From assembly GCF_002210295.1 (NCBI RefSeq), contig NZ_MWQH01000007.1, positions 62,001-126,000 of the forward strand: a stretch of DNA of 64,000 nucleotides, given 5' to 3'. This document shows, piece by piece, positions 1-64,000 of the stretch. Origin of the DNA: Fibrobacter sp. UWB5 (GTDB lineage Bacteria; Fibrobacterota; Fibrobacteria; Fibrobacterales; Fibrobacteraceae). The position numbers and the translations under genes were made by a program. Position 1 is the first letter of the stretch. Every line of letters starts with the position of its first letter. The notes below the pieces were generated by a model, which searched no databases, was not told the DNA's origin, and was given only the letters and a program-made list of their open reading frames with translations.

Positions 1-1
1 C

Positions 2-130
2 GGTAAGGCTCATGGCTGGGCTTATCGCCCCTGTACCGAGGCTGAAAAGGCAAATCCGGTGAAGACCGAGGTTTATCCGGCAACCAAGCTTTACTGCGAC
101 GACAACGGTCAGATCCGTGAAATTAACTAG
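2..130 (+). CDS. C-terminal fragment of an unknown protein
   Basis: An open frame enters from the left edge and ends at TAG (128-130), giving 42 residues ending in CDDNGQIREIN. It is in a normal coding frame with Fibrobacter-like codons. Two cysteines remain (in RPCTEA and LYCDDN), as in small secreted or pilin-like proteins, but too little is left to name a family. It lies 14 nt before the next gene on the same strand, so the two may be cotranscribed. Confidence 0.6.
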   Translation, partial: GKAHGWAYRPCTEAEKANPVKTEVYPATKLYCDDNGQIREIN

Positions 131-144
131 GGCGAGGTGAAATT

Positions 145-1200
145 ATGAACATTAAATCGATTCTTTTGACTTTTGCTCTTGGAGCTGCGGTTACTGCCCA
201 GGCTGCCGCCGACAAGGTGGTTGGATTCTATCCTTACTGGAGCCAGTATTCTCAGTTCTATCCGAAGGATATCCGCTATAACTTTGTGACCGACATTCAT
301 TATGTCGGCCTCGCTGCCGGTGAAGACGGCTCGGTCGCCTTTGCGGACGAAAACGATGCCGAAAACTTCAAGACGCTCGTGCAGATGTCCAAGGACAATA
401 ACGTGAAGTTGATCGTCTCCGTGGGCGGTATCGAAAACGAAGGCAACCTGAAGGCAATCGCTTCTTCCGAAGAACTCCTGCCGACTTTCGTTTCGAATGT
501 CTCTAGCTGGCTTTCTGCAAATGGCGGCGACGGCGTCGAAGTCGACTGGCAGAACCTCACGGCTGAAGATGCCGAAGATTATGCCAAGTTGCTGAACGCC
601 TTGGTCGATGGCCTTTCGGGCGCTCCGGTGACCGCCGTGATTTATCCGGCTGCCGGCATGGATGCCTACAAGGCTGACGCTCTGAACCGCCTCGCTTACG
701 TGGACGTGTTCATGGCCGACCAGATGACCGAAGACAATTCTTCCGTGGTTCCGAACCAGAGTGCCACCTCTGTCGAAGAAACCCTGAACGCAGTGAAGGG
801 CGCCGGCGTGAACGGTGACTTGCTCGTGCCGGTGATCTTCCTTTACGGCAAGACCTGGAGCGGTGCCAAGGGCCTCGGAACTTCTCACCAGGGTACGGGT
901 AGCGGTAACGAAGGTTACGTGTCCTACGCCGAACTCATGGGCAAGTTTGATTCTCCGGAATACAAGGTGACCTTCGATGCCTCTTCCAAGTCCGAAGTGG
1001 CTGTGAGCGACGCAGAAACCATCGTGTTCATGGGCATTCCTTCTGTGAAGGCTGTTGCCGAACAGGTTAAGAGCGAAGGCATGGCCGGCGTTGCGGTTTA
1101 CGACCTCTCGCAAGACCATCACGAACCGATTGTCTCGCTCCTCGTGACCATCGGCTTGCAGCTTCGCCCCGAAGTCAACTACAAGCCCAAGAAGAAGTAA
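145..1200 (+). CDS. Secreted GH18-like (chitinase-fold) protein, catalytic Glu replaced
   Basis: A 351-residue protein with a Sec signal peptide (MNIKSILL...AQA, cleavage near residue 20). The mature part opens with VVGFYPYWSQYS, typical of the first strand of GH18 barrels, and has a KLIVSVGG strand (SxGG motif). The region matching the GH18 active site (DxxDxDxE) reads DGVEVDWQ, so the acid/base Glu is Gln at residue 136 and the middle Asp is Glu. In GH18 that Glu is essential, so this is probably a non-hydrolytic carbohydrate-binding relative; that is inference. The start is preceded by GGCGAGGTG as ribosome-binding site. A hairpin terminator follows directly. It precedes a cellulase cluster on the other strand. 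Confidence 0.75.
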   Translation: MNIKSILLTFALGAAVTAQAAADKVVGFYPYWSQYSQFYPKDIRYNFVTDIHYVGLAAGEDGSVAFADENDAENFKTLVQMSKDNNVKLIVSVGGIENEGNLKAIASSEELLPTFVSNVSSWLSANGGDGVEVDWQNLTAEDAEDYAKLLNALVDGLSGAPVTAVIYPAAGMDAYKADALNRLAYVDVFMADQMTEDNSSVVPNQSATSVEETLNAVKGAGVNGDLLVPVIFLYGKTWSGAKGLGTSHQGTGSGNEGYVSYAELMGKFDSPEYKVTFDASSKSEVAVSDAETIVFMGIPSVKAVAEQVKSEGMAGVAVYDLSQDHHEPIVSLLVTIGLQLRPEVNYKPKKK

Positions 1201-1222
1201 TCTTTAACTTGAGTTAATTAAT

Positions 1223-1254
1223 GGCCCCGCAGTAATGCGGGGTCTTTTATTTAT
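1223..1254 (+). terminator. Rho-independent terminator of the GH18-like gene
   Basis: Stem GGCCCCGC / GCGGGGTC (8 bp, one G-T), 6-nt loop, followed by TTTTATTTAT. It sits 22 nt after the stop codon. Confidence 0.85.
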
Positions 1255-1517
1255 GTAATCGCAGGTCTGCGTCCTTCTTGTCAACATGCGGTTCTTGCCC
1301 TATATGGCCCATGCTACGCCGCTTTCCCGGCGCGTCGCTTCCATCCCACCCCTTGCGCAAACCGCCTGCATTCGCCTGCAATAATCGCTGGCTGACGTGG
1401 GCCGTAATAGGGTTGTCGGCAATATACGCTTGGACAACGCACGCTGGGGGGGGGGGGCGCTGGGACGGTGTACATGCATTGTATTACGTTGCAATAGGGT
1501 GCGCACAAACGAATGCG
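1255..1517. other. Non-coding GC-rich stretch with a 12-G tract
   Basis: About 260 bp between two convergent terminators without a convincing gene. Short open frames exist on both strands, but their proteins are Cys/Pro/Arg-rich and without recognisable motifs. The stretch contains an uninterrupted run of 12 G at 1446-1457. It may be a decayed gene remnant; nothing in it identifies an origin. Confidence 0.5.
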
Positions 1518-1553
1518 TAAAAAAACACAGGCTAATTGTTTAGCCTGTGTTTA
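1518..1553 (-). terminator. Terminator of the GH5 cellulase gene (minus strand)
   Basis: Perfect 11-bp stem AACACAGGCTA / TAGCCTGTGTT with a 6-nt loop and a run of T on the minus strand (A run at 1519-1525), 34 nt beyond the stop codon of the minus-strand gene. Confidence 0.85.
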
Positions 1554-1586
1554 AAATGGATTGCGCTTTAGTTCGCGGGAACCGGA

Positions 1587-3818
1587 TTATTCAGCCTTGT
1601 TCCACTTGACGTTCAGCTGCTTGATGTCCTGGGTAATCACGATCAGATAGGAACCGGTCGGGATATTGGCGAGAGACATCGTTGCGTTGTTGCGCATGGT
1701 CTTGGAGAGAACCTTCTGGCCCGTCACCGAGAACACGTCCACGTTGATGTCGCCAGCATCGCGAGAGCCTACGCTCAGCATGGATTTGGCGATAGTGGCG
1801 TGCAGAGGCAGAGTCATCTTCGTCTTGATGATGCCAACGCCCGTATCCGGCGGAACGACGACCGGTTCAGAAGCGTAGTATTCATCCTTGTTGACGGCCT
1901 GAGTGCTGTCGCCCACGATCACCGTAATGCTCTGGTGGAGTTCCAGGTAGTTGTCTGCTTCCGGAGAGTTGGCGGTAATGCGCACGATCGCGTTCTGGTT
2001 GCCGGCGGTAAGGCCGTTGCCACTCTTGGTCACGTAAGGAGAAGATTCCTTGCCGTTGAAGGTGTAGGTGACCTTGGTATGGTACATCGTGGTGTCCGGG
2101 ACCAACTTGGGAGCGCTTGCGCCGAAAGCGAGCGTGGTGTTCTTGAAGTTGTTGGTCATCTTGTTCGGAGCCTTGGTGAAGGTCACCGTGATGGTGTCGT
2201 TCAGAGCGCCGAAGCCGGTAGCTGCCGGAGCGGTACCGACGATCTTTGCAGTGCCAAAGCCCTTGAATTCATACATGGTCACCTGCTTGCCGCTCTGCGT
2301 GTTAGAGCAGTAGTCCGAAACGCAGGAGGCTTTTTTGACTTCAACAATTTCGGGATTGAGCGATGTAACAGTAAAGGTAGAACCTTCAAGTGTCTTGGTA
2401 TCGGTGGTCAAGATCCATTCTTTCTTCTTGCTGGATTTGTCCTTGTCGGAGTAAGCAACAGTACGGTTGACGCTGCAGGTTCCGCTGTAGTTGCAAGACA
2501 GATCCTGGAAGTTCGGGATGGTCTGCTTGGGAATTGCAGTGACCTGTACCACAGACTGAGAGCCGTCGTTAGCGGTCATGATGACGTAACCTGCGCTCTT
2601 GACGTCGCCAGTAGAGGTTACGACGCCTTCGTTGCTGGAGGTGTAGGTACAACCGGACTTGAATGCGCTTGCAACGCTAGTTTCAGATTCCTTAACCGTA
2701 GTGGCGTTAAAGGCGCAGGAACCGGTCTTCAGGGTTTTTGCAAGCATGCTAGCCCAATCGCGCTTGTGCTTTGCGAGGTACGGCTGAACCAACTTACCGG
2801 ATGCACTGTAGCTTGCGCTGTTGAGCTTGCCGACAGTGTTCAAATCTCCGTCTGAGCCTCCATCGAATATGGCTGAAGTTTCTTGCTTGCCATCGGTTGC
2901 GTATTGGCTACCGACAGCGCGCAGACTCCAGTTACAGTTACTGATGTTGTTCTGGTCCATGAAGCTCATCCATTCCTGGGTGCTGCCGCTGCTCGGGCTG
3001 CCAGCACCGTCGGCATTGGTGGTGCCCCATTCGGTAATGAACACGGCGTTACCGGAGCTCTTGGCCTGGGTAGCGCGTCCACCGTAGGTTCCGACACCAT
3101 GGGTGCCTGCATAGAAGTGGAGCACGTAGCCCACGTTCGTGCCGCTGACGCCACCGTACTGGGTCATCTGAGACCAGCTCGGCGTACCTACGAGCACCAA
3201 GTTTTGGGTATAGTCGCGAATACCGGGGATAACGGCATTGGCATAGCTCTGGATCTGGTTCCAGCCCTGGTTCACGGGTTCGTTAAAGATTTCGTAAATG
3301 ACGTTAGGAACGTCTTTGTACTTTTCCGCCATCTTCTTGAAGAAATCCTTGGCGATGCTTTGTTCGCTGTCGGCGCGGTGGCTGTGCCAGTCGAGAATGA
3401 TGTAGATGTCGTTTTCGATAGCGGCTTCCACCATTTGGTCGATCGTGGTCATGTATCCTTCGGGTGCGCCCGCATAGGAATAACTCTTGTCGAGGGCATT
3501 GCTAGTACCGCCATTGCTGTCGTAATAGTTAATACCCATGGCGAAACGGAAAACGTCCATGGGCAGGTTTTCGGCTGCCCAGCTAATGACGTTCTTGTTG
3601 TAGTAGGGTATACCTGTAGCGTCGGACCAGAAAAGGCTCATGCCGCGGATCACGGCTTCTTCGTTGTTCTTGGCGCCAATGATTTTACCACCACTGGTGT
3701 GAAGTGCTCCGTAGTAGCTTACGGGGCCAATTCGTTTTGGGGTTGCATTTGCTGCAGCGGCCATTGCAGGAATGGCTGCGAAGGCGAGCAGGCAGGGGAG
3801 TAATTTTGTAGCTTTCAT
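1587..3818 (-). CDS. Secreted GH5 endoglucanase with C-terminal sorting module
   Basis: A 743-residue cellulase, presumably cutting internal beta-1,4-glucan bonds outside the cell. The start MKATKLL (ATG at 3818) is preferred over an in-frame ATG 12 codons upstream, because AAGGGAAAA lies just before it and a clean signal peptide (ending near AAANA) follows. The GH5 domain spans about residues 25-345: a LDWHSH strand, the acid/base in IFNEP (E180) and the nucleophile in ITEWG (E263). Two or three beta-sandwich regions follow, with several Cys pairs. The last 75 residues (VDVFSVTGQKVL...SYLIVITQD) look like the sorting module of type IX secretion cargo. It lies just downstream of the GH8 gene on the same strand and may share its transcript. 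Confidence 0.92.
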   Translation of the reverse strand: MKATKLLPCLLAFAAIPAMAAAANATPKRIGPVSYYGALHTSGGKIIGAKNNEEAVIRGMSLFWSDATGIPYYNKNVISWAAENLPMDVFRFAMGINYYDSNGGTSNALDKSYSYAGAPEGYMTTIDQMVEAAIENDIYIILDWHSHRADSEQSIAKDFFKKMAEKYKDVPNVIYEIFNEPVNQGWNQIQSYANAVIPGIRDYTQNLVLVGTPSWSQMTQYGGVSGTNVGYVLHFYAGTHGVGTYGGRATQAKSSGNAVFITEWGTTNADGAGSPSSGSTQEWMSFMDQNNISNCNWSLRAVGSQYATDGKQETSAIFDGGSDGDLNTVGKLNSASYSASGKLVQPYLAKHKRDWASMLAKTLKTGSCAFNATTVKESETSVASAFKSGCTYTSSNEGVVTSTGDVKSAGYVIMTANDGSQSVVQVTAIPKQTIPNFQDLSCNYSGTCSVNRTVAYSDKDKSSKKKEWILTTDTKTLEGSTFTVTSLNPEIVEVKKASCVSDYCSNTQSGKQVTMYEFKGFGTAKIVGTAPAATGFGALNDTITVTFTKAPNKMTNNFKNTTLAFGASAPKLVPDTTMYHTKVTYTFNGKESSPYVTKSGNGLTAGNQNAIVRITANSPEADNYLELHQSITVIVGDSTQAVNKDEYYASEPVVVPPDTGVGIIKTKMTLPLHATIAKSMLSVGSRDAGDINVDVFSVTGQKVLSKTMRNNATMSLANIPTGSYLIVITQDIKQLNVKWNKAE

Positions 3819-3913
3819 GAGTTTTCCCTTATAGATTCCCATACTTTTTCCCATCGATGTTAAAGATACCTTAATTATGGAGAAATTGGGGCTAGTAACC
3901 CTTAAAATAATGT

Positions 3914-6061
3914 TTACCTGCGAATACGGAGACTTTTTTGGACGCCTTCGCCCTTGATTTGGGCGATGTAGTTGCCCTTGGCGTGAACTAGCTGGTCAAT
4001 GGCCAGGGAACCGGACTTCTGGAGGCCCGTCGAGGCGATTTTGTTGCCGTTCATGTCGAAGATTTCGAGCTTGGCGTTGCTCGGCATGTTGCTGAAAACG
4101 ATGTTTTTGCCCTGAATTTGGGCATTTTGGGCGTTTACGGCACGTTTGGGGCTAATGGCGTCGAAATTCCCGTTCGTAAGGCGGGTGATCACCTGACCCT
4201 GGGCATCCAGGAGTTCGAGGGCGTAAATGGTGATGGCGCCGAAGCCGCCCTTGCTCATTTTGGGCTCGAATTTGAGTCCGCGGACAGCCTTCATGACCAT
4301 GTCGCGGTCATTTCCGCCGCCGCTCACCCAAGAAGGCGTTACAAACTTGTCTTGCAGGTAGTCTTCGTAACTGGATCCGAAATCGTTTTCGGTGACCCCG
4401 ATATTCACGGTCGTGCCTTCGGCTGCCGGATGCAAGAAGAATCCGGGCTCGCCCCCTTCGTTGTTGTCAAGGATGGTCTGCTGGTCTAGAATGGCCAAGC
4501 GGATAACGCCCTGGCTCGTGTAGGTGAGCCTGATGGCGGCGAGGTCGGAAAGGTCGTAGTAACCGTCTTGCTTGTCGAAAGAAAGGGCTACCCCTGCAAA
4601 CGGGTAAATCAAGTCGACGCCTGCTTCGTAGGTGGGTTCGGAGGCGATTCGCATTTCGGCGCTCACGATGTATCGGCCGTCGGCCATCTGGTAAACGCCC
4701 GAGCTGCCGGAATCAGGAACCATGACCGTGACGCCGTACTTGTCGGCGTAGGTGCCCCAGTTTTCGTAGCCCCATACGGCAGCGCCGGAATTGACCGGCA
4801 TCAAGGTGGCGTTCGGGGCGGCCGGCATGCGGGTCTTGGTCTGGGTGTACTTGGTAAGTCCTGTCATGTCGTAAAGGTTGGGCATGTTGCCACTCATGGA
4901 GAGCATGTACAGAATGTTGAGCGTGGCGGGGTAGTACTTTTCGCCCTTGTAGGCACCGGCCTTCTTGGCGCCTTCGGAGTTTGCAAGAACCGTGTAGACC
5001 GATTCCAGGTAATTCTTGGGATCGTCTGCAGAACCCATGGCAAGTCCGAGTCCGCCGACATAGGTAGAGGTGGTGAAGAAGGCGTAGGGGCAGCTTGTGC
5101 CGTCAAGAGAGTAGCCCGGCCAAATCATATTGGCGTCGCCGTAGGTCGACTTTTCGAGCCACGGGACAATCTTGTCGTTCACCTGCTTTGCTTCCTTGAT
5201 TCCGTACCAGTTGTAGGCCATGGCCATGCGCCAGGGAGTACGTGCGGCGTCATCGAAGAATCCGCCCTTGCCACCCGAAACGGCGGCTCCCGTATTGTCG
5301 GCGGCCTTGTGGTTGGTCCAATCGCACCAGTCGGGCATGAGGCCCGAAGTGGCGTTCTGGCACTGCGAAAGATGCTTGAGGTTTGTGCTGACGGCGGTTT
5401 CCCAGAAGGAATCTCCGGTGACGTCGGCAAAGAGCTTGAATGCGGCGGGAATCACGTAGCTGGGGTTCAAGGCCGGGTTCCAGTTGCTACCGGCCTTGAC
5501 GCGGCCGTCGCTTTCCATGTCCTTGGATTTCATCCAGCTGATAAGAGTCTTGGCGTCGTTCAGGTAGGTGGCGTTGTTCCACTGCTTGGAGGCCATGATC
5601 AAGGCGAAGGCGGCGTCGATGTCTGCGTCAGAAGCAGAGCCGTTGTCGGCATTTCCGCTCTTATTGTTCACGTGCCAGTTCATGCCTGCGGCAGAGCCGC
5701 CGGCGTACTTTTTCCAGTAGGCCCACAGCTTGTCAAATTCGCTTTGGTGGTCAGCCTGGGTGCTCGACATGTAGACCATGATCATCATGCCATAGGCAAT
5801 GCCTTCGGACACCGACATTTCGGTACTGTCGTTGGGGCTGATGATTCGTGCGGTTCCGTTGCCCATGTCTTCGTACCAGGCGCTTTTCCAGTCATTGAAA
5901 TGAGTCTGGATGACGCTCGGGTCGACATACGTTGCGGTATTGCCGTACTTATATGTCATTTGTTGGGGGAAGGGGTATTGCGGTGCTGCGAAAGCCTGCG
6001 TTGCAAAGAGCGTGGCGATAGATGCTGCAGCTAGCACATTATATAGAGATTTTTTAGGCAT
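3914..6061 (-). CDS. Secreted GH8 endoglucanase with CBM-like and sorting modules
   Basis: A 715-residue protein: signal peptide (cleavage near AFA-APQYP), a GH8 catalytic domain over about residues 27-410, with SEGIAYGM (acid E86) and ASDADID (D145-D149), both diagnostic of GH8. A jelly-roll region of about 460-620 follows, resembling CBM11/CIA30-type binding domains; this is inferred from overall pattern, not a key motif. The C terminus (KLEIFDMNGNKIAS...GNYIAQIKGEG) is a sorting module ending in basic RIRR. GH8 enzymes hydrolyse beta-1,4-glucan or related chains by inversion. It is the first gene of the minus-strand cellulase pair and is transcribed away from the tandem surface-protein genes across a 294-bp divergent promoter region. 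Confidence 0.92.
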   Translation of the reverse strand: MPKKSLYNVLAAASIATLFATQAFAAPQYPFPQQMTYKYGNTATYVDPSVIQTHFNDWKSAWYEDMGNGTARIISPNDSTEMSVSEGIAYGMMIMVYMSSTQADHQSEFDKLWAYWKKYAGGSAAGMNWHVNNKSGNADNGSASDADIDAAFALIMASKQWNNATYLNDAKTLISWMKSKDMESDGRVKAGSNWNPALNPSYVIPAAFKLFADVTGDSFWETAVSTNLKHLSQCQNATSGLMPDWCDWTNHKAADNTGAAVSGGKGGFFDDAARTPWRMAMAYNWYGIKEAKQVNDKIVPWLEKSTYGDANMIWPGYSLDGTSCPYAFFTTSTYVGGLGLAMGSADDPKNYLESVYTVLANSEGAKKAGAYKGEKYYPATLNILYMLSMSGNMPNLYDMTGLTKYTQTKTRMPAAPNATLMPVNSGAAVWGYENWGTYADKYGVTVMVPDSGSSGVYQMADGRYIVSAEMRIASEPTYEAGVDLIYPFAGVALSFDKQDGYYDLSDLAAIRLTYTSQGVIRLAILDQQTILDNNEGGEPGFFLHPAAEGTTVNIGVTENDFGSSYEDYLQDKFVTPSWVSGGGNDRDMVMKAVRGLKFEPKMSKGGFGAITIYALELLDAQGQVITRLTNGNFDAISPKRAVNAQNAQIQGKNIVFSNMPSNAKLEIFDMNGNKIASTGLQKSGSLAIDQLVHAKGNYIAQIKGEGVQKSLRIRR

Positions 6062-6273
6062 AGCGATAAAATTAAATTATTTTCCTTTTTTATCACTTTT
6101 ATGAAAGAAATAAAAAAGTTGAGCATGTATCAAGTGTGATGTAGCTAACATTCGGAATTTGAGCGAATTTAGGGGTTTCTTGTAAATTTTTGTAGACCTG
6201 TTTGCGTTTTTCGTTAAAATTTGGCGTTTATTGCAAACCCGTTTGACAAAAGCCGTAAAATGAGAAAAAATCT

Positions 6274-6303
6274 TTGACAAGGGGCCGAAAAAAAAGATAT
6301 ATT
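6274..6303 (+). promoter_or_regulatory. Promoter of the first tandem surface-protein gene
   Basis: TTGACA (6274-6279), 18-nt spacer, TATATT (6298-6303), predicting a 5' leader of about 45 nt with a GAGAGAG ribosome-binding site before ATG 6356. A second TTGACA-like box lies about 30 bp upstream. The downstream copy has the same AGATATATTA -10 block near 7385-7395 but a poorer -35. The rest of the 6062-6355 gap is AT-rich and holds the divergent promoter of the GH8 gene. Confidence 0.75.
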
Positions 6304-6355
6304 AAGGGGCAAACCGCTCATTTTGAGCTATCACATCAAAAAAAGAGAGAGAATT

Positions 6356-7273
6356 ATGAACAAGAAAATTCTTACTGCTTCTGCCTTCCTGGCTGCAGCT
6401 TCGATGTCTTTCGGCTTCGAAACCTGGATGGGTGACGGCATGGTCTACCAGATCAACACTGAACTCGACGCTGGTGGCGAAAAGTCCGGTTACTGGTTCA
6501 ACTATGGTGACGACGCCGATGGTGGTGCTTCCACTGTTACTTGGCCGGTTGATAAGGGTACCGAATGGTCTGCTGACGCACTCGACCCGATCATCGACTA
6601 CTGCGGCGGTGTTTGCGGTACCTTCAAGTTGAGCAAGGGTACTTTGACTTATGACCCGTTCGTTGGTATCGGCTTTAACGTTGCTGGTAGCGAAGACGCT
6701 GATTCTGAAGTGATGGTCGCTGCTGACGCTACCGCTATGGGCGGTGTTTGCATCGCTTACTCCGTTGACGTGGGCGCAAGCCTCGAAATGGGTCTCGGCG
6801 ACGCTGAAGACAAGGCTCTCGGCTACGACAACCCGTTTGTGACTCTCGCCAAGTCTACTGCTGGTACCGTGAAGGAATTCGCATGGTCCGGCTTCAAGCA
6901 GGCTGGCTGGGGCGACGGCAAGATTACCGGTGACGAAGCTGCTACTAAGCTCGTTGCTCTGAAGTTCAAGATCCAGGCTAAGGATGGTACTACTGGTAGC
7001 TTCAACATCATGTCCATCGGTGCTAACGGTGGTGGATGCGCTGTTACTCAGGCTGCTATCGGTGCCAAGGCTATCGCTGGCTCTCTCAAGGCTCAGCTCT
7101 CTGGCCGTACCCTCTCCTTCGGCAAGTCTGTTGCCAAGGCTGAAATCGTGAACCTCCAGGGCCAGGTCGTGATGGCTGCTTCCTCCGTGAAGACCATGGA
7201 CCTCTCCAAGCTCCAGGCTGGTGTCTACATGGTTCGCGCTATGGGTCTCTCTCAGCAGATCATGCTGAAGTAA
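6356..7273 (+). CDS. Abundant secreted carbohydrate-binding-like protein, copy 1
   Basis: A 305-residue protein starting MNKKILTASAF (ATG 6356, after GAGAGAG). It has a signal peptide ending about SFG, then one beta-sandwich domain with aromatic motifs (GYWFNYGDDADGG, TWPV, and CGGVCG that may form a disulfide). This resembles CBM11/CBM30-type domains found in Fibrobacter cellulases. A short variable hinge (GGGCAVTQAAIGAK) leads to a C-terminal sorting module (AEIVNLQGQVVM...AGVYMVRA). No catalytic motif is visible. Codons are very strongly biased (GGT, GCT, AAG, CTC), which suggests heavy expression. A nearly identical gene follows 167 bp downstream. Likely role: an exported cellulose-surface protein; the function is not established. 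Confidence 0.8.
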   Translation: MNKKILTASAFLAAASMSFGFETWMGDGMVYQINTELDAGGEKSGYWFNYGDDADGGASTVTWPVDKGTEWSADALDPIIDYCGGVCGTFKLSKGTLTYDPFVGIGFNVAGSEDADSEVMVAADATAMGGVCIAYSVDVGASLEMGLGDAEDKALGYDNPFVTLAKSTAGTVKEFAWSGFKQAGWGDGKITGDEAATKLVALKFKIQAKDGTTGSFNIMSIGANGGGCAVTQAAIGAKAIAGSLKAQLSGRTLSFGKSVAKAEIVNLQGQVVMAASSVKTMDLSKLQAGVYMVRAMGLSQQIMLK

Positions 7274-7294
7274 TCTTACTTCGGTAAAATCTTA

Positions 7295-7325
7295 AGAAAA
7301 GGTCGCGCTTCGCGCGGCCTTTTCT
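7295..7325 (+). terminator. Terminator of copy 1
   Basis: Fourteen-bp stem AGAAAAGGTCGCGC / GCGCGGCCTTTTCT with a TTC loop, closed symmetrically by A and T runs. Confidence 0.9.
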
Positions 7326-7440
7326 AATTTTATACAGGGTAAAATGCAAATAAACAAAAAAAACTTTAGCTCAGTGAAAATAAAGAGATATATTAGATAA
7401 CAAAGTGTCTGTTTGGAACAAATACAGACAAAGGGGAATT

Positions 7441-8352
7441 ATGAACAAGAAAATCCTTACTGCATCTGCCTTTCTGGCTGCAGCTTCGATGTCGTTTGGC
7501 TTCGAAACTTGGGTTGGTGACGCCATGGTCTACCAGATTAACACTGAACTCGACGCTGGTGGCGAAAAGTCCGGTTACTGGTTCAACTATGGTGACGACG
7601 CCGATGGTGGTGCTTCTACTATTACTTGGCCGGTTCCGAAGGGCACTGAATGGTCTGCTGACGCACTCGACCCGATCATCGACCATTGCGGCGGTGTTTG
7701 CGGTACCTTCAAGTTGAGCAAGGGTACCTTGACTTATGACCCGTTCGTTGGAGTTGGCTTTAACATTGCCGGTAGCGAAGACGCTGATTCTGACGTTATG
7801 GTTGCTGCTGACGCTACCGCTATGGGCGGTGTCTGCATCGCTTACTCTGTTGACGTGGGCGCAAGCCTCGAAATGGGTCTCGGCGACGCTGAAGACAAGG
7901 CTCTCGGCTACGACAACCCGTTTGTGACTCTCACCAAGTCTACTGCTGGTACCGTGAAGGATTTCACTTGGGCCAACTTCAAGCAGGCTGGCTGGGGCGA
8001 CGGCAAGATTACCGGTGACGAAGCTGCTGCTAAGCTCGTTGCCCTAAAGTTCAAGATCCAGGCTAAGGATGGTACCACTGGTTACTTCAACGTTATGACC
8101 ATCGGAGCTAGCGGTGGTTGCGGGGTATGTTGTGGGGTCGGTGACAAGGCTATCGCTGGCTCTCTCAAGGCTCAGCTCTCTGGCCGTACCCTTTCCTTCG
8201 GCAAGTCTGTTGCCAAGGCTGAAATCGTGAACCTCCAGGGCCAGGTCGTGATGGCTGCTTCCTCCGTGAAGACCATGGACCTCTCCAAGCTCCAGGCTGG
8301 TGTCTACATGGTTCGCGCTATGGGTCTCTCTCAGCAGATCATGCTGAAGTAA
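7441..8352 (+). CDS. Abundant secreted carbohydrate-binding-like protein, copy 2
   Basis: A 303-residue paralog of the preceding gene, starting MNKKILTASAF at ATG 7441 after AAAGGGGAATT. The layout is the same: signal peptide, one beta-sandwich domain with WFNYGDDADGG and CGGVCG, and a sorting module identical to copy 1. Main differences are a Val/Ala pair near the N terminus, VPKG for VDKG, and a cysteine-rich hinge (GGCGVCCGVGDK) in place of the copy 1 hinge. Codon bias is equally extreme. Its own -10 (TATATT near 7389) and terminator show that it is transcribed separately. The extra cysteines could allow cross-linking; that is inference. Confidence 0.8.
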   Translation: MNKKILTASAFLAAASMSFGFETWVGDAMVYQINTELDAGGEKSGYWFNYGDDADGGASTITWPVPKGTEWSADALDPIIDHCGGVCGTFKLSKGTLTYDPFVGVGFNIAGSEDADSDVMVAADATAMGGVCIAYSVDVGASLEMGLGDAEDKALGYDNPFVTLTKSTAGTVKDFTWANFKQAGWGDGKITGDEAAAKLVALKFKIQAKDGTTGYFNVMTIGASGGCGVCCGVGDKAIAGSLKAQLSGRTLSFGKSVAKAEIVNLQGQVVMAASSVKTMDLSKLQAGVYMVRAMGLSQQIMLK

Positions 8353-8373
8353 TCTTACTTCGGTAAAATCTTA

Positions 8374-8404
8374 AGAAAAGGTCGCGCATAGCGCGGCCTT
8401 TTCT
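8374..8404 (+). terminator. Terminator of copy 2
   Basis: The same 14-bp stem as at 7295-7325, with loop ATA. Confidence 0.9.
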
Positions 8405-8517
8405 AATTGTATACGAAATTGTGATTTAGACCATACCTATTATAATTTTTGAGGGTTATTTTTCCGTATAGGGGGAATAAAATATATATTTAACTCAAAA
8501 CTGTAAATGAGGCTATT

Positions 8518-10002
8518 ATGCAGATTAAAAAACTTTTAGCTCCGATGTTTGCCCCTCTGGTTTTAAGTGCGGCATTTGGTTTAATGGCTTGTGGCGATGA
8601 TTCGTCGGCAGCTCCTGCTAATCCGGTTGTAGATCCTTCGACCGACCCTTCTTTGATTCCGACAGACCCCTCCACGAATCCGTCTGTGAACCCGACGGAT
8701 TCCAGCACGAATCCGACTGTGACTCCGACCGATCCGACGCCGACGCCGGTGGTTGTTGATCCGACGGCTCCGTGGACTCCGACGGTGGCTCTTGCCTCTA
8801 CCGCCAATACGGCTTATCCGGCAACGGTTTACCAGGCTTGGAAGCCTTTCCACTTTGTCACGTTTGAAGAAGAATCTGTTTATTATGCTGACATTGCCCA
8901 AGATTATGCAGACATTTTCTTCCCGGAATTTCTGCCTGCGGGTCGTGTCATTTGGTCTTCCCAGACTACGGGCTATTACGCCAAGCAATGCCAAGACAAG
9001 AACTCTACTGTTCCTGGCATGAAGGCCCGTGGTTGCACGGTGTCTGAAGGCACGGGTTACGGCATGCTGTTGACCTATTTCAATGGTGATGAGGACGCGT
9101 TCATTCGCTTGTGGAATTACTCCAGGGCTTATCGTGCGTACAATTCTACATCGACAGTTCCGGTTTATTTGACTCCGTGGATTACGTTCAGTTTCCACTA
9201 TAATGAAATTGACAATTCCAGTGCTACGGATGCCGACTTGGATATCGCGACTTCGTTGGTGTTGATGTACTACAAGACCCAGAACCAGGCATACCTTGCT
9301 GACGCCTTGAATATCATTGGCGCCATTTGGGACCACGAAGTCAATAAGACAACCCTGTTGCTTTACTCTGGCGATACGGATGTCTGGAACGGTGGTAACG
9401 GCAAGGAAGTTGTTTACAACCCGAGCTATTTCTCTCCGGTGGCCCTCCGCTTGTTTGCCATGGTGGACCTGAACCACAACTGGGCTGGTGTGCTTGATGC
9501 TATGTATGCTTACATGGCTAAGATTCAGACGGCTGGTACCGGCGTGTTCCCCGATTGGAGTAATGACGCTGGTGTTGCGGCTATTCCGAATAACGGTTCT
9601 GCTGACAATACTTACTGGACCTTCAATAAGGAATCCGTGCGTATCCCGTGGCGTATCGCATGGGACTACTACTGGTTCCAGGATCCGAGAGCGCTCGCTA
9701 TCTTGAATACCTTGAATGCGTTCATTGTGGCCAAGTCCGCTGGCGATCCGTCTAGCACAGCTCTTGCAACGAACTACTCTTGGGATCCGGCTAAGAAGGA
9801 TATTACCACTGCGACTGTTCCGTCACACTGGCTTTCGGCATGGTGCGCAACGGGTCTTGGTACCAACCCGACTTGGCTTGAATCTTGCACGGCCTTGGTC
9901 AATGCAAAGGTTCCGTCCAATAGCGGTAGCAGCTACTTTACCGATATTCTGCTTGGAATGTATAGCGCCTTGCTGAACGGTGCTTTTGTAAGACCGTTCT
10001 AA
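8518..10002 (+). CDS. GH8 glycosidase lipoprotein
   Basis: A 494-residue GH8 enzyme anchored as a lipoprotein: signal peptide with lipobox LMAC (Cys25), then a Pro/Thr/Asp-rich linker (about residues 30-85, repeated TDPSTNPS units), then the catalytic domain. SEGTGYGM carries the probable acid E177 and ATDADLD carries D238-D242, the two GH8 signatures. Unlike the GH8 at 3914-6061 it has no binding or sorting module, so it probably stays on the outer membrane and acts on oligosaccharides or on cell-bound cellulose or xylan; the substrate cannot be told from sequence. The upstream 113 bp after the preceding terminator is AT-rich, with a TATATATTT box. A very strong terminator follows. Confidence 0.9.
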   Translation: MQIKKLLAPMFAPLVLSAAFGLMACGDDSSAAPANPVVDPSTDPSLIPTDPSTNPSVNPTDSSTNPTVTPTDPTPTPVVVDPTAPWTPTVALASTANTAYPATVYQAWKPFHFVTFEEESVYYADIAQDYADIFFPEFLPAGRVIWSSQTTGYYAKQCQDKNSTVPGMKARGCTVSEGTGYGMLLTYFNGDEDAFIRLWNYSRAYRAYNSTSTVPVYLTPWITFSFHYNEIDNSSATDADLDIATSLVLMYYKTQNQAYLADALNIIGAIWDHEVNKTTLLLYSGDTDVWNGGNGKEVVYNPSYFSPVALRLFAMVDLNHNWAGVLDAMYAYMAKIQTAGTGVFPDWSNDAGVAAIPNNGSADNTYWTFNKESVRIPWRIAWDYYWFQDPRALAILNTLNAFIVAKSAGDPSSTALATNYSWDPAKKDITTATVPSHWLSAWCATGLGTNPTWLESCTALVNAKVPSNSGSSYFTDILLGMYSALLNGAFVRPF

Positions 10003-10057
10003 TATAAAAGCTCGGGGCGAATACGAAATTGCATTAGCGTAAATAAGCGCCCCTCGC

Positions 10058-10103
10058 CGGTATAAGAAACCCTAGACTGAAACGTCTAGGGTTTCTTTTA
10101 TAC
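10058..10103 (+). terminator. Strong terminator after the GH8 lipoprotein gene
   Basis: Perfect 12-bp stem GAAACCCTAGAC / GTCTAGGGTTTC (10066-10077 and 10084-10095), extended by GGTATAA / TTATACC across a 2-nt bulge, with a TTTT run. Confidence 0.9.
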
Positions 10104-10113
10104 CGCGCAAAAC

Positions 10114-10142
10114 TTGCTCGCGACTCTTGGCTTTTTATATAT
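10114..10142 (+). repeat. Promoter-like direct repeat, unit 1
   Basis: TTGCTC, 17 nt, then ATATAT. This 29-bp block recurs at 10196-10224 with few changes, both containing ACTC(T/C)(T/C)GGCTTTTTATATAT. Between the copies lies a perfect hairpin, GACTCTGC-TTTC-GCAGAGTC (10144-10163). Confidence 0.6.
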
Positions 10143-10195
10143 GGACTCTGCTTTCGCAGAGTCATATTTGACGCCTCGGTCATGTGCAAGTGAAC

Positions 10196-10224
10196 TTGCC
10201 CGCAACTCTCGGCTTTTTATATAT
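10196..10224 (+). promoter_or_regulatory. Promoter-like direct repeat, unit 2, probable promoter of the BatD-like gene
   Basis: TTGCCC (10196-10201), 17 nt, then ATATATT. The TATATT box ends 8 nt before ATG 10234 and there is no ribosome-binding site, so the transcript would be leaderless or nearly so. Confidence 0.6.
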
Positions 10225-10233
10225 TGTACGCGT

Positions 10234-11118
10234 ATGGAAAACGATTCTTTGAATGTGGAAAATGTGGTGGCGGATTCGGTGCAGTCTGCTGGCGCTAGCG
10301 ATAGTGTTGTCGCGGCGCCGGAGATCGAAATGCCGACGCCGGAACAGCTCGGGATTTCGATTTCCGCGGGGCCGCAAGGTGGAATGCCCGCGGTGACCGT
10401 GGGCGACACGTTTGAATTCCCGGTGACGGTTTCTTGGGGCGTGCAAGGGAGTGCGCTTTTGGTGGTGCCGACGGGCACGGCGAATGCGAAGGGCCTGACT
10501 CAGGTGGGCATGTCGCAGGAATCGGCGCGCTCTGTGAAAGACGGCAAGGAAGTGGCCTCGATTACGTTTACCTACAAGATTTTGGCTGCCGATACGGGCA
10601 ACTTGCATATTCCGGCGATGCGGTTCGAGATTCCGACGCAAATGGGGCAACCGCTCGATTTGCGGAGCGAAAGCGTGGATGTGCGCGTGAATGAACCGTT
10701 TAACCCGCTTCCGCTTGCCGTTGGGCTTATTGTGGCCGTTTGCGTGCTTTTGGCGGGCCTGTGGCGCGTGAAACGCCGTGCTGCCGTGCGAGAGGCTGCC
10801 GCGGCTAAAAACGCTGCAGAAGATGCCTTGCGTGAACGCATGATGGTTCTCAAGCAGCGCGTGAATACGGCAGATAGCCGCGAATGGCTCCTGGAGCTCG
10901 AAAGCATTTGCAAGGAATACGTGGCGGGAAAATTCGGAATGGCCGCCTCCGCGGTCAACCTCGACAACCTTGTGAAAGATGGAAAGCTCGAAGGCTGGGA
11001 ATCGCTTGTAGAAGAATTCGCGCACGCCCGCTACGGTGGAGGCAAGCGCGATGGTTTTGAAAACAAGGAAACCTGGAAAGGTGCCATGACCCTTATGGGA
11101 ATTTCTGAAGAAGACTAA
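10234..11118 (+). CDS. BatD-like membrane protein
   Basis: A 294-residue protein starting MENDSLNVE. An N-terminal acidic stretch leads into a beta-rich region (about 40-155; PAVTVGDTFEFPVTVSWG), then one transmembrane helix (about 160-180, LPLAVGLIVAVCVLLAGLW) followed by basic residues and a helical cytoplasmic domain. This is the outline of BatD/oxygen-tolerance proteins that work with MoxR ATPases and VWA proteins. There is no signal peptide at this start, which is unusual for BatD. A MoxR gene lies 2.3 kb downstream on the same strand. An earlier in-frame ATG (10141) overlaps the repeat and is less likely. The assignment is moderate because BatD sequences diverge strongly. Confidence 0.6.
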   Translation: MENDSLNVENVVADSVQSAGASDSVVAAPEIEMPTPEQLGISISAGPQGGMPAVTVGDTFEFPVTVSWGVQGSALLVVPTGTANAKGLTQVGMSQESARSVKDGKEVASITFTYKILAADTGNLHIPAMRFEIPTQMGQPLDLRSESVDVRVNEPFNPLPLAVGLIVAVCVLLAGLWRVKRRAAVREAAAAKNAAEDALRERMMVLKQRVNTADSREWLLELESICKEYVAGKFGMAASAVNLDNLVKDGKLEGWESLVEEFAHARYGGGKRDGFENKETWKGAMTLMGISEED

Positions 11119-11130
11119 TCGGTTGTATTC

Positions 11131-11562
11131 ATGAAAATTATTCGCGTTACAAAAGAAAGCGAACGGGCTGGTGCTTACTATGTGCGCATGGCTGCGATGA
11201 TGCGTAAGTACCAGATTCCTCTTGATGCTGAAATCGATGCGCATGATGGCGAGAGCTGTCATTACATTTTGGCGCTGGACGATATTTACCCGGTGGCCAC
11301 TTGCCGCTGGTTTGAAGTTCGCGATGGCGTTGCCGAAATTGGGCGCGTCGTGGTGCTGCCGGAATATCGTGGCAAACATTTAGGCCAGGCCGTTGTTGCT
11401 GAGGCTGAAAAGTGGATGCGCGAAGTTGGCGTCAAGAAAGTCGAAATTTCGAGTCGCGTGAATGTCGCAGATTTCTATGAAAAAATGGGCTACCGCTTCA
11501 ACGAAAGCGGTAAAGCCCATCATGACACGTTTGAGTGCGTGTTTATGGAAAAAGTTCTTTGA
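11131..11562 (+). CDS. GNAT-family N-acetyltransferase
   Basis: A 143-residue single-domain acetyltransferase. The acetyl-CoA binding loop is EYRGKHLGQAVV after strand GRVVVLP, and the C-terminal half has VEISSRVNVADFYEKMGY, the usual GNAT strand 5 plus helix. The substrate is unknown. It begins 12 nt after the BatD-like gene and is probably translated from the same mRNA. It converges with the SMR gene, with 2 nt between the stop codons. Confidence 0.85.
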   Translation: MKIIRVTKESERAGAYYVRMAAMMRKYQIPLDAEIDAHDGESCHYILALDDIYPVATCRWFEVRDGVAEIGRVVVLPEYRGKHLGQAVVAEAEKWMREVGVKKVEISSRVNVADFYEKMGYRFNESGKAHHDTFECVFMEKVL

Positions 11563-11564
11563 AC

Positions 11565-11897
11565 CTAGTGGATATCCATCTTCGAGAATAGATTCAGCAC
11601 GGCAACGCCTGAAATAATCAGGACGAGTCCGATAATGGCGCCCAAATCCGGCATCTGCTTGAAAAAGAAGATGCCGCTTATTGTAATGAGGGCGATGCCG
11701 AGTGCCGACCAGGTGGCATATGCGATGCCGATGGGGATGGTGCGCAGACAAAGACTCAGCAGGTAGAGTGATGCCACGTAGCAGGCCAGCGAGGCAATGG
11801 AAGGGACGAGTTTGGTGAACTGCTCCGACATCTTGAGGAGCGTGGTGCCGGCCGCCTCCGCGATAATGGCGAGAATAAGGAATATGTAGTTGAGCAT
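11565..11897 (-). CDS. SMR-family small multidrug efflux protein
   Basis: A 110-residue inner-membrane protein of four transmembrane helices, the normal size for EmrE/QacE/SugE proteins. The essential glutamate of helix 1 is E14 (ILAIIAEAAGTT). Helix 3 has WSALGIALITISG and helix 4 GLVLIISGVAVLNL. It would export cationic compounds or guanidinium-like molecules using protons; which cannot be decided. A longer frame exists upstream, but this ATG matches the family start. A TATATT box (11904-11909) lies 6 nt before it and no ribosome-binding site is present. Confidence 0.9.
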   Translation of the reverse strand: MLNYIFLILAIIAEAAGTTLLKMSEQFTKLVPSIASLACYVASLYLLSLCLRTIPIGIAYATWSALGIALITISGIFFFKQMPDLGAIIGLVLIISGVAVLNLFSKMDIH

Positions 11898-11903
11898 AGG
11901 GAG

Positions 11904-11909
11904 AATATA
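11904..11909 (-). promoter_or_regulatory. TATATT -10 box of a probable leaderless SMR transcript
   Basis: On the minus strand TATATT is followed by CTCCCT and then ATG, so a start site about 7 nt downstream falls on the initiation codon. Confidence 0.55.
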
Positions 11910-12008
11910 CAAATTAATTTTTGGAATATGAATTGGTTCGGGTGAAATTGCTGATTTTGCAGGGGTTGTGTCTTTTTTGTATGCGGAAAAATCTATTTTT
12001 TTGAAACG

Positions 12009-12284
12009 ATGAAACTTGCTTGTGTTATAGCCTTTTTGCTTTTGACCGGTTGTGCGTGCAACGATCCGCGCGGTTGCCATGTGATTGATGGAGTCGGGAA
12101 TACGCCGGATGACCGTCGCATGGTGAAAGAAGGGCGAGATGTCCAGACATACCAAAATGCAAGGATGCCGGACCCATCTGCAGAAAACACAGTGAACCGT
12201 TCAGATGGGGTTTCGCTGCGAGTGTATAATCCAAGCGATACAATACATATCGACGACAAAATTGACTGGACGAAAGTGGAGTAA
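12009..12284 (+). CDS. Small lipoprotein of unknown function
   Basis: A 91-residue lipoprotein: short signal peptide with lipobox LLTGC (Cys15), then a polar mature part with one further Cys pair (CNDPRGC) and an acidic, Asp-rich tail. No family recognised. It is transcribed divergently from the SMR gene and lies 6 nt before the TfoX-like gene, so the two probably form a unit. Confidence 0.7.
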   Translation: MKLACVIAFLLLTGCACNDPRGCHVIDGVGNTPDDRRMVKEGRDVQTYQNARMPDPSAENTVNRSDGVSLRVYNPSDTIHIDDKIDWTKVE

Positions 12285-12290
12285 ATAGTT

Positions 12291-12614
12291 ATGCCGAGTT
12301 CTGAAAAGTTTCGTGACCATGTTCTGCAGCAGTTCAAGGGAGAATTGCGTGTAACGACGCGTAAGATGATGGGCGAGTATATTCTGTATGCCGACGGGAA
12401 AGTTTTCGGCGGTATTTACGATGACCGCCTATTGGTAAAGCCTGTGGCTGCGGCCTTGGCGATGTTACCGGGTGCAAAGAAACAGTTGCCCTACGATGGT
12501 GCAAAGCCCATGCTCCGTGTGACCAGCGAGCAGATTGCCGATAGCAAGTTCCTGGCGAAACTCCTGGACGCGATGCTCCCTGAGTTGCCAGCCTCTGCGA
12601 AGAAGAAAAAGTAA
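12291..12614 (+). CDS. TfoX N-terminal domain protein
   Basis: A 107-residue protein matching the stand-alone TfoX-N fold: RKMMGEYILYADGKVFGGIYDDRLLVK is the typical core (split here: RKMMGEY, YADGKVFGGIYDD, LLVKP). It lacks the C-terminal domain of the competence regulator, as is common outside gammaproteobacteria. The C terminus is a lysine tail. The function of such proteins is not known. The ribosome-binding site is probably GTGGAG at the end of the preceding gene. Confidence 0.8.
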   Translation: MPSSEKFRDHVLQQFKGELRVTTRKMMGEYILYADGKVFGGIYDDRLLVKPVAAALAMLPGAKKQLPYDGAKPMLRVTSEQIADSKFLAKLLDAMLPELPASAKKKK

Positions 12615-12656
12615 TTTATATATCTATATTTCGGGGAAAAAGGTGGAGGAATTGAA

Positions 12657-13319
12657 ATGAAGAGATTTTGGGTTAGAGTTGCCTTTTTGGTGGCGGTGAT
12701 GTTCTTGGCCGGGTGCTCGAGGCATTATGCGCCTTCGGCGGCCCAAATGATGAATGCGCGGGACGGTGAAAATTTTGGCATCGGAACGACGGTGCGGACT
12801 GGTGACCTATATGATTCGGATATGGTGGACTCCCAGGGGGAAAGAACTTTTGAAGCAGATGAAAATAATTGGAATATTGATTGGTTTGCGTATTCCAAGT
12901 ATTCGTATTTCGTGTTTGGCTTGAATTTCGAAAATCTGGCCCCGCGTGTCGTGGCAGGTGCACGGACGGATTATTTGGGACTGTTTGGTTGGTACGGCAT
13001 CCCGGTGACAGATGAAAAAGATCACGACCATTATCCGGCAGGTGCAATGCTTGCGGAACAGCTCCCGATAAACGAGAAGATTAAAATCGGTGTCAGCGAG
13101 TACATTTCAAACAATATGTACCCCGTAGAAGAAACGACCGAAGGCAGCTCTAAAAAGACATATGTGAATATGTATACCGAAATGGGTGGCGGGCTTTATG
13201 CGGTGTACAACAATACGGTGTCGGTGGAGTTTCGTGTCGGAAAAGAATTGGATGAACCCAATTACAGATACTATTTGCTGGTGAATATAGCGGGGAATTC
13301 TCCGCCCCAAAAGAAGTAA
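12657..13319 (+). CDS. Lipoprotein of unknown function
   Basis: A 220-residue lipoprotein with lipobox FLAGC (Cys20) and a strong GGTGGAGG ribosome-binding site. The mature part has alternating beta-like segments rich in Tyr and Phe (SKYSYFVFGLNFENL) and ends in a QKK tail. No catalytic motif and no family recognised. It sits between the TfoX-like gene and moxR on the same strand, with separate leaders on both sides. Confidence 0.7.
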   Translation: MKRFWVRVAFLVAVMFLAGCSRHYAPSAAQMMNARDGENFGIGTTVRTGDLYDSDMVDSQGERTFEADENNWNIDWFAYSKYSYFVFGLNFENLAPRVVAGARTDYLGLFGWYGIPVTDEKDHDHYPAGAMLAEQLPINEKIKIGVSEYISNNMYPVEETTEGSSKKTYVNMYTEMGGGLYAVYNNTVSVEFRVGKELDEPNYRYYLLVNIAGNSPPQKK

Positions 13320-13378
13320 TTTGCCTTTTTTCGTGGAATTTTGTATCTTAATTCGCGAAAACAGAAGAGGTTAACTAA

Positions 13379-14362
13379 ATGGATATTCAGGAACTTTCGG
13401 AAAAGGTTAGACAGCAGAGTGCTTTTTGCATGAACTTGCTGCGTGAAGTGGAAGGGACGGTGATTGGCCAGAAGGCTCTGGTCGAAAGCATTCTGACGGG
13501 TATTCTGGCCGATGGTCACGTGCTGCTGGAAGGTTTGCCGGGCCTTGCCAAGACGACTGCGGTGAAGGCTTTTGCCGATGCCGTTTCGTTGGATTTCAAG
13601 CGCATCCAGTTTACTCCTGACCTGTTGCCGGCCGACTTGCTGGGTACCACGATTTACAACGCGAAGGAAGCGAAGTTCGAGACGCGCAAGGGCCCGCTCT
13701 TTACGAACCTGGTGCTCGCCGATGAAATTAACCGTGCTCCGTCGAAGGTGCAGAGCGCCCTCCTCGAAGCGATGCAGGAACGCCATATCACCATTGGCGA
13801 CGAGACGTTCAAGCTGGACGAGCCGTTCCTGGTGCTTGCCACGCAGAACCCCATCGAGCAGGAAGGTACGTATCCGCTGCCTGAAGCCCAGGTGGACCGT
13901 TTCCTGTTGAAGGTGAAGGTCAGCTACCCGAACAAGGCCGACGAAATGAAGATTTTGGACGCCGTTGCCGGTGCGGGCCTCCGTCAGCCGCAGGCTGTCG
14001 CCACGAAGGAAGACATTTTGGCCGCCCGCCAGCTGGTGAAGCAGGTGTACGTGGACGAACGCGTCCGCGAATACATCGTGAACCTGGTGCTTGCAACCCG
14101 CGATCCGGGCAGCATCAAGCGTAGCGACCTGGTGGGCTTTGTGGAAGTGGGCGCCTCTCCGCGTGCTTCTATCGGTCTTGCCCAGGCCTCGAAGGCCCAC
14201 GCATTCATCCAGGGCCGTGCCTACGTGACGCCGGAAGACGTGAAGGCCGTCGCTATGGAAGTGCTCCGCCACCGCATTATCCTGAGTTACGAGGCCGAAG
14301 CGGAAGAAGTTTCTGCCGAAACTGTGGTGCAGAAGATTTTGGATAGCGTAGAAGTTCCGTAA
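13379..14362 (+). CDS. MoxR-family AAA+ ATPase
   Basis: A 327-residue AAA+ protein. Walker A is EGLPGLAKTT (51-60), Walker B is LVLADEINRAP (D115, E116), sensor 1 is LATQNP, followed by EQEGTYPLPEAQ, the MoxR signature. MoxR ATPases act as chaperones that mature or insert metal cofactors together with VWA and BatD-type partners. A BatD-like protein is encoded 2.3 kb upstream, but no VWA gene is visible here. The start follows AGAAGAGG. A bidirectional terminator lies 50 nt downstream. Confidence 0.93.
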   Translation: MDIQELSEKVRQQSAFCMNLLREVEGTVIGQKALVESILTGILADGHVLLEGLPGLAKTTAVKAFADAVSLDFKRIQFTPDLLPADLLGTTIYNAKEAKFETRKGPLFTNLVLADEINRAPSKVQSALLEAMQERHITIGDETFKLDEPFLVLATQNPIEQEGTYPLPEAQVDRFLLKVKVSYPNKADEMKILDAVAGAGLRQPQAVATKEDILAARQLVKQVYVDERVREYIVNLVLATRDPGSIKRSDLVGFVEVGASPRASIGLAQASKAHAFIQGRAYVTPEDVKAVAMEVLRHRIILSYEAEAEEVSAETVVQKILDSVEVP

Positions 14363-14411
14363 GGCGTGTGTCGCAGGCATCAAGCTTGCGTGAAAATCGT
14401 GCGAAATCATT

Positions 14412-14449
14412 AAAAAAGAAAAACGCTCCTTGTCGGAGCGTTCTTTTTT
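14412..14449. terminator. Bidirectional terminator between moxR and the collagen-like gene
   Basis: Eight-bp stem AACGCTCC / GGAGCGTT (14422-14429, 14435-14442), loop TTGTC, with A run before and T run after, so it serves both converging genes. Confidence 0.85.
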
Positions 14450-14468
14450 GTTATAGGTTCGAGGCTGC

Positions 14469-17372
14469 TTACTTCAAGAAGCCGCGGTCCATAGCCGTGA
14501 CCGGGATGATTCTGATGTTGTCGGCCATATCTGTGATGATGGCAACACCGGTCAGGTAGTTGATCCAATGCTTGTCATCGGAGGAATACTTGTGATAACG
14601 CAAGTCGCGTCCGTCTGCGCCATGGATTTGGCGCTTGCTGATGGAGATGACGAACGGAACCAGGAATTGGTCGTGCGAAATGGCCAAGGTGACGCCCGGC
14701 TTCATCTTGTCATAGGTGAAGTACTTATGGACGATTACGTCTACGATGCTGTCGACATCGAAGAAGGCGGCTTCGCAGTTGCTTTTTTCGGTGCTGTTGC
14801 TGTAATCCCTGTAAGCCGCTTTAGAGAATCCGCCCCAGCCGGATTTGCAGGAGTTACGCTTGCTTTCGTTCTTGACGTACACCTTTTCTAACAGGTCGTT
14901 GTTTGTGGTTTGGTATTCGTTATCGGTTTCGCTATACCATTCAGTTTCGGTGCCGACGTCCTGACCCTTATTTTGGGCGATAATCCATGCGGATTGCTTG
15001 GCGCGATAATAGTAGGTGTGCATATAGGAAAAATCGTCGAGATCCATTTCTTTAAGTTTGTTGCCTACAGTTGTGCATTGCTGTATGCCGGCTTCGTTCA
15101 GCGGGTCGTTTGGACCGTACTTGTCGCTGGGGCGTTCGGCGTGGCGGAGAATGAACGCTACCTTTTCGGAGGGGCGGAGGCAACCCAGGACATCGTAGAT
15201 TGAGGAGAATTGGTCGGTGGTGGAGCGAAGCGCCTTGCATTCGGCGCTGAGCGGCTCAAAGCCTGCGCCGTCTTTTCCATCCTTGCCGTCGACACCATCT
15301 TTACCATCGGCTCCATTTTCGCCGTTGCGGAGTTCGCCAATCTTTTCGGTGCCGCAATAGATGTCGTAACCGTTGATGGCGTCATTCTTTACGACATAGC
15401 AAGAGGTTCCGTCCTTACCGTCATTACCATCATGACCATCGGTACCGTCTTTACCGTCGGCACCATCCTTGCCGTTTTCACCGTTCTTGAGTTCACCGAC
15501 CTTGATGTTGCCGCAGAAGATGTTGTAGCTGTTGTTGGTCAGGTTTTCTTCGATGCGGCAGGAAGTTCCGTCCTTACCGTCGTTTCCATCCTTGCCGTCT
15601 TCGCCGTCTTTACCATTGGCACCGTCCTTACCGTCAGCGCCCTTTTCGCCGTTGCGGAGTTCGCCGACTTTGAGCTCGCCGCAGTAGACATCGAAACCGT
15701 TGATGTTTTCGTTGGCTTCAACGCGGCAAGACGTTCCGTCCTTACCGTTGTTGCCATCCTTACCATCTTTTCCGTCCTTGCCGTCAGCACCCTTTTCACC
15801 ATTGCGAATTTCGCCGACCTTTTCTTTACCGCAGTAGACGTCGTAACCATTGATGTCGTCGTTGGCTTCGACGCGGCAAGATGTACCATCCTTACCATCA
15901 ATGCCGTTGTTGCCATCATGACCGTCGTTACCATCTTTACCGTCGGCGCCGTCCTTGCCGTCTTTACCGTTGTAAAGTTCGCCAATCTTTTCGGTGCCGC
16001 AGTAGACTTCGTATCCGTTGATCTTTTCATTCTTTACGACGGAGCAAGAGGTTCCATCTTTACCGTCCTTGCCGTCGATGCCGTCGTTACCATCTTTACC
16101 GTCGACACCGTCCTTACCGTCAGCGCCCTTTTCGCCGTTGCGGAGTTCGCCGGCCTTTACGCCGCCGCAAATGATGTCGTAGCCGTTGATTTCCTCGTTA
16201 ACGGCAACAGTGCAGGATGCGCCATCCTTACCATTGTTGCCGTCCTTTCCGTCTTCGCCGTCTTTACCGTCGGCACCATCCTTGCCGTCAGCGCCCTTTT
16301 CGCCGTTGCGAAGTTCGCCGACCTTTTTGCCGCCGCAGAGGATATCGTAACCGTTGTCGTTTTCGGCTACGGTGCAAGAGGCTCCGTCCTTACCGTCTTT
16401 ACCATCCTTGCCGTTAGTGCCGTCCTTGCCATCCTTGCCGTCGATACCGTCTTTACCATCTTTACCGTCGACACCGTCCTTACCGTCAGCGCCTTTTTCG
16501 CCGTTCATCAGTACGCCGACCTTTTCGTCGCCGCAGAAAACGTCGAATCCATTGATTTCCTTGTTAACGGTAACGACGCAAGAAGAACCATCCTTGCCGT
16601 CCTTACCATCCTTACCGTCTTTTCCGTCCTTGCCGTCTTTACCGTCGGCGCCCTTTTCGCCATTGCGAAGTTCACCGATCTTCACGCTGTCGCAAATGAC
16701 GTCGTAGCCGTTGATTTCAGGATTCTCTTCAACTGTACAGGAAGAACCGTCCTTACCGTCTTTACCATTCGTTCCGTTGGTGCCGTCTTTACCGTTGACA
16801 CCGTCCTTGCCGTTGGAGCCATCCTTACCATCGGCACCCTTGTCACCGGTGTCACCTTTGTCGCCCTTGTCCCCCTTGGCGCCTTTTTCACCGGTTTCTC
16901 CTTTTTGTCCAGCCTCACCTTGTTCTCCCTTTTCTCCTTTTTCACCATTGCGGAGTTCACCGACCTTTTTGCTGCCGCAAAGGATGTCGTAGCCGTTGAT
17001 GTCCGGATTTTCGATGACGGTACAAGAGGAACCGTCTTCTCCATCCTTACCGTCTTTACCGTCGGCACCGTCCTCTCCGTCTAGGCCATCCCACACGACT
17101 CCTTTGAGCGTGTCGGCGCAAATCAGTTTGTAACCGGTCCTGTTGCTGAATCCAGTTGTGTCGACGACGGTGCAGCTGGTTCCATCCTTACCATCCTTGC
17201 CGTCTTTACCATCTTTACCGTCCTTTCCGTCTTTGCCGTTGTTACCGTTGTTTCCGCCGGAACTCAGTTCGTCTTGGACATCGTTGAGGGTGTCTTCGCA
17301 ACCAGAGAGTGTGATTGCCATAAATAGGGGGATTGCTGACAATACAGCAACTTTAGTGACTAGTTTATTCAT
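14469..17372 (-). CDS. Collagen-like lipoprotein with C-terminal histidine phosphatase domain
   Basis: A 967-residue lipoprotein: lipobox TLSGC (about Cys25), then a long region (about 40-728) of Gly-X-Y triplets, mostly GKDG and GADG, interrupted by 11 copies of a module of about 30 residues of the type SCxVxxNxxINGYDxxCGxxKVGELRNG, each with two cysteines. The last 235 residues are a histidine-phosphatase fold: RHAERP (catalytic H744) and ISHDQF (second H900), with further Cys. The phosphatase would sit at the end of a long outer-membrane stalk. Substrate unknown. The ribosome-binding site is GGAGAAAAT. The repeats make the opposite strand open over 624 codons, but that is a shadow. Confidence 0.88.
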   Translation of the reverse strand: MNKLVTKVAVLSAIPLFMAITLSGCEDTLNDVQDELSSGGNNGNNGKDGKDGKDGKDGKDGKDGTSCTVVDTTGFSNRTGYKLICADTLKGVVWDGLDGEDGADGKDGKDGEDGSSCTVIENPDINGYDILCGSKKVGELRNGEKGEKGEQGEAGQKGETGEKGAKGDKGDKGDTGDKGADGKDGSNGKDGVNGKDGTNGTNGKDGKDGSSCTVEENPEINGYDVICDSVKIGELRNGEKGADGKDGKDGKDGKDGKDGKDGSSCVVTVNKEINGFDVFCGDEKVGVLMNGEKGADGKDGVDGKDGKDGIDGKDGKDGTNGKDGKDGKDGASCTVAENDNGYDILCGGKKVGELRNGEKGADGKDGADGKDGEDGKDGNNGKDGASCTVAVNEEINGYDIICGGVKAGELRNGEKGADGKDGVDGKDGNDGIDGKDGKDGTSCSVVKNEKINGYEVYCGTEKIGELYNGKDGKDGADGKDGNDGHDGNNGIDGKDGTSCRVEANDDINGYDVYCGKEKVGEIRNGEKGADGKDGKDGKDGNNGKDGTSCRVEANENINGFDVYCGELKVGELRNGEKGADGKDGANGKDGEDGKDGNDGKDGTSCRIEENLTNNSYNIFCGNIKVGELKNGENGKDGADGKDGTDGHDGNDGKDGTSCYVVKNDAINGYDIYCGTEKIGELRNGENGADGKDGVDGKDGKDGAGFEPLSAECKALRSTTDQFSSIYDVLGCLRPSEKVAFILRHAERPSDKYGPNDPLNEAGIQQCTTVGNKLKEMDLDDFSYMHTYYYRAKQSAWIIAQNKGQDVGTETEWYSETDNEYQTTNNDLLEKVYVKNESKRNSCKSGWGGFSKAAYRDYSNSTEKSNCEAAFFDVDSIVDVIVHKYFTYDKMKPGVTLAISHDQFLVPFVISISKRQIHGADGRDLRYHKYSSDDKHWINYLTGVAIITDMADNIRIIPVTAMDRGFLK

Positions 17373-17507
17373 ATTTTCTCCAATAAGTGAGCGGATGCAA
17401 ATTTAGTTTATATGTGTAAAGTTTTCAATACGTATTCCGTATAAAAGTTGTAAGTTTTTTGTAACATGCTATGGCCGTTTTTGGGCTGTTTTCGCCAATG
17501 GTCGGGT
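17373..17507. other. Divergent intergenic region, left part
   Basis: Leader of the collagen-like gene on one side and upstream sequence of purA on the other. AT-rich near 17400-17465; no open frame. Confidence 0.5.
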
Positions 17508-17523
17508 TGTGACGGCTGTCACT
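17508..17523 (+). promoter_or_regulatory. Crp-like operator upstream of purA and the Crp/Fnr gene
   Basis: TGTGA-CGGCTG-TCACT is a 9-of-10 match to the Crp half-sites TGTGA-N6-TCACA. It is followed by a TATCTT -10-like box at 17539-17544, which would put the operator centre about 36 bp upstream of transcription start. The gene after purA encodes a Crp/Fnr regulator, so autoregulation is a natural inference. Confidence 0.5.
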
Positions 17524-17622
17524 AGCGGTTCACTTTTTTATCTTTATGGCGAAAAAGGGCTCAGGGAAATTCCCTGGGTAGCTTATTTTCGTGTTTAACT
17601 AGCTTAAAAAAACGAAGGATAT

Positions 17623-18906
17623 ATGGCAAATCGTGTTGTAATCGGTTCCCAGTGGGGTGATGAAGGCAAGGCCAAGGTTGTTGATTTTCTGACTCTGGAC
17701 GCAGACTATATCGTGCGTTTCCAGGGCGGCGCCAATGCAGGCCATACCGTGGAAGTGGGCGACAAGAAGTTCGTGTTCCACTTGATTCCCTCGGGCATTA
17801 TGCATGATGATAAGATTTGCGTGATCGGTAACGGCGTGGTGCTTGACCCGGTGCAGACTTTGGCCGAAATCGCCGACTTGCACACCAAGGGAATCAACCC
17901 GGAAGGCCGTCTGTTCATTGCCGACAATGCACACGTGGTGCTCCCGTACCACTCCACCCTTGACAAGGCTAAGGAAAAGAAGGCTGGCAAGGGCGCTATC
18001 GGTACCACGGGCCGCGGCATTGGCCCCTGCTATAGCGACAAGGTGAACCGTATCGGTGTCCGCGTGGGCGACCTTATGGACGAACGTGAACTGCGCCCCC
18101 GCGTTGAAGCGATGGCCAAGGTCCACAACGAAGAATTTAAGGTGATGTACGATGTTCCCGAAATCGATCCGGAACAGGTCATCAAGGACTACCTGGAACT
18201 CGGCCAGAAGATCAAGCCGTTCGTGCGTGACGTGAGCGCCATGCTCTATGAAGCCGTTAAGGCCGGCAAGCGCCTGGTGTTCGAAGGTGCCCAGGGTACC
18301 ATTCTCGACGTGGACCAGGGTACTTACCCGTTCGTGACCTCCAGCAACACGGTCGCAGGCTATGCTAGCTGCGGCGCAGGCATTGGCCCCACGGCCATCG
18401 ACCAGGTGGTGGGCGTTGTGAAGGCTTACACGACCCGCGTGGGTAATGGTCCGTTCCCGACTGAACTTTTGGATGAAACGGGCGACACGCTCCGTAAGAT
18501 TGGTAACGAATACGGTGCAACGACCGGTCGTAACCGCCGCTGCGGTTGGTTCGACGCCCCGGTGGTCCGCAAGGCTGCCGTGGTGAATGGTCTCACTCAC
18601 TTGGCCATTACCAAGCTCGACGTGCTCGACACCTTTGATACCATCAAGATTTGCACTCACTACGAATGTGATGGCGAAAAGATTGAAAACTTCCCGAACC
18701 AGCTTTCCAAGGTCGGCCGTTGCGTGCCGGTTTACGAAGAAATGCCGGGTTGGAAGTGCGATACCACCAAGTGCCGCAAGCTCGAAGAATTGCCGGAAAA
18801 TGCCCGCAAGTACCTGAACCGCATGGCGGAACTCGTTGGCGTGAAGATTGGCATGATTTCGATCGGTGCCAAGCGTGACCAGAGCATCATCGTAGATTTG
18901 GACTAA
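17623..18906 (+). CDS. purA: Adenylosuccinate synthetase
   Basis: A 427-residue enzyme joining IMP and aspartate with GTP in AMP synthesis. The N-terminal GTP loop reads GSQWGDEGKAK where most family members have GDEGKGK; GANAGHT (catalytic His), the GAQGT loop (EGAQGTILD), TSSNTVAG, GPFPTE and the RNRRCGWFD block are all standard. Length is normal. The start follows GAAGGATAT. The upstream leader contains a Crp-like site and an inverted repeat CAGGGAAATTCCCTG (17561-17575). The Crp/Fnr gene starts 26 nt after the stop codon, after GAAGGAG. Confidence 0.96.
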   Translation: MANRVVIGSQWGDEGKAKVVDFLTLDADYIVRFQGGANAGHTVEVGDKKFVFHLIPSGIMHDDKICVIGNGVVLDPVQTLAEIADLHTKGINPEGRLFIADNAHVVLPYHSTLDKAKEKKAGKGAIGTTGRGIGPCYSDKVNRIGVRVGDLMDERELRPRVEAMAKVHNEEFKVMYDVPEIDPEQVIKDYLELGQKIKPFVRDVSAMLYEAVKAGKRLVFEGAQGTILDVDQGTYPFVTSSNTVAGYASCGAGIGPTAIDQVVGVVKAYTTRVGNGPFPTELLDETGDTLRKIGNEYGATTGRNRRCGWFDAPVVRKAAVVNGLTHLAITKLDVLDTFDTIKICTHYECDGEKIENFPNQLSKVGRCVPVYEEMPGWKCDTTKCRKLEELPENARKYLNRMAELVGVKIGMISIGAKRDQSIIVDLD

Positions 18907-18932
18907 GAATCTAACCGAAGGAGAAAGAAGAA

Positions 18933-19643
18933 ATGGACAGCAATGTATGTGGACTCTTGAAAGGGGTTGACCTTTTCTCTGAATTGACGGAAGAACAGCT
19001 TGGCTTGCTTGCCAACTTGGTTGTTGTCCAGGACTTCAACCGCGACGAGACGGTGGTGCTCGAGGGCGACTGCTCGATGAAGGCGCTGTACCTGATTGCT
19101 TCGGGTACGGTGCAGGTCTATATGACCGGCATCGATGGCCGCGAAACGATCCTCAGTTTCTTGGAACGCGGTGACTTCTTTGGCGAAATGTCCCTGATCG
19201 ACGGCGAACCGAGGTCTGCCTCGGTGCGCACCGTGACCGACGCGCAGTTGATGATTATTCACCGCGAGCCGTTCTTGACCTTGATCCGCCAGACGCCTGA
19301 AATTGCGATGTCTCTGTTGTCTGAAATGAGCAAGAGACTGCGTAAGGCGAACAAGCAGATCGGTTCCTTGTCCACCATGTCTGTAAGTGGTCGCGTGGCG
19401 GGTACTCTCCTGAACTTGATGGAAGAACGCGGTATGCGCATTCATACCGACAACGGCCAGATGGTGACGGTGATTCACAACCGTCCGACCCAGCAGCAGT
19501 TGGCGGACATGTCGGGTACCACTCGCGAAACGGTGAGCCGCATTTGCTCGATGCTTGTGAAGGCAAACGCTATCGCCATGACCGGAAAGGACATTGTCAT
19601 TTTCGATGAAACCGCTTTGCAGGAAAAAGCGACTAAAGGGTAG
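18933..19643 (+). CDS. Crp/Fnr-family transcriptional regulator
   Basis: A 236-residue regulator: N-terminal cyclic-nucleotide-binding-like barrel (about 10-125, with GDFFGEMSLIDGEPRSASV, the phosphate-binding cassette with RSAS as in cAMP binders), a long dimer helix, and a winged HTH (about 165-230) with TQQQLADMSGTTRETVSR as recognition segment. No N-terminal cysteine cluster of the FNR type. The E-x-x-S-R recognition helix suits TGTGA half-sites, in keeping with the operator upstream of purA. Directly follows purA and precedes the PASTA gene by 11 nt, so the group is probably one operon. Confidence 0.9.
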   Translation: MDSNVCGLLKGVDLFSELTEEQLGLLANLVVVQDFNRDETVVLEGDCSMKALYLIASGTVQVYMTGIDGRETILSFLERGDFFGEMSLIDGEPRSASVRTVTDAQLMIIHREPFLTLIRQTPEIAMSLLSEMSKRLRKANKQIGSLSTMSVSGRVAGTLLNLMEERGMRIHTDNGQMVTVIHNRPTQQQLADMSGTTRETVSRICSMLVKANAIAMTGKDIVIFDETALQEKATKG

Positions 19644-19654
19644 TTTTACCTACT

Positions 19655-20428
19655 ATGGATAAAGTAAAGAATATTGCGAATAAATTGCTCGCGTGGGCCA
19701 AGACAGCGCCGATCGTAAAGGCTGTCGGCATCTGGATTGTGCTACTGATCCTGTTGGCTTTCTTTGTGGATAAACTCGTAATGCCGATTTTCTCGGGCCA
19801 TTTTGCCTCTACGGGCGAGGTTCCGAATTTGGAAGGCATGAGCGAAGAAGCCGCCCAGAAGGCCTTGGACGATGCCGGTTTCAAGTACGAATGGCTCGAA
19901 GAAGGCCGTTACAGTGCACAGATTCCTGCCGGCATGGTCCTCGTGCAGATGCCTGCCGCCGGACGTACTGCGAAGCTTGGCCGTACCGTCAAGCTTACCA
20001 AGAGCTTGGGCCTGCGTGAAGTGGAAATTCCTGATCTGCGTGGTAAGAGCCAGAAGCAGGCTGCAATTTCTTTGAGCCGTGCAGGTCTTGTGCAGGGCGC
20101 AATCGTGAAAGGCGCTCACCAGAGCATTCCTCGCGGTGTCGTGATTCGCACGATTCCTGTGGCCGGCGAAAAGGTCCGCATTGGCGACACGGTGAAAGTC
20201 GTGATTTCGGCTGGCGCTACCCAGGGCAAGACTGTGCTGCCTGACTTTAGTGGCGAACAGATCGACAACGTTTACATTAAGGTTGAGACTCTCGGCTTCA
20301 AGGTCGGAAAAGTCAAGCGCAAGAAAGACGAAGAAGGTCGTGCTCCTGGTACGGTGATCGAGACTTCGCCGAAGCATGGCGATTACTTGCCGCCCGATAC
20401 CAAGATTAACTTCGTGATTGCGGATTAA
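19655..20428 (+). CDS. PASTA-domain membrane protein
   Basis: A 257-residue protein with a short cytoplasmic N terminus, one transmembrane helix (about 24-42) and three PASTA repeats outside (about 55-120, 121-187, 188-257; for example EVEIPDLRGKSQKQAAISLSRAGL and VLPDFSGEQIDNVYIKVETLGF, written here only in part). PASTA domains bind peptidoglycan or its precursors. No kinase domain is fused, unlike PknB/Stk proteins, and no penicillin-binding domain. A cell-wall sensing or scaffolding role is inferred. The next gene starts 7 nt after the stop codon. Confidence 0.85.
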   Translation: MDKVKNIANKLLAWAKTAPIVKAVGIWIVLLILLAFFVDKLVMPIFSGHFASTGEVPNLEGMSEEAAQKALDDAGFKYEWLEEGRYSAQIPAGMVLVQMPAAGRTAKLGRTVKLTKSLGLREVEIPDLRGKSQKQAAISLSRAGLVQGAIVKGAHQSIPRGVVIRTIPVAGEKVRIGDTVKVVISAGATQGKTVLPDFSGEQIDNVYIKVETLGFKVGKVKRKKDEEGRAPGTVIETSPKHGDYLPPDTKINFVIAD

Positions 20429-20435
20429 AAAGCTC

Positions 20436-22370
20436 ATGAGGGCATTGCTACTTTCACTTTCTCTGATAGCGACTCTCTTTACGATGTCGCTTTCGCTCGG
20501 AGCGTGCGCTTCGTCGAAAAAAGGGAGTGCCCTGACCGCTGCTGATTCTGCAGCTATCGCGGCTGCAGTCAATGCAAAACTCGATTCCATCAAGTTCGCC
20601 GAAGAGCAGGCTTACGCGCCGAACGTAGACGCGGCCCATGAATCGTTTATTCGCGCCCAGGAAATGGAACTCCGCGGCGAAAAGGCCTTGGCGAATGTGT
20701 TCTGGCAGCATGCTGCAGAATCGGACACCAAGAACCGCTTTTTGGCATTCAAGCTTGCTGAAATCATGATGGCCCGCGGCGCCGATTCCGCCGCCTTGGT
20801 ACAGGCCCAGCATGCGCAGACTTTGAAAGGCCGCGCAACGGCTTCGCAGTTGGGAATTCTTGCCCACCTGTACGTGAAAGACGGCCGCGCCGATTCGGCC
20901 CGCAAGTACTTTAATGAGGCTCTAGATTCTTCGCGCTACCAGGACATGACGCTCCTGTATGATTACAGCTTGTTCCTGGAAGCGGTTCAAGACGCCAAGG
21001 AATTGGTTCGCGTTTATGACTTGCTCTTGCCGCAGGTGAATTACATGCCCTCGCTGTTCCAGCGCCAGCTAAAGCTTTTGCTTGACTTGGGCAAGGACTC
21101 CGCCGTCGTGGAACTCTTTGAAAAGGGCCACGAGGCGACCGGCGACAAGAAAATGCTTTTGCAGATGGTGCAAGGGCTTGTGTTCCAGAAGCGCATGAAA
21201 GAAGCGCAGGCGATTGTAGATACGCTGACGGAATCGACCGAAGATGACGAGTCGATGGTCGTGCTCTTGATGAGCTCGCTTGCCGAAAGCAACAAGCGCG
21301 ATTCCGCTTATGCCCTGCTCAAGAAAAAGTATTCGGTGGACATGGTGCGTACTCCGCTCCTTGCGAATTTCTTGGGCCAGTACGAAAACGTGTACGGAGA
21401 CTATGATAGCGCCAAGGTGCATTTGAAGTATGCAGCAGAGAATATTGCGGAACAGCGCATTTATGTGACGGGTGCCTACCACACGCTTTCGGCCATTGCC
21501 TTTAAGGAGAAGAAGCCTAAAGACGCCGTGCGCTATGCCGAAAAGGCGGATTCTGCCGCCATGGGTGGCGACAAGGCCTCGCTTGCGTTGACTTACGGTA
21601 CCGCCGGAATGTACAGCAAGGCTTACAAGATGCTTGACTCGGTGATTGCCGTGTGGGACAAGTGGACCCCGATGGAAGGAATCGCTGACTCTGCCTCGAT
21701 GATGCGCATGAAGATGGACGTCGAACGCAACAGGCGCCAGTTCCGTAACGTGTACGCCCGCCTTTTGAGCGCCGAAGCCCAGGAAATCTGGCAGAAGGAT
21801 ATCGGAGATTCTGCAAGGATCAAAAAATCGATGGCTTTGCGTGAGCGCGCCGATGAATTCTACAAGGATCTTGCCTCGAGGGATTCTTCGGACTTGCAGA
21901 CCCGCGTGCTGCGCGCCATGAACCTGGAACGTATGGAACGCTACGACGAGGCGTTTGCCATATTCGAGTACGTGCTTCGCTTTGAAAAAACTTCGATTGA
22001 CCGCGCCGAAGTCTTGAATTACTACGGCTACACGCTGATTGACTTGAACCGCAGCCCCGAAGAACTGGACAAGGGAATTGCCATGGTGGACAAGGCCCTG
22101 TTGATGGAACAGGGTGGCGAACCTTCTGAAGCATACCTTGATTCGAGAGCCTGGGGATTTTACCGCAAGGGAAAATTCGAAGATGCGCTCACGGTGATGA
22201 AACTCATCAAGAGCCCGCATTTTGATGACGACTATGTTTACTGGGAACACATGGCGGCCATTTACGAAGCGCTTGGCATGAAGACCGAAACCAAGGCCGC
22301 TTACAAGAAATTGAAAAAGTTGCAGCCGCGTCACCCTGCCGTGAAGAAATACTATAGCGGGAAAAAGTAG
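20436..22370 (+). CDS. TPR-repeat lipoprotein
   Basis: A 644-residue lipoprotein starting MRALLLSLSL with lipobox LGAC (Cys24). A TTG start 18 nt upstream would overlap the PASTA gene and is less likely. The mature part is almost wholly helical, Ala-rich, with repeated tetratricopeptide-like pairs (AHLYVKDGRADSARKYFNEAL; LNYYGYTLIDLNR near the C terminus resembles the last TPR of BamD/Bme-type proteins). It probably scaffolds an envelope complex. It is followed 42 nt later by the LolB-like gene, so both may serve outer-membrane biogenesis. Confidence 0.82.
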   Translation: MRALLLSLSLIATLFTMSLSLGACASSKKGSALTAADSAAIAAAVNAKLDSIKFAEEQAYAPNVDAAHESFIRAQEMELRGEKALANVFWQHAAESDTKNRFLAFKLAEIMMARGADSAALVQAQHAQTLKGRATASQLGILAHLYVKDGRADSARKYFNEALDSSRYQDMTLLYDYSLFLEAVQDAKELVRVYDLLLPQVNYMPSLFQRQLKLLLDLGKDSAVVELFEKGHEATGDKKMLLQMVQGLVFQKRMKEAQAIVDTLTESTEDDESMVVLLMSSLAESNKRDSAYALLKKKYSVDMVRTPLLANFLGQYENVYGDYDSAKVHLKYAAENIAEQRIYVTGAYHTLSAIAFKEKKPKDAVRYAEKADSAAMGGDKASLALTYGTAGMYSKAYKMLDSVIAVWDKWTPMEGIADSASMMRMKMDVERNRRQFRNVYARLLSAEAQEIWQKDIGDSARIKKSMALRERADEFYKDLASRDSSDLQTRVLRAMNLERMERYDEAFAIFEYVLRFEKTSIDRAEVLNYYGYTLIDLNRSPEELDKGIAMVDKALLMEQGGEPSEAYLDSRAWGFYRKGKFEDALTVMKLIKSPHFDDDYVYWEHMAAIYEALGMKTETKAAYKKLKKLQPRHPAVKKYYSGKK

Positions 22371-22412
22371 AAAGGATTTTGCGTGAGCAAAATCGAATCC
22401 GTGTGGCAATAA

Positions 22413-23189
22413 ATGCGCTTGTCTTTTTTGAAACTGTTAGGCTTGTTTGCGATGTGCGTTCTTGTCGGATGCGCGGGTAAAAAGCCCGTGGTGGAGCCTG
22501 CCGCTATGGCCGATAGCAATGCGACTGTCGAGGCTCCGCGTGATAGCTTGCGCGCCAAGTTCTTGCTCACGATTGTTCAGCAAGATACGGCGACAGGAAA
22601 TGCCACGACGCAGGAACTGGATGCCGTGATATTCTCGGTGCCGGGTAAGCGTTACCGTATGGAACTCACGGGCCCGCTGGGAATCGGGGTGGCCTCGCTC
22701 CTGTGGCAAGAAGAAGGCTGGCAGATGACTTTCCCGACGGAAAAGCTTTACATGAAGGGTGTGGGCTACATGGTCGGACTCTTGAACAACGATGCACTCC
22801 CGATGGTGCATATTCACCAGGTGGCCGACATTTTTGACGGGCGCCTGTTGCCCGAAGGCTACGAAGAAGTCGCCCCGCCCGAAGATTCGACACGAGTGGA
22901 AGGCGTAATCTATGCCCGCGAAAAGATGGGTAGGGCCTTCCGTTTTGCAAAAGAGGGCGAACATGTCGCCTGGATTTCGCGCATGGGTCGCGGCGGCAAG
23001 ACCGAAACGATCCATTTTAATGATTTCAAGGAATTCGAGGGTGTAGAAACGCCGTCAAATATTATATTTGAATTAGACGGCGTGAAATTCCTTGAAATAA
23101 AAATCAAGAAGATTGCTCGCAACAAATCGTTCAGTTCAGGAACCTGGCGCTTGAATATCCCCAAGAGTTTCAAGCGGGTCGGGGACTAA
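22413..23189 (+). CDS. LolB/DUF4292-like outer-membrane lipoprotein
   Basis: A 258-residue lipoprotein: lipobox LVGC (Cys20), then an open beta-barrel pattern (DAVIFSVPGKRYRMELTGPLGIGVASLLWQ in pieces; GWQMTFPTEKLYMKG) as in LolB and in DUF4292 proteins that sit next to TPR proteins in many genomes. LolB receives lipoproteins and inserts them in the outer membrane. With so many lipoproteins in the window that role is attractive, but similarity was judged from pattern only. Confidence 0.65.
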   Translation: MRLSFLKLLGLFAMCVLVGCAGKKPVVEPAAMADSNATVEAPRDSLRAKFLLTIVQQDTATGNATTQELDAVIFSVPGKRYRMELTGPLGIGVASLLWQEEGWQMTFPTEKLYMKGVGYMVGLLNNDALPMVHIHQVADIFDGRLLPEGYEEVAPPEDSTRVEGVIYAREKMGRAFRFAKEGEHVAWISRMGRGGKTETIHFNDFKEFEGVETPSNIIFELDGVKFLEIKIKKIARNKSFSSGTWRLNIPKSFKRVGD

Positions 23190-23205
23190 ATTTCTCAATT
23201 AAGAA

Positions 23206-23214
23206 GGGGGGGGG
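23206..23214 (+). promoter_or_regulatory. Nine-G tract acting as ribosome-binding site
   Basis: A run of 9 G directly before TGATG (ATG 23217; GTG 23214 is a possible alternative start). Slippage here would change ribosome-binding strength or start choice. Confidence 0.5.
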
Positions 23215-23216
23215 TG

Positions 23217-24560
23217 ATGAACAGAATATTTTTATTAAGCGCGTTGACCGCCTTGTTTGTGGCGTGCTCTGAAGATTCTGTCTCGGGCAATGACGATAGC
23301 TCTGGCGAAAAGCTCGAAAGCTCCAGCAGCGTAGAGGAATCGTCGAGTTCGCTCGTTAAGTCAAGCTCTTCTGCAAAGAAGGCTCAGTCCAGTTCCTCGG
23401 AAAAGTCCTCTAAATCGAGTTCTTCAGAAAAATTGAAGAGTTCCAGTTCCTCAAAAACAAATTCCAGCTCTTCCGGAAAAACAACCGCTACGAGCTCTTC
23501 TCAAAATGTTCAGTCCAGCTCTTCTGCAGGATTGCTGAGTTCCAGTTCGGTACCTCAGTCCAGTTCGTCCGTGTTTGTGTGCAGCCAAAAATGGCCCTGC
23601 AGTATTTTGACTGAAGAATGCGACGCCTCTAAGATTGGTAATACGACGTTTTATCCGGATGGAAATAAAAAATTTTATTATGTGTGTGATTCGACGGGTT
23701 GGGTTGAAGCCACTTATGTAGAATATGACGTTTCCGGAAGGAAGTGCAAGGCTGATGGAGACACGCTTTGGGGCCATGTGGACAACTATCTCCATACGGA
23801 TTCGTTAAATCCGTATAGGGATTTGTATGTTTGCAGAAATGGGGAACTCTACAAAGATAATAGCAAGAGGTATTTTTCCAAGGAATGCAATGCCGCCAGA
23901 GAAAATGAGGAGCTGAAGAAAAAATACGTCACTTATGTTTGTAAGGGCGGCTACTGGAGTCGTAAAAGTCAACATACCGGTACAATGACCGATAGCCGTG
24001 ACGGACGTGAATACAGAACTGTCGGTATCGGCGACCATTTATGGATGCAAGAAGATTTGCAATATAAAGAGAATACTCTTTATTCGTGGTATACGGCGAC
24101 GGGTAATGGCAGTAATAATGGCGAAATAAGCGCCATGATTCGGGGCGTGTGTCCGGAAGGATGGCATTTGCCTACCTACTGGGATAGACAAGAACTCTCT
24201 GCATATGGCGGGTATGATGAATGCCTTGTCGGAAAAACGGGTTGGTCTGCTGATTCGATACGTTATTTTAAAGGCACGGATTGCTTGAATATGGAATTTT
24301 TGCCTAGAGACATCAGCAAACTCAAAAGTAAAGATGAAGGCCATGTGACGGGGATGTGGTATGCTGAGGCCAGTTCCAGTTATGCGTATGCCTTGATTAT
24401 TGAAAATGCAATTTATAGCGATGGAGCATCGGTGTCGTTTAGCACATACGCCTCTCGCAGCAAGTCGGATAGGCTGGTTGTTCGGTGTGTTATGGAAGAA
24501 CCCGGCGATCGAAGCTACAAATCTACGTCTGAAGCCCCGTACTACGAGAAATCGCGATAG
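23217..24560 (+). CDS. Fibrobacter major-paralog lipoprotein (poly-Ser linker)
   Basis: A 447-residue lipoprotein: lipobox FVAC (Cys17), a serine-rich linker of about 80 residues (SSSS runs with Lys and Glu), a Cys-containing middle part (about 120-250) and the C-terminal domain found in many copies only in Fibrobacter (about 255-440: DGREYRTVGIG, LWMQEDL, RGVCPEGWHLPT, VRCV). The domain resembles FISUMP/fibrobacter-slime surface proteins; its molecular role is not known. The long Ser linker suits a glycosylated stalk on the outer membrane. A close paralog follows on the same strand 53 nt later. Confidence 0.88.
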   Translation: MNRIFLLSALTALFVACSEDSVSGNDDSSGEKLESSSSVEESSSSLVKSSSSAKKAQSSSSEKSSKSSSSEKLKSSSSSKTNSSSSGKTTATSSSQNVQSSSSAGLLSSSSVPQSSSSVFVCSQKWPCSILTEECDASKIGNTTFYPDGNKKFYYVCDSTGWVEATYVEYDVSGRKCKADGDTLWGHVDNYLHTDSLNPYRDLYVCRNGELYKDNSKRYFSKECNAARENEELKKKYVTYVCKGGYWSRKSQHTGTMTDSRDGREYRTVGIGDHLWMQEDLQYKENTLYSWYTATGNGSNNGEISAMIRGVCPEGWHLPTYWDRQELSAYGGYDECLVGKTGWSADSIRYFKGTDCLNMEFLPRDISKLKSKDEGHVTGMWYAEASSSYAYALIIENAIYSDGASVSFSTYASRSKSDRLVVRCVMEEPGDRSYKSTSEAPYYEKSR

Positions 24561-24613
24561 ACGGGAAAGCTCTATTTTATAAATTGTGAGTAGAAGCAAT
24601 AAGAGAGGGGAGT

Positions 24614-26023
24614 ATGAAAAAAATCTTGTGGCTTTTTGCCTTGATGGCGCTGTTGGCTGCGTGCTCGGCAAGTGACTCGACATCGGGAAACGACGATCAG
24701 TCTGTCGCGGAAGAATCTTCCTCGAGCGTATCAAAAAATGATTCGGATGATGACGATATAAGCAGCGAGTCTTCGAAAGACAAGTCTTCGAGTTCTAGCA
24801 AAAAGGCGAAAAGCTCCAGCAGTGCAAAGGAATCTAAATCCAGCTCTTCTTCTGTTGCGGCCAAGGAGTCGTCTTCATCGAAGGGAGTGTCCTCTAGTTC
24901 AGAAGACCTGTCCAGTTCCAGCGAGGAAGCGCCGTCGTCTTCGTCAATAGCTTCTAGCTCGTCACGTTTTAATTGCCAGAGGGATTATTATTGCGCTTCG
25001 ATTGCTGAAAAATGCGATGAAGATATGCTGGATTCCTTTAAGATTGTGACTAAGTCCGAAACTAGGTATTATCATTGCGATACCAATGGATGGCAGTATC
25101 TTACTCATGCGGAATATGATACCTTCGGGAAAAAATGTGAGGCCGATGGCGATACGCTTTGGAGCAACCATGTTTTTAAGCATGAAGATGATTCGTTGAA
25201 TACGGGCAGAACCCTTTACATTTGTAGGGAAGGCAAGCCTGAACAAGTTATTAATTACTTGAAACATATTTATTTCGAGTGTAACGAAAAGAACCAAAAC
25301 AGAGTAGTTCAGAAAAAGTATTCCTCGTTTATTTGCCAAGGCAATGCTTGGAGCCTGCTTGACCAGGAAACGGGAACGATGGTGGATCCGCGCGATGGAA
25401 AGGAATACCGTACGGTGGGCATCGGGAATCACTTGTGGATGCAAGAGGAACTGCGGTATAATCAGAATCCGAGTACTAATGTGACTTATACCTGGAGCAC
25501 GGCGATGGGCGGCATTCCGGCTGCTGTGAAAGAGGGGGCAATCCTGAATACCTATGTTCAGGGGGTATGCCCGGATGGCTGGCGCGTAGCGTCTCACACT
25601 GATTTGGTTGAACTTTCCAGTTACTTTAAAGCGATGAGCGCATGGGTGTCTAATTTTGAGCAGCAGTGCTATATTGGGAAGGAAAATTGGTTCCGTTCTG
25701 GATCGCAATATGACCATTATGAAGGGACGGATTGTATGAACACGATGTTTTTCCCTGCAGATATAAGTGTCATCGGCAAAAAGTTGAAGGAGTCTGATAA
25801 AGGGCACTTGACGGGAATGTGGGTTTCTTGGGGGCGAGAGTATGAGGGTGAAGCATTATTGATTAGTAATGCGCGGTTTACGGGCGGAACGACGGTCCCT
25901 TTTAAGGAATACGGCAATTACAGCATGTCGTCTGCATTTACGGTCCGCTGCGTCAAAAACGAAGACGGGGAATACGCCTATAAAACCGCTTTGCAGGCGC
26001 CGACGTATACCGTATCCAGGTAG
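24614..26023 (+). CDS. Fibrobacter major-paralog lipoprotein, second copy
   Basis: A 469-residue paralog of the previous gene with the same plan: lipobox LAAC (Cys17), Ser/Lys linker (about 30-118), a middle region with conserved Cys (NCQRDYYCASIAEKCDED in part; CDTNGWQYLTHAEYDTFGKKCEADGDTLW matches the first copy in pattern), and the major-paralog domain (DGKEYRTVGIG, LWMQEEL, GVCPDGWRV, VRCVKNEDGEYAYK). It has its own leader with GAGAGGGGAG ribosome-binding site and a TATTTTATAAATTG promoter-like stretch. The two genes differ too much to be a recent duplication. Confidence 0.88.
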   Translation: MKKILWLFALMALLAACSASDSTSGNDDQSVAEESSSSVSKNDSDDDDISSESSKDKSSSSSKKAKSSSSAKESKSSSSSVAAKESSSSKGVSSSSEDLSSSSEEAPSSSSIASSSSRFNCQRDYYCASIAEKCDEDMLDSFKIVTKSETRYYHCDTNGWQYLTHAEYDTFGKKCEADGDTLWSNHVFKHEDDSLNTGRTLYICREGKPEQVINYLKHIYFECNEKNQNRVVQKKYSSFICQGNAWSLLDQETGTMVDPRDGKEYRTVGIGNHLWMQEELRYNQNPSTNVTYTWSTAMGGIPAAVKEGAILNTYVQGVCPDGWRVASHTDLVELSSYFKAMSAWVSNFEQQCYIGKENWFRSGSQYDHYEGTDCMNTMFFPADISVIGKKLKESDKGHLTGMWVSWGREYEGEALLISNARFTGGTTVPFKEYGNYSMSSAFTVRCVKNEDGEYAYKTALQAPTYTVSR

Positions 26024-26033
26024 TGTTTTTTTG

Positions 26034-26039
26034 TAAATT
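26034..26039 (+). promoter_or_regulatory. TAAATT -10 box of a probable leaderless gene
   Basis: TAAATT is followed by ATGGTT and then the ATG at 26046; no ribosome-binding site is present. Confidence 0.5.
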
Positions 26040-26045
26040 ATGGTT

Positions 26046-29000
26046 ATGAAGTTGAATGCTAAGATTTTTGCATTGGTTTTTGGGCTATTCTCTTTAGCGA
26101 CGACGTTTGCGGCAGATACGCTGCAGGTGTTTGCCATTCGTGTGGAATTTGCCGAAGAAAAGACAGATAACAGCCTGACGACAGGAACGGGGCTTTTTGA
26201 TTCGGACAAGGCGAAGAAAGATGCCTATAGCCTGGACCCGCAGGGGGTTCGAAACAGCGCTCCTTACTGGAGAAAGCATTTTGAATTTGCCAACGCCTAC
26301 TTTAACAAGGCGAGTAACGGCAATGTGGTGATCGATGCGCATATTTATCCGAAGGAATCGAGCGCCTACAAGCTGAAAAAGCAGATTATCGATTATAACC
26401 GCACGAGTAAGATGAAAGGCGAAAAGACCGCGGAATTCGACGATGCCCGCAGCCGCGACTACTTGCAGTTTATTTATGACGCCGTAATGGCAGCGCACGA
26501 ATCGGGCGATTCTCCGTTCAAGGAACCGCTTTCGAAAAACCCGAATACCAAGCGTGCCTACATGATTATCCATGCGGGCGCAAGCCGCCTGGTCGATGGC
26601 GGTAGCATGGGAACGCGCGGCGCCGATACGCCGGGCGACTTCATGGATGTGTACATTGACAAGTCCGCCTGGCAGTACTTGCCGGATTCGATCAAGAATG
26701 CGGCATTCCATAAGGAAGGCAAGAAGGCGAATGGCAAGGATTCGCTGGTGGCCGAGGGTCTGATTTTGAAGGGCGCTGCCGTCGATACGCTGAAGTCAAT
26801 CATGGTCACGAGCGAAACCGCGTCGCAAGACGGCCTGAACTGGGGCGTGAACGGAATCATCGTGAACCAGATCGCGCGCGAACTGGGGCTCCCGAATACC
26901 TACGATGTGGTGAAGGGCATTAGCCGCTTGGGTTATTACGATGTGATGGACTTTGCGGGCTACAACGCGGGCAATGGATTCTTGCCTTCGCTGCCGGCGG
27001 CATGGGAACGCGCCTACATGGGCTGGACTCCGGTAAAAGAAGTGCGCCCGGTGGCGGGTAAGCCTGTGACAGTCGAAATTTCGGCGGCTGGAACGGGAAG
27101 CGGAACTGAAATCGTGAAAGTCCCGCTAAGCGCAAGCGAATACTTGCTGATTGAAAACCGTCAGCGCAGCTGGAATAAAGAAGGCGAAGTCAGCGTGTCG
27201 TTGAGTGGTGCGGGCGAAAGTTCCGATACGACAATCAAGACCGTGCCTGTAGACAGCTTACATTTGGTTTTTGAAGATAGCGTGGATTGTGCGAAAAAGT
27301 GCAAGGCCAACAAGAAAAAGGCGAAGGGCGTTATCGTCGACATTAGCAGCTACGATGCGGGCCTCCCGGCGAGCGGCATTGTGGTGTGGCGCGTGAATGA
27401 CTGGTACTTGCGCGAAACCTTGGAATATGGCATCGCGAACTTCTGGGGTGGCGACACCTTGCGCGATCACCAGTTCGGTATCGCGATGGTGGAAGCTGAC
27501 GGCATTTTGAGCATTGGCAAGACGTTCAAGAATGCCCTTGGCGAAGATACTTATGACTACGGCTCGGGTACGGACTTGTTGCCGCACTTGCGCAAGCCGG
27601 GCAAGGATTCCAAGCAAAAGTTCGATACGGTCAAGACGATTGGTTCTACCGGTTATGCAAACACCATGACAACCCAGGGCGGCTATACCGGAATCAAGAT
27701 TGCGGTGAATGTGCCGAAGGGTGCCCGTGTTGAAAAGACCTCTAATTCGTTCATGGGCGATAGCGTGGTGAACTTTGGCGCGCAAAAGATTAGCGTGACC
27801 ATTAGCATTGACGACGGAAGCATCGATGGTGCCGAATTCCCGCGTAACATTGGCCTTGCCTCTGCCGTGCGTGGCGCCGTGTTTGTAGACGATCCTGAAA
27901 AAGATGGCGAAAAGCTCTTGGTCGTAGGCGCCATGGATGGAACGCTCCAGGTATTCAATGCGATGGGCGACACCTTGTTCCCGGCGGATACGGTTATCAA
28001 GCAGAAGACTTTGACCCGTAACAGCGCCGAACGCGAGGTGCCTCTGTACCGTGTGGGCGCAAGCTACGGTCCGTTGGTAGGCATGGCAAGCGACGGCAAG
28101 GATGTTTACAGCTTGCATACCAAGAAACTCGTGAAGACGTCTTTTGCGGGCGGATTCCCGGTGCAGCAGGAAATTGACATCGATTCCGCGACGGCGGGGC
28201 CTCTGGTTTATGATGGAAAAATTATGGTTGCAGATAAAACGGAAGGAAGGAACTTTGTGTGGACCTTTAGCGGGGCGTCGTTTGACGGGAAGTCCGCTCC
28301 TATACGTGAAATTCCTGCGCCCGTTGTCGATATGGTAAAGTGCTCAAGAACGGATGATGCTTTCGCCCTTGCTGTTGTGACGGCCGAAAATTTTGTTTAT
28401 AAAAAATACGGGAAGAAACTGGATGGTGTGTCCGGTGAAAGGTGGAAAATTGCATGCACTGATTTGGACCGCGATGGATCGGACGATGTAATCGTGGTGG
28501 GCAGTCGCGGTACGGTGGCTGCATACGTCGAGGGCGAAATGGAACTGAAAGCGCTCTGGACCAAGAGCTACAAGCGCGGCGCCGCCGGTACGAGCGGCTT
28601 GAAGGATGAAACCTCGGGCATTGCTATCGGTGACATCAACGGTGATGGCTACCCCGAAATCGTGTTCCTGGGCGATAATCTGGTTTATGCGCTGGACCGT
28701 TCGGGACTTCCGATTGCAGGGTTCCCGGTGAAGATTAGCCGCGGTGCGCCTGTTTATGGATTCTTTAGCGACCCGATTCTGGTGGACGTCAATGGCGACG
28801 ATATGCCTGAAATCCTGGTGCCGAGCAGCGATGGTCTGGTGTATGCGTTTACAGGCAAGGGCAAGCAGGTGACGGATGGCTTCCCGCTGGCGGCTGGCAG
28901 CTACGAAGACATGGATTCGACAAGCGTGATTCAGCCGATGAGCATCTTTGTGGCGAATGCCGTGTCTGACAAGAAATCGAAGGGACCGGAACTTTATGCA

Positions 29001-29444
29001 TTGCATCGCGACGGTGTGACCGCTTTCCGCCTGCGCAAGGCCTCTAGCGATGCCGCAGAATCGGATGCCGCATGGACGCTCCCCGCTGGCGGTAACGAAC
29101 GTACGGGTTACTTTGATGCCTCCAAGCTTGCTGACGTAAAGAAGGTTTCTTCGAAGGATGAAATTTCGGAATTCTTCATGTTTCCGAACCCGGTTCGTGG
29201 CGGCAAGGCGAAGGCCCGCTTTGAAGTGGGTGCGGATGCAAAGAATGCGACCATTGAACTCTACGATATTACGGGTCTTTGCGTATTCAAGGCCAAGATG
29301 AGCGATGTGAAGCAAGGTCGCAACCAGTTTGAAAACCTCGATTTGAAGGACTTGGGTTCCGATGTCTATACCGCTCGTCTCAAGGTAAAATTTGAAAGCG
29401 GCAAGACCAAGCAGAAACTCTACCGCGTAGGAGTGGTGAAGTAA
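26046..29444 (+). CDS. Secreted M6-peptidase-like protein without zinc site, with FG-GAP repeats and sorting module
   Basis: A 1,132-residue exported protein. ATG 26046 is preferred to ATG 26040, which abuts the -10 box. Signal peptide ends near TTFA-ADT. Residues about 25-330 match the immune-inhibitor-A (M6) peptidase layout, but the zinc motif HExxH reads NQIAR (274-278) just before the conserved ELGLPNTYD and the later YYDVMD. So it should be inactive as a metalloprotease. The second half has FG-GAP/integrin-alpha-like calcium loops (GDINGDGYPEIV, DVNGDDMPEIL) of a beta-propeller, and a C-terminal sorting module (FPNPVRGG, IELYDITG). The gene overlaps the next by 1 nt. Confidence 0.78.
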   Translation: MKLNAKIFALVFGLFSLATTFAADTLQVFAIRVEFAEEKTDNSLTTGTGLFDSDKAKKDAYSLDPQGVRNSAPYWRKHFEFANAYFNKASNGNVVIDAHIYPKESSAYKLKKQIIDYNRTSKMKGEKTAEFDDARSRDYLQFIYDAVMAAHESGDSPFKEPLSKNPNTKRAYMIIHAGASRLVDGGSMGTRGADTPGDFMDVYIDKSAWQYLPDSIKNAAFHKEGKKANGKDSLVAEGLILKGAAVDTLKSIMVTSETASQDGLNWGVNGIIVNQIARELGLPNTYDVVKGISRLGYYDVMDFAGYNAGNGFLPSLPAAWERAYMGWTPVKEVRPVAGKPVTVEISAAGTGSGTEIVKVPLSASEYLLIENRQRSWNKEGEVSVSLSGAGESSDTTIKTVPVDSLHLVFEDSVDCAKKCKANKKKAKGVIVDISSYDAGLPASGIVVWRVNDWYLRETLEYGIANFWGGDTLRDHQFGIAMVEADGILSIGKTFKNALGEDTYDYGSGTDLLPHLRKPGKDSKQKFDTVKTIGSTGYANTMTTQGGYTGIKIAVNVPKGARVEKTSNSFMGDSVVNFGAQKISVTISIDDGSIDGAEFPRNIGLASAVRGAVFVDDPEKDGEKLLVVGAMDGTLQVFNAMGDTLFPADTVIKQKTLTRNSAEREVPLYRVGASYGPLVGMASDGKDVYSLHTKKLVKTSFAGGFPVQQEIDIDSATAGPLVYDGKIMVADKTEGRNFVWTFSGASFDGKSAPIREIPAPVVDMVKCSRTDDAFALAVVTAENFVYKKYGKKLDGVSGERWKIACTDLDRDGSDDVIVVGSRGTVAAYVEGEMELKALWTKSYKRGAAGTSGLKDETSGIAIGDINGDGYPEIVFLGDNLVYALDRSGLPIAGFPVKISRGAPVYGFFSDPILVDVNGDDMPEILVPSSDGLVYAFTGKGKQVTDGFPLAAGSYEDMDSTSVIQPMSIFVANAVSDKKSKGPELYALHRDGVTAFRLRKASSDAAESDAAWTLPAGGNERTGYFDASKLADVKKVSSKDEISEFFMFPNPVRGGKAKARFEVGADAKNATIELYDITGLCVFKAKMSDVKQGRNQFENLDLKDLGSDVYTARLKVKFESGKTKQKLYRVGVVK

Positions 29445-30334
29445 TGTCTAGAATGGGGCTCCTGTTGGCCGGTATGGCTGTGTTTTCCCTAGTCGCCTGT
29501 ACGGCGAATGGGGATTCCGCCGATGCATCGCCCACGTACCATCGTGGCGGAAATGCGAGTGCAGACAAGAGTTCCGACAGCAAGGCGACTTCTAGTTCTT
29601 CGACGGATTCGGATTCTTCGGATTATTCGATTCAAGATTTGGTTGAAATGGTGAGCGTTCCCGCCGTTGCGTATTCTCGCGGGACGGTCGAATACCGGGT
29701 GGATGCATTTGCAATCGGTAAAACCGAGGTGACTCAAGGCCTGTATCGCAAAGTCATGGGTGCCATTTCTAAAGATGACGACTTGGGCGACGATTTTCCG
29801 GTTTTCAATGTGAGCTGGTACGATGCAGCTCTCTTTTGCAATGCGCTGTCTAAAAAGGCGGGGTTGGATACGGCTTACGTTTACGAGTCGGTCAATGATG
29901 GTGGTGAATTGATTAATTTGTCTATAAACTACGCTGCGACGACTGTACGACTCCCGACTGAAATGGAATGGGAAATTGCAACTCGCGCGGGTACTTCGAC
30001 CACCTACTACTGGGATACCGATGTGGCCTCGAAATATGCGTATTACGCACAAGATAAGGGACCTGTGGCGGTCGCCGGCTTTACTCCGAATGCGCTCGGC
30101 CTTTACGATATGGCGGGCAATGTCGCCGAATGGGTGAACGATTGGTACAGCGCGTATCCGACGGTTTCGCAAGAGAACTATACAGGCCCTGTTGAGGGTA
30201 AGTACAAGGGAATTCGTGGCGGCGGGTGGTCCGATAAGGCGCCTGCGCTTGCTTCTGCCGAACGCGACAAGAAAGACCCCAAGTACCATAGTCAGATGGT
30301 CGGTTTTAGGGTTGTCTATTCCAAGGGATTTTAG
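29444..30334 (+). CDS. FGE/SUMF1-domain lipoprotein
   Basis: A 296-residue lipoprotein: lipobox LVAC (Cys19), Ser/Asp-rich linker, then a formylglycine-generating-enzyme-like C-type-lectin fold (about 70-295: IGKTEVTQGLY, NVSWYDAALFCNAL, RLPTEMEWEIATRAG, GLYDMAGNVAEWVNDW, RGGGW, VGFRVV). The two catalytic cysteines of true FGE near the C terminus are absent (GGGWSDKAPALASAERD), so it is not a sulfatase-activating enzyme but a binding or structural member. It starts in the TAATG overlap with the M6-like gene, which implies coupled translation and a possible joint function at the surface. Confidence 0.88.
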   Translation: MSRMGLLLAGMAVFSLVACTANGDSADASPTYHRGGNASADKSSDSKATSSSSTDSDSSDYSIQDLVEMVSVPAVAYSRGTVEYRVDAFAIGKTEVTQGLYRKVMGAISKDDDLGDDFPVFNVSWYDAALFCNALSKKAGLDTAYVYESVNDGGELINLSINYAATTVRLPTEMEWEIATRAGTSTTYYWDTDVASKYAYYAQDKGPVAVAGFTPNALGLYDMAGNVAEWVNDWYSAYPTVSQENYTGPVEGKYKGIRGGGWSDKAPALASAERDKKDPKYHSQMVGFRVVYSKGF

Positions 30335-30367
30335 GCGTTTTAAAAGCCTGTCTAAAACTTAAATTGC

Positions 30368-30373
30368 TAAATT
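30368..30373 (+). promoter_or_regulatory. TAAATT -10 box of a probable leaderless gene
   Basis: TAAATT, then GTGAACC (7 nt), then ATG 30381, without a ribosome-binding site. Confidence 0.5.
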
Positions 30374-30380
30374 GTGAACC

Positions 30381-30947
30381 ATGAAGAAGTTGAAAACCGT
30401 GGTTCTACCTGTTGCAAGAATGGCAATGCCGTTGCTTGCTGTTTTTGCCCTGATGGCTTGTGAAGAGGAAAAGTCCGAGCCCCTGCCGGATCTTCCGCCG
30501 ATTGAAATCCCGAAGGATGTTCCGGGGCTTTATTCCGGTAGCCTGCCGTGCGATGACTGCACTAGCCGTATGGTGCGCATGACGCTTGGCGAAGACAGCT
30601 CCGTAGAAGCGATTCAGCTTGTTTTGCGCGATACGATGGAAACGGATTCCCTGAAGGGAACGTATGCCGTGACCGACAGTACAATCAAGGTGTCTCTTGA
30701 GGGGGGCAAAGGTCATTGGAACTTCAAGCGCGCCAAGTTCGGCAATTTGCAGTACATGACGGCGGCCGGTACCGTTTACGAAGACAAAGACGGCATGAAG
30801 TCTGAATTGATCCGCATTTTCAAGGTTAAGCCGAAGACGCTCGCGAAAGATACTGCAAAGGATGTCGCTAAGGATACGGCCAATGTGACCGCCAATGATT
30901 CTGTTGCCGCGGACACGGTTAAGAAGGAAGAACAGCCCAAGGAGTAA
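30381..30947 (+). CDS. NlpE-like lipoprotein
   Basis: A 188-residue lipoprotein: lipobox LMAC (Cys27), then GLYSGSLPCDDCTS (Cys57, Cys60), the motif of NlpE N-terminal domains, where the CxxC pair senses redox state or copper. A six-stranded barrel is consistent with the remaining pattern (VRMTLGEDS, GTYAVTDS). The C-terminal 35 residues are a Lys/Asp/Thr-rich repeat tail (KDTAKDVAKDTA). In enterobacteria NlpE signals to Cpx. Here the gene immediately after it, 1 nt away, is a LytTR response regulator, which invites a sensor-regulator link; that is inference. Confidence 0.85.
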   Translation: MKKLKTVVLPVARMAMPLLAVFALMACEEEKSEPLPDLPPIEIPKDVPGLYSGSLPCDDCTSRMVRMTLGEDSSVEAIQLVLRDTMETDSLKGTYAVTDSTIKVSLEGGKGHWNFKRAKFGNLQYMTAAGTVYEDKDGMKSELIRIFKVKPKTLAKDTAKDVAKDTANVTANDSVAADTVKKEEQPKE

Positions 30948-30948
30948 T

Positions 30949-31716
30949 ATGCAGTGTACTGCACTTGTCATTGACGACGAACCGCTTGCCCGCAAGCGCA
31001 TGATTTCGCTTTTGGAACCTTATACTTCCGAGATTGAAATCTTGGGGGAGGCGGGCTCTGGTGCGCAGGCTGTCAAGATGATTCACGAAATGATTCCTGA
31101 CGTGGTGTTTCTGGATATCCAGATGCCCGATATGGATGCGTTTGAAGTTCTGCATTCTTTGCAGGGCGACGATGTGCCGCTCGTGATATTCACGACGGCG
31201 TTCGATAATTTTGCCCTGAAGGCTTTTGAAGAAAATACGGTGGATTACCTTTTGAAGCCGGTGGTGCCCGAACGCTTGGCTGTAGCCATTGAAAAATTGC
31301 GCAAGGCGATTCCGCAGGTGGATGACACGACGATTCCCTCTGACTTGAACTGGGAAAAGTTGCGTAATCTTGTGGACATGAGTGGCCTGTACTTGCAACG
31401 TTTGCAGGTGAAAGTGGGCGACCGCATTGTATTTGTGAATATTGACGAAGTGATTCGTTTCCACAGCGAAGAAAAGTACACGACCGTCTATACCGTGAAC
31501 GGCCAGTATGTGATTGATACACCGCTGGTGGAACTGGAAAAGAAACTGGACCCGAGGCACTTTACGCGTGTGCACCGTTCGCATATTGTGGCAATCGATT
31601 ACATTGCCGAATGCCGTAAGGGTGATGCCGGTCGCATGGTGATGGTGCTTCGCGACAAGGCTGCAACCCAGCTGGTGGTGAGCCGTTCGCTCGTCAAGAA
31701 AATCCGTAACCTCTAA
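30949..31716 (+). CDS. LytTR-family response regulator
   Basis: A 255-residue regulator: receiver domain (1-120; acidic pair D9-D10, phospho-acceptor D56 in FLDIQMPD, conserved K near 105 in YLLKP) and a LytTR DNA-binding domain (about 150-255; VNIDEVIRFHSEEKYTTVYT, FTRVHRSHIVAIDYI in part). The start ATG 30949 follows GGAG and lies 1 nt after the NlpE-like stop; an upstream in-frame start would overlap that gene. No LytS-type histidine kinase is encoded in the window, so it is an orphan here. Confidence 0.93.
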   Translation: MQCTALVIDDEPLARKRMISLLEPYTSEIEILGEAGSGAQAVKMIHEMIPDVVFLDIQMPDMDAFEVLHSLQGDDVPLVIFTTAFDNFALKAFEENTVDYLLKPVVPERLAVAIEKLRKAIPQVDDTTIPSDLNWEKLRNLVDMSGLYLQRLQVKVGDRIVFVNIDEVIRFHSEEKYTTVYTVNGQYVIDTPLVELEKKLDPRHFTRVHRSHIVAIDYIAECRKGDAGRMVMVLRDKAATQLVVSRSLVKKIRNL

Positions 31717-31728
31717 TAGTTTATTCCG

Positions 31729-33132
31729 ATGGAAAATAATAAAGAACCGTTTTCGTGGAAAAAGTTTGCGAAGGGCCTGCTCCGGGAAATCATTGTTCCG
31801 GTGGCTCTTGCTTTAATTGTGATTCAGTATGTGATTCAGGCTTTCCAAATTCCGAGTGGATCGATGGAAGATACGTTGCATACGGGAGACTTTTTGCTGG
31901 GCCTCAAGTTTACTTACGGCTCTCCGATTCCGTTTAGCAACCAGAAATTCCCGGGCTACGCATACCCTGCCAAGGGCGACGTGGTAATCTTCCGTTACCC
32001 GGGCGAGCCGGAATACCCCGATGGCAATCCGCAGCGCTATACCCACTTGTTTAACGCGCTCATGTTCGGAAACTTTTATTGGGATCACGAACCGAAGGCG
32101 GGCCAACCGCACCTGATCCACTACGCTGACGGTCCGAAGGACTACATTAAGCGCTGCGTGGCGGTGAGCGGCGATACGGTCGCTGTCCATAAGGGTCGTC
32201 TTTTCGTGAATGGCAAGATGCAGGACACTTTGCCCGGTCGCGGCAAGTACACGGCTTCTGCCCGTACGTTCTCTCCGCGCGATGAACGCGATGAATTCGT
32301 GGTGCCCTCTGTGGGCGATACGTTCACGGTAGAATCGATGCCGCTCGAAAAACTGTGGTGGCTGCGTTCGCTGGTGGCTCAAGAAAATCCCGATGAAACG
32401 GTGGAACTTGATATTTCCCTGTGGAAGGATTCTGTCGAAATCAACAATTACGATTTCGAGGAATTCAAGATTCCGGTGGAAAATGATCGCGGCCTTGCGC
32501 TGAATGAACTTTTCCGCAGGAACCGCATGGTGCTGCAGCAGCGCCTGACCCAGGGCGATACGGTATCTGGCGTGATGTCCTTTGCATACTTCAGGGAACT
32601 GTCGCGCATGACGTACTTGCCCATGATTGACCCGAATATCCAGGGCGGATTCACTCGCCCGGTGAGCTATATGGCATTTGAAGGTTCCTTGTTGCGAGAC
32701 CTCGAAGGCAACGTGGCCTTGCTGAACCAGGCCGAAGAAGATAACGCCGGAACGGTGGAATTGGTCGATGTCGATGCTCCGCAAGATGGCGCTAAGACGG
32801 TGGAAGGCGTTGCCGGCGATACGCTCGATGCTCCGGCAAAGGCAAAGTTCGAAATCCGCCGCAAGCTGCTCGTGGGCGGCAAGCCCGTTGAAAGCTACGT
32901 GGTCAAGACGCCGCAGTTCTTTATGATGGGTGACAACCGCGACAATTCTGCCGACAGCCGCTATTGGGGTTTTGTGTCGCTCCGCAACATCCGTGCCAAG
33001 GCATTCGTGATTTACTTCTCGTTCGAAAACGACGACGAAGCGTTCGCCTTGAAGAATCCGTTTACTTGGTGGCGTCTGCCGTTTAGAATCCGCTGGGGTC
33101 GTCTCGGCAAGATTATCCAGATGATTGACTAA
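31729..33132 (+). CDS. lepB: Signal peptidase I with large insertion
   Basis: A 467-residue membrane peptidase that removes Sec signal peptides. One N-terminal transmembrane helix (about 21-38) is followed by the catalytic Ser in PSGSM (S45) and catalytic Lys in YIKRCVAVSGD (K141), and box E GDNRDNSADSR (from G401). About 255 residues separate the Lys from box E, roughly twice the spacing of E. coli LepB, so the periplasmic domain carries a large insertion. Given the dense signal-peptide load of this genome a specialised peptidase is plausible. The gene shares the TAATG overlap with the next. Confidence 0.93.
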   Translation: MENNKEPFSWKKFAKGLLREIIVPVALALIVIQYVIQAFQIPSGSMEDTLHTGDFLLGLKFTYGSPIPFSNQKFPGYAYPAKGDVVIFRYPGEPEYPDGNPQRYTHLFNALMFGNFYWDHEPKAGQPHLIHYADGPKDYIKRCVAVSGDTVAVHKGRLFVNGKMQDTLPGRGKYTASARTFSPRDERDEFVVPSVGDTFTVESMPLEKLWWLRSLVAQENPDETVELDISLWKDSVEINNYDFEEFKIPVENDRGLALNELFRRNRMVLQQRLTQGDTVSGVMSFAYFRELSRMTYLPMIDPNIQGGFTRPVSYMAFEGSLLRDLEGNVALLNQAEEDNAGTVELVDVDAPQDGAKTVEGVAGDTLDAPAKAKFEIRRKLLVGGKPVESYVVKTPQFFMMGDNRDNSADSRYWGFVSLRNIRAKAFVIYFSFENDDEAFALKNPFTWWRLPFRIRWGRLGKIIQMID

Positions 33133-34913
33133 TGCGTTCGTTGTTGAAAAAATACGGTGCCGCTTTGGCGGCTTTGTGTACGACGGTATTCCTGTCGTGC
33201 GCAACGCAGGTGGCGCCAAGCGGTGGTCCCGAAGATAAACTTCCTCCGCGCATTGCAGGCGTTTATCCGGCCCCGAATACGACGAATCACCCCAACGAGC
33301 TCATGATCAAGCTCGAATTCGATGAATGGATCAATGCGTCGATTCCGCGTAGCGCTGTTTCCATTTCGCCTCCAATTGACAAGAAGTTGCGCTTTGAAGT
33401 GAGCGGCAAGACGCTTGTGCTCACATCGCGTGCGGTGCTCGATACCGGAACGACTTACACCGTGACCTTTGCGGGTGGCATCAAGGACTTGCATGGCAAT
33501 GCCTTGGCAAAGCCCTTCCACGTGGTGTTCTCGACAGGCTCGATTATCGATTCGTTGACGCTCTCGGGCCGAGTGCTTGTGGACCAGGCCATGGCCCGCA
33601 AAAAGGAATACCCGAGTATCGGCTTGTTCTTGATGGGCGAGGAACGCGAATCCAAGCATTACCTGGACAAGTACCGCGATACGACAACGAAGGAACTGAG
33701 CAAGGATCCGATGCTGTTGAAGGAACCGCCGCTGTACCTGACGCGCGCAGACAGTGCCGGCCATTTTACGCTCACGGGGCTTAAGGCGGGCCATTACCGC
33801 GTCGTCGCCTTTATGGACGGTAACGGCAACCAGAAAATCGAACTTTCGACAGAACAGGTGGGCCTTTGGACGGGCGACTTGGAATTGACCGCCGAGACGA
33901 AGGATACCTTGTGGCTTGCTATTGCCGACATGGATACGACCAAGCTCGAACTTTCTTCGGTGACGCAGCCGTACGCCAACGTGCTCGAGGCGACCTTTAC
34001 GCGCAACGTGTACTTCGATTCCGCTTTTACGGATACCTCGAATTGCTACTTGGAATCTCCTGAAAAGAAGAAACTCTATCCGAAGCTGGTTTATCTGGGC
34101 TCAAGTACCAATAGGCCGCAGTTCTATTTTGACCCTGCACCGAAAAAGGAAGTGCTTTACAAGTTCATTTGCTCGGTGGCGAAGGATTCCCTGTTCCGCA
34201 CGCTCGATACGCTCCGCAACGAAGTGGAGTGGGAGTGGAAGAAGATGGAAGGCGATACGCTTCCGCCGAAGGTGGCTGGCGTGAGGGCGAATTCCAAGGC
34301 GAAGACTTTGTTCCCGGACGATTCGCTGGTGGTGTTCTTTGACAAGCCCAAGCTCGATTCCTTGGAACAGACGTTCTATATCGCGATCAACAAGGATACG
34401 ACTCAAGTTCAGGTGAAACAGATGGACCCGGTGCGTTTTGCGGTTGAAAAGCCTGCGCCGTGGGGCACCGATATTTCGGTGAATTTCCTGATGGGCTATA
34501 TGGATACGACTCTTGCCGCTGCCGACAGCAACGGAAAGCGCGATACGGTGGTAGAACTCAAGTACCAGCGCCTGCAAAAGTTCGAGACGGTGAGCAAGCT
34601 TAAACTTGCCAAGTTGAATGGTAAGATTCCGGGTGCTTCTGCGAAGACGGTGGTACGCTTGCTTTCGGCAGAAACCAGGAACTACTATTTTGAAAACTGC
34701 AAGGCCGACGGAAGCTTTAGCTTTGGCGACCTGGTGGAAGGTGCTTACCTGATGGATTATTATTTGCCCGAAGAAGGCAAGATGTTGCCGGATGGCGGTT
34801 CGGTGGACCCGCTCCGTTATGGTTCCCCGTGGCGAGCCATTAACGATACGCTCAAAGTCAAGAACGGTGAAAATGTGTTGGACAGCTTGACTGACGTGGT
34901 GCCTGCCCTGTAG
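33132..34913 (+). CDS. Lipoprotein with bacterial Ig-like domain
   Basis: A 593-residue lipoprotein: lipobox FLSC (Cys23), then PSGGPEDKLPPRI and PAPNTTNHPNELMIKLEFDEWINAS, the hallmark start of a Big_5/SbsA-type Ig-like domain (PPR...P, about 38-135). The remainder is beta-rich with a carboxypeptidase-regulatory-like segment (ADSAGHFTLTGLKAGHYRVVAFMDGNGN in part) and a second similar one near the end (CKADGSFSFGDLVEGAYLMDYYLPE in part). Such proteins are common outer-membrane lipoproteins in Bacteroidetes and Fibrobacteres. Translationally coupled to lepB. Function unknown. Confidence 0.83.
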   Translation: MRSLLKKYGAALAALCTTVFLSCATQVAPSGGPEDKLPPRIAGVYPAPNTTNHPNELMIKLEFDEWINASIPRSAVSISPPIDKKLRFEVSGKTLVLTSRAVLDTGTTYTVTFAGGIKDLHGNALAKPFHVVFSTGSIIDSLTLSGRVLVDQAMARKKEYPSIGLFLMGEERESKHYLDKYRDTTTKELSKDPMLLKEPPLYLTRADSAGHFTLTGLKAGHYRVVAFMDGNGNQKIELSTEQVGLWTGDLELTAETKDTLWLAIADMDTTKLELSSVTQPYANVLEATFTRNVYFDSAFTDTSNCYLESPEKKKLYPKLVYLGSSTNRPQFYFDPAPKKEVLYKFICSVAKDSLFRTLDTLRNEVEWEWKKMEGDTLPPKVAGVRANSKAKTLFPDDSLVVFFDKPKLDSLEQTFYIAINKDTTQVQVKQMDPVRFAVEKPAPWGTDISVNFLMGYMDTTLAAADSNGKRDTVVELKYQRLQKFETVSKLKLAKLNGKIPGASAKTVVRLLSAETRNYYFENCKADGSFSFGDLVEGAYLMDYYLPEEGKMLPDGGSVDPLRYGSPWRAINDTLKVKNGENVLDSLTDVVPAL

Positions 34914-34947
34914 CGACGCCGGCAAAAAAGTTTTTAAGAGGATTCTA

Positions 34948-37674
34948 ATGGAAATGAAATCATTCGTTGCAATTGACCTGGAAACGACGGGCCTCGATTT
35001 TGAAAAAGACGAAATCATCGAGGTGGCGCTGGTGCGCTTTGAAAACGGTGTAGAAGGCGAATCGGTCGATTACTTGGTCAAGCCGACGAGTGTGACGCTC
35101 CGCCCCTTTATCGAAAGCCTTACGGGTATCAGCAACGCCGACCTTGAAAATGCGGAACCCTTTGCGGCTGTCGCCCAGAAGATTTATTCGTTCATTGGGG
35201 ACTTGCCGATTGTGGCGCACAATGCGATGTTTGATTCCAAGTTCCTGAAGCAGACTTTTGCAAAGGTCGGCATATCGTTCGAGAATCATCCGGTGTGGGA
35301 TTCGCTCACGGTTTCCCGCATTGCCTACCAGAATGTGCCGAATCACCGCCTGGACACCCTGGTGCAGGAATTGGGCATCGAGCGGAGCCGCGCGCACCGC
35401 GCCTTGCCGGATGCCATTGCGTGTGGCGAGCTTTTTGTGATGGCGCTGAACAAGATTGCCAGTGCGGACCCGTGGCTTGTGAATGCCCTGGCGAAGGTGG
35501 CCAGGGGATCGGACTGGGCGTTGGTCTGGAACGAATCGGAAGGGGCTGCCGAACTTCCGCAGTACAAGTTGCCGGATGCGCCGCTCGAAGATGCGCCGGC
35601 CAAGGAACGTGCCCCGCGTGTCAGTGAATTCTTTAAGGAAGGCGGACTGCTTTCGACGAAGGTGGAAAATTTCCAGATCCGCCACAACCAGCAGGATTAC
35701 GCCTCGGTGGTGGAACGCAACATGCACAAGGGCGGCCTTTGCGTGCTTGAAGCCCCGACCGGTTCGGGCAAGTCGCTTGCCTACCTGGTGTCTGCCGCCT
35801 GCAAGGCAGTGTCGGGCGAGCGCGTGGTGATAAGCACCGCGACCCGGGCGCTGCAGGAACAGCTTTCTAGCAAAGATATTCCGATGGTTGCAAGCCTGTT
35901 TGACGGTAAGCTCAAATCGGCCGTGCTCAAGGGCCGCGAAAATTACCTGTGCCTTCGCAAGTTCGAAGAAATCCTGAAGGCGCCGCAGAGCCTGTTGCTG
36001 CACGACGAACGCGATTCCTTCATGGCGATTGTGCCGTGGGTGTTTACGACCGAAACGGGCGACGTGAACGAATGCAATTCCTTTAGCCAGGGCCGCAATC
36101 GCGTGCTGTGGTCCAAACTTGCAAGCTCTGCAAAGTCCTGCCTCGGCGAAAAGTGCCCGCATTACGGCAAGTGCCCGGCATTGGCCGCCAAGCGCCGCGC
36201 CATGAATTCCAACCTGGTGCTGGTGAATCATTCGCTGTTCCTTGCCGACATGGGTCTCGATTTTGCCCTGCTCCCGCTTTATGAACACATCGTGTTCGAT
36301 GAAGCCCATAGACTTCCGCAGGTGAGCCGTCAGGCATTTGGCCGTACCATTTCTTTCTTTGCGCTCAGGAACATCATCAAGACTCTCGTTCCGTCGAAGG
36401 GCCACGAAAATGAAAATCGCGATGGCCTGTTGGCTGAAATCGAGCGCCGCCTTCCTGTCGAAGAAACGGAAATCCGCGCACTCTGCGTCAACCTTTCGGA
36501 ATCGCTTTCTGAAACCGAAAAGGCTCTGCACCGATTCTTCATGAAGATTGGCAAGAAACTCGCGAAGCAGAAAAACACCCGCAACGGCTTTACCTACACT
36601 TCGGGCATTTTGGCTGAATACGAAGCTGACCCCAGCGCCTTCATTGAACAGGGTCTCAATGCAATCAAGCTTGCTGATACGTTGGCCGCCTCGGTGCGTG
36701 CGCAGCAGGCTCTTTCGGGCTTGTTGAGCGATGTGGGCGGTCGCATGACCGAACTTTCTCGCTTCTTGCAGGACTTTGAATTCATTACCAAGGCGGGCCG
36801 CGAAGATTGGGCCTTCTATATGGAAGAACCTTTCAACCCGCACACCATCAAGTTGCATGCAAGCCCGCTCGATGCAAGCTCCACCTGGAAAGAAAAATTC
36901 TATCCGTGGATCAAGTCTGCCACATTTACCTCGGCGACGCTTTCGGTTCAGGGCGACTTGACTTACTTTGTGCAAAAGATGGGCATGGACGCTCCGGGCG
37001 GAAAGAAGTCCCCGTTCTTGCGCGTGTATAACGAATCTGCAAAGAGTGACGAAAACCGCTCGGTGATAGTCGCGAAGTTCTTGCCCAAGCCCTCGGCTCC
37101 GGAATACAACGATGCCGTGAACGATACGCTTGCGCATATTTTGCCCGAAGTCGAAGAAAATACGATGGTCCTCTTTACCAGTGTGTCTGCCATGATGAAG
37201 GCGCAGGCGGCCCTCGCTCCGCTCTTTGCCGAAAAGGGCAAGCTGCTCTTGTGCCAGCATGTAGACGGCGCCCTGGATGGCCTTGTGGCGATGTTCCGCA
37301 AGTCTCGCGGTGCATGCCTGCTTGGCTGCCAGAGCTTGTGGGAAGGCGTAGATTTTCCGGGCGACGCTTTAAAGCTGCTTGTGATTCCGAAGCTCCCGTT
37401 CCCGAACCCGGTGGATCCGCTGGTTGCTGGAATTACCAACAAGATGAAGGCCGAAGGCAAAAATGCGTTCAAGGAATTCTTTGTCCCCGAAGCATTCATG
37501 GAATTGCGTCAGGGCCTTGGCCGTTTGATTCGCTCCGAAGAAGATTCGGGCAAGGTGCTTATTCTCGATAACCGCGTGGTGGTTGAACACTATGGCAAGA
37601 CCTTCATGCGTATCTGGAACAACAAGCAAAAAGTCGTCGGTTCTGTCGACGACATCAAAGCGGCTCTGAAGTAG
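34948..37674 (+). CDS. DinG-type helicase with N-terminal DnaQ-like exonuclease
   Basis: A 908-residue two-part protein. Residues 1-170 are a DEDDh 3'-5' exonuclease (D10 and E12 in AIDLETTG, AHNAMFD, HRALPDA). The remainder is a superfamily 2 helicase of the XPD/DinG group: Walker A PTGSGKS (270-276), DEAH at 451-454, and cysteines 335, 398, 403 and 409 spaced as the iron-sulfur cluster of DinG (63, 5 and 6 residues apart, against 74, 5 and 6 in E. coli). C-terminal helicase motifs include SLWEGVDFPG and RQGLGRLIRSEED. This fusion is known from Firmicutes DinG. It is expected to act in repair or unwinding of damaged DNA or R-loops. Confidence 0.92.
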   Translation: MEMKSFVAIDLETTGLDFEKDEIIEVALVRFENGVEGESVDYLVKPTSVTLRPFIESLTGISNADLENAEPFAAVAQKIYSFIGDLPIVAHNAMFDSKFLKQTFAKVGISFENHPVWDSLTVSRIAYQNVPNHRLDTLVQELGIERSRAHRALPDAIACGELFVMALNKIASADPWLVNALAKVARGSDWALVWNESEGAAELPQYKLPDAPLEDAPAKERAPRVSEFFKEGGLLSTKVENFQIRHNQQDYASVVERNMHKGGLCVLEAPTGSGKSLAYLVSAACKAVSGERVVISTATRALQEQLSSKDIPMVASLFDGKLKSAVLKGRENYLCLRKFEEILKAPQSLLLHDERDSFMAIVPWVFTTETGDVNECNSFSQGRNRVLWSKLASSAKSCLGEKCPHYGKCPALAAKRRAMNSNLVLVNHSLFLADMGLDFALLPLYEHIVFDEAHRLPQVSRQAFGRTISFFALRNIIKTLVPSKGHENENRDGLLAEIERRLPVEETEIRALCVNLSESLSETEKALHRFFMKIGKKLAKQKNTRNGFTYTSGILAEYEADPSAFIEQGLNAIKLADTLAASVRAQQALSGLLSDVGGRMTELSRFLQDFEFITKAGREDWAFYMEEPFNPHTIKLHASPLDASSTWKEKFYPWIKSATFTSATLSVQGDLTYFVQKMGMDAPGGKKSPFLRVYNESAKSDENRSVIVAKFLPKPSAPEYNDAVNDTLAHILPEVEENTMVLFTSVSAMMKAQAALAPLFAEKGKLLLCQHVDGALDGLVAMFRKSRGACLLGCQSLWEGVDFPGDALKLLVIPKLPFPNPVDPLVAGITNKMKAEGKNAFKEFFVPEAFMELRQGLGRLIRSEEDSGKVLILDNRVVVEHYGKTFMRIWNNKQKVVGSVDDIKAALK

Positions 37675-37687
37675 TTAAACCGGAAAA

Positions 37688-38839
37688 TTATTCTTCGCCA
37701 TCGCGGCGCTTGTATTGCAGCTGCGTGTAATAGCTGGTCTTTTCTTCTTCCATGGATCTGGTGATTTCGTCGATGAAATCGTCCATGCTCTTGGAAGGAT
37801 CGTAGCTCTGGCTGCAAATGCAGGTGGTGAGCTTGTAGGACTTGCTAAAGGTGTTGAGCTCGTTGAGGCTGGAACGGATACGCGTAATGCACATGCTCAC
37901 GGCCATTTCGTTCGTGGTGTTGATGAAGGCGATAAATTCATCGCTGGAATAGCGGATGATGAGCCCGAGTTCACCGACGGCGCGGTTTAAGATCTTGGTC
38001 ATTTGCACAAGCACTTTGTTGCCTATAACTCTGCCGTAGTCGTGGTTGATTTTCTTGAATCCGTTGATGTTTACGAGAATGCCCGTGACGTGCAGTTCTT
38101 TCTTTTTCTTGTAGGCGCGGCCAAGGTTTGCCAGGTAAGCGTAATTGTAAACGTTGGTGAGCTTGTCCCTATAGACGCGCTCGCCGTGAATGGACGAGAA
38201 CACTCCCGCAATTGCGATGGCCGTGCACGAAGAAATCGCGGAGATCCCGTAAAAGAGGGATTGGGCGATAGTGCCTGCAATGATCGGGGCAAAGAATATC
38301 CAGATGGGGAAGGATTTAAGAGGACCGCCCTTGTGCTTGCAAATGAAATAGATGATAAGGCTGTCCAGCATGAGCCCGTAATCTATAATGGTGTAGATCC
38401 AGAAGTATCTGCGGGTATAGACATTGTTTGCAGAGATGTCAAAAATAATCGGGACGAAATTGTTGATGATGACAAGGACTACCCCGAGTACGACGATGAA
38501 ACCGAGAATGTTGCGGTGCGCGATCGAAAAACGGAAGTTCAAGTGCTCTGCAAGGAATAGAAGCCAGAAAAAGCAGCTGAACATGTTGGTGAGGTATAGA
38601 AGATCGTTGCCGCCGTAAACGACGATGCGGGCGATTGTTCCAAGGCGACCGTCTGCAGTGTAGGCAATGGGGTCTAGGACACAGGTACAGAACGTGAAGA
38701 AGAGTAACAGCTGAAGGTAGGCGTTCTCGGATCCTCTTTCACGAAAGCGCCAAACGTTGCCTGCCATTAAAACGGCAAGTAACACAATCCCGAATATATT
38801 TGTTGCGTAAACCGCTGTAAGTTCAAAAGTCGGTTCCAT
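37688..38839 (-). CDS. Membrane GGDEF-domain protein with degenerate SSDEF motif
   Basis: A 383-residue protein: six or so transmembrane helices (about 1-200), then a GGDEF domain (about 215-375). The active-site motif reads RYSSDEF, so both glycines are Ser, which normally lowers or abolishes cyclic-di-GMP synthesis. The start MEPTFELTAV (ATG 38839) follows AAGGATGGGG; an ATG 12 nt upstream overlaps that sequence. The next gene upstream is a clear paralog with the same membrane domain. It converges with the DinG-like gene, leaving 13 nt. Confidence 0.85.
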   Translation of the reverse strand: MEPTFELTAVYATNIFGIVLLAVLMAGNVWRFRERGSENAYLQLLLFFTFCTCVLDPIAYTADGRLGTIARIVVYGGNDLLYLTNMFSCFFWLLFLAEHLNFRFSIAHRNILGFIVVLGVVLVIINNFVPIIFDISANNVYTRRYFWIYTIIDYGLMLDSLIIYFICKHKGGPLKSFPIWIFFAPIIAGTIAQSLFYGISAISSCTAIAIAGVFSSIHGERVYRDKLTNVYNYAYLANLGRAYKKKKELHVTGILVNINGFKKINHDYGRVIGNKVLVQMTKILNRAVGELGLIIRYSSDEFIAFINTTNEMAVSMCITRIRSSLNELNTFSKSYKLTTCICSQSYDPSKSMDDFIDEITRSMEEEKTSYYTQLQYKRRDGEE

Positions 38840-38939
38840 ACGATTCCCCATCCTTAATATAATATCTTTTTCGTAAAAAAGGTAATAAATATGTAAGATA
38901 CCGCTTTCGTGTGATACCGTGTAATACAAAGCGGACTTT

Positions 38940-40100
38940 TTAGTGCTTTCTGCGATCTAGAACCCTATGGGAGGCGTAAAAGGCCTTCTTGTTCTCGTAC
39001 ATGCGGGAGTCGATGGTATTGATGAAGCTGTCGACGCTTTCTTCTTTGAGGTTTAGCTTGTGCGAACCGATAGATGCGGTTAGCTTGTAAGGCTTTTCGC
39101 TATCTTGGTTGTATTTCTCAAAAAGCTTCTGTATTCTGTCGATGTAGGTCTGGGTCTCGGAGTCGTCTTGTGTATTGATGAGGATGATAAATTCGTCGCC
39201 TGCGTAGCGGATGACGATTCCGTGGCTGCCAACGGCCCTTTGTAGAATTCTTGTCGTGGCAATCAAGGCTTCGTCACCGATGGAGTGGCCCAGGTCGTCG
39301 TTGATTTTCTTGAAGCCGTTCAGGTCGAGCATGAGGCCCGTGATGCTTTGCTTGTTCGGGCGCTTTGCGAATTTATTGAGCTTGTAGTCCAGATAGGCCC
39401 GGTTGAAAATGCCTGTGAGCGCATCGCGGTAGATCATTTCGTTTTGCAGGCTTGCGAGAATTCCTGCAATCGAAATGGCGATGCTTGTTGGAACAACGGA
39501 GATGCCGTAAAAGAGGGATTGGATGACTCCGCCTAAAAGGATGGGAACGATGTACACCCAAATGGGGAAAAACTTGAGGATGCCGCCGTTTCTCTTGCTC
39601 TTGTAGTAAGTGATAAGGCTGTTGATGACAAGAAGGTAATCGATGATCAAGAAGAAGAAATAAAACTTTTCGCGGGAGTAAAGATTGTCTGCGTCGATCG
39701 AGAAGACAATGGGATGGAAGAAGTTGATGACAAGAAGAAGCAAACCGATGGATACGGTCACGTTCAGCATGCGGCGGGTCTTTCTGGACATGCTGCCGTT
39801 CAGGTAGTAGGCGAGGAACCGGTTCCAGCAAAACACGGAAAGCATGTTAGCTGCAAAGAGCCAGGTGCTGGTGGCGTAGACGGCGATTTTCGGGAGGAGC
39901 CCCGGCAGGCCTTTCATGGTGTAAGAGATCGGGTCGGCAACGCAACTGAGCAAGGTGAGGAACATCATGGCCAGTAGATTCATGTTGGCATGAGTCTTAC
40001 TTTGCAGACGCCAGAGATTGCAGACGATCATGACGGCTAGCAAGATAATGCCGATGATGTTTGCAACGTAGATGCTCTCTAGATTGAATAAAGGATTCAT
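38940..40100 (-). CDS. Membrane GGDEF-domain protein (AGDEF)
   Basis: A 386-residue paralog of the gene at 37688-38839: the same multi-helix membrane domain starting with NIIGIILLAVMIVCNLWRL (in part), the same middle (FFPIWVYIVPILLGGVIQSLFYGIS in part) and a GGDEF domain with RYAGDEF, an active variant. The DLNGFKKINDDLGHSIGD block carries the usual metal and substrate residues. It is therefore probably a cyclic-di-GMP synthase whose membrane part senses an unknown signal. It is transcribed divergently from the phosphohexomutase gene. Confidence 0.9.
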   Translation of the reverse strand: MNPLFNLESIYVANIIGIILLAVMIVCNLWRLQSKTHANMNLLAMMFLTLLSCVADPISYTMKGLPGLLPKIAVYATSTWLFAANMLSVFCWNRFLAYYLNGSMSRKTRRMLNVTVSIGLLLLVINFFHPIVFSIDADNLYSREKFYFFFLIIDYLLVINSLITYYKSKRNGGILKFFPIWVYIVPILLGGVIQSLFYGISVVPTSIAISIAGILASLQNEMIYRDALTGIFNRAYLDYKLNKFAKRPNKQSITGLMLDLNGFKKINDDLGHSIGDEALIATTRILQRAVGSHGIVIRYAGDEFIILINTQDDSETQTYIDRIQKLFEKYNQDSEKPYKLTASIGSHKLNLKEESVDSFINTIDSRMYENKKAFYASHRVLDRRKH

Positions 40101-40171
40101 TGTATTAAACCCGATAGCTCTTTAATTATAGATAATATTTTTGTATCTTTTTGGTAAAATTGGAGTAGCTC

Positions 40172-41512
40172 ATGTCTAAATTAATGCGTTCTATTTCGGG
40201 TATCCGCGGAATCGTGGGTGATACCCTTACCCCTCAAGTTCTTAAGAGCCATGTGAGTGCCTTTTTGCAGATTACCAAGGCCAAGCGTGTGGTGATCGGC
40301 CGCGATAGCCGCCCCACTGGCGATGCCATTAGCCAGTTCGTGGCAGGCATTTGCCGCCTGTCGGGCGTGGACGTTGTGGAAGTCGGCCTTTCGACGACGC
40401 CCTCGGTCGAAATCCTCACGACCGAACTCAAGGCAGATGCCGGTATCATCATTACCGCAAGCCACAATCCGCTGGAATGGAACGCTCTCAAGTTCTTGAA
40501 CAACAAGGGCCTGTTCCTGGGTCCCGATGACGTGAAGAAGTTGTTCGAATTGGCCGATGCCGATAACTTCCAGTATCCGGATTACCGCGGCATGGGCAAG
40601 TATGAATTCATGAAGGATGCCGATGGCGTTCACGTCGATGGCACATTGAAGATCCCGTTCGTGGATGTCGAAGCCATTAAGGCCAAGCACTTTAAGGTGG
40701 CAGTGGATGCCGTGAACGGCGCCGGCAGCTACATTGTGCCGCGCCTGTTGGAACAGCTCGGTTGCGAAGTGGTGCGTGTGCACTGCGAACCCGATGGCAC
40801 CTTCCCGCGCGGTGCCGAACCGATTCCTGAAAACCTGGGCGACCTGCGCAAGGCCGTGAAGGATAACGGCTGCGCTGTCGGCTTTGCCGTGGACCCCGAT
40901 GCAGACCGCTGCGCCCTTGTGGATGGCCTTGGCCAGAGCATTGGCGAAGAATACACGCTCGCTATTGCAACTGAAGAAGTGCTTAGCCAGAAGAAGGGTA
41001 GTGTATGCGTTAATTTGTCTACAAGCCGCATGAACGAAGACGTTGCCGAAAAGTACGGCTGCGAATTCAGCCGCGCCAAGGTGGGCGAAATCAACGTGAG
41101 CCTGCAGATGATCGAAAAGGGCTGCGTGATCGGTGGCGAAGGTAACGGCGGCGTGATTCTGCCGGCACTCCACTACGGTCGCGATTCCTTGGTGGCAGCC
41201 GCTCTCGTGCTCAGCTGGATGGCTCACCATAACGGCGGCCCGGAAAAGTTCGTTGCCGAAAATCCGTCTTACGCCATGCCCAAGAAGAAATTCGAACTCG
41301 GCGACAAGAAGGTCGCAGACATCTTGCCGAAGGTCAAGGCAGAATTCGCCGGCTGGACCATGGATGAACGCGACGGCCTGTGGCTCGGTCACGAAAAGTC
41401 CTGGGTGCATGTGCGCGCCAGCAATACGGAGCCGGTTATTCGCGTGATTGCAGAAGCACCGACTGCGGCTGAGGCCGAAAGCCTGTGCAGCCGCGTAGAA
41501 AAACTTATATAG
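40172..41512 (+). CDS. Phosphohexomutase (phosphoglucosamine/phosphomannomutase family)
   Basis: A 446-residue alpha-D-phosphohexomutase: N-terminal SGIRGIVGD, catalytic phosphoserine loop TASHNPLEWN (Ser near 96), metal loop DPDADR, sugar loop GGEGNGG and phosphate loop RASNTEPVIRV. It interconverts hexose 6- and 1-phosphates. GEGNGG with WN after the Ser loop occurs in GlmM-like and archaeal-type enzymes, so glucosamine, mannose or glucose could be the substrate. Its -10 TAAAAT (40155-40160) is 11 nt from ATG, so the leader would be only a few nucleotides. Confidence 0.9.
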   Translation: MSKLMRSISGIRGIVGDTLTPQVLKSHVSAFLQITKAKRVVIGRDSRPTGDAISQFVAGICRLSGVDVVEVGLSTTPSVEILTTELKADAGIIITASHNPLEWNALKFLNNKGLFLGPDDVKKLFELADADNFQYPDYRGMGKYEFMKDADGVHVDGTLKIPFVDVEAIKAKHFKVAVDAVNGAGSYIVPRLLEQLGCEVVRVHCEPDGTFPRGAEPIPENLGDLRKAVKDNGCAVGFAVDPDADRCALVDGLGQSIGEEYTLAIATEEVLSQKKGSVCVNLSTSRMNEDVAEKYGCEFSRAKVGEINVSLQMIEKGCVIGGEGNGGVILPALHYGRDSLVAAALVLSWMAHHNGGPEKFVAENPSYAMPKKKFELGDKKVADILPKVKAEFAGWTMDERDGLWLGHEKSWVHVRASNTEPVIRVIAEAPTAAEAESLCSRVEKLI

Positions 41513-41524
41513 TCTTCGCTATGC

Positions 41525-41576
41525 GGCGTTACTCGCCCCCTCACGTACGACTTAGTACGCTACGGGGGCTCGCGCC
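41525..41576 (+). repeat. Imperfect hairpin element after the phosphohexomutase gene
   Basis: GCCCCC-TCA-CGTAC-GACTTA-GTACG-CTAC-GGGGGC (41535-41569), flanked by GGCG and CGCC. The structure, 12 nt after the stop codon and ahead of the true terminator, looks like a REP/BIME-type intergenic palindrome. Only one copy is in the window. Confidence 0.45.
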
Positions 41577-41630
41577 TGGCCTAGCTTGACTCTCTAAGTT
41601 TTTCTTTGATTCATGTATGTGATAATTTAG

Positions 41631-41654
41631 AGCCCGCTTTATGCGGGCTTTTTT
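41631..41654 (+). terminator. Terminator of the phosphohexomutase gene
   Basis: Seven-bp stem AGCCCGC / GCGGGCT with TTTAT A loop, then TTTTTT. Confidence 0.85.
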
Positions 41655-41683
41655 GCGTTAGGGCTGAGCGGTCTACCGTGAGC

Positions 41684-41711
41684 AAAAAGCCCCAGGCGTT
41701 AAGCTGGGGCT
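41684..41711 (-). terminator. Terminator of the esterase gene (minus strand)
   Basis: Stem AGCCCCAG / CTGGGGCT with a T run on the minus strand (A run 41684-41688), 56 nt past the stop codon. Confidence 0.8.
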
Positions 41712-41766
41712 GTTGCGAGAGCGAGGCGATATCACATTCTGGTTTATGCGATAGAGCCGAGCGGTC

Positions 41767-43284
41767 TTAGAACTGTTCGAAGAACTTGTGTACCTCTTCC
41801 GGCACCCACGTGCTTTCCCAGTTCCAGCCCACGCCCATGTTACCGGTGTCGTGAGCAGTCCATTGGTGGTCACCCGGCCAGCTGCACCACTTGACGGGGA
41901 AGCGTTCATCCACATTCTTGAAGTCGTAGCAGACGTGGCCCGTATTGCCGCTCACTTCTTGCGGCTTTTCGGAACTGGCGTCGGTGAAGTCGCCGTTTGC
42001 GTCGGCCTTGCCGTTACGCTTCAGAATACGCGGGAGGGCGCTGTTCTTGGCGCGGCTGTAATCGCAGCGGCCGTCATTCTTGCCATGGACATTCATCCAA
42101 GCAATCGGCAGGTTCTTCATGTTGTTGCCTTCGGGCAGCCAGATGTTGTAATCGGCCACGGCGTAGGTGGCGGCGGCACGCACGCGGCTCTGCATGTCTT
42201 GCATCAGGGAGTAGCTGAACATGGCGCCGTAGCTGAAGCCCGTAATGAACACGCGGCTCGTGTCGATACAGTAGTTCTCGTTCAGGGTGGTGAGCGTCTG
42301 GGCGAAGAAGTCATGGTCGCCCTGGCCCTTGTTCCACAGGCCGCCAATGGCGTCGAGCGAGACAAAGATGTAGTCGCCGTTCTTGTCGAGCACCTGCTGG
42401 CCGTAATACGGAGTGGGATGGTCGTAGTCGGCGGCGTGGTGCACGAAGTCTTCGCCGCTGCTACCGTAGCAGTGCAATGCGAACAGAACCTTGTGCGGTT
42501 TCGTGTTGTCGTAATTCTTGGGCAAGGTGATAAAGTATTTGCGGCTGTCGCTGCCTACCTGTATCTGGAACTGGTCGCCATTTTCGACGCTCTTGACTTT
42601 TTGCAACTTGGAGTTGCTGCCGCAGCCCTTACTCGGGGTCGGCGAGTTGCCGAGTGCGTAACCGAACTTGAATGTTTCTTCGGTAGACACTTCGTTCATC
42701 TTGATCGTGACCGTCGTATCGAGATTCGGGAGGTAGACCTTCACGGTTTCGTAGCCTTCGAAGGCCACGCTCAAGGTGTCCTTGTCGGCGCCGTCGACTT
42801 TCATGAGGGCGTTTCGATTTTGCTTGAAGGAACCCGAATAGTTGCCCGTGGCGTTAAAGCGGATGGTTTCCTGTGCCGAGCCGAGCTTGACGCGGGCGAG
42901 GTAAGTGCCCTGCGATTCGATGACGGAATTCAAGTCCATGGAACCCGAACCCTGCAAGGTCTGTGCGAATACCTGGTTTCCGACCAAGTCAAAAACCTTG
43001 ACCTGTACCGGGGAGTTCCCGTTTTGAGAGAAATTCAAGACACCGTTGGTAAGGCTAAAGCTACCGGCGCTACGAACTGCGTTCAAATGGGCCGATTCTT
43101 CCTTGAAGGTAAATTTGCCTTGTTCGTCGGTGGTGGTGGCCTTGTTCTTCTTGACGAGCTTTACGTCGGCCCCTTGAATGGCCTTGCCGTCTTTAGTGGT
43201 AACAGTGCCGTTTAATGTATAGGCAGATGCGTAGCCGCAGAAGGCCAAAAGGCATGCTGCCGTAAATAGATTAGGTGTATTCAT
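41767..43284 (-). CDS. Secreted CE1-type esterase with N-proximal sorting-like module
   Basis: A 505-residue secreted esterase. The second of two adjacent ATGs (43284) has the better spacing to AAGGAGT and matches the paralog. After the signal peptide (ASA-YTL) comes a carboxypeptidase-regulatory-like domain split by a stretch of about 70 residues that looks like the sorting module seen at C termini here (VKVFDLVGNQVF, GTYLARVKLG). The catalytic domain (about 230-505) is the feruloyl esterase/PHB-depolymerase alpha/beta-hydrolase fold: nucleophile in GFSYGAM (S351), HGKNDG with the Asp, and GDHQW with the probable His. It likely removes acetyl or feruloyl groups from xylan. Confidence 0.87.
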   Translation of the reverse strand: MNTPNLFTAACLLAFCGYASAYTLNGTVTTKDGKAIQGADVKLVKKNKATTTDEQGKFTFKEESAHLNAVRSAGSFSLTNGVLNFSQNGNSPVQVKVFDLVGNQVFAQTLQGSGSMDLNSVIESQGTYLARVKLGSAQETIRFNATGNYSGSFKQNRNALMKVDGADKDTLSVAFEGYETVKVYLPNLDTTVTIKMNEVSTEETFKFGYALGNSPTPSKGCGSNSKLQKVKSVENGDQFQIQVGSDSRKYFITLPKNYDNTKPHKVLFALHCYGSSGEDFVHHAADYDHPTPYYGQQVLDKNGDYIFVSLDAIGGLWNKGQGDHDFFAQTLTTLNENYCIDTSRVFITGFSYGAMFSYSLMQDMQSRVRAAATYAVADYNIWLPEGNNMKNLPIAWMNVHGKNDGRCDYSRAKNSALPRILKRNGKADANGDFTDASSEKPQEVSGNTGHVCYDFKNVDERFPVKWCSWPGDHQWTAHDTGNMGVGWNWESTWVPEEVHKFFEQF

Positions 43285-43287
43285 CAT

Positions 43288-43422
43288 GACTCCTTTTTTT
43301 CACCAGACCTTCTTATAAATTAATCCGAAATGCGATGAAAGTCGCAAGGAAAAACGCCCTGCCCGTGGACGATTTATCTACAAAATGATTTTTACCGAAG
43401 GGTGCCCGAGGGCTGCTATAAC
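43288..43422. other. Intergenic region between the two esterase genes
   Basis: Upstream leader of the 43284 gene; no open frame and no clear promoter box. The next terminator suggests the gene has its own promoter here. Confidence 0.4.
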
Positions 43423-43452
43423 AAAAGGGCGTACCGTTGATGGTACGCCCTT
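43423..43452 (-). terminator. Terminator of the upstream esterase gene (minus strand)
   Basis: Perfect 11-bp stem AAGGGCGTACC / GGTACGCCCTT, loop GTTGAT, 28 nt beyond the stop codon at 43480. Confidence 0.85.
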
Positions 43453-43479
43453 GAGGTTGGAGTGTGTGTGTAGGAAATT

Positions 43480-45015
43480 TTAGAACTGTTCGAAGAACTT
43501 GTGGACTTCTTCGGGTACCCAGGTTTCCTGCCAGCCGGCACCGACGTTCATGCTGCCGTTGTCGTGGGCGGTCCACTGGTGTCCACCCGGCCAGCTGCAC
43601 CACTTGACCGGGAAGCGTTCGTCGACGGTCTTGAAGTCGTAGCAGACGTGTCCGGTGTTGCCGTTCACTTCGGTCGGCTTTTCGGAGCTTGCGTCAGTGA
43701 ACTTGCCGTCTGCACCGGGCTTACCGTTGTTCTTCAGGATTCGCGGAAGAGCGCTGTTCTTGGCGCGGTCATAGCTGCACATCTGGTCGTTCTTACCGTG
43801 CACGCCCATCCAGGCGATCGGCTTACCCGTGTTGGACGGGAGCCAAATGTTGTAGTCGGCGGTAGCATACACAGCCACAGCGCGGAGGCGGTCCTGCATG
43901 TGCTGGGCGAGAGAGTTCGTGAACATGGCGCCGAAGCTGAAGCCCGTTGCGAACACGCGGGTGGTATCGACGCAGTAGTTGTCCTGGATCGTCGTAATCA
44001 TCTGGTTGACGAAATCGTGGTCTTCCTGTCCGTTCCAAGTACCATTGTCATTACCCTGCGGAGCGGCGAAGATGTAGTCGCCGTTCTTGTCCAGGTTCTG
44101 CTGGCCATAGTACGGAGTCGGATGGTCATAGTCCGGAGAATGGTGCACGAAGTCTTCGGCCTTGGAACCCATGCAGTGGTTTGCAATGAGAACCTTGTGC
44201 GGCTTGGAGTTGTCGTAGTTCTTCGGCAAGGTGAGGAAGAAGATACGGTTTTTGCCGCCGACGTTGATCTGGAACTTCTGACCGTTTTCGACGGAACCGA
44301 TCGAGTTGATGGAAGAATTCTTGCCGCAACCCTTACTCGGACGCGGAGTGTTCTTCAAGGCGTAACCGAAGGCGAATGTTTCTTCGTCACCCGAGCCCGG
44401 ATTCACGGAGGAACCAGCTTCTGTGAGTTTGATGCTCACGGTTGTGTCGAGGTTCGGAAGGTACGTCTTGTAGGTGTTGTAACCTTCGAAGGCGACGCTC
44501 AAGGTGTCCTTGTCGTTAGACAGTCTTGCGAGAGCCTTGTGGCCCTGCATGGCGGAACCCGAGAAGTTGCCGGAGGCGTTGAAGCGGATCGTTTCCTGTG
44601 CGGAACCGAGCTTGACGCGGGCGAGGTAGGTGCCCTGGGCTTCGATAACGGAATTCAGGTCCACGGAACCGGAACCCTGGAAGGTCTGTGCGAAGACCTG
44701 GTTACCGACCATGTCGAAAATCTTGACTTGAACCGGGGTGTTACCATTCTGGGTGAAATTCAAGACACCGTTGGTGACGCTGAAGCCGCCGGCGCTACGA
44801 GCCTGCGTAAGGCCGATCGTTTCTTCTTTGAAGGTGAATTTTCCCTGGGCGTCCGTGGTGGTGGACTTGTTTTTCTTGATGAGCTTGACGTCTGCACCCT
44901 GGATAGCCTTGCCATCCTTATCGGTAACGGTTCCGCTCAATGTATATGCTGAAGCGCTGCTGCACAATGCAGCGACAAGTGCTGCTGACAACAGCGTAGA
45001 GAACTGTTTTCCCAT
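43480..45015 (-). CDS. Secreted CE1-type esterase, paralog
   Basis: A 511-residue paralog of the neighbouring esterase with the same order of parts: signal peptide (SASA-YTL), regulatory-like domain holding the sorting-like insert (VKIFDMVGNQVF, GTYLARVKLG), a region binding the two halves, and a CE1 alpha/beta-hydrolase with GFSFGAM (S360), HGKNDQ and GGHQW. C-terminal residues PEEVHKFFEQF are identical to those of the paralog. The start MGKQFSTLL follows GGAGTAAGT. Terminators isolate each gene. Differences near the substrate pocket (MCSYD for RCDYS; APQGND for SLDAIG) suggest different esters. Confidence 0.88.
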   Translation of the reverse strand: MGKQFSTLLSAALVAALCSSASAYTLSGTVTDKDGKAIQGADVKLIKKNKSTTTDAQGKFTFKEETIGLTQARSAGGFSVTNGVLNFTQNGNTPVQVKIFDMVGNQVFAQTFQGSGSVDLNSVIEAQGTYLARVKLGSAQETIRFNASGNFSGSAMQGHKALARLSNDKDTLSVAFEGYNTYKTYLPNLDTTVSIKLTEAGSSVNPGSGDEETFAFGYALKNTPRPSKGCGKNSSINSIGSVENGQKFQINVGGKNRIFFLTLPKNYDNSKPHKVLIANHCMGSKAEDFVHHSPDYDHPTPYYGQQNLDKNGDYIFAAPQGNDNGTWNGQEDHDFVNQMITTIQDNYCVDTTRVFATGFSFGAMFTNSLAQHMQDRLRAVAVYATADYNIWLPSNTGKPIAWMGVHGKNDQMCSYDRAKNSALPRILKNNGKPGADGKFTDASSEKPTEVNGNTGHVCYDFKTVDERFPVKWCSWPGGHQWTAHDNGSMNVGAGWQETWVPEEVHKFFEQF

Positions 45016-45143
45016 ACTTACTCCTTTTTTGGCCCAAATACACTCTTTAAGCCTCATTGCCCTTAAAAATATATTCCGCGGGGTAAATTGTTCCGGAAAA
45101 AGCAAAGGGCTCATTGACAAACTGTCCATAACAAAAAGTTTAC

Positions 45144-45173
45144 ACAAAAAAGACCCCTTTCGGGGCCTTTTTT
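45144..45173 (-). terminator. Terminator of the Hsp20 gene (minus strand)
   Basis: On the minus strand GGCCCC-GAAA-GGGGTC followed by TTTTTTG: a GNRA-capped stem with one G-T pair. A second small palindrome, CGCCC / GGGCG, lies at 45217-45233. Confidence 0.75.
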
Positions 45174-45264
45174 GGGGAAGGAGCATGATGAAAAAGAGAA
45201 ATTTTTACACGATTTCCGCCCTTTTGGAGGGCGTTTTTCGTGTTTTTTGACCCCGTTTTAGGGT

Positions 45265-45636
45265 TTAGTCGATCGTCAGTTTGCGGGCTGCTGCTGTCTG
45301 CTTTTTCGACAAGGTGAACGACAAGACGCCGTTTTCGAGGGAGACCTTGATGTTTTCGGTGTCGATATCGTCGGCCAGGCGGAAGCTGCGCTCGTAAGTG
45401 AACTTGCTTTCCTTGCGGTTACGCGTTGCCTTGACGGTGATGATGTTCTTTTCGACCTGGATGTCCAAGTCTTCCTTTTTAACGCCCGGGAGTTCCACTT
45501 CAAGCATGAAGCCGTTGTCGACTTCATAGTAGTCGGCCTTGGGCGTGTAGCTGCATTCGTTCTGGGCGTTGCAGGCGTTCAAGTTGTCAAGGAAGTTCTG
45601 GATACCGTAGAAAGTGCTCGGAATAAACTGTGTCAT
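45265..45636 (-). CDS. Hsp20-family small heat-shock protein
   Basis: A 123-residue alpha-crystallin-domain chaperone that holds unfolded proteins. Signatures: YEVDNGFMLEVELPGVKKEDLDIQVEKNIITV in part (beta strands 2-5), FRLADDIDTENI, and the A-x-x-x-n-G-V-L motif as SLENGVLSFTL. The start MTQFIPSTF (ATG 45636) follows AGAGGTT; the longer upstream frame is unlikely. Cysteines at C32 and near 37 (NACNAQNEC) are unusual for the family. A sigma-54 promoter lies about 85 bp upstream of the ATG, and a terminator follows. Confidence 0.93.
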   Translation of the reverse strand: MTQFIPSTFYGIQNFLDNLNACNAQNECSYTPKADYYEVDNGFMLEVELPGVKKEDLDIQVEKNIITVKATRNRKESKFTYERSFRLADDIDTENIKVSLENGVLSFTLSKKQTAAARKLTID

Positions 45637-45718
45637 AATTTTAACCTCTTTGGATGTGGGTCCAATCTTTGGCGGTTTGCCTCGGCTTGGCGCCCTGTTT
45701 TTGTTTACACCCACCTAA

Positions 45719-45736
45719 TAGCAAAGACCGTGCCAA
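45719..45736 (-). promoter_or_regulatory. Sigma-54 (RpoN) promoter of the Hsp20 gene
   Basis: Read on the minus strand: TTGGCACG-GTCT-TTGCTA, a full match to the -24/-12 consensus TGGCACG-N4-TTGCW with GG at -24 and GC at -12. Start of transcription is expected near 45710, giving a leader of about 75 nt. A palindrome at 45836-45855 (CGCCCT / AGGGGCG), about 135 bp upstream of that start, lies where enhancer-binding proteins usually bind. Confidence 0.75.
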
Positions 45737-45896
45737 TTCTGCAGGAGTTTTGGCCGTGAAAGAAGAAACGGGCTTTTCAGGAGCGAAAAGGAGGTGCCAT
45801 CCCCGTTCCGGCATGACTTTGGGTACAAAAAGAAACGCCCTCTGTTTCAGGGGCGCAACATCGGGTGTTTATTTTTGGAATTTTCCCGTTTTTTGT

Positions 45897-45902
45897 TAAA
45901 TT
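45897..45902 (+). promoter_or_regulatory. TAAATT -10 box of a probable leaderless gene
   Basis: TAAATT, then AGGGATGA (8 nt), then ATG 45911. The AGGGA could also act as a ribosome-binding site if transcription starts earlier. Confidence 0.45.
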
Positions 45903-45910
45903 AGGGATGA

Positions 45911-47632
45911 ATGCTTATCAAGAAGACTTTCTCCGGGCAGCGGTTTCGCGCAATGCTCCTGACGGCCTCGATTTCGGTGTGTGCCGAAATCGCGAACGTT
46001 TTTATTGATAAAATTGTAGCCGCCCAGCTTCTTGGCGAAAAGGCGCTGGCCTCCATTTCGTTTTTCTCGCCCCTGTTCTCGTTCATCTTTTTCCTGAACG
46101 CGCTTGTCGCCGTGGGTAGCCTCGCCTGCTATTCTATAGAGCTTGGCCGCATGGATCGTGACCGCGCAAACAGGTTCTTTGGACAGAGCATTCTGCTGTC
46201 GTTTGTGGTCGGGATCTTGATGGTGGTCCTCTTTACCTTCGGAAAGGGATTCATGTTCCACTTTATGCACGTGGATCCGGAACTGTTGCAGTATGTCGAC
46301 GAATTCTATGTCTGGTTCCTGGGAATCGCGTTTTTCATGCCACTCTGCAATGTCTTGCAAGAGATGATTTTTGCCGATGGCGATACCCGGATTTGCAATG
46401 CGTCGTACGCCACGCTCCTTATAGGAAACATTGTGCTTTCCTGCTTGCTCTGCACGCGCATGGGCATGTCGGGAATTGCGCTTGGCACCCTGCTTTCGAT
46501 TGTGTTGAGTATCGCGGTACTCTGCCTGCACTTCTTCAGGAAGAACAACAGCCTTCGCTTTGTATGGCATTTCAAGATTGCCGACGTGGGGCGTACGTTC
46601 CGTTTTAGCATGGCGGAGGCCTGCGAATACCTTTATTTCTCTTTGCTGACGGCCTTGTTGAACTTCTACTTTGTCGAACACTTCGCCGTTGAAAAGTTGA
46701 CGGTGCTTTCCATTGTGTACGAAATCGTGGAGGTGAGCGTCATATTCAACGGGATTTGGCTTGCGGCTGAACCGCTCATCAATATTTACCGCGGCGAAAG
46801 GAACGGCAAGGGTATCTTGCAGACCATGCGGTTTGTCAACTGGGCGCTTGTCAAGGAGGGCGTGTTCTTTACCGCGTTCCTGGTGATTTTTGCGCCCGTC
46901 ATGACGCATCTGTTCGGCATTCATTCCGAATCGCTTGCCGACGAAACCGCGTTTGCCATTCGTGCTTGCGCGGTGGGGCTTTTCCCGCTCGCCCTCGTCA
47001 AGACTTACGCCAGTTACCATGTGCACGAACTGCCGCTGCTTTCGTTCGTCTTTATTTCTTTGGTGATGTTCATTTGCCCCTTCGCGGGTGTTCTCGGCAT
47101 ACATGCCTTCGTGGGCGAACAGGCCATGTGGAGCGCCTTCGGTGTCGCGCCCTATGTGGCGCTTGGCGCGAGTGTCGCCATCCATTTGCTGATTCATGGC
47201 AAGAGGCATTTCCCGCTTGAACTCGAGGAATTCTCGATCGAAAATTACTGGTTCATGCATGACATGGAACTTACGCCCAAGAACCTGATTCTTTACCGAA
47301 ACAGTATCAGCAAGCTCTTGACTCACCGCGGCGTGAGCGGGGACGTTCGAATCAAGGCCATGCTGATTCTAGAAGAATTGGGAATGGTGGTTTACGAACG
47401 GAACAAGGGCAAGAAGGTCTTTGTCGAAATCGACGTGAACCTGAAACCTGATAGCCTGACGATGGTCATTAAAGACGACGGAGTCCTGATGGACTTGACC
47501 GACTTTGAACAGCGCGTGACCGATTTGCGCATGTACCTTGTCAATATGTTTATGACGGTGCAAGAAGATAAATGCTATCTGCTGACTTCTAACTATAACC
47601 GTCACGTGTTCCGTTTTGACCGGAACGCATGA
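45911..47632 (+). CDS. MATE-type transporter with C-terminal ATPase-like domain
   Basis: A 573-residue protein. Residues 1-445 are twelve predicted transmembrane helices in the MATE/polysaccharide-exporter pattern (start of helix 1 MLLTASISVCAEIANVFIDKIVAAQLLG in part; ALASISFFSPLF). The last 120 residues are soluble and look like an anti-sigma-type GHKL ATPase: LILEELGMVVYERNKGK (E488, E489, N498) and VIKDDGVLMDLTDFEQ, ending NYNRHVFRFDRNA. The Asn of the usual N box is not in its normal place, so ATP binding is uncertain. MATE pumps are ion-driven and lack such domains; the fusion suggests gating by nucleotide or a partner protein. Its end lies in an 18-bp tandem repeat. Confidence 0.8.
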   Translation: MLIKKTFSGQRFRAMLLTASISVCAEIANVFIDKIVAAQLLGEKALASISFFSPLFSFIFFLNALVAVGSLACYSIELGRMDRDRANRFFGQSILLSFVVGILMVVLFTFGKGFMFHFMHVDPELLQYVDEFYVWFLGIAFFMPLCNVLQEMIFADGDTRICNASYATLLIGNIVLSCLLCTRMGMSGIALGTLLSIVLSIAVLCLHFFRKNNSLRFVWHFKIADVGRTFRFSMAEACEYLYFSLLTALLNFYFVEHFAVEKLTVLSIVYEIVEVSVIFNGIWLAAEPLINIYRGERNGKGILQTMRFVNWALVKEGVFFTAFLVIFAPVMTHLFGIHSESLADETAFAIRACAVGLFPLALVKTYASYHVHELPLLSFVFISLVMFICPFAGVLGIHAFVGEQAMWSAFGVAPYVALGASVAIHLLIHGKRHFPLELEEFSIENYWFMHDMELTPKNLILYRNSISKLLTHRGVSGDVRIKAMLILEELGMVVYERNKGKKVFVEIDVNLKPDSLTMVIKDDGVLMDLTDFEQRVTDLRMYLVNMFMTVQEDKCYLLTSNYNRHVFRFDRNA

Positions 47633-47655
47633 CTAGTCCGGAACGCATGACTAGT
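47620..47655 (+). repeat. 18-bp tandem duplication at the converging gene ends
   Basis: CCGGAACGCATGACTAGT occurs twice head to tail (47620-47637, 47638-47655). It contains the stop codon of the MATE gene (47630-47632), and the second copy holds the stop of the minus-strand TolC-like gene (47651-47653). Confidence 0.9.
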
Positions 47656-48952
47656 CCAGCTTGCCCTGATAAAGTTCCAGAAGCTTGCGTGAAAGCAGGC
47701 TCGTGTACTTGGCGTTGGTGAGCGTGATCTGGGCTTTTTCCAGATTGTTCTTCTGGGTCAAGAAATCCGTGTAGGTGAGGGCGCCTGCGTTGCGTTGTTC
47801 TTCGGCAACGACGAGGGCTTCGGATTCGGCTTGCACCTGGAGGATGGCGGCCTTCCATTGCATGTCGGCGCTCATGGCGTTCAGGTAGAGCTTTTCGAGA
47901 TTGTTCTCGAGAGTCTTCATGTCTTCCTTGAGGCTGACCTGCGATTCGGTCTCGCTGACTTGCGCCTGCAGGACTTTGCTGGCGGTGGCGCCGCCATCGA
48001 TAATCGGGATGTTGATGCCGAGCGTAATGGAATTTTGCCAGCCGTACTTGAGCTGGTCCTTGTAGGCCTTGGACTGCCAAGCCTGCAGGCCCGTGCTGGA
48101 ATTGGCGCCGAGGGTCACGGTAATGGAGCTGCCCTTGCCGGCGACTTCCGTGTTCTTCTGGGCGGCGCGCACGGACACGCTGTCGGACTTGAGTCCGGGG
48201 TGAGCGTTTTGGGCGTCGGCCTTCAATTGTTCGTAAGTCGGAAGCGCTTCGAGGGAATCAGGGCTTTCGATATTGGTTTCAGGGGCGCTGATCTGGAATT
48301 CGACATTGTCGTCCAGTTCCAGGAGCTGGCGCAGAGTCGTCTTGGCGGTGCTCACGGAGAGCTGGGCGGTAAGCTGCGAGGTCTGCTTTTGCAGCACGTT
48401 GGACTGCGATTGGGTCAAATCCTTCTTGGTGATAGAACCCGCTTCGTAAAGCTTGCTGTAGTGCTCGAATTCGGCCTGGGCAAGTTCGACCGAGGCGTCT
48501 GCCGTGCGCAGGTTTTCGCTTGCGGCCAAGAGGCTCATGTAGGCGTTCAGCACGCTTTCCTGGACGCTGCGTTCGGTCTGCTGGGTGGCAAGGGCCGTCG
48601 CTTCCTTGGTAAGTGTCTTGGATTCTACGTTCAGGCTCGTGGCGCCCCCGTCCCACAGGGTGTAGGAACCGGAAATACCGAGGTTCAGACGGTAATGGTC
48701 TTCGTTATAGACGAAGGGGTGGTCGTAGAGCGTGTTCTGGATGCTGGCGCTTACAGTGGGGTAGTTGCCCGTTTTCGCCTGTTTGATGGAAATGTCGGCG
48801 GACTGCTCGCGGAGCTTTGCGGATTCAAGCTTCAGGCTAGACTTTTTGGCCTGCTTGAGGCAGTCTTCTAAGGTCCAGGTGCCTTCGGCAAAAGCCGTCG
48901 TCAGGGCGGCCATGGCGAAGAATGCATTGATGAGGACTTTGGTGTTAATCAT
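47651..48952 (-). CDS. TolC-like outer-membrane efflux protein
   Basis: A 433-residue outer-membrane factor: signal peptide (TTAFA-EGTW), WTLEDCLKQAKKSSL, the usual start of mature TolC-family proteins, and two internal repeats of long coiled-coil helices (about 35-215 and 230-430) with DGGATSLNVESKT and DGGATASKVLQAQ at the strand-helix turns. It forms the exit duct for type I secretion or RND/ABC efflux. No membrane-fusion or pump gene adjoins it; the converging MATE gene is not a usual partner. Confidence 0.9.
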   Translation of the reverse strand: MINTKVLINAFFAMAALTTAFAEGTWTLEDCLKQAKKSSLKLESAKLREQSADISIKQAKTGNYPTVSASIQNTLYDHPFVYNEDHYRLNLGISGSYTLWDGGATSLNVESKTLTKEATALATQQTERSVQESVLNAYMSLLAASENLRTADASVELAQAEFEHYSKLYEAGSITKKDLTQSQSNVLQKQTSQLTAQLSVSTAKTTLRQLLELDDNVEFQISAPETNIESPDSLEALPTYEQLKADAQNAHPGLKSDSVSVRAAQKNTEVAGKGSSITVTLGANSSTGLQAWQSKAYKDQLKYGWQNSITLGINIPIIDGGATASKVLQAQVSETESQVSLKEDMKTLENNLEKLYLNAMSADMQWKAAILQVQAESEALVVAEEQRNAGALTYTDFLTQKNNLEKAQITLTNAKYTSLLSRKLLELYQGKLD

Positions 48953-49031
48953 GCCTTTTAGATGCCTACAGGCTTTAAAAAGTTGCGTTGTGGAGACAAG
49001 ATAACAAAATTACTTGCCCGAAATGTATAAA

Positions 49032-49060
49032 AACAAAAAAGACTTCCGGGGTAGGAAGCC
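49032..49060 (-). terminator. Terminator downstream of tRNA-Val (minus strand)
   Basis: On the minus strand GGCTTCC-TACCCC-GGAAGTC followed by TTTTTTG. Confidence 0.75.
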
Positions 49061-49067
49061 TTTCTAG

Positions 49068-49142
49068 TGGACGGTACTGGATTTGAACCAGTGACCTCTG
49101 CCGTGTGAAAGCAGCGCTCTAAACCAACTGAGCTAACCGTCC
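49068..49142 (-). tRNA. tRNA-Val (anticodon CAC)
   Basis: 75 nt folding as a full cloverleaf on the minus strand: acceptor GGACGGT / ACCGTCC with A73, D arm GCTC...GAGC, anticodon stem CTGCT / GGCAG with loop TTCACAC (anticodon CAC, reads GUG), T arm ACTGG-TTCAAAT-CCAGT. The 3' CCA is not encoded. Confidence 0.95.
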
Positions 49143-49188
49143 GAGGTAGGCGCAAATATATAAAATCTAAATCAGTTTGTCAAGGGGA

Positions 49189-49653
49189 TTAGAGGTATTT
49201 GTCCTCGGCGGCGCGGAGAATGGTCAGGAATTCGGCCGGGTCCTTGGAGGCAATCAGGTCCTTGCGGACGCCACCGTCGGCCAAAAGACGGCTGACAGAG
49301 GAAAGAGCCTTGAGGTGCGGGCCCACGGTGTTGCCCGGGCTTACGATCAAGATGATCAGGTAGACCGGTTCGCCATCGAACGAGGCGAAATCGAGGCCCC
49401 CTTCGATAGTGGCGGCTGCCATGCACATGCGGTCCACGCAGTCGATCTTGGCGTGCGGAACGGCAAGTCCGCAACCGATACCGGTAGAACGGCTCTGTTC
49501 GCGGGTCCAGACGGCATCGAAAATTTCGTCGCGGTGTTCCAATTTGTAGGCACTGCAAAGCGTATCCACGAGCTCGTTCAGGATTTCTTCCTTGGACGTG
49601 CTCTTGGAGTTAATCAAGATGCAATTGTCAACAAATCTTTCGGAAAGACGCAT
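49189..49653 (-). CDS. PTS IIA-like protein (PtsN/fructose family)
   Basis: A 154-residue single EIIA domain of the fructose/nitrogen type. The phospho-acceptor is H67 in GLAVPHAKID, preceded by REQSRSTGIG; the later LIILIVSPGNTVGPHLKALSSVSRLL is the family's second conserved stretch (in part). No EIIB or EIIC is encoded, so it is probably regulatory like PtsN, which answers to the state of PEP. Start after AAGGAAAAC. A sigma-54 promoter elsewhere in the window makes a PtsN-type function plausible, but the two are not shown to be linked. Confidence 0.9.
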   Translation of the reverse strand: MRLSERFVDNCILINSKSTSKEEILNELVDTLCSAYKLEHRDEIFDAVWTREQSRSTGIGCGLAVPHAKIDCVDRMCMAAATIEGGLDFASFDGEPVYLIILIVSPGNTVGPHLKALSSVSRLLADGGVRKDLIASKDPAEFLTILRAAEDKYL

Positions 49654-49752
49654 ATTGTTTTCCTTTTATAATTTTCAATATGGATATTTAGCAAAAAAAT
49701 GCGCCGTTTGGACAAAAATATGCCCTTTGAAACGAAAAAATATCAAAAATGA

Positions 49753-50517
49753 CTAGAATTGGTTCAAAAAAGCCAAAATTTCCATCTGGGAGTGCAAATT
49801 TTCGGCTTGATCGAGGGCGCGGCGCATCACGGAGACTTCGATTTGCCCGGGAGCCTCGGAATGGCCAATGGAACCGTAGGTGAGGTTCGCTCCTTCGTTC
49901 AATGACCAAAGGCGGCTGACCCTGCCTGTTTCGCCCATACCGAAGGCGGCAAACATCTGGAATTTCTTGCCGTATTTTTTTGCGAACTTGTACAGGCGGT
50001 CACAGTCACTGTCGGAATTGCTCATGGCGGCAATCTTTAGCCCTTGGGCGCCCACGCGTTTGATGTCGGCGGCAAAGGTTTCGAGTTCCATGTCGGTCGG
50101 AATTCGCACGAAATTGTGCTCCGAAATGAGCAGGCTGACGCCTATGGGGTAGGCCATATCGTTCAAGGCCTTGAAATCGCTCAGGCAGTCGCGTTCAAGG
50201 TCGAGCCATTCGGGAACCTGCTTGCCCGAAAGAATGCGTTGCCAGAGTTCCAGGCGTTCTACGGCGCGGGCGTCGGGGAATTTACCGCCGTCGCGCTGCA
50301 GGCGGATGGTGCCGATCTGGATTTTGTTGTCAACGATGTGGCGGACTCTTTCGGAGAGCGATGGCCATTCCGATTCGTCGAAGAAATCGTAGCGGATTTC
50401 GATGGCGTCGCAATTGTCGAGGTCGAGACGCACCGGGTGGAACAAGTCCTTTTCGGCGGCTTCGAGAACGTCTGGGCCCACAAGGCCAACAAGGTATTTG
50501 CGAGATTCGGAAGGCAT
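49753..50517 (-). CDS. aroD: 3-dehydroquinate dehydratase, type I
   Basis: A 254-residue enzyme for step three of the shikimate pathway. Type I active-site residues are visible: E40 and R42 in EIRYDFF, catalytic H134 in SEHNFVR, the Schiff-base lysine K161 in QGLKIAAM, R199 in GETGRVSRL, and NLTYGSIGHSEAPGQI. Length is normal. A TATATT box (50524-50529) lies 6 nt before the ATG with no ribosome-binding site, though pyrC ends 29 nt upstream on the same strand. Confidence 0.95.
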   Translation of the reverse strand: MPSESRKYLVGLVGPDVLEAAEKDLFHPVRLDLDNCDAIEIRYDFFDESEWPSLSERVRHIVDNKIQIGTIRLQRDGGKFPDARAVERLELWQRILSGKQVPEWLDLERDCLSDFKALNDMAYPIGVSLLISEHNFVRIPTDMELETFAADIKRVGAQGLKIAAMSNSDSDCDRLYKFAKKYGKKFQMFAAFGMGETGRVSRLWSLNEGANLTYGSIGHSEAPGQIEVSVMRRALDQAENLHSQMEILAFLNQF

Positions 50518-50523
50518 GGCGCA

Positions 50524-50529
50524 AATATA
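50524..50529 (-). promoter_or_regulatory. TATATT -10 box of a probable leaderless aroD transcript
   Basis: On the minus strand TATATT, TGCGCC (6 nt), ATG. It lies in the short gap between pyrC and aroD. Confidence 0.5.
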
Positions 50530-50545
50530 AAAATTATGCAGGCTC

Positions 50546-51547
50546 TTAAACGAGCTTCCAGTCGAGTTCCTGGCCGGCGGCGAGCGGCACCACGCCGTTT
50601 ACGATAGCGGGCACCGTCCATTTTTCGTGGACGACTTCGATCTGCTTGGTCGTGCGCGGAAGGCCGTAAAAGTCGGCACCGTAGCTGGCAATGAAATTCG
50701 GGAGCTTGTCCAGGTGGCCAGCCCGTTCGAATTCTTGGACCAGGAGCGGGATGGCGACCGGGGCGCTGTAGACGCCGGCTGCGCCGCAGGGGCATTCCTT
50801 TTTGCCGAGCTGGTGCGGCGCAGAGTCCGTGCCGAGAAAGAACTTGGGATTGCCGCTGAAGGCGGCTTCGCGAATGGCGGCACGGTCTTCCGGCCGCTTC
50901 GGCAAGGGCTTGCAGAAATGGTGCGGCCGTAAGGCGTCTCCCACGATGTCGTCAAGCGTCATCATCAGGTGGTGCACCGTGAAGGTGGCGGCCACATTCG
51001 CGGGGAGTCGCTTGACGGCTTCCACCGACTTTGCAGAGCTCAAGTGCTCGAAAACGATTTTGAGCTTCGGGAATTTTTCGGCCAAGGTTTCGACGCGCTT
51101 GATGAAGGCGCTCTCGCGGTCCAGGCAGAACTCGCCCGGTTCTTCGCCGTGGACGCACAGTACGAGGCCGAGCTTTTCCATCATGGCGACCACCGGGAAA
51201 ATGCCTTCGAAATCGCTGATGCCGTCGGCGCTGTTGGTGGTCACGCCGGCGGGGTAGTACTTGCCTGCCACAACACCGACCGCCATCATGTCCTTCAAAT
51301 CCTGTTCCGTGTAATTCGGGTTCAGCTTGAACGTCATGAGCGGGACAAAGTCCGCGCGTACGGCCTTTGCCGCTTCCAAGATCTGCGCCTTGTAATCGGC
51401 AATCGCCTTCGCGCTTGTCATCGCGGGTACCGTGTTCGGCATGATGATGGCGCGGCCAAATTGTTGAACCAAGTCACGAACGTAGCCGGGCATCAATTCG
51501 CCCTGTCTCAAGTGCGCATGAAAGTCGTCGGGTAGAGGGAGAAACAT
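50546..51547 (-). CDS. pyrC: Dihydroorotase, PyrC type
   Basis: A 333-residue zinc enzyme closing carbamoyl aspartate to dihydroorotate in pyrimidine synthesis. H10 and H12 in DFHAHLRQ bind zinc, the carboxylated lysine is in GKYYPAGVTTNS, further ligands are in CVHGEEP, and the FEHLSS, VTPHHFCK-like (LRPHHFCKP) and LGTDSAPH blocks all fit the class I short form. The 106-bp upstream gap to the Mla-type genes contains repetitive TGTAGTGTG(G/T) words but no open frame. Confidence 0.96.
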   Translation of the reverse strand: MFLPLPDDFHAHLRQGELMPGYVRDLVQQFGRAIIMPNTVPAMTSAKAIADYKAQILEAAKAVRADFVPLMTFKLNPNYTEQDLKDMMAVGVVAGKYYPAGVTTNSADGISDFEGIFPVVAMMEKLGLVLCVHGEEPGEFCLDRESAFIKRVETLAEKFPKLKIVFEHLSSAKSVEAVKRLPANVAATFTVHHLMMTLDDIVGDALRPHHFCKPLPKRPEDRAAIREAAFSGNPKFFLGTDSAPHQLGKKECPCGAAGVYSAPVAIPLLVQEFERAGHLDKLPNFIASYGADFYGLPRTTKQIEVVHEKWTVPAIVNGVVPLAAGQELDWKLV

Positions 51548-51653
51548 TTTGAAATCCTTTTGTAAAATGTGTAGTGTGGGATGTGGAATGTGTAGTGTGT
51601 AATGGTTAATTATTCATTTGTCATTTCACATTTCACATCGCGGCTTCGCCGCT

Positions 51654-52469
51654 CTACCCGCTATTGCGGAGGTCGCGGAACAGTTCTCTGGAAATTTCGC
51701 TGTCGGTGTTGACCCAGTATTCAAACGGCTTGGGCTCGGTCAAAGTCTTGCGGTGCAAGAAACAAATATTGCAACCGAGTTCCTTGGAAATCATCAAGTC
51801 GTGAGTCACGATAAGAATGGTGGTTTTGAACAGCGTACGCATGTTGTCGATCAGCGGCAGCAAGTTGCGTCGGTTGTAGTTGTCAAGACCTGCCGTAGGT
51901 TCGTCCATCAACAATAGCTTCGGGTCCATGGCCCAGCTACGGGCGATAGCCACACGCTTTTGCATGCCCATACTGAGCATGTGCGGGAACAAGTCGGCTT
52001 CGTCGCGTACGCGCATCAAGTCCATGGCCATGTTGATCTTTTCTTCGATTTCGGCGGGTGTTCCCATTTTGTGGTAGCGGAGCGGGAGCGCAATATTGTC
52101 GCGCACGCGCAAGTTCGAAATCAGGGCACCGTTCTGGAACACCATTCCCACTTGGCGTTTTGCCACTTCCAGGGCGGTCAACTTTTCGGGCGGAATGTAT
52201 TCGCCGAAATAGTAAATGTTGCCGCGGGTGGGGCGAGTAAGCCCGGCAATGACTCTGAGAAGGGCACTCTTTCCTTGGCCAGAAGGTCCACCAATGCAAA
52301 TGGTTTCGCCGCGTTTAACCTTAAGGTTCACATTCGAAAACAGTTCCTTTTGCGGGTCCATTTCGATGCCTCTGAAATACCCTAAAATTCTCGGCTTAGA
52401 GAACATTGCACCGGCAAGGTCCCTATAGGCGAGATGGATATCTTCCAGACTTAAGGCTTCGTCAAACAT
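51654..52469 (-). CDS. ABC transporter ATP-binding protein, MlaF type
   Basis: A 271-residue ATPase: Walker A GGPSGQGKSALL, Q-loop GMVFQNG, signature SMGMQKRVAIAR in place of LSGGQ, Walker B LLLMDEPTAGLD, and the switch His in VTHD. It pairs with the MlaE-like permease upstream, whose stop overlaps its ATG (TAATG). The pair belongs to the Mla/Tgd/Mce lipid-transport family that moves phospholipids between membranes. The substrate-binding MCE-domain gene that usually follows is not here. Confidence 0.9.
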   Translation of the reverse strand: MFDEALSLEDIHLAYRDLAGAMFSKPRILGYFRGIEMDPQKELFSNVNLKVKRGETICIGGPSGQGKSALLRVIAGLTRPTRGNIYYFGEYIPPEKLTALEVAKRQVGMVFQNGALISNLRVRDNIALPLRYHKMGTPAEIEEKINMAMDLMRVRDEADLFPHMLSMGMQKRVAIARSWAMDPKLLLMDEPTAGLDNYNRRNLLPLIDNMRTLFKTTILIVTHDLMISKELGCNICFLHRKTLTEPKPFEYWVNTDSEISRELFRDLRNSG

Positions 52470-53368
52470 TAGATCAACTGGTTGAGGTTATTCATGTAGT
52501 CCACTAAGTAGAATATCGAAATAATCACATCGGCCACGACAACATACAGGAAAGATTTAATCACGGAACGCGAAACGGCCTTGGGCACCTGACGCACATC
52601 GCGCGGAATGTTCAGGGCCTGGTAGCAGGCGTTGGTGGTAATAATGGCGCCAAAGACAAGGGGCTTCAGAATAAGGAAGATAAAGTCTTCGAGCGTAATG
52701 GCTTTCAGGATTTCGCCACTCAGGTAAGACCAGGTCAGCTGAATGCTGGACATTTCGCTTTGCATGACGCCGCTCATACCGCTCATGAATATCGCGCACT
52801 TGGTAAGAATGAATCCGCCGCAAATGGCGCTTGCGCTAAAGAAGATGTTCATGATGAGCATGGCGATGCAGCCGCCAATCAGACTCGGCATGACCAAGAA
52901 ACGAATCGGGTTTACGCCCATGGTGGCAAGTGCATCGACTTCGTAGTTGATCACCATGCTCCCGATGTAAGTCGTAAGCGAAGAACCGCTTCGGCCTGCA
53001 ATCAAGAATGCTGTAAGGATCGGGCCAAGTTCACGGATGACCACCACCACGATCATGTTGCCCACAAAGTCGGCGAAACCCATTTTACCCATCATCGAAA
53101 TCACTTCGATAATGGTGATAGTTCCGAACAAGGTGGCAACGACAAAAAGAATCGGGAAAATTTCGACGGCCGTAAAATACGTCTGCATGATGATGTTACG
53201 GGAGTCGGTCTTCAAGCTACGGTTTTTGGCGAAGATGCTAGAAATGGCTCGGCAGAACAAAGCGATTTGTTGGCCGAAAGGACGGCGCAACAGGAACAGG
53301 CCCAGCAAATGGAATGCCTTTGCGGGGGCTGTGAATCGTTGCCAGTTTCTAGGGCTCCTTACTCTCAT
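52469..53368 (-). CDS. MlaE-family ABC permease
   Basis: A 299-residue inner-membrane permease with five or six transmembrane helices and the family block MQTYFTAVEIFPILF, VIRELGPILTAFLIAGRSGSS, INYEVDALATMGVNPIRFLVMPS (each in part), the ELGP...AGRSGS...EIDAL core of MlaE. The start ATG 53368 lies inside the last codons of engB, a 20-bp overlap. Together with the ATPase it forms the transporter core for lipid traffic at the envelope. Confidence 0.93.
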   Translation of the reverse strand: MRVRSPRNWQRFTAPAKAFHLLGLFLLRRPFGQQIALFCRAISSIFAKNRSLKTDSRNIIMQTYFTAVEIFPILFVVATLFGTITIIEVISMMGKMGFADFVGNMIVVVVIRELGPILTAFLIAGRSGSSLTTYIGSMVINYEVDALATMGVNPIRFLVMPSLIGGCIAMLIMNIFFSASAICGGFILTKCAIFMSGMSGVMQSEMSSIQLTWSYLSGEILKAITLEDFIFLILKPLVFGAIITTNACYQALNIPRDVRQVPKAVSRSVIKSFLYVVVADVIISIFYLVDYMNNLNQLI

Positions 53369-54032
53369 TCTTCTGTTCGATCGCTTCCAAAATTTGGTGC
53401 CACAAGTCGCCGAGTCCGAATTTCTTGAAAGAGCTCACGCTCAAGGGATTCTGGTCGAGCCCGAATTTTTCCTTGATGCTGCGGAGTCCTTTTGCAAGTT
53501 CCGACTGGTTCGCCTTGTCGCGTTTGCTTGCAACAATCAGTACGGGGCAACCGCTGGCCCGGATGGCTTCGACCGTCTCGATATCGATAGCGTGACCGCC
53601 GTGGCGCACGTCTACCAAATATACGAGTCCTTTCAGGTCTTTACACTTTTCCACGTATTCGCGGATAAAGTCTGCCATCTGGTCACGTTTGGCGTTGCTG
53701 ACTTTTGCAAAGCCTACACCTGGTAAATCTACTAGAAAAAACTGCCCGTTGACTTTGAAAAAATTCAATTCGCGGGTTTTTCCGGGGGTTCTGCCCACTT
53801 TTACCAAGTCTTTTCTGCCCATCAGGGCATTCATGAGCGAAGATTTGCCCACATTGGAGCGTCCGAGGAAGGCAATTTGCGGTAAGCGTTCTTCGGGAAG
53901 GTGCTTGATGCTTGTCGAACCTTTGACAAATTCGGCGGAGACAATCTTGTAGTCGCCCACCACGACAGGGCCGTGGTGAACCGTCTTTGGCGGTAAATTC
54001 GCCTTTGTCCCTTTCGGAGCCTTTTCCATCAT
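53349..54032 (-). CDS. engB: Ribosome-biogenesis GTPase EngB (YsxC/YihA)
   Basis: A 227-residue small GTPase needed for 50S assembly. G1 is GRSNVGKSS, G2 GRTPGKT, G3 DLPGVGFA, G4 ASKRDK, and the length is a little above the family norm because of an N-terminal extension of about 25 residues. It overlaps recR by 4 nt (ATGA) and the mlaE-like gene by 20 nt, so recR-engB-mla form one run. Confidence 0.95.
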   Translation of the reverse strand: MMEKAPKGTKANLPPKTVHHGPVVVGDYKIVSAEFVKGSTSIKHLPEERLPQIAFLGRSNVGKSSLMNALMGRKDLVKVGRTPGKTRELNFFKVNGQFFLVDLPGVGFAKVSNAKRDQMADFIREYVEKCKDLKGLVYLVDVRHGGHAIDIETVEAIRASGCPVLIVASKRDKANQSELAKGLRSIKEKFGLDQNPLSVSSFKKFGLGDLWHQILEAIEQKNESKEP

Positions 54033-54631
54033 AAGCTGACTCTCCCTTCGAATGCGCGGAGCATGGTGACTTCGTCGACAAATTCAAGGTCCGAACCCAT
54101 GGGGATTCCGCGGGCAAGGCGCGTGCGCTTGACGTTGACGCCTGCAAGCATGTGGTCGAGCATGAGCGCGGTGCTGTCGGCTTCGGGGCTAGAACCTAAT
54201 GCAAATATAAGTTCTTCGATGCCTTCGTCTTTAATGCGCTTTACCAGTTCGGGCAGGTGCAAGTGTTCGGGGCCGATGCCGTCCAGGGGCGAAATCACGC
54301 CGCCCAGAACAAAATAAGTACCCTTGTAAATGCCGGAGCGTTCGAAGGGAACGATGTCGGAGCTTTTTTCGACCACACAAATGCACTTGGAGTCGGGCCT
54401 GGCCTTGCATACGGGGCACAGGTCTTCGTCGGTAAAGGCGTAGCAGCGCGGACAGGGATGGACGTTCTTCTTGGCGTTCAGCAGGTTCGTCGAGAAACGT
54501 TCTACATCACCTTCGTTTTTGGAAAGAATATGATACGCAAGTCTTCGGGCGGTTTTCTGCCCGATTCCGGGGAGCGATGAAAATTCCCCGATTAACGCTT
54601 CAAGACTTTGCGGTTCAATGTTCATTGGCAA
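54029..54631 (-). CDS. recR: Recombination protein RecR
   Basis: A 200-residue recombination mediator: N-terminal HhH (LPGIGQKTARRLAYHI in part), four-Cys zinc finger CPRCYAFTDEDLCPVCK (in part, CxxC...CxxC) and a TOPRIM domain (CVVEKSSDIVPFERSG, GALGSSPEADSTALML-like: FALGSSPEADST). It works with RecFO in gap repair. The gene starts 17 nt inside the end of the EAL-HDOD gene, an unusually long overlap. Confidence 0.95.
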   Translation of the reverse strand: MPMNIEPQSLEALIGEFSSLPGIGQKTARRLAYHILSKNEGDVERFSTNLLNAKKNVHPCPRCYAFTDEDLCPVCKARPDSKCICVVEKSSDIVPFERSGIYKGTYFVLGGVISPLDGIGPEHLHLPELVKRIKDEGIEELIFALGSSPEADSTALMLDHMLAGVNVKRTRLARGIPMGSDLEFVDEVTMLRAFEGRVSL

Positions 54632-55850
54632 AACTGTAGGATTCGTTGATGCAGAGTTTCAATTGGGCGAAGTGGATGCCCTCTTCCTTGAGACAAGCCT
54701 GGATGGATTCGCGGTCGTCGAGTTCCACGGCGTCTGCAAGGCGGAGGAGCGTGCCGAGGCGGCCGCTGCGGTTCAGAAGGGCGTCCTGCATTTCGTCATC
54801 GGCAGGAGCGTCGGGCAAGATGGTTTCGAGCGGGGCGCGCACCAAAGCGTCCATGCGGCTGATGAGGCCCACCATGAATGCCTTCGCGCAGAAGTCGTCG
54901 TTGTTTTCGTCGATGCAGCGGGCGAGGCTTTCCATGAACTTGGCGCGGTGGCTTGCGTTCTGGAACAAGGGCGATGCCTGCGGAGTCATGCCGAGTTCCG
55001 GGCGGGCGTACAGCATGAGCATGAGCCATTCCTGAATGCGGCGCATGCCCACCCACACGATGGCATCCTTGACCGTGTCGATGTGGCTGTGCCTGGTCTG
55101 CGAGTCGGAGTTCACGAAACGGAGCAGGTTCTGGGCGATGTCTTCGTGCTTGGAGAGGCTGTCGCACATGTCTTCGAGAGAGGGCCTCGACTTGATGCGG
55201 AGCAAGAGCTGCAGGATCGTTGCCGAGGTGGCGTCGATCTTGCGGCCGGTCACCAGTTCGGGCTTTGCAAAGAAGAACCCCTGGAAATAATCGTAGCCGG
55301 CTTCTTCGCAGCGCTTGAAGGTCGCCTCGTCTTCCACCTTTTCGGCCAGGAGCTTGATGCCCATGGTCTTGAAGAAGATGGCGGCGGCGTTCATCGATTC
55401 CTGCGAGTTGTCCACCACGTCCATCTTGACGTAGCTGACGTACGGGAACAGCGGCTTGAATCGCGTGATGAATTCGTCGTTGAAGATGAAATCGTCGAGC
55501 GCCAGTTCGAAGCCCAGGGCCCTGTAGCGCTGGACGGCCTTGACAATCGCTTCGTCGACTTCGACGTCTTCAAGAACCTCGAGTACGAAGTACTTGGGGT
55601 TCAAAAGCCCGAACAAGTTGTCGAGCAGCATGTTGCGGCTGCAGTTCACGAACGCCTTGTTGTTTCCGATCAGGCGTTCGATGCCGATATTGTTCAGCAC
55701 GTTCTCGAGAACCTGCGCGGTGGCGAGAACGTCGCTTGCAATGATCGCGATGTCGCTTTCGGGCGAATCGCGAAACAGAAGCTCATACGCGTAAATCTTA
55801 CCCTCGCGGTCGAGGATAGGCTGGCGTGCTAGATAGGCAAGTGTTTGCAT
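54615..55850 (-). CDS. EAL-HDOD (YuxH-type) signalling protein
   Basis: A 411-residue two-domain protein: EAL-like domain (1-200; YELLFR in place of EAL, FVNCSR, DDFIFND, LAEKVED, QGFFFAKP) and HDOD domain (about 205-400; the region after RKIDATSAT). In the YuxH group the EAL part usually lacks full phosphodiesterase activity and may bind cyclic-di-GMP. Here the ELL, the metal-binding residues are mixed, so catalysis is doubtful. Overlap with recR suggests cotranscription with a repair gene. Confidence 0.88.
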   Translation of the reverse strand: MQTLAYLARQPILDREGKIYAYELLFRDSPESDIAIIASDVLATAQVLENVLNNIGIERLIGNNKAFVNCSRNMLLDNLFGLLNPKYFVLEVLEDVEVDEAIVKAVQRYRALGFELALDDFIFNDEFITRFKPLFPYVSYVKMDVVDNSQESMNAAAIFFKTMGIKLLAEKVEDEATFKRCEEAGYDYFQGFFFAKPELVTGRKIDATSATILQLLLRIKSRPSLEDMCDSLSKHEDIAQNLLRFVNSDSQTRHSHIDTVKDAIVWVGMRRIQEWLMLMLYARPELGMTPQASPLFQNASHRAKFMESLARCIDENNDDFCAKAFMVGLISRMDALVRAPLETILPDAPADDEMQDALLNRSGRLGTLLRLADAVELDDRESIQACLKEEGIHFAQLKLCINESYSFANEH

Positions 55851-55853
55851 GTC

Positions 55854-56693
55854 TTAAATACGAGCGCTCTTGATCCCGAACAGGAGAATGCTGCGTGCGC
55901 CTGCGTCCCAGAGCTTGTCCATGATGGAGTTGGCTTCTTCTTGCGGGACCATGGCCTTCACGGAATACCATTCGCGGCCGTGGAGCTTGGTCACTGTCGG
56001 GGCGTCAAGACCCGGCGTGAGTTCGCATGCCTTCTGGAGGAGTTCGGCCGGGCAGTCATACTCGATCATCATGTAGGATTGGGCAACGAGCTTGCCTTCG
56101 ATACGGCGGATCAGCGTGTTGACTTCTTCGAGTTCGGTCTTCTGCGGGTTGCAGAAGAGGGCTGCGTTGCTACGGAAGAGCGGTTCGCCCACAATGCGAA
56201 GTCCAGCCTGCTTGAGCGTGGTACCGGTTTCGACCACGTCGACAATGGCGTCTGCCACGCCGAGGCTCACCGAGATTTCGACGGCGCCTTCGAGCACCAC
56301 GAAGTCCATCGGCTTCTTGTAGAAGCCTTCCACGATGTTCGGGAAGCTGGTGGCGATCGTAGAATTCTTGAGTTCGTCAAGAGACTGCACCGGGCTTTCG
56401 TTCGGCACGGCGGCGCACATCTTGGAGGCGCCATAGGGCAAGTCGAGAACCTTGACGGCCGGGCTCTTGGCTTCGGCGTTGAAGTCGATACCCGTGATGC
56501 CGGCGTCGATAATGCCACGGCCCACGTACATCGGAATGTCGCTCGGGCGCAGGAAGAAGAATTCGATTCCGTTCTTCGTGTCGAGCTGGGTCAAAGTCTT
56601 GTAGGGCTTGGAGGCCTTGTAACCGCAAGCCTTCAGAAGTTCCTGGGTGGGCTCAAAGAGCATGCCCTTGTTGGGGAGAGCGACCTTAATCAT
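55854..56693 (-). CDS. hisG: ATP phosphoribosyltransferase, long form
   Basis: A 279-residue enzyme for the first step of histidine synthesis. ALPNKGML at the N terminus (phosphate loop), DAGITGIDF, SLGVADAIVDVVETGTTL (PRPP loop) and a C-terminal ACT-like regulatory domain (about 210-279) that binds histidine are all present, so this is the hexameric, HisZ-independent form. It overlaps hisE by 4 nt (ATGA). No other his genes are in the window. Confidence 0.95.
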   Translation of the reverse strand: MIKVALPNKGMLFEPTQELLKACGYKASKPYKTLTQLDTKNGIEFFFLRPSDIPMYVGRGIIDAGITGIDFNAEAKSPAVKVLDLPYGASKMCAAVPNESPVQSLDELKNSTIATSFPNIVEGFYKKPMDFVVLEGAVEISVSLGVADAIVDVVETGTTLKQAGLRIVGEPLFRSNAALFCNPQKTELEEVNTLIRRIEGKLVAQSYMMIEYDCPAELLQKACELTPGLDAPTVTKLHGREWYSVKAMVPQEEANSIMDKLWDAGARSILLFGIKSARI

Positions 56694-56950
56694 AGTTTAG
56701 CGTACACTTCTTCGAGGGTGAGACCTTTTTCGGCCATCATAACGGCCACGTAGTAAAGAACCTGCGAAAGTTCGAGGCACTGGGCGTCGCGGCTTTCGAA
56801 ACGTGCAGCCATCCAGCTTTCAGCGGCTTCTTCTACCAGCTTCTTGCCGATGCCGTGCGGACCCTTCTTGAACAGTTCCGTTGTGCCCTTACCTTCGGGC
56901 ATATCCTTTTTGCGCTGGCAAGCCAGTGCGAACATCTCTTCAAATGTCAT
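56690..56950 (-). CDS. hisE: Phosphoribosyl-ATP pyrophosphatase
   Basis: An 86-residue MazG-fold enzyme for histidine step two: TFEEMFALACQRK, KGPHGIGKKLVEEAAESWMAAR (in part; the EExxE metal site), ending EEVYAKL. ATG 56950 follows AGAGGTCC; the longer frame upstream overlaps the GGDEF gene. It is coupled to hisG. hisE and hisG together, detached from the rest of the pathway, suggests a dispersed his regulon. Confidence 0.92.
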   Translation of the reverse strand: MTFEEMFALACQRKKDMPEGKGTTELFKKGPHGIGKKLVEEAAESWMAARFESRDAQCLELSQVLYYVAVMMAEKGLTLEEVYAKL

Positions 56951-56993
56951 AATGGACCTCTTTAATTTTTTCAGAGGTAAAGATAGAAAATCT

Positions 56994-58082
56994 CTAGTTT
57001 TCCACCATGTTGCGAATCTGGTTCTTGCCCTGATTCTTTGCCGAAACGACAAGCTCGTCTACCCGGAATAGCAACTGCTTGACATCGGATGCCGATTTTG
57101 AATTGCAGGGGAGAAGCCCGCCGCTAATGGTGAGTTGCAGTTCCGGGTGTTCTTCGAAGGTAATCTGGCGCACTGCCTTGCGAATGGATTCAACCTTTGC
57201 GTACGCTTCTACTTCGGAACCGGCATTAATGAGATAGATGAATTTTTCGCAGCCGAAACGGGTGACAATTTCGCCCGTCGTCTCGTCTTCGCTCTTTTGG
57301 ATGAGCTTGCCGACGGTGCAGATGACGGTATCGCCAAAGGTGTGTCCGTACTTGTTGTTAATTTGTTTAAAATTGTCCAAATCAAACATGGCGATAAAGT
57401 AGTCGTTGCGGTGTTTCCAGACGGTTTCTTCGAGGAACTTGAGCAAGTACCTGCGGTTGTAAAGGCCGGTAAGGGAATCCCTGACTGCCAGGTAGTCGAG
57501 TCGCGCCACCAGTTTTTCGCTTTTTTCGCGTTCCTGCACATAGGACATGAGCGAGAACGAACCGACGGCAAAAAGCGTGATACCGGTCAGGATGTGGGTG
57601 ACCAGAATATCGAGGAAGGCTCCGTCGCGGTCGAGCGTGGTGTAGAGCATGTCCGGGTTTTTCCAGGACAAGTAGATAATGGCGGTCTGGATCAACAGCG
57701 AAATGGTAAAGGAAATGTTTTTGGCGCGCCCGCGGACCGCAAAGGCGATCAGCGCAAGCGAGGTGATGCAGTAAAGCGGCATGCCGCTCGTGATACCGCC
57801 GCAGAACAGGAACAGCATGGGCATCAAGAAACAGCTGAGCGCACAGCACATGACCAGGTAACACTGGTTATAGAGAGACGTTCTTACGGCGACAAAGGCA
57901 ATAATAAAGCAGAGCAGGGCACAGCCGAGACTGGCGAGGGACGCCGAGAAGTTCAGTCCCTCGTAAATGGTGAAGATGGCGGAGCAGGTTGCCACTACGG
58001 TAACAACCACCAAGATCGACCAGAACATTTTTCGTTCCAGTGTATCTTGCGCTCCCCAAAAGTCCTTTAGAAACTTGATCAT
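56994..58082 (-). CDS. Membrane GGDEF-domain protein, degenerate (GCEKF)
   Basis: A 362-residue protein: about six transmembrane helices (1-190) and a GGDEF fold (about 200-360) that keeps MFDLDNFKQINNKYGHTFGD but has GCEKF in place of GGDEF. Without the acidic Asp-Glu pair it should not make cyclic-di-GMP and is more likely a GTP- or protein-binding receptor. It belongs to a different membrane-domain type from the two paralogs at 37.7-40.1 kb. It precedes hisE on the same strand with 43 nt between. Confidence 0.85.
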   Translation of the reverse strand: MIKFLKDFWGAQDTLERKMFWSILVVVTVVATCSAIFTIYEGLNFSASLASLGCALLCFIIAFVAVRTSLYNQCYLVMCCALSCFLMPMLFLFCGGITSGMPLYCITSLALIAFAVRGRAKNISFTISLLIQTAIIYLSWKNPDMLYTTLDRDGAFLDILVTHILTGITLFAVGSFSLMSYVQEREKSEKLVARLDYLAVRDSLTGLYNRRYLLKFLEETVWKHRNDYFIAMFDLDNFKQINNKYGHTFGDTVICTVGKLIQKSEDETTGEIVTRFGCEKFIYLINAGSEVEAYAKVESIRKAVRQITFEEHPELQLTISGGLLPCNSKSASDVKQLLFRVDELVVSAKNQGKNQIRNMVEN

Positions 58083-58243
58083 AAACGCTATAATTCAAAT
58101 ATACTCCATTATGTGTAAATTAGTATACGTAAAACGGCATTTTATAACTTATTTTTTGATGTCTTTGCCACCTCAGGCGGCAAGTTATTATATTTCAGTT
58201 GACGCCCAAAACGGCAAATACCCATTTTTTTGCAGGTTTTAGT
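58083..58243. other. Divergent intergenic region
   Basis: AT-rich 161 bp. A -35-like TTGACG lies at 58199 toward the DivIVA-like gene, but no convincing -10 follows. On the minus strand the GGDEF gene has AATTATAG 5 nt before its ATG. Confidence 0.35.
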
Positions 58244-58753
58244 ATGGAACTTACACCACTGGATATCCGAAATCAGAACTTCCACAAGAAAAATTTCGGT
58301 GGAATCGATCCTGAAGAAGTCAAGGCATTCTTGGAAACAGCTGCCAACGCATTCGAACAGATGTCCAGAGACAAGACCGACCTTACGGAACGCCTGAAGG
58401 TTGCCGAAGAACGCGTGAATTACTACCGCCAGATCGAAAAGACGATCCAGGATGCCGTCGTCACCATGCAGAAGACGGTTGACGAAGTCAAGGCCACCGC
58501 CGAAAAGGAAGCCGAAATTATCGTTGCCGAAGCGAAGGCAAGAGCGGTCCGCGAGGTGGAGTCCACCAAGAAAGAGGCCGAAGAGCTCCGCATGGAAATC
58601 GAACAGCTCAAGCAGTTACGTACAAACTATTTTATTCGTTGCCGCGCCCTGATTAGGGGCCAGGAAGAACTCTTGACGGCCATGGAAAATGACCAGCGCA
58701 TGCAGGAAGAGCTGAAGGCTCGCCCGGCAGCACCGGGTAACGTGCTCGCCTAG
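58244..58753 (+). CDS. DivIVA-like coiled-coil protein
   Basis: A 169-residue protein with an N-terminal DivIVA-type segment (LTPLDIRNQNFHKKNFGGIDPEEVKAFLETAANAFEQM in part; the F-x-x-x-x-x-G-Y/I-x-x-x-x-V-x-x-F pattern) and a long coiled coil (about 55-150, heptads rich in Glu/Lys/Ala, EKEAEIIVAEAKARAVREVE). DivIVA/GpsB proteins sense curved membrane and direct septal or polar growth. Start ATG 58244 lacks a clear ribosome-binding site. The DUF167 gene follows 6 nt later, the arrangement seen in the yggU-divIVA neighbourhood of division genes. Confidence 0.88.
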   Translation: MELTPLDIRNQNFHKKNFGGIDPEEVKAFLETAANAFEQMSRDKTDLTERLKVAEERVNYYRQIEKTIQDAVVTMQKTVDEVKATAEKEAEIIVAEAKARAVREVESTKKEAEELRMEIEQLKQLRTNYFIRCRALIRGQEELLTAMENDQRMQEELKARPAAPGNVLA

Positions 58754-58759
58754 TACCTT

Positions 58760-58981
58760 ATGAGAATAAACATCAAGGTACATGCCCGGAGCAAGCGCGA
58801 AAGCGTGACGGAGCTCCCGGACGGAAGCTACAAGGTCGAAGTCAAGGCTCCTCCGGTCGATGGAGCGGCGAACGAAGCCATCTGCGAACTCCTGGCCGAG
58901 CATTTTCATGTGCATAAACGGGATGTTTCGGTGGTTTCGGGGGCTACAAACAACAAAAAAATAGTGGAAATTATAAAATAG
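58760..58981 (+). CDS. DUF167 (YggU-like) protein
   Basis: A 73-residue protein of normal length for DUF167: RINIKVHARSKRESV, VEVKAPPVDGAANEAI (the invariant P-x-x-G-x-A-N block) and VVSGATNNKKIVEI. The fold is known, the function is not. It follows the DivIVA-like gene by 6 nt and a terminator overlaps its stop codon. Confidence 0.92.
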   Translation: MRINIKVHARSKRESVTELPDGSYKVEVKAPPVDGAANEAICELLAEHFHVHKRDVSVVSGATNNKKIVEIIK

Positions 58982-59003
58982 GGCCGGTAGCGGTCCTTTT
59001 TTT
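58981..59003 (+). terminator. Terminator after the DUF167 gene
   Basis: GGGCCG-GTAG-CGGTCC (6 bp, one G-T), then TTTTTTT. Confidence 0.75.
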
Positions 59004-59041
59004 ATTTATCTTAAGAGTGCTAAGAAGGATGTATTGGGCAA

Positions 59042-61228
59042 ATGAAAGCTGCTCTTAAAAAATTACTTGATTTTGAAAACGGGTCTAGCTTAAAAAGCGT
59101 TCTGCTGCTGATTGCCGCAGGTCTGCTGTTGAATATCATTCCGGCAAAGATTGCGCTTGCGTTGCACTTGCCTCTCTTTTTGGACTGCTTGGGAACGATT
59201 CTGACCGCAATGCTCGGCGGAAACCTTCCGGCAGTCATAGTCGGTTTTACCTCGAATGCGATTAACGGTATTTCGGACCCTGTGACCATGTTCTACGGGG
59301 TGATCAGTATTTTTATTGCAGCCCTTGCAACATTCTTTTACCACCAGCGCTTTTTCAAGAACATTCCGCGCCTGTTTGTCGTGATCCTTTCGTTTGCCTT
59401 GATTGGTGGCGGAATCGGATCTGTATTTACCTATTTCCTGTACGGATTCAATTTTGGCGAAGGCTTTTCGGCTCCGTTCTCGATTGCATTCCACGAAGTC
59501 CTTGGCTGGAGCAAATTTACTTCGCAGCTTTGGGCCGACATTGTCCTCGACTTCTTCGACAAGGGTGTTGTCGTTATCTTTGCGGTGTTCCTTTTCCGCT
59601 TTATTCCCCGCGTTATCAAGAACCATCTGAACAAGGTGGTCCTGCGTGTCAATAGCAACGATGTCATGAAAAAGATGGTACGCTATTCCTTGCTGCGCAA
59701 GGTGGTGTACATGGTGATCTTGGCCGAGGTGCTCTTGGGAGGCCTCGCTTGTACGATCGGATTTTTCCTTTACCGCGAAAACTCCGTCAATAGCTTTATC
59801 AGTATTGCACAAGGTGTGACCAAGGCGGCGTCGACCGTGATTAATCCTGAAAAGGTCGAGGATTACATCAACCGTGGCTACGAAGTGGATGACTACGGTT
59901 TTGTGCGGACGGTTCTTGGTTCTATTCGCGAAAGCTTCCCGCAGACCAAGTACCTGTACGTGTACCAGATTCGTCAGGACGGGTGCCATGTGGTGTTCGA
60001 TTTGGATACCGATGGCGAACCGGGTGGTGCTCCGGGCGACGTGGTGGAATTCGACCCGAGCTTTGAACCGTATTTGTCGACTCTTTTGGCCGGCGGCGAG
60101 ATTGAACCGATTATCTCGGATGACAAGTACGGCTGGCTGTTGACCGTTTATAGACCGATCCGCAATTCGTCGGGCAGGACGGTTGCTTACGTGGCGGCGG
60201 ACATCTCGATGGAAAACATTATCCGCGACGAAGCCATATTCTTTATCAAGATGCTTTCGCTGTTCTTTGGTCTTTCGATTATCATCATGAGTATCGTGCT
60301 TGAACTCGTGAAGCGCGGCGTGGTGATCCCGATGAACCAGATGTCCTTGGCCGCCATGAAGATTGCCGCCAATACGACGCGTGCCAGCATGCTCGAAACC
60401 GAAAAGGTGGACCTCGAAAGCATTCGCGACAGCGTGGAACGCCTCGGAAAAATCGGGGTGCGCACGCGAGACGAAATCGAACACCTGTACGAATCCATCT
60501 ACACGATGGCGAGCGATACTTACAACTTTATCCAGCGCGTTCAAGAACAGAACGAACGAATCCAGCGAATGCAAGAGATTATCATTATGGAATTCGCTGA
60601 AGTGGTTGAAGCGCGCGACAAGAGCACGGGTAACCACATTAAGAAGACGGCTGAATACGTGGAAGCGATTGCCCGCCAGCTCAAGACAGAAGGCAAGTTT
60701 GCGGATGTGCTCACGGATGCCTATATCGAAAAGCTCAAGCGTGCCGCTCCGTTGCACGATATCGGTAAGATTGCCGTGTCTGACTTGATTTTGAACAAGC
60801 CGGGCAAACTCACCGACGAAGAATTTGCCATCATGAAGAGCCATACCACCGAAGGTTGGAAGATCCTGGTGAAGATGGTCGAAGATGCAGGCGATACCAT
60901 TGATGCAGACTACCTGAACGAATCGATCGATATGGCGCATTACCACCACGAAAAGTGGGATGGTTCGGGCTACCCGACCCACATTAAGGGCGAAGACATT
61001 CCGCTGTCTGCAAGAATCATGGCCGTGGCCGACGTGTTCGACGCCCTTGTGGCCGAGCGCGTGTACAAGAAGCCCTTTACCTACGAAAAGGCGATGGCGA
61101 TTATTACCGAAGGTGCGGGCAAGCACTTTGACCCGGATGTCGTGGAAGCCTTTACGCATATTTCGGAAAGACTTTACGGTGCAAGAACCAAGTTGCCCCC
61201 GCAGCCTGAAGAAGGTTCTAATAGCTAA
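59042..61228 (+). CDS. Membrane HD-GYP cyclic-di-GMP phosphodiesterase
   Basis: A 728-residue receptor: N-terminal multi-helix domain (about 18-195) resembling the S component of ECF vitamin transporters (LFLDCLGTILTAMLGGNLPAVIVGFTSNAI in part), a further transmembrane helix, an extracytoplasmic sensor domain (about 245-400), a helix and HAMP-like linker, and an HD-GYP domain (about 520-720): HDIGK (H572, D573), HHEKWDGSGYP (G643-Y644-P645), and SARIMAVADVFDAL. All metal ligands of HD-GYP appear intact. It should degrade cyclic-di-GMP in response to an external or membrane signal, opposing the AGDEF cyclase. Confidence 0.92.
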   Translation: MKAALKKLLDFENGSSLKSVLLLIAAGLLLNIIPAKIALALHLPLFLDCLGTILTAMLGGNLPAVIVGFTSNAINGISDPVTMFYGVISIFIAALATFFYHQRFFKNIPRLFVVILSFALIGGGIGSVFTYFLYGFNFGEGFSAPFSIAFHEVLGWSKFTSQLWADIVLDFFDKGVVVIFAVFLFRFIPRVIKNHLNKVVLRVNSNDVMKKMVRYSLLRKVVYMVILAEVLLGGLACTIGFFLYRENSVNSFISIAQGVTKAASTVINPEKVEDYINRGYEVDDYGFVRTVLGSIRESFPQTKYLYVYQIRQDGCHVVFDLDTDGEPGGAPGDVVEFDPSFEPYLSTLLAGGEIEPIISDDKYGWLLTVYRPIRNSSGRTVAYVAADISMENIIRDEAIFFIKMLSLFFGLSIIIMSIVLELVKRGVVIPMNQMSLAAMKIAANTTRASMLETEKVDLESIRDSVERLGKIGVRTRDEIEHLYESIYTMASDTYNFIQRVQEQNERIQRMQEIIIMEFAEVVEARDKSTGNHIKKTAEYVEAIARQLKTEGKFADVLTDAYIEKLKRAAPLHDIGKIAVSDLILNKPGKLTDEEFAIMKSHTTEGWKILVKMVEDAGDTIDADYLNESIDMAHYHHEKWDGSGYPTHIKGEDIPLSARIMAVADVFDALVAERVYKKPFTYEKAMAIITEGAGKHFDPDVVEAFTHISERLYGARTKLPPQPEEGSNS

Positions 61229-61241
61229 ATAGGAGAACACA

Positions 61242-62135
61242 ATGTTCCATCATTTCAGATTGACTGTTGCCGCCATGTCTGTATTGGCGGCCTCGATGGT
61301 GTTTACCGCCTGCAACGAGAAGGAATCCAAGCCGGAGCCCAAGGCCGAAGTGGCTGAGGTGGCAGTACCCGCTCCTTCGAAGTCGGTGGTGGTGTATTAC
61401 TCGCAGAATGGTGCGACCAAGAAAGTCGCTGAAATTTTCACGAAGGCAAGGAACGCCGATGCCGTGGAATTGAAACTGGTGACGGCTTACCCCTCGACCT
61501 ACGACAGCACCATTGCCGCGGTGAAGGCCCAGCGCGATACCAAGCAGTGGCCCGCCCTTGAAAATGCGAAGGTGGACCTGGCCAAGTACGACACGGTTTA
61601 CTTGGGTTACCCGATTATGTTCGGTAGTTTTGCTCCGCCGATTTACACCTTCCTCGATTCGAACGACTTGAGCGGCAAGGTGGTGGTTCCGTTCTGCACG
61701 TACGGTAGCGGTGGCCGCAAGGCTTCTGCCGAAGAACTCAAGACGCTTGAACCGAATGCGAACGTGACGCTTGCTTACGGAATTTCGAACAAGCGCGTTA
61801 CCGCCGAAAATGGTGCCGAAGTCGCCGCGGGTGAAGTTGAAACCTTCTTTGGAAACCTGGAAGCCGGCAAGACCGATGAAATGCTGATGGGCGGATTTTC
61901 GGAGCAGCGCCCGCTTGCTGCAGAAGATTCTGCCGTATTTGCCGAGGCGACCAAGGACTACGCTTATTTGGGACTCAAGCCGCTGAGCGTGTCGACCCAG
62001 GTGGTGGCCGGTACGAATTTCCTTTTCGTTTGCGAAATGAAGGCCTTCGGTGGCCCGGCTGTCCAGACCAACGTGAAAATCTTCAAGCCGCTCCCCGGGA
62101 GGGGCGCGCCTGAACTGATCGTGGTCGAGAAGTAA
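61242..62135 (+). CDS. Lipoprotein with flavodoxin-like and cystatin (stefin)-like domains
   Basis: A 297-residue lipoprotein: lipobox FTAC (Cys24), a charged linker, a flavodoxin-like domain (about 48-200: VVVYYSQNGATKKVAEIF with the FMN phosphate loop; YLGYPIMFGSFAPPIYTFL and FCTYGSGG are typical of long-chain flavodoxins), and a C-terminal domain (about 215-297) that reads like a stefin: MGGFSEQRPL (Gly-Gly trunk, 217-218), the inhibitory loop QVVAG (253-257) followed by TNF, and FKPLPGRGAPEL as second hairpin. Cystatins inhibit papain-type cysteine proteases. Flavodoxin plus cystatin on one lipid anchor is not an arrangement I know. The start follows AGGAGAAC, 13 nt after the HD-GYP gene. 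Confidence 0.82.
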   Translation: MFHHFRLTVAAMSVLAASMVFTACNEKESKPEPKAEVAEVAVPAPSKSVVVYYSQNGATKKVAEIFTKARNADAVELKLVTAYPSTYDSTIAAVKAQRDTKQWPALENAKVDLAKYDTVYLGYPIMFGSFAPPIYTFLDSNDLSGKVVVPFCTYGSGGRKASAEELKTLEPNANVTLAYGISNKRVTAENGAEVAAGEVETFFGNLEAGKTDEMLMGGFSEQRPLAAEDSAVFAEATKDYAYLGLKPLSVSTQVVAGTNFLFVCEMKAFGGPAVQTNVKIFKPLPGRGAPELIVVEK

Positions 62136-62136
62136 T

Positions 62137-64000
62137 TTACACCTTCACGTGGAAGTAGTCGATTTCGGGGTGGCTGATGTAGAGGCCGCTCACGGAGGCC
62201 TGCGGGTACATGGCGCCGTTTTCGGTGAGGCTGATGCCTACACTGTTGAAGTCGATGAGTTTTGCGACGTTGAAGATTTCCTTGATGTTCGGGAGCACGG
62301 GATAGCCGACGGCCGGGCGGATGCCCTTCCAGTTGTTGGTGCGTTCGAGTTCCTTGCTCAAGTATTCAGCGCCGGCTTCGGCCAGGCGGTCGGCGACAGT
62401 CTGCATCAAGAGAACGTCGTAGTCGCTGCCGCCCTGTTCGGCTTTCAGTTTTTCGAGGCGCTTGACGAAGGCGTCGCTTACGGTGACGGCGAAGGCGCCC
62501 ACGATGTCGCGGAATACATCTTTACCGGCGGGAGCGGCGAAGACGCTTGCGGTGTTCGCATTTGCAGGGACTACGTAGTCGCAGAGGGCGAGGCAAGTGC
62601 CTTCGGGATTCTGCTGGCGTGCCGTGGCGACTTCGACAAGGTCGGAGTCGGTGCCGGTACGGCCCGTGTTGAACCTGATGGAATTTTCCGTACCGGCGGC
62701 AGGGTAGAACGCCTGCACGGCACGCAATGCATATTCGGGCTTCGTGAGCGACTTGATGAGCGCTTCGGCATCGGCCTTGAGCTTCTTGGCTTCTTCCTCT
62801 TCGGGCTTGATTTTCCAGGTGAAGAAGAAGTATTCCCAGCTGATAAGCGGGATAACTTTTTCGAGCGAAATCGGCGGGAGCTTGCTTTCGCCCATGAACG
62901 GCGGTTCCACGGGCTGGTACTTGCTCCAGTCGCATTGGTAGCGGCGTTCTTCCGGAGTCTTTTCGGCTGCGGCCATGGCGCTTGCGGCTTCGGTCTGGAT
63001 GCCGTTTTGCTTGTCGCGAATGCGCTGCTGCTCTTCGCGGTTTTCTTGAACGGTCTGTTCGCTAGTCGCCGGATCCAAAAGCTTTTGCACGAGGCCCGGG
63101 TTGCTGGCGGCATCGCGTACGTGGAATACGGGGCCATCGTAGCACGGGGCAATCTTTACGGCGGTGTGCGTGGGCGAAGTCGTTGCGCCGCCGACGATAA
63201 TCGGAATGCGCTGGCCTGCATCCTGCATGGCCTTTGCCACCGTGCACATTTCTTCAAGCGAGGGCGTAATCAGTCCGGAAAGGCTCAAGATGTCGGCCTT
63301 GTTTTCGATGACCGCCTTCACAATCACATCTTCGGGAACCATCACGCCGAGGTCCACCATTTCGTAGCCGTTACAGGCCATGATCACGGAGACGATGTTC
63401 TTACCGATATCGTGCACGTCGCCTTTGACGGTGGCAATCACGATTTTGCCGCGGCTCGATGCGTTGGCATCCTTGCCCGCCTCGATGTAGGGCTGCAAAA
63501 TTTCCACGGCCTTCTTCATGGTACGTGCGGTTTTGACCACCTGCGGCAAGAACATTTTGCCTTCACCGAAGCGACGACCGACTTCGTTCATGCCGTCCAT
63601 GAGCGGGCCAGAAATAATTCCCACCGGGCTATCGCCGCGGTTGATGAGTTCCATCAGGTCGGGCTGAAGCGTTGTAGAAGTTCCTTTAAGGAGAGCTTCT
63701 TGCAGGCGTTCTTCGGGCGTCGTGGGCTTTGCGTCTGCGGCGGCGTTGGCGCCGTCGTCAGATGAGCTGCTGGCACCTGTGCTCATGGCGAAAATTGCCT
63801 TCGGATCGTACTTGGTGCCCGCTTCCTTGGCGGCTGCGGCGGCTGCGGTCATGCGGCTTGCAATTTCGATGAGCGCTTCGCTGGCATCCGGTTCCGTGTT
63901 GTAGATGACTTCGGTAATGGCCATGCGAAGTTCCAGCGGAATCGTCTTGTATTCGATAATTGCGCTGGGGTTCATAATGGCCATGCCCATGCCGTTCGGA
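62137..64000 (-). CDS. metH: Methionine synthase, cobalamin-dependent (partial, C-terminal part)
   Basis: The open frame reaches the right edge of the window and contains at least 617 residues; the N-terminal homocysteine and most of the pterin domains lie outside. Visible parts: end of the pterin domain (NGMGMAIMNP), an Ala-rich linker, the cobalamin cap and B12 domain with DVHDIGK (His ligand of cobalt; DxHxxG), GLITPSLEEM and GGATTSPTHTAVKIAP, and the activation domain (about 330 to end) with RPAVGYPVLPN and YPQASVSG that binds S-adenosylmethionine. It makes methionine from homocysteine and methyl-tetrahydrofolate. An upstream B12 riboswitch, if present, would be outside. Confidence 0.95.
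   Translation of the reverse strand, partial: PNGMGMAIMNPSAIIEYKTIPLELRMAITEVIYNTEPDASEALIEIASRMTAAAAAAKEAGTKYDPKAIFAMSTGASSSSDDGANAAADAKPTTPEERLQEALLKGTSTTLQPDLMELINRGDSPVGIISGPLMDGMNEVGRRFGEGKMFLPQVVKTARTMKKAVEILQPYIEAGKDANASSRGKIVIATVKGDVHDIGKNIVSVIMACNGYEMVDLGVMVPEDVIVKAVIENKADILSLSGLITPSLEEMCTVAKAMQDAGQRIPIIVGGATTSPTHTAVKIAPCYDGPVFHVRDAASNPGLVQKLLDPATSEQTVQENREEQQRIRDKQNGIQTEAASAMAAAEKTPEERRYQCDWSKYQPVEPPFMGESKLPPISLEKVIPLISWEYFFFTWKIKPEEEEAKKLKADAEALIKSLTKPEYALRAVQAFYPAAGTENSIRFNTGRTGTDSDLVEVATARQQNPEGTCLALCDYVVPANANTASVFAAPAGKDVFRDIVGAFAVTVSDAFVKRLEKLKAEQGGSDYDVLLMQTVADRLAEAGAEYLSKELERTNNWKGIRPAVGYPVLPNIKEIFNVAKLIDFNSVGISLTENGAMYPQASVSGLYISHPEIDYFHVKV

What the first reader, a model, noticed from the sequence alone, without database searches (positions are those of the whole stretch)
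14469..17372. Eleven two-cysteine modules in a collagen-like stalk tipped by a histidine phosphatase
The lipoprotein alternates Gly-X-Y stretches (GKDG, GADG) with 11 copies of a ~30-residue Cys-x(~16)-Cys module, then ends in a histidine phosphatase with both catalytic His (744 and 900) and the RHAER motif. Bacterial collagen-like proteins are known, but the regular interruption by a disulfide-size module and an enzyme at the tip are unusual. A surface stalk presenting a phosphatase (phytate, sugar phosphate or nucleotide) is inferred.
Basis: partly seen in the sequence, partly recalled or inferred. Interest (0 to 1): 0.65.

Follow-up and report, generated by a model that had tools for sequence, protein, structure and literature searches.

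The report
Collagen-stalked surface phosphatase of Fibrobacter
A gut cellulose-degrading bacterium makes a lipid-anchored protein in which a long collagen-like stalk, pinned at intervals by eleven small disulfide-sized modules, carries a phosphatase at its end; the same stalk carries other tips elsewhere in the genus, so it looks like a swappable surface-display stem that has not been described.

Summary
The minus-strand ORF 14469-17372 encodes a 967-aa lipoprotein with 126 Gly-X-Y triplets in 12 runs, 11 Cys-pair modules and a C-terminal histidine phosphatase.

The modules are mostly C-x14-C. Across relatives the spacing is almost always even (216 of 231 modules), and AlphaFold predicts a three-stranded beta-meander with the two Cys at opposed positions. 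That fits a disulfide-closed hairpin. The module matches nothing in Pfam, the PDB, phages, plasmids or viral contigs, and is essentially confined to Fibrobacteraceae.

It is not a one-off. All 80 Fibrobacter genomes searched have this phosphatase family. The window genome has six lipoprotein members on unlike stalks. The collagen/Cys-module stalk also carries Fib_succ_major domains (PF09603), so stalk and tip are exchangeable.

The phosphatase has a branch-1 fold but the two residues that mark branch 2: an extra Arg (RHxxR) and an Asp after the second His (HD). They are invariant in 49 of 49 relatives, with no conserved branch-1 Glu.

The gene sits in a polymorphic slot between MoxR and PurA and changes much faster than these neighbours, under purifying selection. 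Trimerisation, surface exposure and substrate are inferred.

The parts
14469..17372 (-). whole gene, 967-aa lipoprotein
17298..17372 (-). signal peptide and lipobox LSGC (Cys25)
   Evidence: sequence; lipoboxes in orthologs and paralogs
15261..17255 (-). stalk, aa 40-704: 12 Gly-X-Y runs (126 triplets) alternating with 11 Cys-pair modules; 2 Pro in 666 residues
17118..17174 (-). Cys-pair module 1 (aa 67-85, x17)
16977..17024 (-). Cys-pair module 2 (aa 117-132)
16692..16739 (-). Cys-pair module 3 (aa 212-227)
16533..16580 (-). Cys-pair module 4 (aa 265-280)
16335..16376 (-). Cys-pair module 5 (aa 333-346, x12)
16167..16214 (-). Cys-pair module 6 (aa 387-402)
15999..16046 (-). Cys-pair module 7 (aa 443-458)
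15831..15878 (-). Cys-pair module 8 (aa 499-514); the module modelled by AlphaFold2
15681..15728 (-). Cys-pair module 9 (aa 549-564)
15513..15560 (-). Cys-pair module 10 (aa 605-620)
15354..15401 (-). Cys-pair module 11 (aa 658-673)
14472..15248 (-). histidine phosphatase domain (aa 709-967)
15132..15146 (-). R743-H744-A-E-R747: nucleophile His and extra (branch-2-like) Arg
   Evidence: R743, H744 and R747 invariant in 49/49
15003..15005 (-). R790, second phosphate-pocket Arg
   Evidence: 49/49
14670..14675 (-). H900-D901: second catalytic His and candidate general acid/base
   Evidence: 49/49, D901 the only invariant acid
14419..14445 (.). terminator-like hairpin on both strands between this gene and the convergent MoxR gene
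   Evidence: consensus match; total count near the shuffled expectation

Best explanation
This is a surface-displayed phosphatase on a segmented collagen-like stem. The chain is exported and lipid-anchored at Cys25 (inferred from the lipobox). Three chains wind into a triple helix along the GKD-rich Gly-X-Y runs (inferred). Every 7-23 triplets the helix is interrupted by a ~30-residue three-stranded beta-meander (predicted) whose two Cys are opposed across a hairpin and closed by a disulfide (inferred). Three meanders packed together would re-register and lock the proline-poor helix, so the modules act as built-in trimer clamps (inferred). An extended stem would be about 110 nm of helix plus the modules, which would carry the enzyme well beyond the outer membrane. 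The tip is a catalytically intact histidine phosphatase that works through a phospho-His744 intermediate, with D901 as likely acid/base, on an extracellular phosphate ester (inferred; substrate unknown). Stem and tip are exchangeable units in Fibrobacter (shown by comparison): the phosphatase occurs on Ser-rich, Pro/Thr-rich or globular stems, and the stem occurs with Fib_succ_major tips.
For: Architecture. Collagen match. Module: beta-meander with strand register that opposes the Cys (pLDDT 78) and even Cys-Cys spacing in 216/231 modules. A lipoprotein DsbA with a CPYC motif is encoded in the genome, and a DSBA oxidoreductase was detected in the F. succinogenes S85 envelope proteome (PMC4619616). 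Phosphatase: AF2 pLDDT 80.7, pTM 0.82, Foldseek to PGM/RosC/PGAM5/PhoE, R743, H744, R747, R790, H900, D901 and W936 invariant in 49/49, dN/dS 0.13-0.29. Exchangeability. Genus-wide presence: 80/80 genomes for the phosphatase family, 74/80 for the module.
Against: No trimer was modelled: only monomer prediction is available and the triple helix is inferred from sequence. The stalk has only 2 prolines, and GKD triplets have not been shown here to form a stable helix. A Foldseek search with the module found no significant relative. The phosphatase model rests on 5 sequences, the five models varied (mean pLDDT 42-81), and its PDB matches have high rmsd and TM-scores mostly of 0.35-0.6. Surface rather than periplasmic location is untested. 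No VKOR was found and DsbB was not sought, so the oxidant for disulfides is unknown.
Confidence: 0.5

Rival explanations
1. The Gly-X-Y/Cys-module region is a flexible hydrophilic spacer, not a triple helix. The modules are independent monomeric beads and the phosphatase acts as a monomer on a tether, much as the Ser-rich and Pro/Thr-rich linkers do in the paralogs.
For: Paralogs in the same genome use Ser- or Pro/Thr-rich spacers of quite different nature with the same enzyme, and the tree requires at least 5 switches between stalk kinds, so the stem may only need to be long. Only 2 prolines in 666 residues.
Against: Strict Gly every third residue over 126 triplets is not needed for a mere spacer and is kept in orthologs whose stalks differ in length. 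The PF01391 match is strong.
Confidence: 0.2
2. The tip is primarily an adhesin or receptor: the phosphatase fold binds a phosphorylated surface ligand and catalysis is secondary. Its fast divergence at a fixed locus reflects recognition by phage, predators or competitors.
For: The phosphatase domain is 32-91% identical where MoxR and PurA are about 95-100%. dS is 0.82-0.90 against 0.29-0.31 for PurA in three genome pairs, suggesting allele exchange. The same stem carries Fib_succ_major tips of unknown function. The locus is empty or differently occupied in some genomes.
Against: All seven key residues are invariant in 49/49, and dN/dS stays at 0.29 or below, which is hard to explain without catalysis.
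Confidence: 0.17
3. Periplasmic enzyme: the lipoprotein stays in the periplasm and the stalk spans or coils there, with the phosphatase scavenging phosphate from esters that reach the periplasm.
For: Lipobox proteins can remain periplasmic, and no surface-export signal was tested.
Against: An extended stem of about 110 nm or more would not fit a periplasm; stem length varies from 24 to 143 triplets among orthologs, which is easier to tolerate outside the cell.
Confidence: 0.13

Closest known systems
Bacterial collagen-like surface proteins (Scl1/Scl2, Lcl, PclA, BclA; PF01391)
   Same: Surface or exported protein with Gly-X-Y repeats and globular end domains; interruptions of the collagen region are known, e.g. 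PclA (PMC8968730); Lcl has a trimeric C-terminal domain (PMC11162425)
   Different: Regular disulfide-sized beta-module every 7-23 triplets, lipid anchor, enzyme at the tip, almost no proline; NCBIfam SclA, SclB and Lcl models score far below their cut-offs
Histidine phosphatase superfamily branch 1 (PF00300: PGM, PhoE, RosC, PGAM5)
   Same: Fold and HMM match; RH motif, second Arg, second His
   Different: Has the extra Arg (RHxxR) and HD Asp that mark branch 2 (PMC10218301, PMC3969271) and no conserved branch-1 Glu
Sts-1/Sts-2 histidine phosphatase domain
   Same: Described as mixing features of both branches (PMC10218301)
   Different: Sts keeps the branch-1 Glu plus the extra Arg; here the Glu is missing and the HD Asp is present
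Fibrobacter Fib_succ_major (PF09603) lipoproteins
   Same: Same lipoprotein-plus-collagen/Cys-module stalk in relatives such as L135, L138 and L144
   Different: Different tip domain; in the window genome the module occurs only in this gene

Membership tests
Collagen-like protein (PF01391) | Gly-X-Y repeats above the family cut-off | tested here: met
   E = 6e-51, 170.5 bits against cut-off 27.2
Collagen-like protein (PF01391) | trimeric triple helix | not testable with these tools
   only monomer prediction is available
Scl/Lcl adhesin families | curated NCBIfam score | tested here: not met
   155.5 against 325, 58.6 against 400, 24.8 against 500 bits
Histidine phosphatase branch 1 | HMM match and fold | tested here: met
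   PF00300 23.3 bits (cut-off 21.7) for the domain alone, 14/14 relatives match; Foldseek hits; whole protein 20.5 bits, just under the cut-off
Histidine phosphatase branch 1 | catalytic quartet R, H, R, H | tested here: met
   R743, H744, R790, H900 in 49/49
Histidine phosphatase branch 1 | conserved Glu as general acid/base | tested here: not met
   no acidic column between R790 and H900 is invariant; D901 is the only invariant acid
Histidine phosphatase branch 2 | extra active-site Arg (RHxxR) | tested here: met
   by motif: R747 in 49/49; its place in the pocket was not checked
Histidine phosphatase branch 2 | Asp after the second His (HD) | tested here: met
   by motif: D901 in 49/49
Histidine phosphatase branch 2 | PF00328-type sequence match | tested here: not met
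   no PF00328 match for any of 14 members at E <= 1
Bacterial lipoprotein | signal peptide and lipobox Cys | tested here: met
   read from the sequence: LSGC25; also in orthologs and paralogs
Surface-exposed lipoprotein | exposure on intact cells | not testable with these tools
   no localisation data for this protein

The most novel reading that the evidence does not exclude
Fibrobacter has an undescribed interchangeable surface-display system. Its stems are proline-poor collagen segments locked at intervals by a lineage-specific, disulfide-closed beta-meander that acts as an internal trimer clamp. Its tips include a new histidine phosphatase subfamily with a branch-1 fold and branch-2 catalytic residues. 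Stems and tips are re-paired repeatedly and diversify fast at a fixed, polymorphic chromosomal slot.
Probability: 0.35. Interest if true: 0.72.

Novelty: new variant of a known kind. Interest (0 to 1): 0.52.

Why it matters
If the modules clamp trimers, they would show how a bacterium can build long collagen stems with almost no proline, and they would be a natural part for designing recombinant collagens. The phosphatase family is in every Fibrobacter genome searched, yet I found no study of it; it could be a surface enzyme for phosphate supply or for reshaping neighbouring surfaces during fibre attachment in herbivore guts. Its mixed catalytic signature bears on how the two branches of histidine phosphatases are related. 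The swappable stem and tip, and the fast change at one locus, make this a good surface-diversification case in a key cellulose degrader.

Tried and rejected
Module against Pfam, the PDB (sequence and fold), phages, plasmids and IMG/VR: no relative. A phage tail-fibre origin of the Cys-module is therefore not supported; an EWLxxLKG module seen in some orthologs was not pursued. The search for related loci with the seven-paralog alignment failed for lack of a conserved stretch. No paper was found joining Fibrobacter succinogenes and histidine phosphatase. A precedent I recalled, a lipoprotein pullulanase with a collagen-like stretch, was not confirmed in the held paper and is not used. Phytase activity of Fibrobacter: nothing relevant in titles and abstracts. 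Positive selection on the phosphatase: not supported by whole-domain dN/dS of 0.13-0.29. VKOR: absent.

Full report
OBSERVATION. The minus-strand ORF 14469-17372 encodes a 967-residue protein. It starts with a signal peptide ending in a lipobox (LSGC, Cys25). Residues 40-704 hold 12 Gly-X-Y runs of 7 to 23 triplets, 126 triplets in all, 53 of them GKD, with a strong Pfam Collagen match (E = 6e-51). Between the runs lie 11 modules with two Cys each. The module consensus is TSCxVxxNxxINGYDxxCGxxKVGELRNGEKG. Cys-to-Cys spacing is x14 in nine, x17 in the first and x12 in the fifth. The C-terminal 260 residues are a histidine phosphatase.

THE MODULE. AlphaFold2 with 23 module sequences gives a three-stranded meander, strands 7-12, 17-22 and 25-31 of 39, mean pLDDT 78. 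In the hairpin formed by the first two strands, Cys7 faces Cys22 (inferred from the strand register; I had no coordinates). Over the proteins tabulated the number of residues between the Cys is even in 216 of 231 modules: 14 (173), 18 (23), 16 (11), 12 (9), against 13 (8) and 17 (7). A hairpin closed by a cross-strand disulfide predicts such two-residue steps; a metal site or a loop would not. These modules come from related proteins, so the count overstates the independent evidence. The genome encodes a DsbA-like lipoprotein with a CPYC motif, and a DSBA oxidoreductase is among the F. succinogenes S85 envelope proteins (PMC4619616); no VKOR was found. The module has no match in Pfam, PDB sequences, PDB folds (none below E = 1), phages, plasmids or viral contigs. 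Within the phylum it occurs in 86 of 168 genomes at E <= 1e-6, all in one family except one genome of another family in the same order, and in 74 of 80 genomes of the genus at a looser threshold.

THE PHOSPHATASE. A 5-sequence AlphaFold2 model has pLDDT 80.7 and pTM 0.82. Foldseek finds branch-1 enzymes: PGM, RosC, PGAM5, PhoE, with TM-scores mostly of 0.35-0.6. A profile of 14 relatives matches PGAM5- and BPGM-type chains, and all 14 match PF00300 but none PF00328. In 49 aligned members R743, H744, R747, R790, H900, D901 and W936 are invariant. According to PMC10218301, branch 1 uses a Glu as general base and lacks an extra active-site Arg, while branch 2 uses an Asp and has that Arg; PMC3969271 describes the branch-2 RHGxRxP and HD motifs. 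The Fibrobacter family has the Arg and the Asp of branch 2 by motif, and D901 is its only invariant acid. So the fold is branch 1 and the catalytic signature is branch-2-like. That R747 and D901 sit in the pocket as in branch 2 is inferred from the motifs, not shown. Four further Cys (712, 731, 842, 866) are kept in 42 of 49, compatible with disulfides in an exported domain.

A FAMILY, NOT A ONE-OFF. The window genome has seven members including this gene; six are lipoproteins on unlike stalks: collagen/Cys-module (this one), Ser-rich, Pro/Thr-rich and larger globular regions; the seventh (L007) shows no signal peptide. All 80 genomes of the genus have at least one member, and matches at E <= 1e-15 stop at the family Fibrobacteraceae. 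About 20 genomes hold an ortholog at 47% identity or more, and those read in full carry a collagen/Cys-module stalk of 24 to 143 triplets and 4 to 14 modules; some add EWLxxLKG modules. Two named relatives are MAGs labelled Fibrobacter succinogenes (L111, L112). On a tree of 49 phosphatase domains the stalk kind changes at least 5 times on well-supported branches (a quick tree with some long branches). In other Fibrobacter proteins the same lipoprotein-stalk ends in a Fib_succ_major domain instead (PF09603, E = 1e-18). Stem and tip are thus separable units.

LOCUS AND EVOLUTION. The gene lies alone between a convergent MoxR ATPase gene and a divergent purA, and this place is kept from close relatives to a 33% identical one. 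MoxR and PurA are about 95-100% identical between genomes while the phosphatase domain is 32-91% identical. Whole-domain dN/dS is 0.13-0.29, so the enzyme is under purifying selection; dS is 0.82-0.90 against 0.29-0.31 for purA in three genome pairs, which suggests exchange of old alleles. Beyond the nearest relative it also changes faster than one comparable paralog (for example 49% against 72% identity), though not in G058. In other genomes the slot is empty (G056), filled with other proteins (G055, G061), or holds a 67-residue phosphatase remnant beside a Fib_succ_major-like lipoprotein (G075).

MECHANISM. Shown: lipobox, Gly-X-Y runs, module array, intact catalytic residues, conservation, exchangeability. 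Predicted: meander and phosphatase folds. Inferred: disulfide closure, trimerisation, the modules as clamps that keep register in a proline-poor helix, surface exposure (about 126 x 3 x 0.286 nm = 108 nm of helix; the rise per residue is textbook knowledge), and catalysis on an external phosphate ester. The substrate is unknown: no gene context points to one.

KNOWN OR NEW. Collagen-like surface proteins and interruptions in them are known (PMC8968730), and FCB-superphylum collagen-like proteins with a DUF1566 domain have been noted (PMC11162425). I found no paper on this stem, its module or the phosphatase; the library is open-access only. I rate it a new variant of a known kind.

Noticed in passing
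window 14363-17622 and L163-L172: The space between the MoxR gene and purA is a polymorphic slot across Fibrobacter: empty in G056, other proteins in G055 and G061, a phosphatase remnant plus a Fib_succ_major-like lipoprotein in G075.
   Followed up: partly
window 12657-13319: A 220-aa lipoprotein on the other side of MoxR is only 27-43% identical between genomes whose MoxR is 96-100% identical: another fast-changing envelope gene.
   Followed up: no
L008 2645-5044 and 5040-6662: Two phosphatase lipoproteins lie in tandem in the window genome (C1, about 370-375 kb) with different N-terminal regions; tandem pairs recur in relatives.
   Followed up: no
L135, L137, L138: Arrays of Fib_succ_major lipoproteins with short collagen/Cys-module stalks, several in a row, in G029 and G075.
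   Followed up: partly
L076, L077, L079: Some orthologs replace collagen runs by GKSAFEIAKEKDPNLTVDEWLASLKG modules, which resemble modules of phage and bacterial collagen-like proteins (from memory, not tested).
   Followed up: no
L072 (G058 ortholog, stalk): The G058 ortholog carries a near-perfect duplicated module plus collagen unit (GTSCSVVKNDKINGYEVYCG...), which points to stalk growth by unit duplication.
   Followed up: no

Follow-up and report, generated by a model that had tools for sequence, protein, structure and literature searches.

The gene at 26046..29444 of the window analysed here (64,000 nt of the gut bacterium Fibrobacter sp. UWB5, assembly GCF_002210295.1, contig NZ_MWQH01000007.1, positions 62,001–126,000 of the forward strand) encodes an exported-type protein that has the fold of an M6 peptidase and lacks its zinc site. 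We call this protein M6i, and write M6(i) where homologs of other phyla, some of them with an intact site, are included. Our preferred reading, to which we give a probability of about 0.58, is that M6i is a pseudo-peptidase acting as a binding platform that works with PorV and PorU in type IX secretion (T9SS). As it combines a zinc-less peptidase fold with distant relatives encoded beside surface-attachment genes, M6i is probably a non-catalytic part of an export system.

The reading frame is open over 26040/26046–29444 and specifies 1132 aa plus a stop codon; all features described here lie on the forward (+) strand. The N terminus (residues 1–22, 26046..26111) resembles a signal peptide by reading of the sequence, and a low-confidence model helix spans residues 5–16. 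It is followed by the M6-like catalytic-type domain (residues ∼22–400, 26109..27245) and a beta-rich region (residues 401–588, 27246..27809) that falls within the model range 1–567 aligned to InhA2. Next comes a beta-propeller (residues 589–998, 27810..29039). An earlier note, made from the sequence alone, had described a propeller with calcium loops, and this description was borne out by matches to PDB propellers (Z ≤ 29.8), by FG-GAP_3 (residues 806–873) and FG-GAP (residues 858–873), and by three DxDxDG-like loops. Two of the loops, DLDRDGSDD (residues 806–814, 28461..28487) and DINGDGYPE (residues 863–871, 28632..28658), coincide with these domain matches, whilst the third, DVNGDDMPE (residues 914–922, 28785..28811), was recognized by sequence only. 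The sorting module proposed in the same note fared less clearly: the C-terminal domain (residues 1040–1132, 29163..29441) has seven model strands and resembles a type A T9SS sorting domain, but Por_Secre_tail over residues 1045–1123 reached only 23.7 of the 27 bits needed and a second model 17.5 of 23.

The loss of the catalytic site is evident from alignment. In a comparison with 21 canonical M6 sequences, whose selection favoured frames containing HE..H, N274-Q-I-A-R278 falls opposite their HExxH, and a model helix (residues 268–280, 26847..26885) stands where the zinc helix is expected. In the zinc ligand set HExxHxxGxxD the third position corresponds to N284; M6i has neither of the two histidines nor the glutamate, and its third ligand is replaced as well. 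The dead site, NQIARELGLPN (residues 274–284, 26865..26897), runs into the retained segment ELGLPNTYD, and YYDVMD (residues 297–302, 26934..26951) is likewise present; the earlier note had correctly read both the substitution and the two retained segments. Two M6 paralogs in the same genome carry HESGH and HEFSH (loci L219 and L240).

Structure prediction supported the M6 assignment made in that note. AlphaFold2 models had a pLDDT of 86.7 for the whole protein and 86.2 for residues 22–588 alone, and the latter matched InhA2 best (PDB 4yu5 and 4yu6; Z 22.1, rmsd 3.3 over 383 residues, 19 % identity), the next-best fold scoring Z 8.6. This match surfaced only with VIA-align, on a second look. 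Foldseek returned no match at E ≤ 0.001 for the model of the M6 part, and for the whole model its matches were filled by propellers. Similarly, a profile search of PDB sequences, made with the M6 part, gave nothing at E ≤ 1, and the whole protein gave four weak matches at E ≤ 10, the best two of which lie in the propeller. The link to M6 peptidases in the PDB is therefore one of fold and not of sequence. Among family models, M6i scored 292.3 bits against NF052323 (E 7.9e-87, best stretch 21–511, cut-off 600) and 39.6 bits against TIGR03296 (E 5.6e-10 over 280–378, cut-off 110.8).

The loss of the zinc site is old in Fibrobacterota. Within this phylum 158 of 167 genomes have a match to the M6i family, and one of the nine 'negative' genomes (G050) contains partial matches at a contig edge; no genome of the genus Fibrobacter has a second long match. 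In the best 80 of 387 Fibrobacterota loci HExxH occurs in none, whilst NQ-x-(A/G)-R is found in 73, and the Fibrobacterota proteins form their own tree branch (100/100) with an NQxxR-type site. The Fibrobacterota loci examined thus share the loss, a point that the earlier note had proposed to check in orthologs of other Fibrobacter. The dead site is in fact the best-conserved stretch of the protein (over 56 rows, residues 255–330 score 0.78, where the mean is 0.50), with values of 0.88 for N274, 1.0 for Q275 and 0.93 for R278. An M6 fold that lacks its zinc site and is kept by selection fits a binding-type role.

Outside the phylum the picture is mixed. Other phyla are represented by 49 matching genomes, of which we analysed 29, with 30 loci in total; nine of these 30 homologs have HExxH and three HQxxH, so that not every member of the wider family is dead. 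Orthologs with HExxH, which the earlier note had named as evidence against its interpretation, are therefore absent from the Fibrobacterota loci examined, but homologs with the motif do exist elsewhere. Those of the inactive type carry quite different residues at the site. The C-terminal domain was present in 28 of the 30, and one of the two exceptions is cut by a contig end.

In these other phyla, a PorV-family gene adjoins M6(i) in 29 of 30 loci, spanning 25 family codes; PorU lies ≤ 2.8 kb upstream in 13 of 30. Inspection at the gene level retained PorV in 28 of 30, the 29th being only an overlapping frame beside a stretch of N. As a control, none of 21 canonical HExxH M6 genes had PorV within 1.5 kb. 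For the PorV profile we used 10 PorV genes of Fibrobacterota, among them four that adjoin M6i, and for the PorU profile five loci that were later included in the count of 13; NCBIfam models confirmed those five PorUs (611–775 bits, cut-off 420) as well as three PorVs (240–309 bits, cut-off 90). Judged from gene order, PorV (with PorU) would thus appear to be the wider partner of M6(i), which the first reading of the DNA had not noticed. Within Fibrobacterota, PorV is upstream of M6i in 26 of the best 80 of 387 loci, in keeping with a PorV partnership. Its absence upstream in all of the other 54 counts against one, as does the finding that in Fibrobacter sp. UWB5 the PorV-propeller gene is on a different contig than M6i. 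The 54 loci include L171 of a deep clade, with 1.1 kb of sequence. The propeller-fused PorV was recognized by family scan in L043, L044, L045 and L209, and by our PorV profile in the remaining deep-clade loci. Four loci labelled Fibrobacteria or Fibrobacteraceae by NCBI (L107, L124, L126 and L136) are placed in the deep clade by the tree, and five deep-type loci with such labels (L117, L118, L121, L122 and L123) are absent from it. Elsewhere M6(i) is followed by a TolB-like/Peptidase_MA gene; four stretches of the Fibrobacter sp. UWB5 genome showed no such gene.

Genomes with M6(i) also tend to possess a T9SS. All 10 of the Fibrobacterota genomes searched, that of Fibrobacter sp. UWB5 among them, gave PorV-family, C25 and SprA matches above the cut-offs. 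Outside Fibrobacterota, the translocon SprA was present in 46 of 49 genomes with M6(i) and in 26 of 175 without it, a co-occurrence for which the calculated p = 2e-25 overstates the evidence because the genomes are related; the three M6(i)-positive genomes with no SprA match (G198, G268 and G342) and the 26 with SprA but no M6(i) count against the tie. GldM, taken as a sign of the secretion motor, was not recognized in Fibrobacter sp. UWB5, nor in any of 17 genomes in a search of little informative value, and was found in one of 72 SprA-positive genomes outside Fibrobacterota, for which divergence and absence both fit. In other phyla PorZ coexists with M6(i): it was over cut-off in two of 17 genomes, with long matches below the cut-off in five more. 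M6(i) is therefore not simply its stand-in there. In nine Fibrobacterota genomes PorZ matches were short and mostly confined to the C terminus, so that in this phylum M6i could conceivably replace PorZ; no match of M6i to the PorZ model NF052228 was listed at E ≤ 1.

Taken together with the gene order, a mechanism can be proposed. M6i would be made with a Sec signal and use its C-terminal domain to leave the cell by way of the T9SS, after which a PorV-family barrel may hold it at the outer membrane. There, the inactivated M6 cleft and the propeller could form a binding platform that helps PorU and PorV to receive, position or attach cargo. The ancestor of M6i would have been an M6 peptidase whose gene lay next to porV, and often to porU as well; the loss of catalysis presumably happened more than once, with the protein being kept and, in Fibrobacterota, seemingly the cleft too. 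The analysis shows the M6 fold, the absent zinc site, the conserved dead site, the PorV and PorU linkage in relatives and the co-occurrence with SprA, from which export, docking to PorV and any role in cargo handling are inferred. By themselves, linkage and co-occurrence do not show contact, and a conserved cargo protein would presumably give part of the same pattern; the sub-threshold scores of the sorting domain likewise count against the proposal.

The FGE-like lipoprotein encoded immediately downstream (296 aa, 29444..30334) suggests a further arrangement. Its start overlaps the stop of M6i by one base (TAATG), it matches PF03781 with 136.7 bits, a lipobox is visible by eye, and no cysteine is present in the motif after RGGxW, whereas the catalytic cysteine pair presumably belongs at the position after RGGxx; the earlier note's account of an overlapping FGE-like lipoprotein with no catalytic cysteine thus stands. 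Among 36 members showing the motif, 29 are free of cysteine over the following 17 residues and the other seven contain at least one. In 53 Fibrobacterota loci with no PorV upstream and > 1 kb downstream (from the best 80 of 387), an FGE gene follows within 100 bases in 39, at 1 kb in one more, and is missing in 13. The pairing suggested earlier is accordingly supported in part, near the genus Fibrobacter but not beyond it, as this FGE was not found in the 26 PorV-upstream Fibrobacterota loci (best 80 of 387) or in the 30 other-phylum loci. Upstream, neighbour tables show a lipoprotein conserved near Fibrobacter for which no family is named (22413..23189), a conserved TPR lipoprotein (20418..22370) and a conserved PASTA-domain protein (19655..20428).

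It is possible, if rather doubtful, that M6i and this lipoprotein form a working unit near Fibrobacter, in which the lipoprotein anchors or docks M6i at the outer membrane and so fills the role of a neighbouring PorV in other classes; such a unit would be compatible with the PorV/PorU platform. In keeping with it, besides the overlap and the close spacing in 39 of 53 loci, upstream PorV and downstream FGE occur together in 0 of 80 loci (best 80 of 387), and FGE folds are reported to be docking hubs in PorK (PMC12421860). Set against this are the 13 loci that lack FGE, the possibility that the lipoprotein faces the periplasm whilst M6i is expected outside, and an FGE score below the GldK cut-off. 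In a separate consideration, the neighbour was rejected as a missing GldK: the GldK search matched all of eight genomes, none over the cut-off, and the best of nine matches in Fibrobacter sp. UWB5 (86.6 bits, contig C5) outscored the gene in the window (80.2 bits). The C5 match lies in a 3.6-kb locus in which no T9SS gene was seen by eye.

Somewhat less probable, and in our view unlikely, is that M6i belongs to the ordinary, if highly conserved, cargo of the T9SS: a surface protein binding glycan, protein or cell wall that the system exports without its being a component, the old linkage to PorV serving co-expression only. Cargo proteins bear a sorting-type domain such as that of M6i, propellers often bind ligands, and the Fibrobacter gene is located apart from PorV. 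On the other hand, the PorV and PorU neighbours in 29 and 13 of 30 other-phylum loci and the matches in 158 of 167 Fibrobacterota genomes would seem unusual for mere cargo. We consider it very improbable that M6i is still an enzyme, using another metal site or chemistry in the same cleft. Conservation does peak in the cleft, where H176, E257, Q275 and D302 do not vary within alignment A3, but the zinc ligands are all replaced, conserved residues alone show no site, and the differing letters in the inactive-type homologs of other phyla do not suggest one new chemistry. Sequencing error, a pseudogene or chance resemblance can practically be dismissed, as the listed genome matches have no in-frame stop, the motif recurs in unrelated assemblies and the fold matches InhA2.

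The presence of M6i in almost all Fibrobacterota genomes, together with the PorV/PorU gene order elsewhere across 25 family codes, points to an overlooked part of the T9SS. In the literature found, surface attachment of T9SS cargo is described in Porphyromonas and Flavobacterium, and export by the T9SS has been proposed for the cellulases of these bacteria that carry M6i (PMC6851124). Next to nothing pairing M6 proteins or pseudo-peptidases with the T9SS was found, in a search whose scope excluded most subscription journals. Furthermore, within a single gene neighbourhood the zinc site can be found intact, half lost (HQxxH) or fully lost, which opens the transition from an enzyme to a binding component to direct study. 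A broader scenario, which we advance tentatively and hold to be less probable than the platform itself, is that the T9SS outside Bacteroidota has an undescribed surface component, an M6-type protein encoded in the order porU-porV-M6, which may have started as a cargo-maturation peptidase and, on at least two or three occasions, turned into a cargo receptor with no catalysis. The Fibrobacterota cleft would then be frozen as NQxxR in an essential part of the attachment complex, joined near Fibrobacter by a dead FGE-fold lipoprotein partner.

Several known systems invite comparison with M6i. NF052323, 'T9SS-dependent M6-like inactivated metalloprotease', is of the same kind by name and match, with an M6-like N-terminal part and a T9SS-type C terminus; M6i has the features that we read from the family name, namely a zinc-less M6-like part in a T9SS organism. 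It nevertheless scores below the cut-off of 600: no listed Fibrobacterota score exceeds 331.7, and the passing genomes (6 of 391) include no Fibrobacterota among the matches listed. Immune inhibitor A peptidases (M6; InhA2) share the fold of M6i across the M6 core and the beta-rich stretch after it, whereas M6i lacks HExxH and carries a C-terminal propeller and a sorting-type domain. In the PorU:PorV:PorQ:PorZ attachment complex, according to PMC5562754, PorU and PorZ are at the surface, held by PorV and PorQ, and PorZ combines propellers with a C-terminal domain not cleaved by PorU (PMC8545088). M6i resembles these proteins, as far as those sources describe them, in being of a surface type and in joining a propeller to a C-terminal domain, but it is neither a C25 sortase nor a two-propeller protein. 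Lastly, PorK/GldK is described in PMC12421860 as a structural part of the T9SS with an FGE fold that lacks catalytic cysteines, a parallel that the earlier note had not drawn; the neighbour of M6i resembles PorK, as presented there, in its FGE-type domain, its lipoprotein nature and its missing catalytic cysteines, and differs from PorK/GldK in reaching 85.2 of the 350 bits set for the GldK model and in its length of 296 aa.

The best NCBIfam match of M6i, the 1132 aa product of gene 26046–29444 (+), was NF052323, 'T9SS-dependent M6-like inactivated metalloprotease' (T9SS, type IX secretion), at 292 bits against a cut-off of 600, and the M6 domain model TIGR03296 scored 39.6 bits, again under cut-off. 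This kind of protein is already named in NCBIfam, with the Fibrobacterota branch well under the cut-off. A Pfam scan returned propeller repeats and a sub-threshold Por_Secre_tail, with no M6 family among the matches. An AlphaFold2 model from 56 sequences (pLDDT 86.7, pTM 0.85) contained a propeller at residues 589–998 that fits solved propellers, the best reaching Z 29.8 over 301 residues; Tako8, a designer protein with eight blades, was among these (Z 28.0). Residues 22–588, modelled separately (pLDDT 86.2), matched InhA2 of Bacillus (4yu5 and 4yu6, Z 22.1 and 21.3 in VIA-align), with the next fold at only Z 8.6, bearing out the M6 fold proposed in the earlier note. As InhA2 was not among the 50 Foldseek matches listed for these residues, the fold assignment rests on the VIA-align and NCBIfam matches. 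The reading of NQIAR in place of the zinc helix motif likewise held: N274–R278 sits on helix 268–280 of the model and is in register with HExxH in an alignment with 21 canonical M6 rows. N284 takes the third position of the zinc-ligand pattern. Residues 255–330 are the best-conserved stretch (0.78, versus 0.50 for the whole protein and 0.42 for the propeller). HESGH and HEFSH occur in two M6 paralogs of the same genome; thus, the organism possesses ordinary-looking M6 proteins as well.

M6i was matched in 58 of 60 near genomes. Across 391 genomes, NF052323 matches at E up to 1e-15 were found in 158 of the 167 Fibrobacterota and in 49 of the other 224, the nine Fibrobacterota genomes lacking one all being under 90 % complete. 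The loss of the zinc site was uniform only within Fibrobacterota, where HExxH occurred at this place in none of 80 loci (the best 80 of 387), whereas nine of 30 loci from other phyla (same-domain kinship, 25 family codes) kept it, three having HQxxH and 18 other letters. The Fibrobacterota motifs were NQIAR (23), NQIGR (19), NQLAR (14), NQVAR (7), NQMAR (4), NQFAR (3) and NQVGR (3), together 73, plus seven variants found once each, including two HQxAR and one NQIAH. Such constancy would not be expected of mere decay. On a 78-row tree built with the motif columns left out, M6(i), the family including homologs elsewhere, split from canonical M6 (support 100/98). Fibrobacterota M6i formed one clade of 27 rows, all dead (100/100), and a second clade without HExxH held 18 other-phylum rows, two with HQxxH (99/96). 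HExxH versus the rest required three changes, two forced by well-supported branches. As the outgroup has HExxH throughout, partly owing to a choice of rows that preferred HE..H, the direction is most simply loss, the root within the M6(i) clade not being inferred.

A PorV-family gene directly adjoins M6(i) in 29 of the 30 other-phylum loci (27 upstream, two downstream; 28 by gene-level inspection), versus 0 of 21 canonical M6 loci within 1.5 kb under identical clipping. PorU-type genes lie ≤ 2.8 kb upstream in 13 of the 30, five scoring 611–775 bits against an NCBIfam cut-off of 420. Outside Fibrobacterota, SprA was present in 46 of the 49 genomes with M6(i) and in 26 of the 175 without it; PorV-family, C25 and SprA matches exceeded cut-off in 10 of 10 Fibrobacterota genomes. 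GldM was recognised in only one of 72 SprA-positive genomes outside Fibrobacterota (G369, among genomes G167–G388), suggesting that the motor of most such genomes is divergent or of another kind. In Porphyromonas, according to PMC5562754, PorV carries secreted cargo to PorU:PorV:PorQ:PorZ, the attachment complex, in which PorU cuts off the sorting domain and attaches lipopolysaccharide. We propose that M6i, predicted to be exported, would dock through its C-terminal domain onto a PorV-type barrel and there hold or position cargo for PorU; its peptidase fold could hold a polypeptide without cutting. The main rival is that M6i is itself a conserved T9SS cargo with another task.

Among the 80 Fibrobacterota loci, a PorV-propeller-type gene lies just upstream of M6i in 26 (Raymondbacteria, Chitinivibrionia, Chitinispirillia and some labelled Fibrobacteria; fusion confirmed by family scan in three) and is absent there in 54. 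At L043:9810–12008, L044:3475–6201, L045:4065–6449 and L245:7943–10168, one frame joins a PorV/PorQ-family barrel to a two-component-regulator-type (PorZ-like) propeller, and the best PorV-family match in each of 10 Fibrobacterota genomes is a frame of 746–886 residues. The fusion looks like a PorQ/PorZ pair in a single chain. In the window's genome (G000), it is encoded on contig C4 and M6i on C7, the former still accompanied by a small membrane-protein gene (125.8 bits), as in five deep-clade loci. That gene precedes the PorV-propeller gene in L043–L047 and G000; its product (~190–210 residues, SGxYS-like and PPxxLGCxC-like motifs; L044:2894–3523, L245:7435–7998) had no Pfam match in the one member scanned (L044). 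At L044:9883–13170, L043:2782–6402 and L189:521–3535, M6(i) is followed by a gene for a TolB-like propeller protein of ~1000–1200 residues, and two of these three proteins also have a Peptidase_MA-like part; many other M6(i) loci show genes comparable in size and place.

Near Fibrobacter, PASTA, TPR-lipoprotein and lipoprotein genes precede M6i in most loci. In the window, two FISUMP lipoprotein genes (23214–24560 and 24614–26023) separate the conserved upstream lipoprotein gene from M6i; relatives carry none (L135), one (L127) or another set at this place, which therefore has the look of a variable insertion site. Of 53 loci with > 1 kb downstream, 39 have the FGE-fold lipoprotein gene (29444–30334, +, in the window) no more than 100 bases after M6i and one has it at 1 kb; the other 13 lack it. 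Its product may be a late second partner of M6i; in PorK, according to PMC12421860, FGE folds without the catalytic cysteines function as docking hubs. The M6i contig (C7) also encodes, ~40 kb away (about 46037–48175; L248:4038–6176), a protein of 712 residues whose C terminus is of PorZ type (103.9 bits, below the cut-off of 260).

The literature searched yielded no title about an M6-like component of T9SS. As far as that search reaches, the porV/porU linkage of M6(i), the zinc site lost repeatedly and with states in between, and the retention of an NQxxR-type site throughout Fibrobacterota are new. PorZ, according to PMC8545088, comprises two propellers and an uncleaved sorting-type domain and hands lipopolysaccharide to PorU. 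To that extent, M6i resembles PorZ in its exported type, sorting-type domain and propeller, and differs in additionally having a peptidase fold.
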